Below, piece after piece: positions 1 to 34,685 of a DNA stretch of 34,685 nt (position 1 is the first letter of the stretch; every line of letters begins with the position of its first letter). Source of the DNA: a virus; IMG/VR virus record IMGVR_UViG_3300042900_000247, positions 1-34,685 of that record. One strand, given 5' to 3'. Both the position numbers and the translations under genes were made by a program. Below the pieces are notes generated by a model. It saw nothing but the letters and a program-made list of their open reading frames with translations. It did no database searches and had not been told where the DNA came from.

Positions 1-125
1 AACACATGGAAAATGTATTAAATAGAATAGAAGAAAGTTTTGAATATTTTTATTCAGATGATTATATAGTAGAAACAATAGATGATATGGAAATTGAATT
101 TACAGAAGATGGAGCAATATATTAA
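1..125 (+). CDS. 3' fragment (duplicate) of the 200-aa protein gene
   Basis: This is the last 41 codons and the stop (TAA at 123-125) of the gene that is complete at 34081-34683. It appears twice only because the contig ends overlap. It should not be counted as a separate gene. On the circle, the next rightward gene starts 10 bases after this stop. Confidence 0.85.
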   Translation, partial: HMENVLNRIEESFEYFYSDDYIVETIDDMEIEFTEDGAIY

Positions 126-127
126 TA
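1..127. repeat. Terminal overlap, left copy
   Basis: These 127 bases are identical to 34559-34685, so the contig closes into a circle of 34,558 bp. The length equals a common maximum assembly k-mer. I therefore read the overlap as an assembly-graph signature of a circular or circularly permuted genome, not as a short physical terminal repeat. The overlap lies inside the 3' end of a gene, which also argues against a real packaging end here. Confidence 0.93.
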
Positions 128-135
128 ATACTACC

Positions 136-300
136 ATGAAAGAACTTTCTAGCCTTAAATACCTTGTGAAATCAATAAATAACGAAATTACAAAGTTGTT
201 ATCTAAGCCTCATCCCTATTCATATGAGTCATTAAATGAGTTGATCAAATTAAAAATATATTACGAAAACGAATTAACAACAAGAGAAAACCAGGGTTAA
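136..300 (+). CDS. Hypothetical 54-aa protein
   Basis: Small, charged, probably helical protein (MKELSSLKYLVKSI...) with no domain I recognise. The frame is open back to 82, but I chose the ATG at 136 because it falls 10 bases after the stop of the preceding gene, while earlier ATGs lie inside that gene. A strong terminator hairpin overlaps the stop codon, so this is the last gene of one rightward transcript, or the last before a partial terminator. Function unknown; the Leu/Lys/Glu/Asn pattern is compatible with a short coiled coil. Confidence 0.6.
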   Translation: MKELSSLKYLVKSINNEITKLLSKPHPYSYESLNELIKLKIYYENELTTRENQG

Positions 301-314
301 ACCTGGTTTTTTTT
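287..314 (+). terminator. Rho-independent terminator of the rightward operon
   Basis: AAAACCAGG (287-295) pairs perfectly with CCTGGTTTT (302-310) around a 6-nt loop, and the T-run continues to 314. The stop codon of the 54-aa gene lies in the loop. This is a classic intrinsic terminator for rightward transcription. Confidence 0.85.
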
Positions 315-326
315 AAACCTTTATTT

Positions 327-482
327 ATGGATCAAATAGCTATTTTATATAATTGGATTGAAAATAATTACCAGAGCTTAGAAACGGCTTATAATTGCTT
401 AGATTATCCCAAACGCAAAGAAGTACCATTTGCTTTGTATTGTGTAGCTATGTTTTATAAACACCATACAGAATTGAATTAG
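327..482 (+). CDS. Hypothetical 51-aa protein
   Basis: An open frame from ATG at 327 to TAG at 480-482 encodes a protein starting MDQIAILYNWIENNYQSLET and ending in HHTELN. It is aromatic-rich and probably alpha-helical. It lies just downstream of the terminator at 287-314, so its expression needs read-through or its own promoter, and I see no clear promoter in the short gap. No family recognised. The amino-acid composition looks protein-like rather than random, but at this length the call is tentative. Confidence 0.45.
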   Translation: MDQIAILYNWIENNYQSLETAYNCLDYPKRKEVPFALYCVAMFYKHHTELN

Positions 483-509
483 TAACCTGATGAGCCAATT
501 TAAGGCGAA

Positions 510-537
510 ATAAGGCACTATTTTAATTTTGCCTTAT
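510..537. terminator. Hairpin between converging operons
   Basis: ATAAGGCA (510-517) is perfectly complementary to TGCCTTAT (530-537) across a 12-nt AT-rich loop. It lies between the end of the rightward genes (482) and the end of the leftward DnaA-like gene (568), where a bidirectional terminator is expected. The T-tract is weak on both sides, so efficiency is uncertain. Confidence 0.5.
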
Positions 538-567
538 CGTTACTTCAAAACATAATTTAAATCAAGC

Positions 568-969
568 CTATGCCGTTAAAATAGCCCTGCAGTTATATTG
601 ACTTGTCAGCATATTACATAAATCTTTAATATTGACGTTATAAGGTATAAATAAAGTCACTTTCGTGTCCCTACGAAAATCGTCTTTTATTATTTTATCA
701 ATGTCATGTATTAATGCTGTGTAGTGGTCATCTTTTATAGTTATCATATCATTGACCTTGCGAAGGCCATGAATTACAGTACTATGATCTTTGAGCCTCA
801 TGGCCTCACAAATTTCATATAATGTCATGTTAAGGTAATTCCTGGCAAAGTAAAAGTAAATATGGCGAGCTGTTACCATTAAACGGCTTCTATCTTTTCT
901 TAAGATTAACTCTTTATCCTTTCCTATTGCATTCGCTACTATATCTAGTAAATTCGCTTTATCTAACAT
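568..969 (-). CDS. Free-standing DnaA domain IV-like DNA-binding protein
   Basis: A 133-aa protein whose residues about 28-75 match the C-terminal DNA-binding domain of the replication initiator DnaA. It has the ARHIYFYFARNYLNMTLYEI helix pair followed by KDHSTVIHGLRKV (60-72), the counterpart of the DnaA signature GRDHTTVLHACRKI that contacts the DnaA box. The AAA+ ATPase domain is absent, so it cannot act as a full initiator. It may bind DnaA boxes in the phage origin or compete with host DnaA. Residues 80-133 are an extension I do not recognise. It is the last gene of the leftward replication operon, and a perfect DnaA box sits 29 bp before its ATG. Confidence 0.8.
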   Translation of the reverse strand: MLDKANLLDIVANAIGKDKELILRKDRSRLMVTARHIYFYFARNYLNMTLYEICEAMRLKDHSTVIHGLRKVNDMITIKDDHYTALIHDIDKIIKDDFRRDTKVTLFIPYNVNIKDLCNMLTSQYNCRAILTA

Positions 970-997
970 ATTACAATATTTTATATATGATTATACT

Positions 998-1006
998 TTA
1001 TCCACA
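998..1006 (+). promoter_or_regulatory. Perfect DnaA box TTATCCACA
   Basis: Exact match to the consensus 9-mer bound by DnaA domain IV, immediately after the AT-rich stretch at 967-999 and just upstream of the DnaA domain IV-like gene. Confidence 0.75.
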
Positions 1007-1015
1007 TTCACTCAA

Positions 1016-1080
1016 CAAAAACCTAACAAAAACCCCTTAACAGATGCACCAAAAACCCCCAAAAATCTGCCAAAAACCCC
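1016..1080. repeat. Phased CAAAAACCCC repeats
   Basis: CAAAAACCCC occurs at 1027-1036, 1050-1059 and 1071-1080, with a shorter CAAAAACC at 1016-1023. The starts are 11, 23 and 21 bp apart, close to whole helical turns, so a bound protein would face the same side of the helix. The complementary strand carries GGGG tracts. Confidence 0.7.
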
Positions 1081-1174
1081 TAGGGTACGCCAAATATCGA
1101 TTTTCGCCACTTTCCTACCCCCATACACATATTTTTATCCAAAAAAACACAAGACCACTTAGAATATTGAAAAA

Positions 1175-1276
1175 ATCGCGTCCCTCGCGTACTCGCTTTG
1201 ATTATCAACGACTTAACCCCAAAAAATCGCGTACTAATCGCGTCCCGATCGCGTACCAAACCCCAATATCGCGTAC
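1175..1276. repeat. Iteron array ATCGCGTMC (six copies)
   Basis: Copies start at 1175 (ATCGCGTCC), 1184 (CTCGCGTAC), 1226, 1237 (ATCGCGTCC), 1248 and 1268 (ATCGCGTAC). Start-to-start distances are 9, 42, 11, 11 and 20 bp, near multiples of one helical turn. CGCG is otherwise rare in this AT-rich genome. An inverted copy (GTACGCGAT, 1366-1374) lies in the 3' end of the adjacent primase-helicase gene. These look like binding sites for a phage initiator. Confidence 0.75.
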
Positions 1277-1293
1277 CCAACCGCCAAAAATCC

Positions 1294-3780
1294 CTAAAAT
1301 TCCACTCCATCAGACAAAAATTTATAGACCTTTTTGTTACCACTTGCCTTATCTCTCTTACTTTGGTACGCGATATTTAAGATAGTACACGATTCTTCGA
1401 CAGCTTTTGTAAATCTTTTGACAGAATAATCCTTTTTTTCAAAACCTGCCATATTTAAAAAATCGTTGTATAATTGTTCCAGACTTATCCACAAATCCCT
1501 ATCCTCACATACACCATTAAGGTAGTCCAAAAACTCCTCACCGAACTGTACACGCACTTGTTTTCTATGTAATTTGTCTGAATTTTCTACAAATTGCACT
1601 CCATGAATTAAATATCCTTGAACGCAGTCAAACATTAGATTGAAAAATCTGTTCCATTCATCTTTATCCCAATCTTCAAATAACTTGTGACCAAACTCAT
1701 CTTCAGGGGTCTTAGTAGTTCCAAAGTATGGGGCAAATTCAAACACTTTCTGCCTACGTTTAGCGTGATTGCCACTATTTGGTATTGTGTAGTTAGTGGT
1801 AAACATCACTTTTGGTGAATCTTTGTAAGGAATGAACAATTCATCCTTATTCTTCTTTTCGACTGTGATGCCTTCGGTAATAATTGAGTAAAAACCTTCA
1901 AAGTCTACATTCCTACGGGTATCTTCAATGGCTAGAATTCTTGTATCAAGATCAACTCTTTGGAAGGCGAAATTCTTGTCTACTTTAAAATTCTTGCCAT
2001 CAACACGAACAATATTTACCAAATACCCAAGAGCTTTTACAAAAATCCCCTTCCCTGTGCCACCACCAGTACTTTCATTCTCTGTTTCTTCGGCTAGTAT
2101 TATACTAAATGGCCTTGATGGGTCTTTATATTTATGAAGCATATACCCAATGATTGACAAAGCATAAACATACCTTTCAACTTCGTTATTACAAATGAGA
2201 GAAATAAACCTAAAATATTCAATCATATTTAAGTCAGACTCTTGATCAATTACAATGTAATGGTCAATTACCTGAGTTTTCCAAATAACTTTGCCAATTT
2301 CTCCGTAAGTCCTCAACCTAATTGAATCCTTAGTCACTTCAACCACTCCATTAATAAATGGGAAATAGGCCAAATCTTTGGTATCTGTAAGGAAATCTAA
2401 GTTTGCCCTATCAAAAAACTCAAAGAATGCATCACTAAACAAAATGCTCGCACCTTTGTAAATATGCTCTAATAAATCCTGCGGAGTTATACCTCCATCA
2501 AATGAATCAGGCAACCTATCAATATAATCCTTTATAAACCTCTTTATCTGCTCAGTAGAGGCTTCTTCCACAAAACCATCCTTTACCCTTACTAACCTAT
2601 AGATAGTCGAGGCTTGGTCATAGAAATAAAGCCTAAACCCACCTACTTCAGTTAGGAATACTTGCAGCTTGTATCTATTTATGGAAACTTGGCCTTTTTT
2701 ATCAATATCCCAAAAAGTCCTAATCTGATCACCCCATCGAGCATCTAGTTCTTCGACCATTGCTTGGGCATCTTCAATATCTTTGTTGTGGTTCTTAATT
2801 AGCAGCTTAACGAGTTCCTCTTTGGATGCTCCATCTTGCTTCTTTTCAAAAAGCTGGCGTTCAATTTTATCTCCGAAAGAGGTTTTTTTTTCGCCATAAC
2901 CTTGCTCAATTAAAGATTTGGCAGCAGCTTTAAAATCTCCGTTATGCTCTAGGATTGCATAAACAGCAGCAGGCTTATAACCTTTTAGAACTTGGAATGG
3001 GGTGTTTACGGAGAACACCGCAAATAGGTTGAGGCCTTTGTGGAAATTGCCTGATTGCTCGGAAGTTCCACCAGGTCTAAGAAAATAAACCCTATCACCG
3101 CCATTTTTTACTTTCTTCCATCCATTACGTTCCATCATTTCTACGAAGTCGCAACGTTTATTAAAATCTTCAAATGGAGATAGTCCGTAGTCTTTAGAGC
3201 TAGGTCTGTTGTGTGCTTCGATTGGCACTTCTTCAATAATCTCATTAAAAGACCTCATTATCTCAAACAATGCATCTCTTTCATCAATTGTAATGACATT
3301 TATGCCTTCTTGCACAAAAGTATAACCAAGTGATGGTGGAGCAACTACGTACCCTGCCTCACCTCTTGTTTCAATTATGCAATACTGCTTAATTTGTGGA
3401 TTGCTTGCTGCTTCTTGTTTTGTAGGCCATCTTTGGGCGAGCTTCTGATTGCCTTGGATTTCTTCGCACCTGTAGTAAAGATGGTAACCATTTGAACGAG
3501 TCTTAACAATATGCAGCTTTTGAAATATTGTTTCACTTATTTTGGCACTTATCTGTTCCCAAAGATTAAATGTTTCATATTTCGTATCAATATCAATGAC
3601 CTCTAACCCACCTGATATTGAGCCACAAATAACTGCAATGCCTTTAGCTCTGTTATCTTGCATTTGTGTAGCCAAGTCTGCCTCCGTTATCATTTGAGTT
3701 TGATAAATCTTCCAAGGAAAAATGGCTTGTTTGTTTTCGTTGACAGCAATAGTATTAATTCCTAGTTGTAAGTAATTCAT
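1294..3780 (-). CDS. Primase-polymerase / superfamily 3 helicase
   Basis: An 828-aa replication protein. The N-terminus is a bifunctional primase-polymerase (AEP) domain: DID at 63-65, the SNGYHLYY motif with His100, and the ETRGEAGYVVAPPS segment at 137-150. The C-terminus is a D5/DUF5906-type SF3 helicase: Walker A GGGTGKG at 572-578, Walker B RILAIED at 614-620, and sensor Asn in KVMFTTN at about 657-663. It should prime and unwind phage DNA at the fork, presumably as a hexamer. It lies directly downstream of the VRR-NUC gene (3-bp gap) and next to the candidate origin. An A9 run at codons 297-300 is a possible slippery site. Its 3' end contains an inverted iteron and a second DnaA box. 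Confidence 0.92.
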   Translation of the reverse strand: MNYLQLGINTIAVNENKQAIFPWKIYQTQMITEADLATQMQDNRAKGIAVICGSISGGLEVIDIDTKYETFNLWEQISAKISETIFQKLHIVKTRSNGYHLYYRCEEIQGNQKLAQRWPTKQEAASNPQIKQYCIIETRGEAGYVVAPPSLGYTFVQEGINVITIDERDALFEIMRSFNEIIEEVPIEAHNRPSSKDYGLSPFEDFNKRCDFVEMMERNGWKKVKNGGDRVYFLRPGGTSEQSGNFHKGLNLFAVFSVNTPFQVLKGYKPAAVYAILEHNGDFKAAAKSLIEQGYGEKKTSFGDKIERQLFEKKQDGASKEELVKLLIKNHNKDIEDAQAMVEELDARWGDQIRTFWDIDKKGQVSINRYKLQVFLTEVGGFRLYFYDQASTIYRLVRVKDGFVEEASTEQIKRFIKDYIDRLPDSFDGGITPQDLLEHIYKGASILFSDAFFEFFDRANLDFLTDTKDLAYFPFINGVVEVTKDSIRLRTYGEIGKVIWKTQVIDHYIVIDQESDLNMIEYFRFISLICNNEVERYVYALSIIGYMLHKYKDPSRPFSIILAEETENESTGGGTGKGIFVKALGYLVNIVRVDGKNFKVDKNFAFQRVDLDTRILAIEDTRRNVDFEGFYSIITEGITVEKKNKDELFIPYKDSPKVMFTTNYTIPNSGNHAKRRQKVFEFAPYFGTTKTPEDEFGHKLFEDWDKDEWNRFFNLMFDCVQGYLIHGVQFVENSDKLHRKQVRVQFGEEFLDYLNGVCEDRDLWISLEQLYNDFLNMAGFEKKDYSVKRFTKAVEESCTILNIAYQSKRDKASGNKKVYKFLSDGVEF
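1485..1493 (+). promoter_or_regulatory. Second perfect DnaA box TTATCCACA
   Basis: An exact consensus DnaA box inside the 3' part of the primase-helicase gene, in the same orientation as the box at 998 and 487 bp from it. The two flank the iteron array. Because the stretch also encodes ...LWIS... it could be chance. Confidence 0.5.
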
Positions 3781-3783
3781 TCT

Positions 3784-4056
3784 TTATAAGTTTTTATAGC
3801 AAAAAATCTCTATATCATCAACTGATCTAACAACCCTAGCAAAGCATCCATAAGCATTCAATACTTGTATTCTATGCTCTTGTAGGGGTGCAACAATACC
3901 ACTTTCTGTCTTAACTTCCAAAAATATGACGTTGCCTTTGCGGATGCACATAAGATCAGGTATGCCGTTCCAACTTGTTTTCTCAAGTTTTACTACTAGC
4001 CACCCAGACTTAGTTAGCTTATCTTTTATCTTTGTTTGTAGTTCTGATTCTTTCAT
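3784..4056 (-). CDS. VRR-NUC domain nuclease
   Basis: A 90-aa protein that is essentially one VRR-NUC (virus-type replication-repair nuclease) domain of the PD-(D/E)XK fold. Visible motifs are GIPDLM (31-36, Asp34), the strand FLEVKTE (45-51, catalytic Glu47 and Lys49), and PLQEHRI (57-63). Family members resolve branched DNA or act as structure-specific nucleases in phage replication. The length is typical for stand-alone phage versions. It overlaps the upstream gene by 4 bp and is followed at 3 bp by the primase-helicase, so the two are probably translationally coupled. Confidence 0.88.
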   Translation of the reverse strand: MKESELQTKIKDKLTKSGWLVVKLEKTSWNGIPDLMCIRKGNVIFLEVKTESGIVAPLQEHRIQVLNAYGCFARVVRSVDDIEIFCYKNL

Positions 4057-4478
4057 ATTACCTCAATTATTTTATCAATAAAATCTATTATTACTTCTGA
4101 TGGCTGTAATTCGCCATTGTATTCTACTGAGAAATCTACTTCCCATACTTTGTCTTTATCTCTGATGGTGTAAATCATTATTTCTCCTTCTATAGCATTC
4201 CCTGTATCAATGCCGTTATGTTTGGTAAATAGCATCTCTTGTTCGATGAAATTTACATCGTCTTTATCAATTCTCCAATTGATTTTAAGCATCATTGAAT
4301 CTAAAATTGATTCAATAGATTTAATGCCCTGTAAAGTTTGATTTATGTCAATGTGCCAAGAAATTAAATTGCCATCTTTCTTTGATGACCAATAATCAAC
4401 TTCTACATTGATTGGGAGATTTAATCCGTAACTAAGGTTTTCGCATTGTACCTCAAAGTCGTTTGTCTTGTAAGTCAT
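4053..4478 (-). CDS. Hypothetical 141-aa protein
   Basis: Soluble, beta-rich acidic protein (MTYKTNDFEVQCENLSYGL...) with no family I recognise. The frame is open back to 4520, but that start lies inside the tRNA-like element at 4494-4581. I prefer the ATG at 4478, which follows a short A-rich leader of the kind used elsewhere in this phage. The tRNA-like element ends 15 bases before this ATG, so RNA processing there would leave a very short leader. It overlaps the VRR-NUC start by 4 bp and belongs to the replication operon. Function unknown. Confidence 0.75.
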   Translation of the reverse strand: MTYKTNDFEVQCENLSYGLNLPINVEVDYWSSKKDGNLISWHIDINQTLQGIKSIESILDSMMLKINWRIDKDDVNFIEQEMLFTKHNGIDTGNAIEGEIMIYTIRDKDKVWEVDFSVEYNGELQPSEVIIDFIDKIIEVI

Positions 4479-4493
4479 AGTGGTTTTTTTTAG

Positions 4494-4581
4494 TGGGGCA
4501 AGGTAGGGAATCGAACCCACATTATCAACAAAGCTAGTATACTACTTCTATTTATTGTTGATAAAACCGCATTTCCTTGCC
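4494..4581 (-). ncRNA. tRNA-like element 1 (D-arm missing, long hairpin)
   Basis: Read on the minus strand, GGCAAGG (4581-4575) pairs perfectly with CCTTGCC (4503-4497) as a 7-bp acceptor stem, followed by CCA. A canonical T-loop (GGTTCGATTCC) sits at the standard distance, though the T-stem has only its inner 3 pairs (T-T and G-A mismatches at the outer two). No D stem can be formed; the linker contains GCGGTT. In place of the anticodon arm is a 9-bp perfect helix (4564-4556 with 4530-4522) capped by 25 nt. The layout recalls the tRNA-like domain of tmRNA or a D-armless tRNA. I see no credible anticodon. It lies between two genes of one operon. Confidence 0.55.
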
Positions 4582-4652
4582 GTTGTTAATGTGTTATATA
4601 TCCCACATTATCGTATGTAAAAGTGCTTTTTATTACACATTAAATGTCATGT

Positions 4653-4880
4653 TTATATATCAAAACTAACATTACTTTCAGACATCAATTCCCGCAGCTT
4701 ATCTCTAATTTCCTCATAAGCATCGTACTTATCTTGAGGCAAATCATCAGCAGCGTACTTAGTTTTTGCTCTTAGGTATTGGTCTAATTCCCAAAGAACA
4801 GTCCAAAAGTTTAGTGCATTATTTGCCAAATCGTATTCCTGCTGGTCATCGGGTAGGTTAAATTCTAAAATTGCTTTCAT
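4653..4880 (-). CDS. Hypothetical 75-aa phage protein
   Basis: Small acidic helical protein beginning MKAILEFNLPDDQQEYDLAN and continuing with WELDQYLRAKTKYA and a Glu/Lys-rich helix. Similar short proteins starting KxxLEFxLPxDxxE are common in phage replication regions, but to my knowledge none has a known function. It overlaps the upstream Cys-rich gene by 4 bp (4877-4880). After its stop there are 71 bases and then tRNA-like element 1. Membership in the replication operon suggests an accessory role, but nothing in the sequence shows it. Confidence 0.75.
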   Translation of the reverse strand: MKAILEFNLPDDQQEYDLANNALNFWTVLWELDQYLRAKTKYAADDLPQDKYDAYEEIRDKLRELMSESNVSFDI

Positions 4881-5071
4881 AACTTTTTTTTGTCAATCTT
4901 CGGCTTTACTATTTTTTCAATTATATGCTCCCAATAGTATCTACATTCCCCATCCTCATCTTTGGGACTGCTCATAAAATAGGATTGATATATATCAGGC
5001 TTTGAGGCGTATCGGTAACAGCTTTCTTTTAAGTTGCAATAGTGGTCTTTACACATTGTTATGTCTGGCAT
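4877..5071 (-). CDS. Cys-rich small protein, possible metal-binding
   Basis: A 64-aa protein with Cys7, Cys12, Cys18 and a distal Cys43 (pattern C-x4-C-x5-C...C) in MCKDHYCNLKESCYRY. This looks like a small metal or iron-sulfur site. Short proteins with this Cys spacing followed by YRY are frequent in phages, but I know of no assigned function. The C-terminus is very basic (KPKIDKKKL), which would suit nucleic-acid binding. It overlaps the 75-aa gene downstream and follows the SF2 helicase stop by 2 bp, so it is part of a tightly packed operon. Confidence 0.75.
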   Translation of the reverse strand: MPDITMCKDHYCNLKESCYRYASKPDIYQSYFMSSPKDEDGECRYYWEHIIEKIVKPKIDKKKL

Positions 5072-5073
5072 GG

Positions 5074-6303
5074 TTATAGTGTTTTAAAATATTCCAAAGT
5101 AAAATCCTTTTTGTCACATACCGCCTTATATACCTTATCCTCAATGCCACCTTCACTAAATATCCAATATATCTGAGCTTCTTTCTCTCTGTCTTTTGTC
5201 TGTAACCTAGCTCTAGCTTGCCAATAGCTTGTGGCTGAGAAGTCGATATTATAAAATACTAATGCATCTGCTGTGCTAAGATTAATGCCCTCACGACCTG
5301 CAACTATCTGCATTGCAATAACTCTGAAATTACCTTTCTGAAATCCATCGGGGTCAAATCCAAGGTCTTTGCCAAAGATAAATATCAAAATAGCCAATTC
5401 TGCACTAAACTTATAATATATTGCTATCTTTTTGTCTTTAAAATAGTCCTTTATAAATTCTGCTTTTGTGTAATCTATAACTTTTGCCTCCCTTTCAGGC
5501 TCATCAATAATCACAGATCCACTATAAATCTGATGCAGCTTCTGCATTAATTTAACTGCAGTATCAGCTAAAACTACTTGACCTTCGCTATTTTTAATAA
5601 TCTTATCAATCCTAAGCCTATTAGCCATTTTATAGGTAATGTCAGCCATTTTAACGTAAAGAATATTTTCTTGAACGAATGCCTCAAAACCTGCTTGTTC
5701 CTGTGTAAATGACATAAATAAATGCTTTGTTTCTTGGTCAATTAATATTTGGTTAGCGTTGGAATAATCGTTATGTGCTTTGCCACCAATCCATTTTTGT
5801 TTTACATAAACATATTCCTTTGCCCACTTGTAGAAATTAGTAAATTTAAAAAATGGGGAAAATGTTGAAATCCAAAACTGATGATAGATCTGAGAGAATC
5901 CTTCAGGTGTTGGAGTGCCTGACAAATAAATAATTGGTGTTGATGCACAAATCCTTTTTAATTCTTTTGCTCTTATTGATGGAGTAGGATAAGCACTAAT
6001 TGAATGAGCTTCATCTACTATTACTAAATCCCACCCATAATCTACATTGTGAAGTTGCTCGTAGTTAATGACACCAATGGTCATATCGTGAGCAAATGAT
6101 ACCGCTTGTTTAATTATATCATTTATGGCTTTCTTCTTAGTTACGAACAATACTTTTTTAGCTCCAAATTTATGTGCTGCTGATAAACTTGTTAAAGTCT
6201 TGCCAGTCCTTACTTCCATTGCTAGGTAAGCTATTTTATATTTTTTAAGTAAGTCAACAGCATTATTGCTTATTGATTCTTGGTAGTCCCTAAGTTCAGT
6301 CAT
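5074..6303 (-). CDS. SF2 DNA helicase (DEAH / SNF2-like)
   Basis: A 409-aa superfamily 2 helicase or translocase. It opens with a Q-like motif LRDYQ (4-8), then Walker A MEVRTGKT (29-36), motif Ia VLFVTKKKA, DEAH box VIVDEAH (94-100), motif III YLSGTPTPEG (126-135), and in the C-terminal RecA-like domain a motif VI-like YWQARARLQTKDR. Phage proteins of this size act in replication, recombination or repair of phage DNA. It overlaps the MazG-like gene by 8 bp and sits among nuclease and SSB genes, which fits recombination-linked replication. The exact substrate cannot be read from the sequence. Confidence 0.88.
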   Translation of the reverse strand: MTELRDYQESISNNAVDLLKKYKIAYLAMEVRTGKTLTSLSAAHKFGAKKVLFVTKKKAINDIIKQAVSFAHDMTIGVINYEQLHNVDYGWDLVIVDEAHSISAYPTPSIRAKELKRICASTPIIYLSGTPTPEGFSQIYHQFWISTFSPFFKFTNFYKWAKEYVYVKQKWIGGKAHNDYSNANQILIDQETKHLFMSFTQEQAGFEAFVQENILYVKMADITYKMANRLRIDKIIKNSEGQVVLADTAVKLMQKLHQIYSGSVIIDEPEREAKVIDYTKAEFIKDYFKDKKIAIYYKFSAELAILIFIFGKDLGFDPDGFQKGNFRVIAMQIVAGREGINLSTADALVFYNIDFSATSYWQARARLQTKDREKEAQIYWIFSEGGIEDKVYKAVCDKKDFTLEYFKTL

Positions 6304-6526
6304 TAAATTCTTTTTTTAGTCTTTCAATGTATAAGATAGCATCCATCAATTCTTCTTGCAAATGTGTAATCCATTGCAGATGTGATAAATCATCACGATT
6401 TAATGTAGTGCCATATTTTTTAATTCCAACTTCACTACGTTGCATAAACTTACCAATCACAGCATCTACTATTTTATCTTCTTGTTCTAATTTAATAAAT
6501 TCGTAGCACTTAGGGCATTGTTTCAT
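6296..6526 (-). CDS. MazG-like (all-alpha NTP-PPase) protein
   Basis: A 76-aa protein with an N-terminal CPKC pair and a helical core, VGIKKYGTTLNRDDLSH followed by HLQEELMDAILYIERLK. The EE-x2-DA arrangement and the KYG element match short phage proteins of the MazG/dUTPase-type all-alpha NTP pyrophosphohydrolase group, which hydrolyse nucleoside triphosphates. Only one acidic helix is obvious, so enzymatic activity is uncertain and it may act as a dimer or have lost catalysis. It overlaps both neighbours (8 bp and 4 bp) in the replication operon, consistent with nucleotide metabolism. Confidence 0.6.
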   Translation of the reverse strand: MKQCPKCYEFIKLEQEDKIVDAVIGKFMQRSEVGIKKYGTTLNRDDLSHLQWITHLQEELMDAILYIERLKKEFND

Positions 6527-7266
6527 TTCTTATGCTTTAGTTGATAAGATAAGTTCCTAGGCTTTATTTCATCATTTATGGCTTTCCATAAAGAATAAGT
6601 AGTTTGGAATATCTGCCAATCTGCTTTTACTTCTTTAATATCTTTTGTGATTAATTGCCATCCTTTGCCTTGTATTGCTCCTTTTTTGCCTTCTGTCCTA
6701 GTCTTAGCATTAAGCCAAAGAATAGCCACTTGATCAACCTTTACGCTATTTTCCTTTATAAGCTCATTATAGGCTGATAGCTGCAACCAATGAGTAGGTT
6801 GGATGCTATTGCTTGTCTTGATGTCTAATAGGATTTTCTTGCCGTTTATTTCAACTACTCGGTCAAGTGTTCCGGCAAATCCTAGCTTATCAGATATCAT
6901 GTGAACCTCAGACATCTCAATAATAGGATTTATCGTTTGGGTGAACTCAACATATCGTTCAAACATTGACCATTCGCTCATTTTATAAGTAGGATAGCCA
7001 TTATTATTTAAAAATGATACTTCTTGACCATCATCATATCTTTCTGTCAAATCGTGGACATTTGAGCCTCGTTTGCCAGCTTCATCTCTGATGGAGTCAG
7101 CATCTTGACCTACATCTTTAAGCCATTTAAAAAATGCTGCATCTTTAGGATATGCATCTAGAATTGTTGTAACTGATGGAATGTAGCTTCCATTTGGAGA
7201 TAAGTAGAACCTTGCATCTGTAAACTCAATACGGCCTTTAACCAAGTCAATTTGGAACTGTTTCAT
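6523..7266 (-). CDS. RecB/Cas4-like PD-(D/E)XK nuclease
   Basis: A 247-aa nuclease of the phage RecB-like exonuclease group. Visible motifs: RGSNVHDLTERY (67-78, His71), Glu120, GTLDRVV (132-138, Asp135), the catalytic strand LLDIKTS (146-152, Asp148 and Lys150), and the RecB motif QLSAYNEL (162-169). It probably resects DNA ends to feed recombination, in line with the SSB and helicase next to it. It starts 23 bp after tRNA-like element 2, with the leader AAAAAACACACACAATG and no Shine-Dalgarno. It overlaps the MazG-like gene by 4 bp. Confidence 0.85.
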   Translation of the reverse strand: MKQFQIDLVKGRIEFTDARFYLSPNGSYIPSVTTILDAYPKDAAFFKWLKDVGQDADSIRDEAGKRGSNVHDLTERYDDGQEVSFLNNNGYPTYKMSEWSMFERYVEFTQTINPIIEMSEVHMISDKLGFAGTLDRVVEINGKKILLDIKTSNSIQPTHWLQLSAYNELIKENSVKVDQVAILWLNAKTRTEGKKGAIQGKGWQLITKDIKEVKADWQIFQTTYSLWKAINDEIKPRNLSYQLKHKK

Positions 7267-7288
7267 TGTGTGTGTTTTTTAATGTTCG

Positions 7289-7338
7289 TTCTATGCTAGG
7301 GGATCGAACCCAACACTTGCCGACCTTTCGGGCATAGA
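7289..7338 (-). ncRNA. tRNA-like element 2 (miniature, about 50 nt)
   Basis: On the minus strand TCTATGC (7338-7332) pairs perfectly with GCATAGA (7296-7290), a 7-bp acceptor stem, with A at the discriminator place (7289). Directly 5' of GCATAGA is a T-arm with canonical loop (GGTTCGATCC) at the standard offset. Only 18 nt separate the acceptor strand from the T-arm, holding one 4-bp hairpin (CCGA/TCGG, loop AAGG, 7331-7320). There is no room for an anticodon arm. The core TGGGTTCGATYCCCTA is shared with element 1, including a T-T mismatch in the T-stem. It fills the gap between the SSB and RecB-like genes. Confidence 0.55.
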
Positions 7339-7357
7339 CCATTTTATCCAACCAATC

Positions 7358-7939
7358 CTAAAAAGGTATGTCATCACCGATAATATCTTGGGCAATGGGA
7401 TTTATCTTAGGCAATATATTCTCTTTAATGTAAACTTCCAAATATTCCATACGATCTGTATCATCCCAGGTTTCTACACCTTTAACTTTAATCTTCTTCA
7501 TTTGTGGTAAATCTTTTGGCATATCCTTAGTCCAAAAGTGCTTTAAACCTTTACCATTTTGCGAAATGAAAAGCACCGATTGCTTTTTATCTCCATCAAT
7601 ATTTAGCCTAGGAGTTAGTGCAACCATTTGAGTCAAATCTGCATTAGGCAATGCTTTCAGAAAACTTACTGCATATCCGCTAGAATATTTAATGTCAAGT
7701 GTATATTGACCACTACCATCATCCATAATTACCTGCCATGATTTTCCGTATTCAGACTCACGAATTTTAATATCCTTAATAAATCCTTGTAATGAATCAT
7801 AAAATTCTTCATAGACTTCTCTGCCCATCTTGTTGATACGAGCTACAGATTTCTCTGTTGCTTGCTTAAATTGTCTTACTAATTTGCCGTTTGCGATTTG
7901 CAAAAACACTGCGGAGCTTTGACTGTTCTGTAGTCCCAT
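7358..7939 (-). CDS. Phage single-stranded DNA-binding protein
   Basis: A 193-aa protein ending in the acidic tip DDIPF, the hallmark tail of bacterial and phage SSBs that docks partner replication and repair proteins. The body is beta-rich (GKSWQVIMDDGSGQYTLDIKYSSG) with aromatic residues suited to ssDNA stacking. I do not see a standard bacterial SSB signature, so it is a divergent phage type. Position two genes after the promoter of the replication operon, next to a nuclease and a helicase, supports the role of coating ssDNA during replication or recombination. tRNA-like element 2 starts 19 bp after its stop. Confidence 0.75.
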   Translation of the reverse strand: MGLQNSQSSAVFLQIANGKLVRQFKQATEKSVARINKMGREVYEEFYDSLQGFIKDIKIRESEYGKSWQVIMDDGSGQYTLDIKYSSGYAVSFLKALPNADLTQMVALTPRLNIDGDKKQSVLFISQNGKGLKHFWTKDMPKDLPQMKKIKVKGVETWDDTDRMEYLEVYIKENILPKINPIAQDIIGDDIPF

Positions 7940-7940
7940 T

Positions 7941-8270
7941 TTAGTTTAGTTTAAATTTTAATAATTGTTTTTCTTTGTCGTTATACTTTGTTATTAATAC
8001 TGAAATACTATCTATAAATACTTTATAATCCATTATCTCAGCATATTTGTAGGTAAAATCGTCTATAAGAAATCTTACTTTTTCACATTCATCAATTCCC
8101 ATGTCATGGATAAAAAAATTGATTTTGTTGTAATCATCCCAAAATTGTGATGGGATCTTAAACTTCTCAAATCTTGATGTGTATTTTTTCTTTTCTTTAA
8201 GAGGTATTGCATCGTATGTAACCCATACGGCAAGGGCGAAGCTAACTATTAGGATTATTATTAGTATCAT
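7941..8270 (-). CDS. Small membrane-anchored protein, unknown
   Basis: A 109-aa protein with one N-terminal membrane segment (MILIIILIVSFALAVWV, 1-17) followed by a basic, Lys-rich cytoplasmic-like domain. No recognised family. Its ATG lies 29 bp inside the end of the XRE gene, an unusually long overlap for this phage, and no alternative start exists before residue 57. It ends 1 bp before the SSB gene start. An early-expressed membrane protein could take part in superinfection exclusion or membrane attachment of replication, but this is only a guess from position and topology. Confidence 0.7.
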   Translation of the reverse strand: MILIIILIVSFALAVWVTYDAIPLKEKKKYTSRFEKFKIPSQFWDDYNKINFFIHDMGIDECEKVRFLIDDFTYKYAEIMDYKVFIDSISVLITKYNDKEKQLLKFKLN

Positions 8271-8430
8271 AGTCGTGTAGTGCTTTGATTATTTTTTCGT
8301 AGTTGTTAAGTGTGATTTTACCAGTCTTTTCAGCTCTGTAAATAGTTTGGCCTGTCAATCCACACAGTTGAGCCAACTTTTCCCTTGATAGACCTTTCAT
8401 CGTTCGCAACTCTTTAATTAATTCTTTCAT
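8242..8430 (-). CDS. XRE-family helix-turn-helix regulator
   Basis: A 62-aa Cro/CI-type DNA-binding protein: MKGLSREKLAQLCGLTGQTI (11-30) and YRAEKTGKITLNNYEKIIKAL form the canonical five-helix HTH_3 fold, with the recognition helix at about 25-33. It consists of the DNA-binding domain only, with no cleavable dimerisation domain. It is the first gene of the leftward replication operon, 23 bp after the promoter's -7 box, so it probably regulates its own operon and perhaps the rightward promoter. No integrase is found, so it need not be a lysogeny repressor. Confidence 0.85.
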   Translation of the reverse strand: MKELIKELRTMKGLSREKLAQLCGLTGQTIYRAEKTGKITLNNYEKIIKALHDYDTNNNPNS

Positions 8431-8452
8431 TGTTTAATTGTTTAGTGAGAAA

Positions 8453-8485
8453 CAAAGATAGTATAATAAAATTCATATTACCAAA
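8453..8485 (-). promoter_or_regulatory. Bacteroidota-type promoter of the replication operon
   Basis: On the minus strand TTTG (8485-8482), a 21-bp spacer and TATCTTTG (8460-8453) match the Bacteroidota primary sigma consensus TTTG / TAnnTTTG. The -7 box and spacer length are the same as at 32993-33025. The spacer contains an inverted repeat, TAATA-N7-TATTA (8480-8464), a possible operator for the XRE protein encoded next. Confidence 0.75.
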
Positions 8486-8524
8486 CTTTTATTAAATATT
8501 TGTTTTTATAATATGTAACTAATT

Positions 8525-8552
8525 AAAAATCCCCCTCGTAGAAACGAAGGGG
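8525..8552 (-). terminator. Rho-independent terminator ending the late operon
   Basis: On the minus strand CCCCT-T-CGT (8552-8544) pairs with ACGAGGGG (8539-8532) with a single bulge, loop TTCT, followed by a T-run (8529-8525). It lies between the last late gene (stop at 8580) and the replication-operon promoter, insulating the two leftward blocks. Confidence 0.75.
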
Positions 8553-8579
8553 AGATACACCATAAAACCACACTAGAAA

Positions 8580-8852
8580 CTATTTTGATCCATCTTGAAG
8601 TGGAAGGTCTTTATTATCGTCTATTCTTCTATACTTTTCGTGCCATAAAGTATTGGTTAAAATAACTGAATTAGCAATTACTTCATCCTCGGTATTTTCG
8701 GGATATAATATATGCAAACATTCGTGAAGTAAGATTTCCAAATGCTTTTTGCCTTTTAGAGAACTATCAAGCACAACCTGGCCATCAGAATGAGCCAATC
8801 CCCAAGATTTCTGTCTACCCAGTTTAGCATATTTTATTTTTATACGTTTCAT
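8580..8852 (-). CDS. Small HExxH metalloprotease-like protein
   Basis: A 90-aa protein with LLHECLHILYPENTED: the zinc-protease motif HECLH at 43-47 (His43, Glu44, His47), with acidic residues downstream (Glu58 region) that could supply the third ligand. The fold resembles short phage SprT/ImmA-like zincin domains. It could process a phage or host protein, or be a remnant used for structure. It is the last gene of the late block, overlapping the exonuclease gene by 4 bp, with a terminator 28 bp after its stop. Function in infection is unknown. Confidence 0.65.
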   Translation of the reverse strand: MKRIKIKYAKLGRQKSWGLAHSDGQVVLDSSLKGKKHLEILLHECLHILYPENTEDEVIANSVILTNTLWHEKYRRIDDNKDLPLQDGSK

Positions 8853-9577
8853 TTATCAGTCCTAGTTGTATGCTTTCCGCAAATATTGCATTTATACATT
8901 ATCTTTTTTATTCCACTTGCCAATATTCGCCTATTCTGAATCCTTAATTCATTACTACCACATTCTTGACAGCTACCTCTATCTTGGCCAAATATTACTC
9001 CGTAATGAGTTCTGTTTTCAATATGTTTAGATAATTCTTTATAAACTTTCTCTAGAAGAATAACATCTTTTTTGCAGTATTTAATCATATCTGCCATTGC
9101 CTTTGGGTCTTTATGAAGCATTATATTTTTCCAAAGACTATAATCCGTTTTAATCTTCTCTCCTATGCCCAAAAAATCTGCGATATAATTAAGTTTATTG
9201 CTATTAAATTTAAACTTCTGCCTAGCAATTTTCAGCGTATCAATTGTTGTGTATTTAGGGAACATATCTATGCCATGAAATAGGCATCTAGTTCTTATCC
9301 AAGATAAATCAAACCTATCACCATTGTGACCTATAGCTTCATCTGCTTCATTAATTACATTAATGAATGCTTCAAGCATTCTTTTATCATTTTGCTTGTA
9401 ATCCCATTGCAATGAATGTATGTCTTTTGAATCCTCCCATTTGTAGCAGATACAAATGATTGCCCTTTCTTTTATAATACTCTCAGGGCCTACATTTAAC
9501 TTATATCCCGTTTGCCATATAAGAGCCAAATTTGCAGATACTTCTATATCAAAAAATAATCTTTTGCGTTTTGTCAT
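8849..9577 (-). CDS. DEDDy 3'-5' exonuclease with C-terminal zinc ribbon
   Basis: A 242-aa RNase H-like exonuclease: motif I FFDIEVS (Asp10, Glu12), motif II GHNGDRFDLSWI (Asp90), motif III YCKKD (Tyr167, Asp171), the order of DEDDy exonucleases like the proofreading domain of family B polymerases and YprB. The C-terminus adds four cysteines (203, 206, 230, 233; CxxC...CxxC), a zinc-ribbon. Two metal ions would cleave DNA or RNA 3' ends. No DNA polymerase gene is present, so it is a stand-alone nuclease. It lies, oddly, in the late/lysis block, with 4-bp overlaps to the endolysin and metalloprotease genes. Confidence 0.85.
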   Translation of the reverse strand: MTKRKRLFFDIEVSANLALIWQTGYKLNVGPESIIKERAIICICYKWEDSKDIHSLQWDYKQNDKRMLEAFINVINEADEAIGHNGDRFDLSWIRTRCLFHGIDMFPKYTTIDTLKIARQKFKFNSNKLNYIADFLGIGEKIKTDYSLWKNIMLHKDPKAMADMIKYCKKDVILLEKVYKELSKHIENRTHYGVIFGQDRGSCQECGSNELRIQNRRILASGIKKIMYKCNICGKHTTRTDK

Positions 9578-9999
9578 TTGAAGTAAAGATTAGCCTCCGC
9601 TTCTCTCCTTCTTGTTAGACCATTTAATACTTTGCCACCTGCCTTGTTCCACTTCATAAATTCTAGTCTAATAGTAGGATCGTTAGGATTGTAATTAACT
9701 TTCTTTAATAAAGTTGATTTCTGCAAGTTTGCAATTCCTACATTATATGTAAATGACAATAGTGCGGATTTTTGATTATCCGTTAAAATTGTTTTTATTG
9801 TTTTCTCTATTCTATCAGAAAAGTCTTTAATTATAATATCTAATAACTTCTCTGCTCTTTCTTGCGTAATCCTATCACCAGGTTTAACTGGTGTGCCATC
9901 CTCAAAAAAAGTATTCCCATATCCAATTGTCCACCGCATAGCGGAGCATTGGTAGGCAATTAATTTGCAACCTTCAAATTTCTTAATTAAATCCTTCAA
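9574..9999 (-). CDS. Endolysin, GH24 lysozyme
   Basis: A 141-aa T4-type lysozyme (muramidase) that cuts peptidoglycan between MurNAc and GlcNAc. Visible: KKFEGCKLIAYQC, WTIGYGN (23-29), SALLSFTYNVG, and the C-terminal GGKVLNGLTRRREAEANL. The catalytic arrangement is Glu9-8 aa-Cys18-5 aa-Thr24: Cys replaces the usual Asp. The same spacing with Asp or Cys is known in active GH24 endolysins. No signal peptide or SAR segment is present, so release should need a holin, and holin-like genes lie two genes upstream. It overlaps the spanin and exonuclease genes by 4 bp each. Confidence 0.93.
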   Translation of the reverse strand: MKDLIKKFEGCKLIAYQCSAMRWTIGYGNTFFEDGTPVKPGDRITQERAEKLLDIIIKDFSDRIEKTIKTILTDNQKSALLSFTYNVGIANLQKSTLLKKVNYNPNDPTIRLEFMKWNKAGGKVLNGLTRRREAEANLYFK

Positions 10000-10469
10000 G
10001 GCTTTATTTTAAAAAATACCCAAAGACCAATAGCAACTATTAGCAATATAAGCCAATTTAAGCGTTTAATTGCTTTTTGCTTATATTCTTCTGCCTTTAT
10101 AGTTATTTTGCTTAAATCTGACTCTAATAGCTTTATACGAGCATTGTCTACTACTACAGACCTAATTGTATCTCTTATGGTTATTTTCTTTATTATATTC
10201 TTGTATTTTACACTACTAATATAAGTAATATCGTTTTTAACTATTGTTTCTTGATCTACATAAACAATTGTGTCAATTGTTATCAATGTATCAGATATAT
10301 TATTAATGATAGTATCATTTGCACAATACCCTAAACGAATTACTTCGTTTTTAACTTTCTCGAAATTGGCTCTATTGTTTAATACTTGTTTAACAGGATT
10401 GCAGCTAAAGGCAAAAATAGCCGTTATAATTAAAACTATTAAAATAGCTATATAATCACTTCGTTTCAT
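9996..10469 (-). CDS. Unimolecular spanin (u-spanin) candidate
   Basis: A 157-aa envelope protein. Its N-terminus is a lipoprotein signal peptide (MKRSDYIAIL..., lipobox AFSC with Cys23), its C-terminus is a membrane segment (WLILLIVAIGLWVFFKIK). This outer-lipoprotein plus inner-TM topology defines single-gene spanins, which fuse inner and outer membranes as the last lysis step. The middle is periplasmic, beta-rich (TIVYVDQETIVKNDITY) then helical. A frame is open to 10499, but I prefer ATG at 10469, which overlaps the upstream stop as ACTGATGAAACG and gives a proper signal peptide. It sits directly before the endolysin. A gram-negative host follows. Confidence 0.75.
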   Translation of the reverse strand: MKRSDYIAILIVLIITAIFAFSCNPVKQVLNNRANFEKVKNEVIRLGYCANDTIINNISDTLITIDTIVYVDQETIVKNDITYISSVKYKNIIKKITIRDTIRSVVVDNARIKLLESDLSKITIKAEEYKQKAIKRLNWLILLIVAIGLWVFFKIKP

Positions 10470-10647
10470 CAGTAAAAAAGTTTGATAAGAATTTGCCAAG
10501 CCATCCTGCTACAGCAACTCCAATAGCAATTTTCTCATATCCTGTAACAATGGCAAGACCTGCAACAAAAAGACTTCCTGCTGCTAAACTATCTCCAAAT
10601 ATTCGTATTCTTTTAGGTGTTGGCTTAAAATAATTCTTCCAACTCAT
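10456..10647 (-). CDS. Holin-like membrane protein, 63 aa
   Basis: Small protein with two hydrophobic segments (SLAAGSLFVAGLAIVTG and IAIGVAVAGWLGKFLSNFF, about 21-37 and 41-59) and a basic N-terminus (NYFKPTPKRIRIF). Size, topology and position immediately before spanin and endolysin fit a class II holin. I start it at the ATG at 10647, which overlaps the upstream stop in ATGA; a second ATG 12 bases upstream (10659) is possible and would permit dual starts as in some holins. Assignment as holin rests on context. Confidence 0.65.
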   Translation of the reverse strand: MSWKNYFKPTPKRIRIFGDSLAAGSLFVAGLAIVTGYEKIAIGVAVAGWLGKFLSNFFTDETK

Positions 10648-10814
10648 TTTCTTTTCCATTCTCTAAACATTTTCTGTATGTTGTACACTATTGTAGTTAT
10701 TGCTGCTGCACCAGTTAATACCATTGTACCATCTTGCATTGATACTTCCGCAACTACATTAAGCAATATTGTTGCACCACAAAGACCTAAACTTGTTTGA
10801 TCAAAATGTCCCAT
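10644..10814 (-). CDS. Second holin-like small membrane protein, 56 aa
   Basis: Protein beginning MGHFDQTSLGLCGATILLNV with a second hydrophobic stretch TMVLTGAAAITTIVYNI (30-46) and a basic C-terminus (REWKRK). Two short membrane segments with a charged tail suggest a holin or antiholin. The start is chosen at 10814 because ATG there overlaps the stop of the preceding gene as TGATG; an in-frame ATG also exists at 10820. It overlaps the next holin-like gene by 4 bp, so the pair may be a holin and antiholin or a two-component pore. Confidence 0.6.
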   Translation of the reverse strand: MGHFDQTSLGLCGATILLNVVAEVSMQDGTMVLTGAAAITTIVYNIQKMFREWKRK

Positions 10815-11188
10815 CACCATATATAATTTATAAATTCATTAATAACTACCCAATTTGTGCCATCACTAACTATTTGAAGATAATTATATTGATCTTTCAA
10901 TACAATCGTAGTACTTCCATCAATAGTTTCAGTAGAGTAACCATCTACTGTAACAAAATTAGTAGATGAGTCTATTTTTTTAATTGAATATGCAACATTA
11001 TTACCCAATGCACTTGGCAATGTTAATACTATCGCAGCAGATGTAGCATCCGCTAGTATATTAATAAATCCACTTGAAGATGTAAGAGTTTGAGATGAAT
11101 CAACTGTAATAGTCGAAAACTGCAATTGATCTACTGTTAATTCAGTAGAATAATTTCTTCCAACTTCTTTTACAAATCTTCTTATCAC
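10814..11188 (-). CDS. Tail fibre/appendage-type beta protein, 124 aa
   Basis: Beta-structured protein with SGFINILADATSAAIVLTLP and the segment IKKIDSSTNFVTVDGYSTETIDG, a module often found as a repeat or C-terminal unit in phage tail fibres and collar appendages. It lacks a receptor-binding domain that I can recognise. It lies between the large appendage gene cluster and the lysis cassette, so it is probably a minor structural tail component. The stop overlaps the start of the 56-aa holin-like gene (TGATG). A strong hairpin lies 17 bp upstream of its ATG. Confidence 0.6.
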   Translation of the reverse strand: MIRRFVKEVGRNYSTELTVDQLQFSTITVDSSQTLTSSSGFINILADATSAAIVLTLPSALGNNVAYSIKKIDSSTNFVTVDGYSTETIDGSTTIVLKDQYNYLQIVSDGTNWVVINEFINYIW

Positions 11189-11205
11189 TATTATATTATT
11201 TTAAT

Positions 11206-11241
11206 ATGGGTACATTTTATGGTTAAACAAAATGTACCCAT
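11206..11241. terminator. 13-bp perfect inverted repeat, possible terminator
   Basis: ATGGGTACATTTT (11206-11218) pairs perfectly with AAAATGTACCCAT (11229-11241) around a 10-nt loop. It lies between the stop of the 43-aa gene (11249) and the start of the 124-aa gene (11188). No strong T-run follows on either strand, so it may act as a processing or stabilising hairpin or a weak terminator that lowers transcription into the lysis genes. Confidence 0.55.
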
Positions 11242-11248
11242 TAGATAG

Positions 11249-11380
11249 TTATTTATTACTATCTTCTTCTTCTTTACTTGCTTCACCAATCTGTTGATTG
11301 GTTTCTTGCAGTTTCCTTTGCAAAAATTCAATTTGAGCAAGGATGTCGTAGGCTTGAGCCTTTAGTTCTGTTAAGTTCAT
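11249..11380 (-). CDS. Small coiled-coil protein, 43 aa
   Basis: An open frame from ATG at 11380 to TAA at 11249-11251 encodes a protein beginning MNLTELKAQAYDILAQIEFL and continuing with a Gln/Lys-rich helix and an acidic tail EASKEEEDSNK. Heptad-like Leu/Ile spacing in the first 30 residues suggests a coiled coil. Similar short ORFs after tail appendage genes are seen in related phages as hypothetical proteins; a role as appendage assembly factor is possible but unproven. Confidence 0.6.
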   Translation of the reverse strand: MNLTELKAQAYDILAQIEFLQRKLQETNQQIGEASKEEEDSNK

Positions 11381-11407
11381 AAAAATTAATTTAGACAAAT
11401 ATACTAA

Positions 11408-11719
11408 TTATTCAGAAATTGGTAGTATATCTTCGTTTATTTCTTCAATAACAGGTTCTGGGGGAATAGGAGTGTTATCCACCACGATCCAAGGGGCAGC
11501 AGCAAGAATGTCATCAATAAGAACTTGGTCAGATGTAGTCCACTGTGCCAAAACTTCTGGGCTAAATGTATAATTACCATCTTTAAGATTAGTTCCTTTG
11601 TCATCTTGGATTGCCCAATAAGACCAACCGCTTGGATACTGAACGTAAAAATACCCTTTATTAGCTTCTACATTAATGAATGGAAGTACAGGGTTTAGCT
11701 GAAATTGAATGTTTGTCAT
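11408..11719 (-). CDS. Tail-region hypothetical protein, 103 aa
   Basis: Acidic protein (MTNIQFQLNPVLPFINVEAN...) rich in aromatic residues and beta-strand patterns (YFYVQYPSGWSYWAIQDD), ending in a Pro/Glu tail (PPEPVIEEINEDILPISE). No family recognised. It starts 24 bp after the stop of the giant appendage gene, so it is probably a tail appendage accessory or chaperone-like protein. Composition resembles small phage structural proteins. Confidence 0.65.
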   Translation of the reverse strand: MTNIQFQLNPVLPFINVEANKGYFYVQYPSGWSYWAIQDDKGTNLKDGNYTFSPEVLAQWTTSDQVLIDDILAAAPWIVVDNTPIPPEPVIEEINEDILPISE

Positions 11720-11743
11720 TTTATTTGTTTTAATTATTAACTA

Positions 11744-14700
11744 TTATGCCCATCCGTTTGATGGATTTTTTGTTTCTGTATTTGTTCCTAATGCTTGGAA
11801 CTTAACATAGCTACCTATTCCCAAAACAGATGCAGCAGTTGCACCTATCTGTGAAATTACAGGGGTAACCGAACCTCCTGTGGTAAACCTTACTATACCC
11901 TTAATTGTTATTGCAGCAGCGGTTGCAGAAGCCACAGAAGAAGTTACTGCCGTTGTAGCTGTAACTGCTATTCTACACATAGTTGAGGCAGTAGGTGTAC
12001 CAATAGTTGATGCTCTTTCAGATATTGCCATATAGCTGATATTTGAAGCAACTGAACCTGTTAGTGAAAGTCCAAATCCTACTGAATTTGCAGTAGCTGA
12101 TAAACCTGTTAAGTTAATCTGTACTTCAAATATATATGTAGTATTAGCTACGGCAGTAAATGTATTTGCACCTGCTGAACCTGCGTCAAACATATTCTGC
12201 GAGTTAGTATTTGATACAAAAGTTCTTGTTGCAGTATTAGCAATCCATTGTACAGGTGGTAAAACTCCTCTATGAGAATTTTTTGAATAGAATAAAAACC
12301 CATTCGCATCAAGTTCCATATCTCCAACAGCAGGTGTTGTCTTTAATACTCCTGCAGTAAACTTTAAAGGTGCTATGGTGGTTGTTCCTGCTCCAAGATG
12401 AGCATTTGTGAATTTTGCACCACCTAAAACTTGAAGTTTATTAACTAAATCATTTGTGGTTGTTCCTATTAATGTATTTCCACCAAGTGAGTTTATAATA
12501 AATGCACCACTTCCTCCAACTTGAACACCAACATTACCTATTGAAGCAATACCTATATCAGAAACAAGTAGTCCACTTATTAAAGCTGCTCCTGCACCTA
12601 TGTAAGATGATGCTACACCTGCACCCCCATCATAAAATGAAATATATCCCCCACTTGCGTTTGATGAATTTATCTTTAACATTTCACTTGCTGTGCTTGA
12701 TATGGTAACAAGTGTTCCACTATCTTGTATGTTACTATTCCCTAATGCACTTGCAGAAGTCCATTTAGGAATGTAGTTAGTTGTACCTGTTCCTGTAACT
12801 GTACCACCGCCACTTGCACTTATCGTTCCACCACTTATTGTGATGTTAGTACCTGCTGTTATTACAGTACCATTAGCTGCAAGGATTTGTGCTGCTGTAC
12901 CTCCACTTTTTATTAGTGATGATGCCGTTACACTACTACTAAATGTGGCTGCACCTGTTGCATCTAAAAGCATTGTAGTTACTCCTCCTTGACGGAAAAA
13001 CCAACTAGTACCAGTAGAACCATTTAAAGTACCATTTGTAACATCAAATACTAATCCAGAAGCTGCACCACCCCATATATTTAATAAACCAACACTACTG
13101 CCAACAGAAAAACCACTTGTATTGCCCCCTGCGGAAGTAATTACTGATAACTTAGTAGCAGGACTTGTAGTACCTATGCCTACGTTACCACCTGTAAAAA
13201 CAGCAGCATAATTATTTGTAACTGTACCCGAAGAAACTGTTAAAGCCTTTACATATAATCCGTATGCATTAACAATATTATAGAAACCTGTTTCTATTGG
13301 TGCTATATAAGCTCCAGCTATTAAACCTAAATCAGAACCTGTTGTGTTAAATGTAGGGGTTGCATAAATTCCATAATGGCTTACTCCATTTACCAAAGAA
13401 GAACTATGTGTTTCAGTTAATGATAATCCAAAAGTTGAAAGTGAAAGACCATTTCTTGAACCACTTAATGTAAGCCAATTATTGCTTACTGATGATATTT
13501 GCAATCCTGCACTCGGACTTGCAGTACCTATACCTACGTTATTATTAGCAGCATCTACAAACAATGTGTTTGTATCTACTGTAAGGTTACCTGTGATGTT
13601 AGCACTACTACTAAACGTGGCTGCACCTGTGGAAGCTATAACTAAAGCATTTGTAATTACTCCTGCTTTTCTTGTTCTTAAAATTAATTGTCCATTTGTT
13701 GCACTTTCATATTCCCCAAATATTTCTGCAAATTGTGTAGTCGTACCAAAAAACTTAACACCACCACCACTGGTGCTTGTATTTCCAACTACATTTAAAG
13801 AAGGATAAGCAGCACCTTCAACATTGAGATTGCCATTAAATCTTCCTGTTCCATTAACATCTAAACGAAATCCTGCATCTGTAAATGTTCCACCATTTTG
13901 AATAAGTATATTTCCACTTGTTTCAAATATTCGCATTCTAATACTTCCAGAACTCATAAATTTAACAGTACTTGCGTCAAAAGTTAATGGGAATGCTCGT
14001 GCATAAGTCTGAAATAAACCCTCACCTGCAGGGTCATCCCAAGTCATTGTCGCATATCTAACAGATGTTCTACCTACTATTAATAACGGATAGTTAGTAT
14101 TGTGCAACATTCTAAATGAACCAGTAATATCTATTGTATAAGCAGGTGTTGTTGTACCAATTCCTAATCTATTATTAGTATCATCCCAAAAGAAGTTAGC
14201 ATTGTCTTGTGAAATAGTTGTTCCGTTGCTGAATAAAACTGACCCTGCTGTTAAAGATGGGAGGTTAAACTTGCCGTTGAAGGTAGTCCAATCCGCAGAC
14301 GATAACGCACCCCTATTCGCTGCACTTGCAGTTGGAATGTTCAATGTTATTACAGCTGTGGTTGTACCGTTAGCAACACTTGAACTGACATCTGTACCCG
14401 TTGTGCCTAAAGTTAAAGCAGCAACAGAAGTAACTGTACCCACGCTAAATGTTCTGTTTGCACTTAAATCTTGGGCAGTACCATTAATAGTTATTGTTCT
14501 CGTTGTAGGTACACCACCTAATCCGCTTAGTGTGTATGTTGGAACATTAAGGGTAGCCCCCACTAAAGTAGACGAACCACTTGAACCTGTTGTAGTTAGT
14601 GTTATTGCATTTTGCTTACTATTAAATGTTGTCCAATCCGTAGATGTCAAATATCCATTCACAGATGTTGTTGCAGCAGGAATAGAAATAGCAGGAGTTG

Positions 14701-17590
14701 TACCACCACTTGAAACAATAGGACTTGTACCTGTAACCGATGTAACATAAGTACCTGCTGCTTGGTATTGTGGTATATTTAAAATAGCACCTATTAATGT
14801 TGCAGCACCACTTGTTCCTGTTGTGGTTAAAGTGATGGCGTTTTGCTTACCATTAAACGTATTCCAATCGGTAGAACTTAAAGCTCCTGTAACACTTGTA
14901 CTTGCTAAAGCTAAACTTAATACTTGAGTAGATAAACTTAACCCATTAGCAGTACCTATTGTAACTGCATTATGCCTCGCGGCAGTATTAGCAGCTACGT
15001 TTGTATTTGCGTTAACCCTTGCCTCTGTGTAGTATAGATTGGTAACCTCAGATATGTTTGCAGTAGTTAAATTTACTGCCCCAGTAAATCCATTTACTGA
15101 TGAAACTGAATCTGTATTATCTACCTTATCCCAAGTTGATCCGTTGAATATTATCCAATCCCCAATCTTCCAATCGGTGATGCCATTTATGTTTGTTGAA
15201 CCTGCTACACTTACTATATAATAATCACCCTTGTTGCCTACACTAGATGTAATTGTAGGACTATTAGTAGATGCATTCCAAGTACCCTTATACATTACAC
15301 CACCAACTAATGCACTTATTTGGTTTTGCACCTTTCCAAATGCTGCTAAAATACTATCGGTAGCTACAATAGTTCCACCAGCTCCTAAATTCAGTCCTGT
15401 AAGTAATTTACCTATAACAGCAGAATTACCTAAAGTTATACTAACACTTCCAGGCCCTGTAGCTGTAGCTTCCCCAGTTAATGCAGTAATATAATTACCT
15501 GCTGCTTGTTTAGAATTAAACGTACTCCAATCTGCACTTGATAAAGCACCTCTATTTGTTGCAGATGCTGTAGGTAAGTTAAAAGTATGTGTATCTGTTA
15601 CACTTGAAATTGCAAAATCAGTGCCACTTGTTCCTACTGCAAGATATTGCGTATTTGAAGTAAGTCCGTTTAGTGCTGCAATACCACCTGCAAAGGTTGT
15701 GATTATCTCGCACAGATGACTATTCTCTGTATGTAATCTTGCTGTTCTGCCACCGCTATTATCTACTATATAAACCCTAATAGCTAACCTGTCAGAAGTT
15801 AATAACACTGTTTCGGGCACTGCTAAAGAAGTGAGGTATAAATCTATTGTAGTGCCTCCTGTAATTTCTTCAGCTACAGCAGATGAACTTGCAATGCTTG
15901 TGAAAGTTGTACCATCATATTTTAGTAGTTCAACATAAAATTTAGTATTGCCACCACTCGAACTAACATTGAAATACATCTCAAAGTTCCACGCACCGCC
16001 CGGAATCAATAATCTATTTGGATTAGCTACATCAGTTAAGAACTGTGCAATCAATCCATTACCCACTAAAGCAAAGTCTGTTCCTGCACCAATGACAGCA
16101 CTATTTGACATCTGCTGATATCCTGCAACACTTGCTGCAACACTACCATTCAAATAATAATTAACAGAAGAACCACCACTTGAACCGCTTGGTAAGGTTG
16201 CTAATTGACCATCTCCACGAATATATTGAGAAGAAGTACCGACTGCTGTTACCGCTAAAGTACCGCTTGATGTAATTGGTGTATTGGAAACAGAAAAAGC
16301 TACAGGCATTGAAAGACCTACAGAAGTAACTGTACCTACAGACCAACTTCTATTTGCACTTAAATCATAAGTAGTTCCATTGATGGTTAATGTAGTTGCC
16401 GTTGTAACATAATTACCTTCTGCTTCATATTGAGGAACATTTAATGTGTTACCTATTAAGGTTGCAGCACCACTTGTTCCTGTAGTAGTTAGAGTTAAAG
16501 CACCTTGACCACCTATATCTGAAAGAACTTGTGAACCTGTTCTGAACTTAATTACTCCGCTATCCGATACTAAAAATTTATCTGTATCTGTAGTTGCTGC
16601 ATTGATAGTTCCTATAGTTGTAACACCATTTAATCTCGTAGTTCCGTTAACATCTAACTTATAAAGACCTGTATCGGTTGTTGTTGATATTAAAAGATTA
16701 CCACCAGCTGTAATTCTAAATCTTTCAGTAGCTAATGTTGGTGCACCTGCTCCTGTAAAAAATCTTATATCCATAGCAACAGCTCCTGCAGATACAGATT
16801 CAGCATTAAATCTAAAAGCTGCACCACTTCTATATGCACCACCCTCATACCCATATCCAATAAATCCGCCAACATCATCCCCTGTAATAATATTTGTAGG
16901 AGATGCAATAGTTCCTCTTGATTTTCTTATTTGATTATAAAAAGCACCAGATGCATTTATGTTTGTATCACTTATAATATCTCCCTTTACATTTAAAGTA
17001 CCAGAAGGACTGGTAGTGCCTATCCCCAACCTATTGTTTGTGTCATCCCAAAAGAAGTTAGCGTTATCTTGTGCTATAGTTGTGCCGTTGCTGAATAAGA
17101 CTGAACCTGCTGTTAGAGATGGTAGGTTAAACTTACCATTAAAGGTAGTCCAATCTGTAGAACTCAAAGCACCTCTATTTGTTGCAGATGCTGTAGGTAA
17201 GTTAAAAGTATGTGTACTAGTTGCGGATGATATCCAAAAGTCCGTACCGCTTGTTCCTACTGCAAAAGTTTGAGATAAAGCAGTTAATCCATTTAGTGAT
17301 GTAATCCCAGTATCAGTATCTGCACTATTTACCCAACTCGTTCCATTATATTTTAATACTTGACCATTTGATGGTGATGTAATGGATAGTGGGAATGTAT
17401 AAAGTGATCCATCACCTCTAATAATCTGCGTTGTTGCACCACTAGCAATATATTTCTGAAATCTCTGATTCGTTCCATCTCCTTTACCTACATACAAGTC
17501 GTATGTATCCGTAGTGAATAATGGTTCAGCTACAGTACCATTTGGAATGGTAGATAATAATCCTCTTTTTATTCTAAATATATTTGGCAT
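11744..17590 (-). CDS. Giant repetitive tail appendage/fibre protein, 1948 aa
   Basis: The largest gene (5.8 kb). The N-terminus (IKRGLLSTIPNGTVAEPLFT and YDLYVGKGDG, 6-38) matches the attachment domain of tail fibre proteins of the major tropism determinant type. The rest is a chain of Thr/Ser/Gly/Ala-rich beta modules. Five copies of a (R)GALSSxDWxTFNxK-type motif, several TLTTTGTSGAATLIG units and four NNRLGIGTT- or VGIGT-type motifs are visible. A roughly 60-residue block near 125-185 recurs near 1081-1141. No S74 chaperone or enzymatic domain is seen at the C-terminus. It probably forms a long trimeric fibre for host recognition. Long antisense open frames here are composition artefacts. 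Confidence 0.85.
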   Translation of the reverse strand: MPNIFRIKRGLLSTIPNGTVAEPLFTTDTYDLYVGKGDGTNQRFQKYIASGATTQIIRGDGSLYTFPLSITSPSNGQVLKYNGTSWVNSADTDTGITSLNGLTALSQTFAVGTSGTDFWISSATSTHTFNLPTASATNRGALSSTDWTTFNGKFNLPSLTAGSVLFSNGTTIAQDNANFFWDDTNNRLGIGTTSPSGTLNVKGDIISDTNINASGAFYNQIRKSRGTIASPTNIITGDDVGGFIGYGYEGGAYRSGAAFRFNAESVSAGAVAMDIRFFTGAGAPTLATERFRITAGGNLLISTTTDTGLYKLDVNGTTRLNGVTTIGTINAATTDTDKFLVSDSGVIKFRTGSQVLSDIGGQGALTLTTTGTSGAATLIGNTLNVPQYEAEGNYVTTATTLTINGTTYDLSANRSWSVGTVTSVGLSMPVAFSVSNTPITSSGTLAVTAVGTSSQYIRGDGQLATLPSGSSGGSSVNYYLNGSVAASVAGYQQMSNSAVIGAGTDFALVGNGLIAQFLTDVANPNRLLIPGGAWNFEMYFNVSSSGGNTKFYVELLKYDGTTFTSIASSSAVAEEITGGTTIDLYLTSLAVPETVLLTSDRLAIRVYIVDNSGGRTARLHTENSHLCEIITTFAGGIAALNGLTSNTQYLAVGTSGTDFAISSVTDTHTFNLPTASATNRGALSSADWSTFNSKQAAGNYITALTGEATATGPGSVSITLGNSAVIGKLLTGLNLGAGGTIVATDSILAAFGKVQNQISALVGGVMYKGTWNASTNSPTITSSVGNKGDYYIVSVAGSTNINGITDWKIGDWIIFNGSTWDKVDNTDSVSSVNGFTGAVNLTTANISEVTNLYYTEARVNANTNVAANTAARHNAVTIGTANGLSLSTQVLSLALASTSVTGALSSTDWNTFNGKQNAITLTTTGTSGAATLIGAILNIPQYQAAGTYVTSVTGTSPIVSSGGTTPAISIPAATTSVNGYLTSTDWTTFNSKQNAITLTTTGSSGSSTLVGATLNVPTYTLSGLGGVPTTRTITINGTAQDLSANRTFSVGTVTSVAALTLGTTGTDVSSSVANGTTTAVITLNIPTASAANRGALSSADWTTFNGKFNLPSLTAGSVLFSNGTTISQDNANFFWDDTNNRLGIGTTTPAYTIDITGSFRMLHNTNYPLLIVGRTSVRYATMTWDDPAGEGLFQTYARAFPLTFDASTVKFMSSGSIRMRIFETSGNILIQNGGTFTDAGFRLDVNGTGRFNGNLNVEGAAYPSLNVVGNTSTSGGGVKFFGTTTQFAEIFGEYESATNGQLILRTRKAGVITNALVIASTGAATFSSSANITGNLTVDTNTLFVDAANNNVGIGTASPSAGLQISSVSNNWLTLSGSRNGLSLSTFGLSLTETHSSSLVNGVSHYGIYATPTFNTTGSDLGLIAGAYIAPIETGFYNIVNAYGLYVKALTVSSGTVTNNYAAVFTGGNVGIGTTSPATKLSVITSAGGNTSGFSVGSSVGLLNIWGGAASGLVFDVTNGTLNGSTGTSWFFRQGGVTTMLLDATGAATFSSSVTASSLIKSGGTAAQILAANGTVITAGTNITISGGTISASGGGTVTGTGTTNYIPKWTSASALGNSNIQDSGTLVTISSTASEMLKINSSNASGGYISFYDGGAGVASSYIGAGAALISGLLVSDIGIASIGNVGVQVGGSGAFIINSLGGNTLIGTTTNDLVNKLQVLGGAKFTNAHLGAGTTTIAPLKFTAGVLKTTPAVGDMELDANGFLFYSKNSHRGVLPPVQWIANTATRTFVSNTNSQNMFDAGSAGANTFTAVANTTYIFEVQINLTGLSATANSVGFGLSLTGSVASNISYMAISERASTIGTPTASTMCRIAVTATTAVTSSVASATAAAITIKGIVRFTTGGSVTPVISQIGATAASVLGIGSYVKFQALGTNTETKNPSNGWA
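14165..14345 (-). repeat. Intragenic direct repeat of the appendage gene, copy 2
   Basis: This stretch closely matches 17035-17215 at DNA level (for example both contain AAGAAGTTAGC and GAATAAAACTGA or GAATAAGACTGA on the plus strand). It encodes the block from RGALSSADWTTFNGK through SVLFSNGTTI and DNANFFWDDTNNRLGIG. Part of it recurs at about 15505-15590. Such repeats allow fibre length change by recombination. Confidence 0.7.
17035..17215 (-). repeat. Intragenic direct repeat of the appendage gene, copy 1
   Basis: First (N-terminal) copy of the block also found at 14165-14345, with many synonymous differences but nearly identical protein sequence. That indicates selection on the protein after an old duplication. 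Confidence 0.7.
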
Positions 17591-17598
17591 AATTTATT

Positions 17599-18222
17599 TT
17601 ATAATGCTATATATACAGCCTTTACACTCGTTCCATTACTTACGCTAGGCATAAGTATCTCAAATACACCCCCACTTGGTGAAGTTACGCTATAATTATA
17701 ATACCATTTGCCACCATACCCAACTGCCACAAGTTTAAATGTAGCTGTATTTCTGCCTGTTATTTTACTGCTTGCAACAGTATAGGTATCAATTGTACTT
17801 ATTTCTGTTATTGGCCCGTTGCCTTGTAGGCTATAATTATATTGACCAAATCCACCTACAGTTGCAGATAGTGACAAACTTTGTATAAAACAACTGAACT
17901 TATAAACTTTTAGATTATTTGAATCATCAATAATGTCTAAATAACCAATAAAAGAAGTTGCCGTTCCTTCTATAAATGTATCAAAGAATGTTATTGGGTG
18001 CATATTACTTTCAGCAACTTTCACTAGTCCACTACCACTCATTGTATAACCTTGCCTACTGCTTATGTATTCCCTAAATACACCATTTGTCTTTGGAGCT
18101 AGTTCAATGAATTCTTTGCTAATATCTATAGTAGCATCTTTGGCACAAGCAAATGGATATACATTACCGCTTGCATCCGTATATGCTAAAATTAATCCTT
18201 CTGCTTTTACTGCGTTTGCCAT
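17599..18222 (-). CDS. Tail-tube-like structural protein, 207 aa
   Basis: Residues about 1-75 (GLILAYTDASGNVYPFACAK, DATIDISKEFIELAPKTNG and REYISSRQGYTMSGSGLV) follow the beta-sandwich pattern of siphovirus tail tube subunits. An about 80-residue C-terminal domain (ATFKLVAVGYGGKWYYNYSV) may be an Ig-like decoration. The expected major tube gene is at 23042-23473, upstream of the tape measure, so this would be a second tube-fold protein, placed after the tail-tip gene. It may form a distal tail ring or serve as the appendage adaptor. It starts at the stop of the 817-aa gene (1-bp overlap) and ends 8 bp before the appendage gene. Confidence 0.6.
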   Translation of the reverse strand: MANAVKAEGLILAYTDASGNVYPFACAKDATIDISKEFIELAPKTNGVFREYISSRQGYTMSGSGLVKVAESNMHPITFFDTFIEGTATSFIGYLDIIDDSNNLKVYKFSCFIQSLSLSATVGGFGQYNYSLQGNGPITEISTIDTYTVASSKITGRNTATFKLVAVGYGGKWYYNYSVTSPSGGVFEILMPSVSNGTSVKAVYIAL

Positions 18223-20675
18223 TATTTGTATATATATTTTTTCTCGTAACCAGGGTAACTATAAGCAATTGCTGTTATTGTAATGCCACCACTTGTAACA
18301 GTTATTGGTGGAGTTAAAGCATCATTTTTAAATTCTATAGTATCATTTGTATTTAAAGTTACATTATTTCCATTTAATGTAAAATTAATAGCCGTAGGAT
18401 TTACAGCAACTTCATAAGTTTCACTATCTAAAAATGTTGATGTATTTTTAGTTATAGATATTATAAAATCTTGTGGTACTGTAGCTGAAGTAACACTACC
18501 AACTATTGTTCCAACAATATCAACTATAATAGATTCTGTACCTATATATTTTATCTTATCATTTGTTAATAGTATAAAATTAGAAGTATCAACCATATCT
18601 AATGGAAGATAAGCCTTGCCACTTTGAAGACCAGTTTCTAATGTTGCATTAACACCAACTAATGAATCTTTTGTTTCATCAAATACTTCTACTAATGTAG
18701 CTGACCAAGTTTCAGCAGCAAAATCTATTTCTTTCATATTAGCTATCGCATACACTTTATTAGGATCATCATCAACAAACTTAATCGTGTTAATTAATCC
18801 AACTATAGATGATCCTTGGGATAAACCATAGAAATTAGCATCTATTTTAGTTCTTGGAAATCTTGTGTTTTGATAATGTGCAATTAGATTCTGATTTTTA
18901 AATCCATAAGACTCATCAGGGAATCTATATCTATACCAAGTAGGTGTAGTAGGTGTAAAATTATCGGTTTCAAATATTGTACCTATAAGATTTATATTTG
19001 GTGTATCATCAATATATATTTCATCTTCATAATTTGATTTAACATTTTCTGTTTTATTATATTTTTCATATTCACCATATATTGTAGATGTATTTAATCC
19101 ACCTAATGAATTTTGTAATCTTAATTTTAATTGACTCCATAAACCATTACCAGAAAATGCTGGACTTAATCCGTTAGGTATCAATAATATTCTTATAATT
19201 CCATCATCAGTTATTGGTTTTGATAAAACACTTTTTTCAAAAAAACCACTTTCATCTGGTGTATTATTCCCTTTACTTATTGTTAAATATGTTTGTAGCC
19301 AAACTGGAGATGCATCCCAAGTTCCTGGAGATGGCATTGATTTCCACGTACCATCATCCGCTAATGATAATCTAATTTGTGGTGATGCATCTTTTTTATA
19401 CAAAATCTGCATTACATTAACTTTAACTAACCCACTACCTACCCAAGAACTTTCAGCAGGTTTGTATAAAAAAGTCAAATCTATTACATCACCTTTTTTA
19501 ACTCTTAAATCTGTACTTTGAAGCCAATTTGTTCCAAGTGTTGGAGGAGAATAACTTTCTGCATTTAAAAAAAAATATGAATCTGTTACTCTTCCGTATG
19601 CATCAATTACATCTTTTCTATAATGATCTGCTGTTGATGCAATTGGTGTTTCCTTATATCCTTTATAGCAATTCCATCCCGTTACACTATAAGTCTTATA
19701 CCCACTACCAGATGTTAATAATGAACCTCTTTGAAAATTTTGATTATATATTAATTCACTTGGGTAATCGTATGTAAAATTAATTTTATCTTCTTTTGTA
19801 ATCCTATTAACCATTCTAAGCATTGATGGCTCAATAGGCTTAATGGTTTCATTGACACCTACCTCTAAATCATATCTTAAATTTGTAGTTGTCCATTGAT
19901 CAGGAAATCCTAATGTATAAAATTCTTTCTGCCTTAAATTATTAGAAAAAGATGTGTAAAATTCTTCTATTCTTACTATATGCCATCTGCCTTTATATTG
20001 GAATATTGTTTGATTAAATGCTTTATTTATTTTTTCAAGAACAGTATATTTGTCTTCATATTCGCCATCTCCGACACTAAATGTCCTTGCATCTACTCTG
20101 CACTGTTTTATAGATGGTTGAGGCAATGTATCATCCATTGATGAATGATATAAGTTATTAATAACATTAAATCTACCCCATTCAGGTAAAGAATTTTGTA
20201 TGCAATAAGTTAATAAATCAGAAATATCAAAATATCCAATTAATTCAGACCCATCATCTGATAAAAGTTCATTTTTTAATAACCCTAATCCTTCATTTGC
20301 TCTTAATGTTATTATATGTTTTGTATTTTGCCAAGATTCTTGGAAATCATCTTGCAATAAATAGCCTGTCCAATAAATTAAACTACTTGAATCATACTTA
20401 AATCTTATATAACAATATGTATCTGAATTAGATAAAAAATCATCTATACTAACACTATATGTTAAATCAGAACTTAGGAAAGATATTGAAGCCTCTTGTC
20501 CTCTAACTGGCTTAAAAATATCATCATCAGTATTATATTCCTTTAATACAAATGGACTTGATGCAGGTGTTAGTTGAGTAACAGACCCACTATACCCATC
20601 TATAAAAAATTCTACATAGCAAAGTTTATTTTCGGCTGTGTAGAATTGTATTTCGTATTTTTTTGCGTATGCCAT
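18222..20675 (-). CDS. Tail tip / baseplate hub-like protein, 817 aa
   Basis: Directly downstream of the tape measure gene (1-bp overlap), where siphoviruses encode distal tail and tail-associated (Dit/Tal) proteins. The N-terminal 140 residues (YEIQFYTAENKLCYVEFFI, RFKYDSSSLIYWTGYLLQDD, HIITLRANEGLGLLKNELL) look like a Dit/hub beta domain. The rest is beta-rich with many Tyr, Asn and Thr. The C-terminal 150 residues (GTIVGSVTSATVPQDFIISI and later strands) resemble an Ig-like domain. I see no peptidase or lysozyme motif. It probably forms the tail-tip complex that connects tube and appendages. Confidence 0.65.
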   Translation of the reverse strand: MAYAKKYEIQFYTAENKLCYVEFFIDGYSGSVTQLTPASSPFVLKEYNTDDDIFKPVRGQEASISFLSSDLTYSVSIDDFLSNSDTYCYIRFKYDSSSLIYWTGYLLQDDFQESWQNTKHIITLRANEGLGLLKNELLSDDGSELIGYFDISDLLTYCIQNSLPEWGRFNVINNLYHSSMDDTLPQPSIKQCRVDARTFSVGDGEYEDKYTVLEKINKAFNQTIFQYKGRWHIVRIEEFYTSFSNNLRQKEFYTLGFPDQWTTTNLRYDLEVGVNETIKPIEPSMLRMVNRITKEDKINFTYDYPSELIYNQNFQRGSLLTSGSGYKTYSVTGWNCYKGYKETPIASTADHYRKDVIDAYGRVTDSYFFLNAESYSPPTLGTNWLQSTDLRVKKGDVIDLTFLYKPAESSWVGSGLVKVNVMQILYKKDASPQIRLSLADDGTWKSMPSPGTWDASPVWLQTYLTISKGNNTPDESGFFEKSVLSKPITDDGIIRILLIPNGLSPAFSGNGLWSQLKLRLQNSLGGLNTSTIYGEYEKYNKTENVKSNYEDEIYIDDTPNINLIGTIFETDNFTPTTPTWYRYRFPDESYGFKNQNLIAHYQNTRFPRTKIDANFYGLSQGSSIVGLINTIKFVDDDPNKVYAIANMKEIDFAAETWSATLVEVFDETKDSLVGVNATLETGLQSGKAYLPLDMVDTSNFILLTNDKIKYIGTESIIVDIVGTIVGSVTSATVPQDFIISITKNTSTFLDSETYEVAVNPTAINFTLNGNNVTLNTNDTIEFKNDALTPPITVTSGGITITAIAYSYPGYEKKYIYK

Positions 20676-22396
20676 TATCCAGTTCTTGAAATTTGTGCGT
20701 TAGTTCTATTTATTGATCCCACCAAATCACTACCCCTCAATACTAAATTTACTTGACCTCCCATTTGCATACCACCATTTCTAACCTGAGATAAATTTGG
20801 ACTTGATACAGAATCCATACCTGATGAAAATGCGCCTCTTAAAATATTTCCTAAAGTGTTTGCTTCCCCCATTGCTCCTACTGCACCAACCGGATTAAAT
20901 ATTGTTGCTATTAATCTTATTATACCGGTTGCTATAATTCTTGATACAATTCTACCAATTTGTTTTAATATAGAATCTGCAAAATCTTTAAATGCAAATT
21001 TACCTGTTTCAAAAAAGTTTTCAAATAAATTAGATAATGGTTCAAAAAATACTGTGCTAATTGCTTTTTGTGCAGTTTCAAATTTTGTAACTAATTCATC
21101 TATAATTGCCATTTGACCATAAACCTTTTCTGATAAAAGTATTTCGTTGCCAATTGGCTCTATTTTTTGTGCCTTAAATTCTCTTTTACTTTTATCACCA
21201 AAATCCTCTAATGTTAATACATTTTGAATTGCATTTTGATTTTTTAAATATTCTCTTGTATATATACTATTTTCTTTAGTAACCTCCTTTAATGAATTAA
21301 CTTGTATTCTTCTATTAGCTGCAAATGTTTTAGCTATATACTTATCATTATCTATTATTTGCCCAACACCACCTACACCTTGAGTTATTGTACCTATTGA
21401 TGCTTTATTAGCATCTTTAATAGATTGTGTTAATTTTTTATAATTCTCAGTTAATGTAACAGTTTCTGAATTTATTGCTGCTGTTGAATTAGCTATTGGT
21501 GCTAATTGTTTTAAATAACCATCTTGTGTTTTAGTTAAATCTAATATATCCTTTCTTAATTCAACAGTCTTTTCAGATGTTTTACTAAATGCACTTTGTG
21601 CATTATTTTGTAATGCAGTTAATGCAGGGCCAAATACTACTTGATTGTTTTGGGCATCTACTAATGCTTTTGATGCTTTAACATAGTCTTGATCTGCTAC
21701 TGTTAATTCTTGTTGCTTTATTGCTAATTCTTCTGCATTTTTAGTTAATACAGCAGTTACACCAGCTTCTTGTATTTTTAATTGCAATAACTTTAACCTT
21801 GCTTCAACTTGACTATTTATAATATCAATTGATGCCTTATTTGATATATTTTCTCTGTCTATACTAGCTACTAAATCAGGGGATATTTTCTTTAACGCAT
21901 CATAAGCAGCTAACCTATTTTTTAATGGTTGTTCTAAATCATTTAATGTTTTAGCAAATATTTTAATTTTTGCATCTTCAACAACTACATTTGCTGTTGC
22001 TTTTGCACTTTCTTCATTAAATAATTTCTGATTTTCAGTTAATTTTGGCAATACACCAATTAAAGCAGTAAATGCCTCTCCTAATGATCCATACTTTTGT
22101 ACTGCAAATGTGACCGCTGATGTTACAACACTAAATGCTAAAAATAACCCAGCAGGGCCTACTAACCCTTTAGCCAATTCTTTAAATGCACCTCCAACAC
22201 CATTTGATGTTGTAACTAATTGACCAAATGATTGTATAACTGCTGGTAAGTTGTTCTGAATACCTATAAATCCAAATGGTAAATCTTGAGCTACTAGAGA
22301 TAAGCTAGTTAATGCAATACGAGATTGCTTAGAGAAATCTTGTATTTGTCTACCTGCTGCTTGAACATCTGCATCAACTTGTATAAGTAAACTCAT
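20675..22396 (-). CDS. Tail length tape measure protein, 573 aa
   Basis: Mostly helical protein with long Ala/Lys/Gln-rich coiled-coil regions (AEELAIKQQELTVADQDYV, LRKDILDLTKTQDGYLKQL) and hydrophobic segments (GPAGLFLAFSVVTSAVTFAV, about 95-115; and a Gly/Ala/Ile segment near 490-520), the usual makeup of tape measures. It lies after the frameshifted tail chaperones and before the tail-tip gene, the fixed order in siphoviruses. At about 0.15 nm per residue it predicts a short tail of roughly 85 nm. It overlaps the chaperone by 4 bp (ATGA) and the tip gene by 1 bp. Confidence 0.85.
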   Translation of the reverse strand: MSLLIQVDADVQAAGRQIQDFSKQSRIALTSLSLVAQDLPFGFIGIQNNLPAVIQSFGQLVTTSNGVGGAFKELAKGLVGPAGLFLAFSVVTSAVTFAVQKYGSLGEAFTALIGVLPKLTENQKLFNEESAKATANVVVEDAKIKIFAKTLNDLEQPLKNRLAAYDALKKISPDLVASIDRENISNKASIDIINSQVEARLKLLQLKIQEAGVTAVLTKNAEELAIKQQELTVADQDYVKASKALVDAQNNQVVFGPALTALQNNAQSAFSKTSEKTVELRKDILDLTKTQDGYLKQLAPIANSTAAINSETVTLTENYKKLTQSIKDANKASIGTITQGVGGVGQIIDNDKYIAKTFAANRRIQVNSLKEVTKENSIYTREYLKNQNAIQNVLTLEDFGDKSKREFKAQKIEPIGNEILLSEKVYGQMAIIDELVTKFETAQKAISTVFFEPLSNLFENFFETGKFAFKDFADSILKQIGRIVSRIIATGIIRLIATIFNPVGAVGAMGEANTLGNILRGAFSSGMDSVSSPNLSQVRNGGMQMGGQVNLVLRGSDLVGSINRTNAQISRTG

Positions 22397-22686
22397 TTCT
22401 GTAACCTTTTAAACATATTACGCATATCATCATCACTAACACCTACAACTTCATCCCCAGGCAATTCCCACAATGCTTCAGGTGTTTTTGGTGCGGTTTT
22501 TGAATCTCCCATTAACCGCACCATAGTAAACATCAATAGCCTTGTTTGCTTATAGCTATCTACCTTTTTATTTTGATGACCTTGCATCATTAAAGAAAAT
22601 TGCCTTGGACTTAAATCGTAAAAATCCCTTGGCATTAATCCTATCTCACCGAATGCAAAACTCTCTATTTCTTCCCACGAGTAGTC
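22393..22686 (-). CDS. Tail assembly chaperone T part, made by -1 frameshift
   Basis: Read from the slippery site at 22686-22692, the -1 frame is open for 97 codons: DYSWEEIESFAFGEIGL, then MPRDFYDLSPRQFSLMMQGH and on to FKRLQK. The motif W-x5-FxFGxIGLxPxDFYxLxPxxF is typical of the T part of phage G/GT tail chaperones, and much of it lies upstream of the only ATG (22635), showing that the true product is a fusion of about 213 aa (116 residues of G plus 97). The chaperone coats the tape measure during tail assembly. An 80-aa version from the internal ATG is possible. The stop overlaps the tape measure start by 4 bp. Confidence 0.85.
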   Translation of the reverse strand, partial: DYSWEEIESFAFGEIGLMPRDFYDLSPRQFSLMMQGHQNKKVDSYKQTRLLMFTMVRLMGDSKTAPKTPEALWELPGDEVVGVSDDDMRNMFKRLQK

Positions 22687-23033
22687 TTTTTTTTTGGATT
22701 TTTATCCAATGCTACTTCTTGAGTTTTTTTAATAAAATCACTACTACTCCATATTGAAATAATAGATTTTAACTCAATTAGAAATTCATCGTTAGATATA
22801 TTTAATTCAATATAATCTACAAAATCCTCAAAAGTTAAAGTAGTGTCTGTTCCTTTTACTAAGCAGTTATTATAATAACCACCATACAATATGTGAGAAA
22901 TACCGATTTCATTCAATTCATCATTTTGAAAAGCAATGCCATCAATAAATTTATCACTCAAATATCTAAAAGAAGCCATTCCGAATTTAAGACCAATCTT
23001 TTGGTCTTTAATAGTAATAGTAGTATAGTTCAT
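22665..23033 (-). CDS. Tail assembly chaperone G
   Basis: A 122-aa protein (MNYTTITIKDQKIGLKFGMA...) with the layout of siphovirus tail chaperones. It lies between the major tail protein and the tape measure. It ends in DKNPKKKTTRGKK, where the three lysine codons form the A-rich slippery sequence that feeds a fraction of ribosomes into the T frame. G alone is the abundant form; the G-T fusion is the minor one and both bind the tape measure. The stop is 22 bases after the slip site. Confidence 0.82.
   Translation of the reverse strand: MNYTTITIKDQKIGLKFGMASFRYLSDKFIDGIAFQNDELNEIGISHILYGGYYNNCLVKGTDTTLTFEDFVDYIELNISNDEFLIELKSIISIWSSSDFIKKTQEVALDKNPKKKTTRGKK
22686..22692 (-). promoter_or_regulatory. 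Programmed -1 frameshift site A AAA AAG
   Basis: Within an A9 run (22695-22687) followed by G (22686), the zero frame reads AAA AAA AAG (Lys114-116 of G). A AAA AAG is the strongest known bacterial -1 slippery heptamer, as in dnaX. Slipping one base back continues with GAC TAC TCG TGG into the T frame. The frame arithmetic agrees exactly: 22686 is 17 codons upstream of the T ATG. Confidence 0.87.
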
Positions 23034-23041
23034 AAATTAAA

Positions 23042-23473
23042 TTATGCAGTAACATCAAGAACACCTGTAGATGCAATTGTGCCTGAGAAGTTTATAAATT
23101 CAGTTGTTGATTGGTTCAATGTAAGATCTGTGATATAACCACTAAATGCGTGATAATATGCAGTTCCTACTGATGCACCTGATACTGTAGGGTTTTGAAC
23201 TCTTACTGCAACCAAAGTCTTATTAACCATTGCTGTAAGCAAGTCTTCATAAGAAATTTGTGCTACTGATGGAGCTACCTCACAAATTGCATCAAAATCG
23301 ACACTCATTTGTGGTTCTGCTACACTTGTAAGAACACCGCAGTTAGTTTGCTCAGTTGTTGAATCAACAGTTGTGTTGATTGATGATGTACGCAAACACA
23401 CGAGGTTTTTATAAGATGAGCCACCAGCTACATCAATCTCAATGTTTTGCAATGAACCTTGAATCTGTCCCAT
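23042..23473 (-). CDS. Major tail tube protein, 143 aa
   Basis: Beta-rich protein (MGQIQGSLQNIEIDVAGGSS..., ending with FINFSGTIASTGVLDVTA) in the standard place for the major tail protein: after the tail terminator gene and before the G/T chaperones. Its strand pattern (VSVDFDAICEVA-like, SGYITDLTLNQSTTEFINFS) fits the tail tube fold that stacks as hexamers around the tape measure. It should be one of the most abundant virion proteins. It is shorter than the second tube-like protein at 17599-18222 and shares no obvious sequence with it. Confidence 0.78.
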   Translation of the reverse strand: MGQIQGSLQNIEIDVAGGSSYKNLVCLRTSSINTTVDSTTEQTNCGVLTSVAEPQMSVDFDAICEVAPSVAQISYEDLLTAMVNKTLVAVRVQNPTVSGASVGTAYYHAFSGYITDLTLNQSTTEFINFSGTIASTGVLDVTA

Positions 23474-23479
23474 TGTTTT

Positions 23480-23911
23480 TTATTTTTGGTTTACTAAATT
23501 GTTTATTACTAATATTTTTCTTGCTATATAATTTTGTCCATTAACAATTGATAAATACCTAGATGATAGTCTAGACATTGCGTGAATTTGAAAACTTACA
23601 TCACCGATATCAATTATGCCAGTTGATGGTAATAATAAAGTTAATATTTGATTAGCTATATTATCTACTATCGCATTATCTCTTGTCATATATTGCTCAC
23701 TAAAAATATCAATAGTTACATTTACGTTAGATGTAAATGTTTGATTTGTATTATCTGCTGATTCAGAAATATCTCCTATAACAATATAATTTTGTGGTGG
23801 TGTCTTAAATGAATCATCTCCATATACAGGTACATTTTTACTATTATATGAAATTAATCCATTTAATTTTGTTAGATAAGCAGTTCTAATATTATTACTA
23901 CAATCTTTCAT
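23480..23911 (-). CDS. Tail terminator / tail completion protein
   Basis: A 143-aa protein in the DUF3168/gpU-like position. It begins with a helix (MKDCSNNIRTAYLTKLNGLI) and continues with PPQNYIVIGDISESADN, a central strand SNVNVTIDIFSEQY, and a final ARKILVINNLV strand. This pattern (N-terminal helix, then strand carrying D-x-F, then a helix with IANQIL) is typical of tail terminators, which cap the tail tube before head joining. It overlaps the upstream gp10-like gene by 14 bp and precedes the major tail gene by 6 bp. Confidence 0.72.
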   Translation of the reverse strand: MKDCSNNIRTAYLTKLNGLISYNSKNVPVYGDDSFKTPPQNYIVIGDISESADNTNQTFTSNVNVTIDIFSEQYMTRDNAIVDNIANQILTLLLPSTGIIDIGDVSFQIHAMSRLSSRYLSIVNGQNYIARKILVINNLVNQK

Positions 23912-24350
23912 TTTTACTTAAAATATTCTTTATATTACTTGTCAAAGATACAACACCGCTTGTTACACTAGGGTAAAAATATGGTGCTGGCCTCATCCAT
24001 CCTTTTCCGTTTACATAATATTGTCTAGCTAAATCTTGCCATTCTTTTTCCTTGCCAGGATAATTTGCAAAATACCTACCAGTTCCAAATTCTATATAAG
24101 CAGCCATTGGGTCATCCCCTCTGCCTGCAATTAATTGATAAGAAAAATCTCTTACCTTATTTGATCTTATAGATGCCCTTATTTCAGTATTATCAGAACT
24201 GAATATAGATTTTGCATTTAAAGACATTGCCTCTACTCCTGCTGCCATTTCATTATCCACTTGTGACTTTATCTTCTCAACATTTTTATTCAATTTGCTG
24301 AAAGTTTGTTCAATGCCACTAATTCTTATATTTAATGGAGATCTTGCCAT
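23898..24350 (-). CDS. HK97 gp10-like head-tail joining protein
   Basis: A 150-aa protein with an N-terminal helix region (ISGIEQTFSKLNKNVEKIKS) and the family hallmark AAYIEFGTGRYF (82-93) followed by MRPAPYFYPSV (118-128) near the C-terminus. HK97 gp10-like proteins form part of the neck between connector and tail. The order connector, gp10-like, terminator, tube is the standard one. It overlaps the connector gene by 1 bp and the terminator gene by 14 bp. Confidence 0.82.
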   Translation of the reverse strand: MARSPLNIRISGIEQTFSKLNKNVEKIKSQVDNEMAAGVEAMSLNAKSIFSSDNTEIRASIRSNKVRDFSYQLIAGRGDDPMAAYIEFGTGRYFANYPGKEKEWQDLARQYYVNGKGWMRPAPYFYPSVTSGVVSLTSNIKNILSKNERL

Positions 24351-24913
24351 TAAATAACAACTTTTTTATACTGATGATAATTCAACCCATCCCACTTTGG
24401 ATATTCTTTCATCAATCCTAATGTAGAATCACCTTGGAATTTCTTACCCCTATTCTCATAAGACCAAGTAGTAAGAGTCAATATATCTGTAATTAGATCT
24501 AATGGTAATGTAGTGTAGCCAGTTTCATATTCAATTTCATAATACCCCCTGGTATAAAACCAAATTTTACCACCTATAATCTCATACTCATCATCCTCTG
24601 TTAATGTTTGCCAAGTATTTAACCCAGTTTTAATTTTAATGGTATCTACAGCCAATAATGGGCCATAAGGTACATCTACCATCCAAACATTTGGAACACT
24701 ACCAGTTAGCTCTATATTTGCTTTAATTAGCTTTTCAACTAATGAAATACCAGTTAAATTTTCTATGTGTATTCTAGCTGATTTTATTAAATCATCTATT
24801 AAATCATTATCATCCTCATATTGAACTCTCATCCAATTTTTAGCCTCTACTCTACTTACTGGTTCTACAACTGCATCACCCAATATTGTTATTCCATCTA
24901 TAAATATAGCCAT
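24350..24913 (-). CDS. Head-tail connector (gp6-like)
   Basis: A 187-aa protein with VSRVEAKNWMRVQYEDDNDL and IDDLIKSARIHIENLTGISL (19-58), the helical signature of phage gp6-like head-tail connectors (DNA packaging protein family), followed by a beta insertion (YEIIGGKIWFYTRGYYEIEY) and a C-terminal helix. It forms a ring below the portal. In most phages this gene follows the capsid gene directly; here two glycosyltransferase genes lie in between. Confidence 0.82.
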   Translation of the reverse strand: MAIFIDGITILGDAVVEPVSRVEAKNWMRVQYEDDNDLIDDLIKSARIHIENLTGISLVEKLIKANIELTGSVPNVWMVDVPYGPLLAVDTIKIKTGLNTWQTLTEDDEYEIIGGKIWFYTRGYYEIEYETGYTTLPLDLITDILTLTTWSYENRGKKFQGDSTLGLMKEYPKWDGLNYHQYKKVVI

Positions 24914-24915
24914 CG

Positions 24916-25887
24916 TTAATTGTATTTATTAACATTTTCTCTGAGCCAACTTTCAAATTCATCAAGCGTTTTTCTTGGGTCAAGCTCTCTTGATCTCGCT
25001 TTAGTTTTTCTTGAGGCAGTTGCGTATGTCTTTTTTTCATCCAATTTGACAATAGCTTCAACCCAACTTTTAATATCATCTCTTTTCTTTATGTAAATAC
25101 CTGCAGTTCCGCAGTTTTCTTTTAGTCCTTCAGCCTCAGTACAAATGACCGGAATCCCATTACACATTGCCTCTGTTGCTGTCCTACCCCAACTCTCGTA
25201 AGCACTAGGCATCAACAATATTCTTGTTTTTGCGTACCATTGCTTTATATCAGTAGTATTTGGAACTATAGTAATATTTGGTGATTTTGGTATAATCTGC
25301 TCATCGTAACTCCCTAAAACACCTAAAAACTTTTTATTGGGCAATGCCATTGCAATCTGCTCAAATATCTTTCCACCCTTATTTTCGTTTAGATTAATTA
25401 AAGTAATATATTCATTACTTTCAGTATCTATTCCATTATCATATTCCCTAAAATCACAAGGTGGAGTTAATATAAAATTACTCCATTTATACTGCAACTT
25501 GTCCTTTAACCATTGTGAGTTGTACACAATGTGTTGATTTCTTTCTGCATCTACGATTTCGGGGTATAAATGCGAGTTATGTATAAAATGAATAACTGGT
25601 TTTTTGTACAATTTAGCAGCGTGAATTGTCCATCTTGTATAATCTAAATGTGTTATTACACAGTCTGACCACCTCATCAAATTTTCAATAATATTTTGAG
25701 AAGGTGGAAATACATCAACTCCTTCAAACTCATACAAATTTTTAATTTGATATCTATTTGCTTGATGCAATAATACTTTTACATTATGCCCTTTGGATAT
25801 TAAATGCTTGAATATATTATGAGCCATCCATTCAGCTCCGCAATTATGTTTTGGTGGGTATAAGTGAAAACTTGCTAGTATGTTCAT
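24916..25887 (-). CDS. Glycosyltransferase family 4-like protein
   Basis: A 323-aa GT-B enzyme. The N-terminal domain has GAEWMAHNIFKHLISKGHNV (17-36), the usual GT4 acceptor-domain start. The C-terminal domain has NENKGG (167-172), then PSAYESWGRTATEAMCNGIP with the E-x7-E motif (Glu231, Glu239) that binds the nucleotide sugar. It should transfer a sugar with retention of configuration. No membrane segment is seen, so it is cytoplasmic. It sits between capsid and connector genes and overlaps the GT25 gene by 4 bp. Candidate targets are virion proteins or host surface glycans. No sugar-nucleotide synthesis genes are present, so it uses host donors. Confidence 0.88.
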   Translation of the reverse strand: MNILASFHLYPPKHNCGAEWMAHNIFKHLISKGHNVKVLLHQANRYQIKNLYEFEGVDVFPPSQNIIENLMRWSDCVITHLDYTRWTIHAAKLYKKPVIHFIHNSHLYPEIVDAERNQHIVYNSQWLKDKLQYKWSNFILTPPCDFREYDNGIDTESNEYITLINLNENKGGKIFEQIAMALPNKKFLGVLGSYDEQIIPKSPNITIVPNTTDIKQWYAKTRILLMPSAYESWGRTATEAMCNGIPVICTEAEGLKENCGTAGIYIKKRDDIKSWVEAIVKLDEKKTYATASRKTKARSRELDPRKTLDEFESWLRENVNKYN

Positions 25888-26444
25888 AGTAATTTGTTTG
25901 CAGATCCATTAAAAATATCATTATAGTCAGCATAGTGATTCCATAAATCACTTTGGCTTGGTTTCTGCCAAGCAATCATTGGAGATATTATAAAACTTTT
26001 ACCATTGGGGTGTATATTAGTCCTTAGCCAATCATCAAACATAATATCATAATCACTATATTGTTCACACAATTTTTTAGGATTATTATACATTACAGCA
26101 TGAGTTGTCCATGCTCCAAAAGTCTTAAATAGGTTATTGCTATATCTTTCTACACCATCAACTAAATTAGCTCCTAAATAACAAAGCTCCCAGTCTGATG
26201 GGAGTTGAGATATAGCTTCTTCAAAATGATTTATTGATTTTAGCTCTACATCATCCTCAAATAATAATAGAGTTTCATCACAAGAATCCATTAAATGCTT
26301 CATGCTTTTATTAAAACTTATTTTTGGAATATCATCCTCAATAGCATAAAATACTGTAGGATGAATATCCACATCTCTCAATAACTTTAAAGATGTAATA
26401 AGCCTATCTGTGCGTGACTTTGTAGTTAGTATTTTTGTCACCAT
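25884..26444 (-). CDS. Glycosyltransferase family 25-like protein
   Basis: A 186-aa GT-A enzyme related to LPS beta-galactosyltransferases of family GT25. It has TKSRTDRLITSLKLL (8-22), the metal-binding acidic motif LLFEDDVEL (60-68), LGANLVDG (90-97), TTHAVMYN (113-120) and MFDDWL (135-140). The frame is open to 26708, but that part overlaps the capsid gene in another frame and looks non-coding. I chose ATG at 26444, directly after the terminator U-tract. It is coupled to the GT4 gene by a 4-bp overlap, so the two probably act in sequence on one glycan. Confidence 0.82.
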   Translation of the reverse strand: MVTKILTTKSRTDRLITSLKLLRDVDIHPTVFYAIEDDIPKISFNKSMKHLMDSCDETLLLFEDDVELKSINHFEEAISQLPSDWELCYLGANLVDGVERYSNNLFKTFGAWTTHAVMYNNPKKLCEQYSDYDIMFDDWLRTNIHPNGKSFIISPMIAWQKPSQSDLWNHYADYNDIFNGSANKLL

Positions 26445-26475
26445 AAAAAATAAGGGAGAGGATTTCTCCCCTCCC
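26445..26475 (-). terminator. Intrinsic terminator right after the capsid gene
   Basis: On the minus strand GGGAGGGGA (26475-26467) pairs with TCCTCTCCC (26462-26454), with one G-T wobble and a GAAA loop, followed by TTATTTTTT (26453-26445). The very next base starts the ATG of the GT25 gene. It would keep capsid mRNA abundant and glycosyltransferase (and connector/tail) mRNA lower. Confidence 0.85.
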
Positions 26476-26490
26476 ATTATATTGTTATCC

Positions 26491-27663
26491 TTAGATAGCA
26501 CCATAGATTGCAGCACCAGGTTGGAACTGAAGAAGTTCACAACGAGCTTCGCAACGGAAGGTGATAAGGTTTTTGATGAAATCATCTTGATCAAACTCAG
26601 TTGAACGAACTGAAAGACCAGATTGTTGAGCAATTGCATACTTGTTGGTATCAAGAACATACATCTTAGATGCGGTAACTTGAGAATGTGGAATAACTGG
26701 TATTCCAAGGATTCTTACGTTTCCGTTTGTATCAATAACCATTCCACCAGGAATGCTATAATCTGAAGGCTTAGTTTTCAACATAGCTGCCCAACCTGCG
26801 TGAGTAGTCAATGCGAGGTTAGCATTCCAGTTAGCAGCACCAAGCTGTGCAACGTAATCAATCATTTTCTCAGCAGTGTTTGCTCCTGAAGATACACCAG
26901 GTGTAGCTAGAGATGCAATTGCATTAAGATAATAATTGTTCTCAGCTCTTTGGAAATCTTCAATCAAAGAAGATTGCAAATAAGCCTGCAAGAATGGAAG
27001 ATCATCAATCATAGCACGAGAAACTTTAGCGTAACCTGCGATGAATGATAGAGCTGTATTTACAACAGTTACATCATAATCAACTTGTGGCTTAGCTGTG
27101 ATTTCATTTGTTTGCTTACCGAAAGAACCTTCACCAACAGGAGTGTTTCCACGAGGGAAAGATACTGAACCGGTTGATACAGGGATGATGTTGAACACAC
27201 TACGAAGATGTGGGTTAACGAAAGCTCTCATGAAGCCATTGTCAACATAAGATACATAAGCAGAACCTGTGAGGTTAGCTGCAAGAGTCATAATTCCTAC
27301 ATCTTTAAGATCCAACTCATAGTTGAAACCTTTACCATTGCCTTTTACAGCAGATTTGATGTCAGACCAACCTTTCTCAATACCTGCACCGATTTCTGAT
27401 TTGATAGCATTGATATGCTCACCATAAGATGCAGCAACTTTCTTGCTTTCTTTAGCTTGCAATCTTCCGAAAGATGCTTTAGCTTCTTTAACTTCAGCAA
27501 CAGCTTCTTCAGCAGTTTTGTTTGCTTTAATCATTTGCTCGTTGATAGCTTCAACTTTGCTTGCAAATTCCTTTGCAGCTTTTTCAGTAGCAACAGCTAC
27601 TTCAGCTTTTTGTTCTGCCATTTTTTTCTCGAGGGCAATCTCGAACTCTTTCAAATTTTCCAT
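26491..27663 (-). CDS. Major capsid protein, HK97 fold
   Basis: A 390-aa protein of the phage major capsid (HK97) family. Residues 1-about 100 are a charged, Ala/Glu/Lys-rich coiled coil, the delta/scaffold domain removed by the prohead protease encoded next to it. The mature part includes NPHLRSVFNIIPVSTGSVSF, FIAGYAKVSRAMIDDLPFLQ (typical of the P-domain spine region), the E-loop-like segment GEGSFGKQTNEI and the C-terminal FRCEARCELLQFQPGAAIYG. It forms the icosahedral shell. An efficient terminator follows the stop by 15 bp. Confidence 0.95.
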   Translation of the reverse strand: MENLKEFEIALEKKMAEQKAEVAVATEKAAKEFASKVEAINEQMIKANKTAEEAVAEVKEAKASFGRLQAKESKKVAASYGEHINAIKSEIGAGIEKGWSDIKSAVKGNGKGFNYELDLKDVGIMTLAANLTGSAYVSYVDNGFMRAFVNPHLRSVFNIIPVSTGSVSFPRGNTPVGEGSFGKQTNEITAKPQVDYDVTVVNTALSFIAGYAKVSRAMIDDLPFLQAYLQSSLIEDFQRAENNYYLNAIASLATPGVSSGANTAEKMIDYVAQLGAANWNANLALTTHAGWAAMLKTKPSDYSIPGGMVIDTNGNVRILGIPVIPHSQVTASKMYVLDTNKYAIAQQSGLSVRSTEFDQDDFIKNLITFRCEARCELLQFQPGAAIYGAI

Positions 27664-27673
27664 TGTTTTGTTT

Positions 27674-28504
27674 TTAAAATTTACCTAAAATTGTTATCAA
27701 AGACTTCTCTAGCATTGAGTCATCTTTTTGCTGCTTAGGTGCTTCTTCCGCTGCCTTAGTGCTACTCATTTGTTCTATTGCTTGAGCTAATTGTCTAACC
27801 TTAATAATACAAAGTTCTATTGTTTCATCTGAAACTTCACTATTCCTAATGAATTTTTCAAAAGATTTAATTTGATCTTGCAATTCTTGTGCAGTTTTCA
27901 TATTCTTCATCCCCATCAATGGAGTTGCTTCGTTAGCACCCCAAGCAGTAAGACTTGAACCTTCAAAAAGCATTACATCGTGAATCTCGTTACCTGCACT
28001 TGCTTTTTGCTCTCTAAGTGTTCTAAATCCAATTGAATGCTCTCCAATCAATCCACTTTCCACCATCTTGATAAAATCCTTACCCAATTGGTGGCTTCCT
28101 ACTTTACTCTCGTAGTAAAGACCATAAGCATCTTCTTTTAGCATTGTCAACTTACCCAATGGCTTAGATGGGTCATGGTTTAGTAAATGCTTAATTCTTT
28201 GCTTACCATCAACACCCCAATCTTGGATTGACCTCTTAAATGCTCCTGGCATCATAATATCACCATCACTATCTAGATTACCAAATGCAGAAAAATACCC
28301 TGTTACAATGCCTTCTTTAGCATCAACATCTTTTACTTCTAAATCAAATGACTTATAATTGTATATCATACTTTTATTGTTTTTATCTTCTTCTTCTTCA
28401 GCCAAATAAGCTACATAAGCTCTATTAGCAGATTCTTCTGATCTATAAATACATTCACCATCACCTATTCTCCATTTACCATTTTCGCAACTTTCTACTG
28501 GCAT
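27674..28504 (-). CDS. Prohead maturation protease (HK97, U35)
   Basis: A 276-aa serine protease that cleaves capsid delta domains. The core runs from about 46 (MIYNYKSFDLEVKD) through GYFSAFGNLDSDGDIMMPGA (69-88), HLLNHDPSKPLGK (106-118, His110 or His106) and SGLIGEHSIGFRT (150-162, Ser157). The first 45 residues (GKWRIGDGECIYRSEESANR then AYVAYLA) are an extra small domain that also occurs attached to other phage head genes. Translation could also start at Met46 (28369). The C-terminal 80 residues are helical and may bind the scaffold. It lies 10 bp before the capsid gene. Confidence 0.9.
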   Translation of the reverse strand: MPVESCENGKWRIGDGECIYRSEESANRAYVAYLAEEEEDKNNKSMIYNYKSFDLEVKDVDAKEGIVTGYFSAFGNLDSDGDIMMPGAFKRSIQDWGVDGKQRIKHLLNHDPSKPLGKLTMLKEDAYGLYYESKVGSHQLGKDFIKMVESGLIGEHSIGFRTLREQKASAGNEIHDVMLFEGSSLTAWGANEATPLMGMKNMKTAQELQDQIKSFEKFIRNSEVSDETIELCIIKVRQLAQAIEQMSSTKAAEEAPKQQKDDSMLEKSLITILGKF

Positions 28505-28506
28505 AC

Positions 28507-29331
28507 TTATCTTTTTAATATTAAATTACCAAACTGATCTCTCCTAGGCACAAACCCAATAGTACATCTGCAGTTTATAGTAAATCCTGCAGGTGTTGTA
28601 GGATCACCTGGGAATTGTGCAGTAACAGTATCTCCTTTCTTTCCCAAAGATATGAAAGGTTCACTATATCCAACTTGCTTTCCATCTAAATCAATGTGAT
28701 CGTATGAATTTCTAGGTATTCTTCTTGTTCTAGAATCTTTCCTAGATATCCAAACTTTATCTACTTCAAATCTATGACTTAAAGCACCCTGCATTGTAGC
28801 ATAGTTGCTCGCCCTCATCACCTCTGTCCTAGTAATTCTTTTAGCTCTCATTGCACTATATCCACCTTCTTCCATTATTATATCAGCAATCTCCTTATTT
28901 GTCTTTCCTTCATCAATTGCTTGCGATACAATATCGTTTAATCTCATCTTAGTAGTATTGGTCATTTCTGCTACCAAAGTAAATCCATATAATGATAAGA
29001 AATTAATTACGTTAATTATCCAATCATCATTTAACCCAAATGGATTAGCAGCTTTTTGACTATCTATTCTAAGAACCCTAAATGATGCATTACCAAAAAT
29101 AACGGCAGCTTCTTTATACAAAGCCTCCATTATCTTCATCATACCCTCACTCCAAGCATAAGCACCCATTAAACTTCTTGCTGCTTGTGGCCCAAACTTC
29201 TCTACATCTCTAGCAAATAATCTCAAATCCTTTCTTATCTCACCCTCAAACAAAGAACTATATTTATTATCCAATTGCAGCCGTAGCCTCTCCACCTTGA
29301 TCCAATATTCCCTTCGCTGCTTCGCGTTCAT
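28507..29331 (-). CDS. MuF-like minor head protein (SPP1 gp7 family)
   Basis: A 274-aa head morphogenesis protein with the family signature: RITRTEVMRASNYATMQGAL (about 167-186), WISRKDSRTRRIPRNSYDHI (195-214), and the C-terminal NCRC motif (INCRCTIGFVP). MuF/gp7 proteins bind the portal, enter the head with DNA and can be ejected into the host. It lies between portal and protease as usual. No fused toxin domain is seen at the C-terminus. A 50-bp gap separates it from the portal stop. Confidence 0.88.
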   Translation of the reverse strand: MNAKQRREYWIKVERLRLQLDNKYSSLFEGEIRKDLRLFARDVEKFGPQAARSLMGAYAWSEGMMKIMEALYKEAAVIFGNASFRVLRIDSQKAANPFGLNDDWIINVINFLSLYGFTLVAEMTNTTKMRLNDIVSQAIDEGKTNKEIADIIMEEGGYSAMRAKRITRTEVMRASNYATMQGALSHRFEVDKVWISRKDSRTRRIPRNSYDHIDLDGKQVGYSEPFISLGKKGDTVTAQFPGDPTTPAGFTINCRCTIGFVPRRDQFGNLILKR

Positions 29332-29381
29332 TTTCTAGTCTTTTTTTATAACACATTCTCACGTCCCATCTCATCCGTTTC

Positions 29382-30830
29382 TCAGTTAGGCATCTCCTCT
29401 CCGACTCCATCTTGGGAAATCGAGTCATCACCATTAACCATATCTTCTCGTCCGTTATTGTTGCTGTTATCTTCTCCATCAGGTACTGTTAAATCCATTC
29501 CAACTTGATTTAATTGAACTAATCCACCATTTACATAAGAATGCTCATAAGCACCACCTCTTTCACTGTAATTCATTGCAACTCTTTTCTCATCAAAGGT
29601 AAGCCAATTAGCATCTCTTAGACTCCTAACCATTCTCTCCATATCTTGCTGCATCTCCGGCAATGCTGTTATATCAAAATCAATATAAACATCTTCGCCA
29701 AATCTTGGAACAAGCCATTTGTTCAATTCATCCCTCAAGCTACAAGCCATAGGAACGATTGTGTTTGTTATCAAATCACGCATTGCGTTTTGATAATTAT
29801 TATAACTTGATGTATCTACATCAAACAATACAGCAGGCAATCCAAATACCCTACACCATTGGTGCATTGATAATTGCAATGTCTTTACCAATTCCATATC
29901 TACACTAGACAATCCAAAGTTCAAATAATCCCAAGGTGTCTGCAACACAGCAACTTTTCCTTTATTGTCTACTGTATTAATATCTTCGTTAACCGCTCTC
30001 TTAATTATATTAGCTTGCTCTAGCGTAAAGCTAGGAACAATGTTGCCAAGTGGCTTTGGCGTTATTGCACCTTTAGCACCTCCATTAGCAGCCATCATCG
30101 CACTTGCATCCGCAGCATTATTGCTCATGCGGAGTGTCTTATATGCAGCTCTCAATGGACTTACACCTCGTAAGTGTGATCTAGTTGTTGCATTAAAGTC
30201 TGGATTCCACGATTTCCAAGCACAAACTTGTTCTTTAGGTATATCAATACCATTTTGAACCATTAATTTATATCCACTAATGCCATACAAATCTTTTGGG
30301 TCAGGATATATATCCAAGAACTGAGTAGGCAATACAAACATCTCTAATATCTTCCCACCAACAGTTGCACCATCATTACCCCAAATATTTCCCTCACCAC
30401 TCAAAAACCTGTAACCATACAAATTCTCTAGGAACTGATCCTGTGATTGACCTGGGTTTGGATTCTCCAACAACCTAGCCAATGGACTACCCATAACCAC
30501 ATTCTCACTATATGCATTCTTTCTTTCTAGCAATGCCCTCTCATAAGCACCTTGACTAGCAATACCCTTAGATAATTGCTTATATTTTAATAGGCTAGTT
30601 CGCCCCTTCTCAGTATCATTTAATTTGTACACATACCAAGGTATGGATGCAGCTTTCCTAGCAAGAAAACTTACGATTGCATACACATCAGCATTTGACA
30701 GATAGCCTTCCTGAACGTAACTATCATTTTGGTAATTCTGCAATACTGCTCCATTAATGCCCCGGATATTTGAACTTATATTCTCGTAAGGATTCAATCC
30801 TTTCTTCTTTAAAAAATCTAATAATCCCAT
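29382..30830 (-). CDS. Portal protein, HK97 family
   Basis: A 482-aa portal. Recognisable parts are LSNADVYAIVSFLARKAASI (44-63), LLENPNPGQSQDQFLENLYG, GEGNIWGNDG, the stem region (VNEDINTVDNKGKVAVLQTP), the segment SMHQWCRVFGLPAVLFDV (about 333-350), and DLITNTIVPMACSLRDELNK. Twelve copies form the DNA channel and tail attachment vertex. The final 40 residues are polar and Asn/Gly-rich. It follows the large terminase by 4 bp in the normal order. Confidence 0.93.
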   Translation of the reverse strand: MGLLDFLKKKGLNPYENISSNIRGINGAVLQNYQNDSYVQEGYLSNADVYAIVSFLARKAASIPWYVYKLNDTEKGRTSLLKYKQLSKGIASQGAYERALLERKNAYSENVVMGSPLARLLENPNPGQSQDQFLENLYGYRFLSGEGNIWGNDGATVGGKILEMFVLPTQFLDIYPDPKDLYGISGYKLMVQNGIDIPKEQVCAWKSWNPDFNATTRSHLRGVSPLRAAYKTLRMSNNAADASAMMAANGGAKGAITPKPLGNIVPSFTLEQANIIKRAVNEDINTVDNKGKVAVLQTPWDYLNFGLSSVDMELVKTLQLSMHQWCRVFGLPAVLFDVDTSSYNNYQNAMRDLITNTIVPMACSLRDELNKWLVPRFGEDVYIDFDITALPEMQQDMERMVRSLRDANWLTFDEKRVAMNYSERGGAYEHSYVNGGLVQLNQVGMDLTVPDGEDNSNNNGREDMVNGDDSISQDGVGEEMPN

Positions 30831-30834
30831 TTTG

Positions 30835-31980
30835 TTATATTGCCCCCCAAGTTACTGAAGGAATTGTTAATTTACTAAATATTGCATATCTTAGAGCATC
30901 AATAGCGTGATCGTTAAATTTAACAGGTTGGTCTAGCTTTAATCCATTTCTATCCGTTTTCCATCTGTAACCTCTTATTTCTTTAAGTAAATTTACAGAA
31001 TCTTGTTGAATAACTAATGGTGTTCCTTTTATTGTTCTAATCCCCTCTGTCACATCTTTATTAGCTGGCTTTGCATTAAACCCACTTCTTACCAATTCCT
31101 CAATAGTTTTAGGCTCAGCAGCATCACAATAAATCTCGTCATACGAAGTTAAGCCTAATCCTTTAATTTTCTCTACCAAATCATTTGTAGTCAATCTAGT
31201 TTCATACAACATCTCTTTTACATTAGCTATACCATCATTAAAAACTACCTTAACAAGTGAACTCGGATTATTAAACCCAAAGTCCAACCCATACACTATC
31301 TCACCTTCTTCGGGTATTTCTTCCGTTGTCTTAAAATGCGTATAAATTAAATCTTGACTTAATCCCCTCTCACCCAATCCGTAAATCTGCCAATAATTAG
31401 GATCTGCATCTTTGAGCCGATTTAACTCATCAATCAGCTCTTGTGGCAAGAATGGATTATCCCTAAATGTCGTAATATGAAAATCAGCATCATCCCTAGG
31501 AATAACATTGTCATAAATCCAACTTGCAACATCTGATGGGTTATAATCTAATATAATTTTATTCTCAGTACGCATAATTAACTGCATCCAAGCCTCATAA
31601 CTTAATTCGTTAGCCTCATTGCAGAATAAATACGTTCTTGCCCTTCCCCTTATCTTCTGTGGTTGATCAGCACTTACAAACTCAATGGTGTTTCCATTCA
31701 TTGTATATACCTGCTCAGTCTTATTATGATTGTTTTCATCGTAAATACCCAATTTTAATAGAATATCTACAAAATCTCTCAAAACAGAACCCTTAATACT
31801 TGGCAATGACTGCCTAACAATCGTTAATGTCTTGCCGTTCTCTTGAAGTAGCTTAATAATAAACCAAATAAGGATATTATATGTTTTACCACTTCTAGAG
31901 CCTCCCTGCATAACAGTAATTCTCTTTTTGCTCTCTTGCAATATTTCAAAGATCTTGTTAGTCTGTAGTTTTGCGTTCAT
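30835..31980 (-). CDS. terL: Terminase large subunit
   Basis: A 381-aa packaging motor. The ATPase has Walker A GGSRSGKT (26-33) and Walker B YLFCNEAN (117-124). The C-terminal nuclease has GLDFGFNNP (231-239, Asp233), YCDAAEP (284-290, Asp286) and HAIDALRY (358-365, Asp361). The sequence belongs to the PBSX/SPP1-like (Terminase_3) group. Members such as SPP1 package by headful from a pac site, which agrees with the circular assembly. It is somewhat short for the family but complete. A 322-bp gap separates it from the small subunit. Confidence 0.93.
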   Translation of the reverse strand: MNAKLQTNKIFEILQESKKRITVMQGGSRSGKTYNILIWFIIKLLQENGKTLTIVRQSLPSIKGSVLRDFVDILLKLGIYDENNHNKTEQVYTMNGNTIEFVSADQPQKIRGRARTYLFCNEANELSYEAWMQLIMRTENKIILDYNPSDVASWIYDNVIPRDDADFHITTFRDNPFLPQELIDELNRLKDADPNYWQIYGLGERGLSQDLIYTHFKTTEEIPEEGEIVYGLDFGFNNPSSLVKVVFNDGIANVKEMLYETRLTTNDLVEKIKGLGLTSYDEIYCDAAEPKTIEELVRSGFNAKPANKDVTEGIRTIKGTPLVIQQDSVNLLKEIRGYRWKTDRNGLKLDQPVKFNDHAIDALRYAIFSKLTIPSVTWGAI

Positions 31981-32302
31981 AGTAAAAAAAAAATTCAGTA
32001 TTTATATTTCGATTCTAAAAGTAGGGTATAAAAGGGGGGTCATCGTATATAACTTTGTTTAGACAAGTGTTTTAAGAGTTATCAGATTTTTGGTTGTATA
32101 GTGCCGTTTCAAAATCCGTTTTTCTTTAAGTCCCCCCCATCATGCCAGGGCCATGCGGTCACCCAATTCGCACAAATATAATAAAGTTTAATATGTGCCA
32201 TCTAGTCACTACCTTAGTCAGTCGCGATACTTTTGTTTTATAACTAATATTATGTTAAATAGAACTACTTAAATAAGTAGTGCCATTTAGGCATTAATAC
32301 TA
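31981..32302. other. Non-coding gap between terminase subunits, possible packaging site
   Basis: This 322-bp stretch has no convincing gene. It contains an isolated GC-rich patch: GGGGGGTCATCG near 32034-32045 and CCCCCCCATCATGCCAGGGC at 32132-32151, plus CATGCGGTCACCC. It also has imperfect direct repeats TAGTCACT/TAGTCAGT (32203-32221) and a perfect inverted repeat ACTACTTA-AA-TAAGTAGT (32264-32281). In an otherwise tightly packed genome, a conserved-looking non-coding gap at the terminase genes is a good candidate for a pac or cos region. Confidence 0.4.
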
Positions 32303-32629
32303 CTAATTCGCTACTATTTCGGCATCCTCATATTGTGGCCGGACAACCTCAATGCTAACCTGGTTTAATTGGCCTTCTATCTTGTTTTCTATCTTCTGGG
32401 TAGGTAAGCCAATGAAGTAACTGCAAAATATCTGTATTGCTTTCATATCGCCCTCCTCTATCTTTTGCCTCAATACCTTGAATGCTGTATCAGCCATTGG
32501 CGTGAGCTTGGCAATGATCTCATGCTCCTCCATTCGTCTTTTACGGCCTGCTCCTGGTCTCGCTCCGCCAAGGTTGGGTGATCTTTCCTTTCGTTGTTGT
32601 ATCCTTTTATTAAGTTGTTCGTCTGTCAT
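32303..32629 (-). CDS. terS: Terminase small subunit
   Basis: A 108-aa protein with a basic N-terminus containing GGARPGAGRKRR (21-32), a motif common in small terminases of this type, then helices (KLTPMADTAFKVLRQKIEEG) and a C-terminal oligomerisation-like tail. It recognises phage DNA and recruits the large subunit. It is divergent, so the identification rests on the motif, size and position before terL. Confidence 0.8.
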   Translation of the reverse strand: MTDEQLNKRIQQRKERSPNLGGARPGAGRKRRMEEHEIIAKLTPMADTAFKVLRQKIEEGDMKAIQIFCSYFIGLPTQKIENKIEGQLNQVSIEVVRPQYEDAEIVAN

Positions 32630-32675
32630 TGTATTGATTTAAAGTGACTATTCAAATGCAGTTATATATTGTTAA

Positions 32676-32879
32676 TCAATCTTTTTGTAGTTCTTTCTGT
32701 GGTATTATTTCCATATTATGGGTATGGCCTTTCTCGTCTATTGTATCCCTTTCGTATATTCTCAGCTTTACCCATTCGGTTTCCAACTCAGATAAAAAAA
32801 CAACAAAATCAGATGTAAAAACATTAAGGTAAAGCGATTGATCTTTACCCTTCTTAATATAGAAACCTTTCTTTTTCAT
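32676..32879 (-). CDS. Hypothetical 67-aa protein, first gene of the late block
   Basis: Basic then acidic small protein (MKKKGFYIKKGKDQSLYLNV...) with beta-type segments (FVVFLSELETEWVKLRIYER) and the tail HNMEIIPQKELQKD. The frame is open to 32903, but ATG at 32879 avoids a Cys/Tyr-rich extension and has an A-rich start context. It lies 46 bp before the small terminase gene and may be co-transcribed with it. No family recognised. Confidence 0.6.
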   Translation of the reverse strand: MKKKGFYIKKGKDQSLYLNVFTSDFVVFLSELETEWVKLRIYERDTIDEKGHTHNMEIIPQKELQKD

Positions 32880-32992
32880 GCAATACTTAACAAGATATAA
32901 CACTATTTAAATACCTCAATACTTTATAAACATATTGTCTATAACTCATTATATATTATAAATAAAAATATTACAAAATAGTTGTCTAAATA

Positions 32993-33025
32993 TTTGGAAT
33001 GTAATAGATATTACTATTATCTTTG
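32993..33025 (+). promoter_or_regulatory. Bacteroidota-type promoter of the rightward operon
   Basis: TTTG (32993-32996), 21-bp spacer, TATCTTTG (33018-33025): consensus -33 and -7 boxes of the Bacteroidota primary sigma factor. Transcription should start about 7 bp later, giving a short A-rich leader to the ATG at 33047. It lies in the divergent gap 32880-33046 between leftward late and rightward genes. I see no matching promoter for the leftward side. Confidence 0.8.
33002..33019. promoter_or_regulatory. Possible operator TAATAG-N6-CTATTA
   Basis: A perfect 6-bp inverted repeat (33002-33007 and 33014-33019) occupies the promoter spacer and touches the -7 box, where a bound repressor would block RNA polymerase. 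It resembles TAATA-N7-TATTA in the other promoter, although the spacing differs by one base. The XRE protein is the obvious candidate ligand. AT-rich palindromes arise easily by chance. Confidence 0.4.
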
Positions 33026-33046
33026 TTTAAACAAAAAACAAACACA

Positions 33047-33115
33047 ATGAAAAATGTACTTATCCCTGTTCTTTTCTTTGCTCTTATTTTTATCATTAAT
33101 TTTTTAAACTGGTAA
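33047..33115 (+). CDS. Tiny single-pass membrane protein, 22 aa
   Basis: ATG at 33047 to TAA at 33113-33115 encodes MKNVLIPVLFFALIFIINFL plus NW, almost entirely one membrane helix. It is the first open frame after the rightward promoter, with leader AACACAATG like the next genes. Its early position, start context and clean hydrophobicity argue that it is real. Possible roles include inhibition of a host membrane protein or superinfection exclusion, but the sequence cannot tell. Confidence 0.5.
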   Translation: MKNVLIPVLFFALIFIINFLNW

Positions 33116-33118
33116 CCC

Positions 33119-33202
33119 ATGAAAAAACTCATTCACCTGATTATTGCCTTATTTATTGCCGGTATTATTATCGGTTTATTACAGGACAACTTTTGCAAAT
33201 AA
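33119..33202 (+). CDS. Tiny single-pass membrane protein, 27 aa
   Basis: ATG at 33119, 3 bp after the preceding stop, encodes MKKLIHLIIALFIAGIIIGL then LQDNFCK: a basic start, one membrane helix with a GIIIG patch and a short polar tail. Pairing with the 22-aa protein suggests a two-peptide membrane unit. Too short for family assignment. Confidence 0.5.
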   Translation: MKKLIHLIIALFIAGIIIGLLQDNFCK

Positions 33203-33221
33203 CACATAAAAACAAAACACA

Positions 33222-34067
33222 ATGAAAACTAAATTCACTTCAAACGCTTCTCTTTCCCATGCATGGGCTAATCAATTGCAGGATCATGGCCGCACTGAAA
33301 ATATGTTTTTTGAAAACGATACTATTTATAGCTATGGTAGGCATTATATAATCGGTAAGCAAATTATTTCAAATAATAATCAACGCGTAGTGTTTATTAA
33401 TACTAACGGTTACAGCAATACGACAGCAAAACAGACTAATCATGTTTTTAGGGCCATACCTGATGGTATCGAAGTATTTAATGTTCCCTTTAAATATAGT
33501 GACTCATTCCATATTGAGGGGTTGCCGTTAACTATTGAAGTAATGATTAAAGATGTAGCAACTTTAATAAATAAGCAAATTTCCGCAAAATCTAGCTTTT
33601 ACTATTTTATTGATGCAAAAGATAAATATGAGCAAATAGAATCTATTTGTAATTTGTTTGAGCTACAAATACCAAAAAAGCCTGAAAATTGGGAGGCTGC
33701 ACAAATAAAGTCAGAATATTTAAAAGAAACGGTAAAAGAAAGGGAAAACGCAAAACAACAAAAGCAAATATTAAAGGATCAAGAACTTTTGCAAAAGTGG
33801 CTAAATCATGAATATAATGGGCAACTTTATAATATCCCAGTTTATTTGAGAATATCTAAAGATGGCCAATTAATCGAAACAACAAAGGGGGCAAAAGTAT
33901 CTAAAATTGAGGCTCTCAAGTTACTTTCATTAATAAGATCTGGTAATGATATTAAAGGCCACAAAATTGATGGATTTACAGTCATTGAAAATAATATCAA
34001 TGATATTAAAATAGGATGCCATACAATTACATGGGAAAAAATCAATAATTCTAAAATATTTAATTAA
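33222..34067 (+). CDS. Conserved phage hypothetical protein, 281 aa
   Basis: Starts MKTKFTSNASLSHAWANQLQ and continues with NMFFENDTIYSYGRHYIIGK and VVFINTNGYSNTTAKQTNHV. This N-terminal 80-residue pattern (F-x-S/T-N...HxWA, then YSYGxHY, then the Ser/Thr-rich YSxTTxKH) is one I recall from many phage and plasmid proteins of unknown function. The middle (residues 160-195) is a charged helix or coiled coil, and the C-terminal part is beta-rich. It has the leader AACAAAACACAATG and lies in the first rightward operon, so it is probably expressed early. Function unknown. Confidence 0.75.
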   Translation: MKTKFTSNASLSHAWANQLQDHGRTENMFFENDTIYSYGRHYIIGKQIISNNNQRVVFINTNGYSNTTAKQTNHVFRAIPDGIEVFNVPFKYSDSFHIEGLPLTIEVMIKDVATLINKQISAKSSFYYFIDAKDKYEQIESICNLFELQIPKKPENWEAAQIKSEYLKETVKERENAKQQKQILKDQELLQKWLNHEYNGQLYNIPVYLRISKDGQLIETTKGAKVSKIEALKLLSLIRSGNDIKGHKIDGFTVIENNINDIKIGCHTITWEKINNSKIFN

Positions 34068-34080
34068 TAAAACAAGCACA

Positions 34081-34683
34081 ATGAAAAAAATTACAACAAC
34101 AACAAATATTTATCAATTTAATGAGCTTAGTGAAACGTCAAAAGACAAAGCAATAGACGATTATAGGCAAAAAATGTATAATAACCAAGATATACCAGAA
34201 TGCATAATTGATGATTGTTATTTGTTTGAGCCTTTAAACATAGACCTTGAAAATCTATTCGGTGAGGAATATAGGAAACTAGATAATCCTATTATTGGAA
34301 ATACAAGAAAGCTATATTTTGATACAGGTATAAGCTCATTTTTAGATGCTGATGAGGCAATAATAATAAATAATGAAAAAATGTTTTTGTTATGGCTAGA
34401 AATACCAGAAATAATGCATGATGCCGTATATTTTAAAATAAACAATACAGAATATAGATACCCAGATACGATTATAATTTTTGAGGAAAACGACTGCCAA
34501 TATCAATTTTCAGATGAAGAAAATGAAATACTACAGAAGGCTGCTAATAAATTTTCTAAACACATGGAAAATGTATTAAATAGAATAGAAGAAAGTTTTG
34601 AATATTTTTATTCAGATGATTATATAGTAGAAACAATAGATGATATGGAAATTGAATTTACAGAAGATGGAGCAATATATTAA
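34081..34683 (+). CDS. Conserved phage hypothetical protein, 200 aa
   Basis: Acidic protein beginning MKKITTTTNIYQFNELSETS and KDKAIDDYR. The element Y-x-F-x-EL-S-x-x-x-K-x-x-AI-x-x-YR is a recurring N-terminal motif of short phage proteins whose role is unknown, usually followed as here by an Asp/Glu-rich body and a C-terminal helix (AANKFSKHMENVLNRIEESF) with an acidic tail. The high negative charge is reminiscent of DNA-mimic or anti-defence proteins, but this is inference. It is complete here; its last 125 bases are repeated at the window start because of the contig overlap. Thirteen bases separate it from the 281-aa gene. Confidence 0.75.
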   Translation: MKKITTTTNIYQFNELSETSKDKAIDDYRQKMYNNQDIPECIIDDCYLFEPLNIDLENLFGEEYRKLDNPIIGNTRKLYFDTGISSFLDADEAIIINNEKMFLLWLEIPEIMHDAVYFKINNTEYRYPDTIIIFEENDCQYQFSDEENEILQKAANKFSKHMENVLNRIEESFEYFYSDDYIVETIDDMEIEFTEDGAIY

Positions 34684-34685
34684 TA
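34559..34685. repeat. Terminal overlap, right copy
   Basis: Identical to 1-127. It includes the 3' end of the 200-aa protein gene and two bases past its stop. See the left copy for interpretation. Confidence 0.93.

What the first reader, a model, noticed from the sequence alone, without database searches (positions are those of the whole stretch)
4494..4581. Operon-embedded tRNA-like RNA with no D-arm and a long hairpin in place of the anticodon arm
Seen: a perfect 7-bp acceptor stem (GGCAAGG/CCTTGCC), a canonical T-loop at the exact standard offset, a following CCA, and a 9-bp perfect helix TTATCAACA/TGTTGATAA enclosing 25 nt, itself able to extend with AAG/CTT and TAG/CTA pairs. No D stem and no anticodon can be placed. 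Known: tmRNA's tRNA-like domain has this layout (stemless D region, long helix, T-arm). Inferred: it could be a processing signal for RNase P/RNase Z that cuts the replication mRNA, a decoy for tRNA-binding host factors, or a regulatory RNA. It ends 15 bases before the start codon of the next gene.
Basis: partly seen in the sequence, partly recalled or inferred. Interest (0 to 1): 0.72.

Follow-up and report, generated by a model that had tools for sequence, protein, structure and literature searches.

The report
Anticodon-less tRNA-like RNAs between phage genes
This uncultured phage carries two small RNAs between its replication genes that copy the upper half of a transfer RNA but lack the part that reads codons; related phages keep such RNAs in the same kind of place, probably as cutting signals that divide one long messenger RNA into pieces.

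Summary
The 85-nt element (4581-4497, minus strand) folds as described: 7-bp acceptor, no D-stem, 9-bp helix, T-loop. The T-stem has only 3 pairs plus two mismatches, and the trailing CCA is not conserved. A diverged phage (L044; L211 is a near-identical contig) has it before the same gene. There the 9-bp helix differs at three pairs, all changed on both sides, while flanking genes share only 65-74% of bases and the downstream protein 37%. The window has a second, missed element, a 49-nt mini-tRNA (7338-7290, minus): acceptor, 4-bp GG-loop hairpin, T-arm, no anticodon arm. Nine versions show double changes in 11 of 16 pairs (0 of 500 shuffles). Of 78 distinct SSB-exonuclease gaps in related phages, 39 hold a tRNA-like element; the others mostly hold terminators or hairpins. 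In 33 of the 39 the last element ends 15-28 nt before the exonuclease start codon. Ordinary phage tRNA genes and these elements share C74. Best explanation: intercistronic tRNA-like punctuation cut by host RNase P and RNase Z (inferred). Related AGTCAGG elements occur in at least 120 viral stretches, against 7 bacterial genome stretches. I found no published description.

The parts
4494..4581 (-). tRNA-like RNA of the finding (85 nt 4497-4581, plus CCA 4494-4496)
   Evidence: fold; homologue in L044/L211 with three compensatory pairs; model R2 finds only these
4575..4581 (-). acceptor stem, 5' strand GGCAAGG
   Evidence: pairs with 4497-4503; invariant in L044/L211
4565..4574 (-). 10-nt linker in place of the D-arm, AAATGCGGTT
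   Evidence: 8 of 10 bases conserved, including the GG that may dock on the T-loop (docking inferred)
4556..4564 (-). 9-bp helix, 5' strand
   Evidence: three double changes, none one-sided, against L044
4522..4530 (-). 9-bp helix, 3' strand
   Evidence: as above
4504..4520 (-). T-arm, 3 bp plus two mismatches, loop TTCGATT
   Evidence: identical in L044/L211 although read in another frame there
4497..4503 (-). acceptor stem, 3' strand CCTTGCC
4053..4478 (-). gene downstream of the element (141 aa, no Pfam or PHROG family)
   Evidence: 37% identical in L044, which also has the element; the other phages that encode it show no T-loop before it
7290..7338 (-). second element: 49-nt mini-tRNA without anticodon arm (acceptor 7332-7338/7290-7296; hairpin CCGA-AAGG-TCGG 7320-7331; T-arm 7297-7313)
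   Evidence: (65.5 bits)
7358..7939 (-). gene upstream of the mini element (193 aa; called SSB-like here as a working name only, no Pfam hit and one weak PHROG hit of unknown function)
6523..7266 (-). PD-(D/E)XK/Cas4-like exonuclease gene that starts 23 nt after the mini element

Best explanation
The element is a real, selected RNA structure, one of two intercistronic tRNA-like elements in this phage's early operon and part of a larger set in related phages. It keeps the tRNA parts that RNase P and RNase Z recognise (acceptor/T-arm stack, T-loop, and in most cases a GG near it) and drops or replaces the anticodon arm. In the polycistronic transcript it most likely folds as half a tRNA and is cut out by host RNase P at its 5' side and RNase Z (or another 3' nuclease) at its 3' side. 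That would separate the upstream message from the downstream one, which would start about 15-28 nt before its start codon. Shown: the structure and its conservation, position, orientation, spacing, exchange with terminators/hairpins, tRNA-like 3' rule. Inferred: cleavage and its enzymes, and that separate expression of neighbouring genes is the benefit.
For: Compensatory changes in both classes. T-arm conserved although the reading frame through it differs. Same gap in relatives: 39 of 78 distinct SSB-exonuclease gaps carry a tRNA-like element, 27 only a terminator-like site, 12 neither by these criteria, most of them with a plain hairpin. In 33 of 39 the last element ends 15-28 nt before the exonuclease ATG; in three of the others (L090, L111, L156) a small reading frame starts 20-22 nt after the element. 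Exchange between relatives: L027 and L120 have a hairpin where L029 has a 128-nt tRNA-like element (SSB-like gene 75% and 92%, exonuclease 80% and 83% identical). 3' rule: C at position 74 in 35 of 39 elements found by the scan in this phage group, 157 of 162 AGTCAGG elements, and 167 of 172 tRNA-length genes in the loci of the latter. C73 in 23 of 39 here, against A73 in 90% of AGTCAGG elements, suggests that charging is not what is kept here.
Against: No transcript or cleavage data exist. A near-constant distance to the ATG could merely keep structure off the ribosome site. The 85-nt element has only a 3-bp canonical T-stem. The RNase P-like leader bias (U at -1) seen for AGTCAGG elements is absent here: the two window elements have C and G at -1. 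The GGCAAGG class is known from only two distinct sequences, and most phages with the downstream gene do without an element.
Confidence: 0.5

Rival explanations
1. A trans-acting RNA: after excision it works as a decoy or substitute for host enzymes that act on tRNAs, for example tRNA-cleaving anti-phage defences, and its position in an operon is only a means of expression.
For: Phage tRNAs are known to counter tRNA-cleaving defence, and a decoy role has been proposed (PMC13096335). Lack of an anticodon arm would remove the target of anticodon nucleases. Fast turnover of classes, and hypervariable middles in the AGTCAGG class, would suit an arms race.
Against: Fixed position before a start codon and exchange with plain hairpins and terminators point to a cis role. 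No defence target was identified.
Confidence: 0.2
2. A purely structural mRNA element: insulator, 5'-end stabiliser or attenuator; the tRNA likeness is only a convenient stable fold and no tRNA enzyme is involved.
For: Half of the gaps use ordinary hairpins or terminator-like sites.
Against: The T-loop, GG and C74 are not needed for a mere hairpin, yet they are kept; the mini's own fold energy is only moderately better than shuffles.
Confidence: 0.17
3. An aminoacylated tRNA-like RNA used outside decoding (as tmRNA is charged with alanine), for instance by LeuRS or HisRS, which depend little on the anticodon.
For: AGTCAGG relatives in other phages keep one acceptor sequence, a Leu-type D-arm and A73 in 90%; 20 of 41 elements in this phage group have G(-1):C73, a tRNA-His mark.
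Against: In the window's own elements -1/73 are C.C and G.A, acceptor sequences vary, and position 73 is not fixed.
Confidence: 0.08
4. A decaying or chance remnant of a tRNA gene.
For: T-stem mismatches; no tRNA call in the window; ARAGORN reads the L044 copy as tRNA-Phe(AAA), a call not made for the window.
Against: Compensatory changes in the 9-bp helix and 16-pair covariation in the mini; acceptor and T-arm identical at a distance where flanking genes share 65-74% of bases.
Confidence: 0.04

Closest known systems
t-elements of plant mitochondria and the tRNA punctuation of mitochondrial polycistrons
   Same: tRNA-like structures between genes, thought to be cut by tRNA-processing enzymes to make mRNA ends (own knowledge; retrieved papers touch on it, e.g. 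PMC8003010)
   Different: Here in a dsDNA phage of bacteria, without anticodon arm, in several interchangeable classes; cleavage not shown
tmRNA, tRNA-like domain
   Same: 7-bp acceptor, stemless D region, long helix, T-arm
   Different: No tag reading frame or pseudoknots, 85-90 nt, no match to tmRNA models
Bacillus cereus pseudo-tRNA tRNA-Other (PMC3399842)
   Same: tRNA-like RNA with a role outside translation, made as part of a longer transcript
   Different: It has an anticodon and lies on the chromosome by a genomic island; not an intercistronic phage element
tRNA-Sec / tRNA (Rfam RF01852, RF00005)
   Same: T-loop, acceptor, long helix before the T-arm; best Rfam hit 19.1 bits
   Different: Far below the cut-off of 47; no anticodon arm or D-stem. 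Some AGTCAGG and ACAAGGT relatives do pass the tRNA model
Phage-encoded tRNAs that counter tRNA-cleaving defence (T5, T6; PMC13096335)
   Same: phage tRNA genes possibly acting as decoy or supplement
   Different: Those are full tRNAs in tRNA clusters

Membership tests
canonical tRNA | anticodon arm with 7-nt loop | tested here: not met
   9-bp helix with 25-nt loop, helix kept by compensatory changes; mini has no arm at all
canonical tRNA | D-arm | tested here: not met
   10-nt linker with no stem; the mini has a 4-bp hairpin with a 4-nt GG loop in that place
canonical tRNA | called by tRNA finders | tested here: inconclusive
   window: none, Rfam none; L044/L211 copy called tRNA-Phe(aaa) by ARAGORN, not by Rfam (L044)
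canonical tRNA | 7-bp acceptor and T-arm | tested here: met
   T-stem incomplete in the 85-nt element
tmRNA | tag reading frame and pseudoknots; tmRNA model match | tested here: not met
   no tmRNA in ARAGORN or in cmscan up to E=5; 85 nt
tmRNA | tRNA-like domain with stemless D region | tested here: met
   layout only
t-element (tRNA-like processing signal) | tRNA-like top half between genes on the coding strand | tested here: met
t-element (tRNA-like processing signal) | cut by RNase P and RNase Z in vivo | not testable with these tools
   no transcript data; indirect support from C74
intrinsic terminator | GC-rich hairpin followed by a U-run | tested here: not met
   followed by CCACUAAAAAAAACC; related gaps do hold terminators
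YrlA / Y RNA | Rsr-binding stem, Rsr gene nearby | not tested
   no Rfam match; Rsr was not specifically sought

The most novel reading that the evidence does not exclude
Phages encode a large, virus-restricted class of tRNA-like RNAs with the acceptor, elbow and T-arm of a tRNA but with the anticodon arm missing (49-nt mini form) or replaced by a hypervariable domain (AGTCAGG form, 60 to about 190 nt). They use tRNA maturation for purposes other than decoding: splitting operon mRNAs in small phages, and carrying a variable domain with an unknown target in larger ones.
Probability: 0.35. Interest if true: 0.9.

Novelty: new variant of a known kind. Interest (0 to 1): 0.72.

Why it matters
If true, phages use the host's tRNA maturation enzymes as scissors on their own messages, with elements small enough (49 nt) to show what a minimal tRNA-like substrate is. 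It would bring the 'tRNA punctuation' known from mitochondria to phages, add to the list of RNAs that tRNA finders miss, and point to a far larger set of anticodon-less viral tRNA-like RNAs (at least 120 stretches before the scan hit its limit) whose variable domains ask for a function.

Tried and rejected
Decayed tRNA or chance: rejected by covariation and shuffles. Coding explanation for the conserved T-arm (an alternative start extends the downstream reading frame through it): rejected, because window and L044 read it in different frames. tmRNA: no model hit. Known Rfam family: none for the window or for six other gap RNAs. Exact 26-nt search for the window's element: no other viral contig; relaxed T-arm search: L210 (same contig as L044) and L211 only; a looser 5'-half pattern added four loci (L381-L384) without a complementary acceptor end, judged chance. 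DNA-level relatives among named phages: none; protein relatives there are distant. Model R1 in 249 genomes of a Chitinophagaceae MAG's family: no hit. Search with an alignment of the 141-aa gene: no pattern conserved enough. Literature searches found no description of anticodon-less phage tRNA-like elements; the library is open-access only.

Full report
What is there. The window is an IMG/VR virus record with a tight early operon on the minus strand: upstream 193-aa gene (called SSB-like here as a working name), PD-(D/E)XK exonuclease, SNF2-type helicase, small genes, VRR-NUC nuclease, primase. The reported element lies between a 75-aa gene and a 141-aa gene, on the coding strand. ARAGORN and Rfam see nothing in the window; the best weak Rfam match is tRNA-Sec at 19 bits, cut-off 47.

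Is it selected? An exact-pattern scan found the element in one other phage lineage, in two contigs (L044/L210 and L211) that are identical over the compared genes. Window and L044 share 65-74% of bases in the flanking genes that could be aligned and 37% of residues in the 141-aa protein. The acceptor, T-arm and most of the linker are identical. The 9-bp helix has three changed pairs, each changed on both sides, none on one side only, and the loop between has diverged. With two distinct rows the shuffle control is weak (54 of 500), but every slid register pairs at only 40-55%. The conserved T-arm is not a protein: an alternative start codon would carry the downstream reading frame through it, but in different frames in the two phages. 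A model built from the two sequences finds no further member in about 1 Mb of related loci. A looser pattern scan gave only chance matches.

A second element. A scan for a 7-bp acceptor plus T-arm (6 hits in 4.76 Mb shuffled) found another in the window, 7338-7290 minus: TCTATGC-CCGA-AAGG-TCGG-CAAGTG-TTGGG-TTCGATC-CCCTA-GCATAGA, 49 nt. Eight homologues of equal length give 99.3% paired cells, 11 of 16 pairs with double changes, and 0 of 500 shuffles as good on any measure. All three helices covary and the hairpin loop always ends in GG. A model from these nine finds the two 50-nt relatives left out of it, L024 at 7e-13 and L109 at 1.5e-9. This is an acceptor/D-like/T-arm molecule with no anticodon arm.

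The slot. Relatives found through the primase, exonuclease and SSB-like proteins gave 78 distinct sequences between the SSB-like and exonuclease genes. 39 hold a tRNA-like element: the mini class (TC... acceptors), the AGTCAGG class (75-154 nt), the ACAAGGT class (86 and 106 nt) and a few others. 27 hold only terminator-like sites and 12 neither by these criteria, most of them with a plain hairpin. In 33 of the 39 the last element ends 15-28 nt before the exonuclease ATG, most often 21-23. Of the six exceptions, L090, L111 and L156 have a small reading frame starting 20-22 nt after the element. Simple hairpins in other gaps also often end about 21 nt before the ATG. Close relatives differ in what fills the gap: L027 and L120 a hairpin, L029 a 128-nt tRNA-like element.

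A tRNA-like 3' rule. In the larger phages that carry AGTCAGG elements, 97% of tRNA-length genes have C at position 74, mostly without an encoded CCA; so do 97% of the 162 AGTCAGG elements, and 35 of 39 elements found by the scan in the window's group. Position 73 differs: A in 90% of AGTCAGG elements, C in 23 of 39 here. This suggests tRNA-type 3' maturation without constant charging. At the 5' side, U(-1) is common in AGTCAGG elements (80%) and ordinary tRNAs (64%), but both window elements lack it; 20 of 41 group elements have G(-1):C73.

How it likely works. RNase P and RNase Z read the acceptor/T-arm stack and T-loop (established knowledge). These are what is kept; the anticodon arm, which they do not need, is dropped or free. 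With the position, strand, spacing and exchange data, the economical reading is that the element is cut out of the polycistronic mRNA, leaving a downstream message with a short leader. That cleavage is inferred; nothing here shows transcripts. A trans role is not excluded: phage tRNAs counter tRNA-cleaving defences and a decoy role has been proposed (PMC13096335).

Wider family. The pattern AGTCAGGTGGCGRAA..GGTARACGC occurs in at least 120 viral stretches (scan stopped at its limit) and in 7 genome contigs stretches, all MAG or uncultured-bin contigs and possibly viral. 162 elements up to 200 nt were listed from these loci; none lies inside a reading frame on the same strand (60 aa or more) or the opposite strand (80 aa or more). 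They share acceptor, Leu-like D-arm and T-arm, with a middle that varies in length and sequence. Some pass the Rfam tRNA model.

Host. Two genomes from the family of a Chitinophagaceae MAG carry neighbouring exonuclease and SSB-like homologues (49%) and an SNF2-like match, and one has a Leu-like tRNA-like sequence nearby. Bacteroidota hosts are likely, not shown.

Limits. The window's own 85-nt class rests on two distinct sequences. Spacing and slot counts use distinct gap sequences, not independent events, and the 39 positives come from a scan that demands acceptor and T-arm pairing. The literature library is open access only.

Noticed in passing
L212-L331, e.g. L219, L228, L247, L274: Larger phages with ordinary tRNA genes also carry AGTCAGG tRNA-like elements with constant ends and hypervariable middles (60 to about 190 nt), several per contig.
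   Followed up: partly
L094, L115, L139, L085, L090 (SSB-exonuclease gap): Recurring motif TGACWGCWTGGAAAGACAAGCA in a structured region near the gap or the tRNA-like element; no Rfam match in the loci searched.
   Followed up: partly
L156, L158, L159 (SSB-exonuclease gap): Recurring motif CAGGTGGGTGGCAACTA(T)CCAGAAGTTGCAAA; no Rfam match.
   Followed up: partly
L104:4904-4978, L268, L300, L308, L105: Subclass with conserved core GCGTAATGAGGANNGGTTCCAARTCC on different acceptor stems.
   Followed up: no
L007:9736-9693 and L008 (minus strand): 44-nt minihelix: acceptor, 13-nt connector, T-arm, followed within about 20 nt by an ATG.
   Followed up: no
SSB-exonuclease gap elements: 20 of 41 have G(-1):C73, the mark of tRNA-His; five more have another Watson-Crick pair there.
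   Followed up: partly
L105 slot: tRNA-like element with acceptor AGTCTGG/CCAGACT but T-loop GTCATTA, so scans that demand a T-loop undercount.
   Followed up: no
L261, L263, L294: Odd tRNA-like genes in which a CCC/GGG stem seems to enclose an anticodon-like arm.
   Followed up: no
L111, L219: AGTCAGG elements for which ARAGORN reads a four-base anticodon (caag), possibly an 8-nt anticodon loop.
   Followed up: no

Follow-up and report, generated by a model that had tools for sequence, protein, structure and literature searches.

The replication genes of an uncultured phage, carried on the minus strand of the viral contig IMGVR_UViG_3300042900_000247, are interrupted by two tRNA-like elements, whose folds sit between the stop and start codons of neighboring open reading frames. 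On balance, we favor the view that both elements mimic tRNAs and thereby serve as punctuation in the polycistronic replication transcript through the action of RNase P and RNase Z, with the cleavage itself predicted from the structures and placement that were observed. The elements most probably act in RNA processing, and translation control in cis is a weaker candidate, because three related loci that have no element at the corresponding junction (L116, L117 and L120) keep a similar leader.

Two elements within a phage replication operon

The window that was analyzed comprises the entire contig of 34,685 bases, and no named phage nearly identical to it was found. A host within the Bacteroidota is likely rather than proven, because Cellulophaga and Arthrobacter phages are among the named relatives of the primase, and the SSB-like gene displays a sequence match to a Cellulophaga phage only. 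The order of genes in this region (SSB-like gene, exonuclease, helicase, VRR-NUC nuclease, primase and DnaA-like gene) is widely kept among related phages. The features under study are as follows.

7358..7939, minus strand: SSB-like gene upstream of element 2, with a C-terminal GDDIPF tail and an OB-fold-like model
7290..7338, minus strand: element 2, a mini tRNA-like element of 49 nt with a perfect acceptor (covariance model score 64 bits)
7332-7338/7290-7296, minus strand: element 2 acceptor, 7 bp, TCTATGC/GCATAGA
7320-7331, minus strand: element 2 D-like hairpin, 4-bp stem CCGA/TCGG, loop AAGG (with GG)
7314-7319, minus strand: element 2 linker, CAAGTG
7297-7313, minus strand: element 2 T-arm, TTGGG/CCCTA, loop TTCGATC
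7267..7289, minus strand: A-rich leader of 23 nt, from element 2 to the exonuclease ATG (at 7266)
6523..7266, minus strand: PD-(D/E)XK exonuclease gene downstream of element 2 (phrog_298 exonuclease, E 2.7e-38)
4586..4643, minus strand: predicted hairpin TTAATGTGT/ACACATTAA just 5' of element 1, from folding and comparison, weak on its own
4497..4581, minus strand: element 1, a D-arm-less tRNA-like element of 85 nt
4575-4581/4497-4503, minus strand: element 1 acceptor, 7 bp, GGCAAGG/CCTTGCC
4556-4564/4522-4530, minus strand: element 1 inner stem, 9 bp
4504-4520, minus strand: element 1 T-arm, GTGGG/CCCTA, loop TTCGATT
4479..4496, minus strand: leader of 18 nt, from element 1 to the ATG (at 4478) of the 141-aa gene
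4053..4478, minus strand: 141-aa gene of unassigned function, downstream of element 1

The C-terminus of bacterial SSB proteins ends in the same kind of tail as the SSB-like gene product. That gene gave no Pfam match, and its AlphaFold model (pLDDT 86.6), for which Foldseek returned weak matches to the OB folds of RuvA, PrgE and RPA, suggests an OB fold.

A first-pass annotation of this DNA had drawn attention to a core shared by the two elements, and that core, TGGGTTCGATYCCCTA, is indeed present as two exact copies, one in each element, and nowhere else in the record. Their acceptor helices are likewise perfect but differing, as had been described. The two elements had also been presented as a matched pair, a view that is not supported, as they belong to different structural classes: element 2 has a D-like hairpin and no anticodon arm, and element 1 lacks a D-stem and carries a 9-bp inner stem. 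A position 15 to 25 nt ahead of the ATG of the next replication gene had been proposed for both; the distances (23 and 18 nt) agree with this and the gene after element 2 is an exonuclease, but the 141-aa gene after element 1, which has no significant family match, is not recognizably a replication gene. Finally, a T-T opposition in the T-stem is present in both elements as reported, but the significance attached to it was lost upon comparison, since nine of ten distinct mini copies pair normally at that position and the window copy alone bears the mismatch. It was rejected as a meaningful feature and regarded as incidental, although the ortholog of element 1 found in L003 and L040 (in which the acceptor is identical) keeps it.

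That same ortholog maintains the inner stem of element 1 with a differing sequence (TTATCAACA/TGTTGATAA versus ATATTAACG/CGTTAATAT), and both sides have changed in three of the nine pairs. The predicted hairpin 5' of element 1 has a counterpart in L003, where a hairpin of unrelated sequence (GTCGCA aaa TGCGAC) is found at about the same distance from the ortholog, and such a hairpin could protect the 3' end of the upstream mRNA.

Both elements possess the 7-bp acceptor and the T-arm with a TTCRANN loop that characterize canonical tRNAs, and a scanner for an acceptor plus T-arm returned two matches in the window and 29 in the window plus 43 relatives, as compared to 0.67 on average after codon shuffling. 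For element 2, single-sequence folding missed the tRNA-like fold, which was found by comparison. Several known categories were considered and rejected. Canonical tRNA identity failed the anticodon-arm test, and the window elements fall below the Rfam and ARAGORN thresholds; tmRNA was dismissed with it, as neither program matched a tRNA or tmRNA in the window. A half-tRNA attP fragment is inconsistent with the presence and pairing of both acceptor strands, and neither element is an intrinsic terminator, as a GC-rich hairpin followed by a U-tract is absent from element 1 (3' flank CCACUAAAAAAAA) as well as element 2 (3' flank ACGAACAUUAAAAAA). At a permissive threshold, Rfam identified no known ribozyme or other family in the window, and none but tRNA in the structured junction elements of L113 and L031.

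The SSB-exonuclease junction in related phages

Two scans using the exonuclease downstream of element 2 as the query produced a set of 81 related-phage loci, and the junction between the SSB-like gene and the exonuclease was classified, partly by hand, in 71 distinct loci. A tRNA-like element, mini or long, occupies this junction in 36 of the 71 (27 long, seven mini, and two with a mini and a long element). Hairpins or terminators are found in 25 others, comprising 11 plain hairpins, seven hairpins mostly followed by T's, and seven terminator-like hairpins with the loop GTTTCTAC or GTGTCTAC; of those that remain, three hold another complex structure, three are empty and four contain another gene. 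A perfect 7-bp acceptor with a T-arm was present in 28 of 59 distinct junction gaps, whereas dinucleotide shuffles gave a mean of 0.02. When mapped onto the exonuclease tree, the type of element has changed at least 21 times, in some cases between nearly identical exonucleases, and some relatives carry tandem arrays of elements at one junction.

The placement of these elements is regular. They begin mostly 7 to 20 nt past the stop codon, and in 28 of 33 occurrences the distance from the end of the element to the exonuclease ATG is 16 to 28 nt; the remaining five either come first in a tandem pair or lie ahead of an inserted gene. The base at position -1 is usually G rather than U. Named phages with distant exonucleases (Leptolyngbya phage Lbo-JY46 and Flavobacterium phage immuto) carry no element, because there is no gap before the exonuclease gene in either of them.

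The ten distinct mini copies define a clean RNA family: 12 of its 16 pairs exhibit compensatory changes on both sides, standard pairs account for 98.75% of pair cells (versus 75% in shuffles), and neither the GG of the D-loop nor the TTCGA of the T-loop varies. A search for further copies in related operons by means of a covariance model had been proposed as a test, and the original idea survived it. Full-length matches (E 2e-14 to 3e-20) were obtained in nine sources of the relatives set, including the window, as well as in L131, L144 and L148, with a model built from ten of the sequences that it then recovers. These matches were found only at the SSB-exonuclease junction (the position being confirmed for L131 and L144). 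In a canonical tRNA, G18 and G19 contact the T-loop to form the elbow; the mini element retains the acceptor and T-arm of a tRNA in the absence of an anticodon arm, and by analogy it would retain this elbow contact as well. This covariation, the fixed distance to the ATG and the tRNA-type flanks of the wider class described below all support the earlier argument that the elements did not arise by random decay.

As a separate observation, tRNA-like elements are also present after the helicase gene in L114, L116, L117, L119 and L123.

Elements beyond this phage group

Sequence searches indicate that the long class extends far beyond this group of phages. The pattern AGTCAGGTGGCGRAATTGGTARACGC was found in at least 120 stretches of viral contigs, whereas 84,980 genomes of bacteria and archaea yielded only three contigs with it. 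Among the matches listed, 107 distinct elements of this AGTCAGG class carry 105 different inserts (20 to 196 nt) between the D-arm and the T-arm, and not one of the 107 has a canonical anticodon arm (a 5-bp stem and 7-nt loop with U33) at the expected place. The flanks of the listed elements are those of tRNAs: T is found at position -1 in 79% (background 30%, p 1e-25), similar to 72% for canonical tRNAs in the same contigs, and A73 and C74 are found in 83% and 94%, respectively. Several long elements pass the Rfam tRNA threshold, and some are called by ARAGORN. An open reading frame of at least 50 aa begins within 40 nt downstream of about 28% of the listed elements, and some others sit in tRNA arrays beside canonical phage tRNAs.

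Two further contigs, which were found via T-arm patterns only, lend the position independent backing, as they place such elements behind SSB-tailed genes in unrelated phages. In L055, an SSB-tailed gene (ending in DEDDLPF) is followed by a 47-nt mini element positioned 3 nt ahead of the ATG of a helicase, and in L150 a mini element (a weaker, partial match to the covariance model, E 1.4e-4) lies directly behind, by 9 nt, a gene ending in DDWPEGTPF and ahead of an inverted repeat. L046 displays the order SSB-tailed gene, hairpin, tRNA-like element and primase-like gene. These cases are suggestive only, and anecdotal rather than statistical, because an automatic count across unrelated contigs revealed no general enrichment (a tRNA-like element with one of 15 SSB-tailed open reading frames versus 62 of 2015 others). 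L150 and L046 narrowly miss the limits that this count set on overlap, tail or distance. A search for relatives of L055 and L150, from which a second covariation set might be assembled, returned only those contigs themselves. Terminator-like hairpins often follow SSB-tailed phage genes, including one in Cellulophaga phage phi46:1, and tRNA mimics seem to take the place of such a post-SSB terminator or hairpin.

A proposed cleavage model and its alternatives

In the mechanism that we propose, host RNase P would recognize the stacked acceptor and T-arm and cut the 5' border of the element, and its 3' border would be cut by RNase Z or by a different nuclease that acts on tRNA 3' ends. The SSB message would thereby gain a 3' end of its own, and the exonuclease (as well as the 141-aa gene) would be expressed from a distinct mRNA whose leader is short and unstructured, such that the 23-nt A-rich leader at 7267..7289 would form the 5' end of the downstream message. 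SSB and the genes behind it could then be expressed and decay independently. Within the tRNA body, RNA-based RNase P is known to touch only the domain formed by the stacked acceptor and T-arm, and in many bacteria the enzyme favors U(-1) (PMC12630138); its substrates include the T4 gene 32 (SSB) mRNA and several other phage RNAs (PMC11143913). The elements have preserved the features recognized by RNase P and RNase Z but not those needed by the ribosome, and cutting at both borders is therefore favored. The exchange of variants or plain hairpins at the same spot suggests that the elements mark where a message is cut or ended, rather than aiding translation.

Support for the model is drawn from the covariation of the mini class, its placement at the junction, the repeated changes in element type, the tRNA-type flanks of the long class and the placement of the elements in L055 and L150. 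Against it stand the U1-A72 pair of element 2 (in place of G1-C72), which represents a poor start for RNase P, the G at -1 in most junction elements (including element 2), and the lack of an obvious hairpin at element 2 that might protect the 3' end of the SSB mRNA after an RNase P cut. Some close relatives carry a plain hairpin or nothing, and processing therefore cannot be essential.

The main rival to punctuation is a purely structural role, in which a compact fold behind SSB stops 3'-to-5' exonucleases, acts as a transcription attenuator or shields the start codon that follows, and in which the tRNA shape has been recruited while the tRNA enzymes do not act. In accord with this explanation, 25 of 71 relatives carry plain hairpins of 8-9 bp or U-tract terminators at this junction, and terminator-like hairpins are often found behind other phage SSB-tailed genes; it nevertheless leaves unexplained the invariant D-loop GG and T-loop TTCGA of the mini class, neither of which is needed by a mere hairpin, and the tRNA-type U(-1), A73 and C74 that flank long-class elements, and we regard it as unlikely, though a serious contender. 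The excised mimics might instead be the product, as stable small RNAs whose hypervariable insert acts as antisense and/or as a decoy for host defenses that target tRNAs. The diversity of inserts in the AGTCAGG class and the proximity of some elements to canonical phage tRNAs would fit such a role, but members of the mini class, element 2 among them, lack any insert, and an RNA acting in trans would not be expected to show such strict spacing to the ATG, which renders this explanation improbable.

Two additional possibilities appear more improbable still. Recombination cassettes or attachment-site remnants, in which tRNA ends provide homology for junction swaps between phages, would account for the frequent changes of type, the tandem arrays and the recurrence of AGTCAGG ends in many contigs; mini copies, however, differ in most stem bases and so offer little homology, yet their pairing is kept, and both acceptor halves are present, unlike in attP fragments. 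Decaying, or odd but functional, tRNA genes appear the least credible of all: the long class clearly descends from tRNAs and tRNA-detection programs recognize some of its members, but an anticodon arm with U33 is missing from every listed AGTCAGG element and from the mini class, and the acceptor helices are maintained by compensatory change.

In mitochondrial transcripts, tRNAs located between coding genes serve as punctuation, and the phage elements, which are also tRNA-shaped and placed just ahead of the next open reading frame, probably work in a like manner, with cleavage predicted by analogy; they differ in their lack of a decoding arm, in being encoded by a phage and in being interchangeable with hairpins or terminators. 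The known phage RNase P substrates (T4 gene 32 mRNA, phage M3 RNA and the P1/P7 C4 antisense RNA; PMC11143913) are similarly non-tRNA phage RNAs, one of them also an SSB message, whereas here a dedicated acceptor, D-hairpin and T-arm recurs with covariation at intergenic junctions and cleavage is a prediction. The tRNA-like structures of plant RNA viruses such as TYMV are also viral mimics that lack a canonical cloverleaf, but those of the TYMV type are 3'-terminal and the phage elements are internal to operons. The Rfam tRNA family (RF00005) aligns with the long class by acceptor, D-region and T-arm, and differs in that the anticodon arm is absent or replaced and the window elements give no match. 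In the open-access literature that was searched, no description of such phage elements was found.

A broader proposal, which we hold tentatively, is that anticodon-less tRNA mimics constitute a widespread and interchangeable form of RNase P/Z punctuation in phage mRNA, the counterpart of that in mitochondria, in which the freed anticodon region has become a hypervariable insert. A second punctuation site after the helicase gene may be general in the present group. If punctuation is correct, phages reuse the tRNA-maturation enzymes of their hosts to shape their own messages, a large set of non-decoding 'tRNA-like' sequences in viral contigs is explained, and elements as short as 49 nt represent natural minimal substrates for RNase P and RNase Z. 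Counts of tRNAs in metagenomic phages can include such non-decoding elements.

tRNA-like elements of the AGTCAGG class

Among the matches listed from IMG/VR viral contigs (loci L151-L270), 107 distinct tRNA-Leu-like elements of the AGTCAGG class were found, in which the anticodon arm is replaced by an insert (105 different inserts across the 107). Some members of the class, among the same matches, lie within phage tRNA arrays.

Structured RNA near tRNA-like elements and the SSB-exonuclease junction

Related linker RNA, reading AACTTAAAGAGAG... or GTGACAAACG-GGAGAGAC..., was observed in four loci (L036, L277, L094 and L046), where the tRNA-like elements beside it carry a GCGTAATGAGGARTGGT core and differing acceptors.

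L036, 4807-4930: linker RNA adjoining a tRNA-like element

The motif GACAGCWTGGAAAGACAAGC is conserved within structured sequence in L031, L034, L038 and L271, located either at the junction between the SSB-like and exonuclease genes or directly 5' of tRNA-like elements; when the L031 sequence was compared with Rfam, tRNA was the sole family matched. At the same junction, L111, L112 and L113 harbor a structured region of 130-150 nt, 5' of the exonuclease gene, with GGGTTRGAYATAG-like and ACCC motifs in common; that of L113 gave no credible match to Rfam.

Hairpins and repeats

Window 970-1293: repeats of the motif TACGCGAT, flanked by the DnaA-C-like gene and the primase
Window 8431-8579 (-): terminator-like hairpin, CCCCTTCGTTTCTACGAGGGG plus T-run

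The repeat region is a possible replication origin. Similar repeats occupy the corresponding place in L110.

Terminator-like hairpins with the conserved loop GTTTCTAC recur in the window and in L087, L088, L090, L091, L094, L105, L106, L109 and L112, and a loop variant, GTGTCTAC, is found in L092 and L096.
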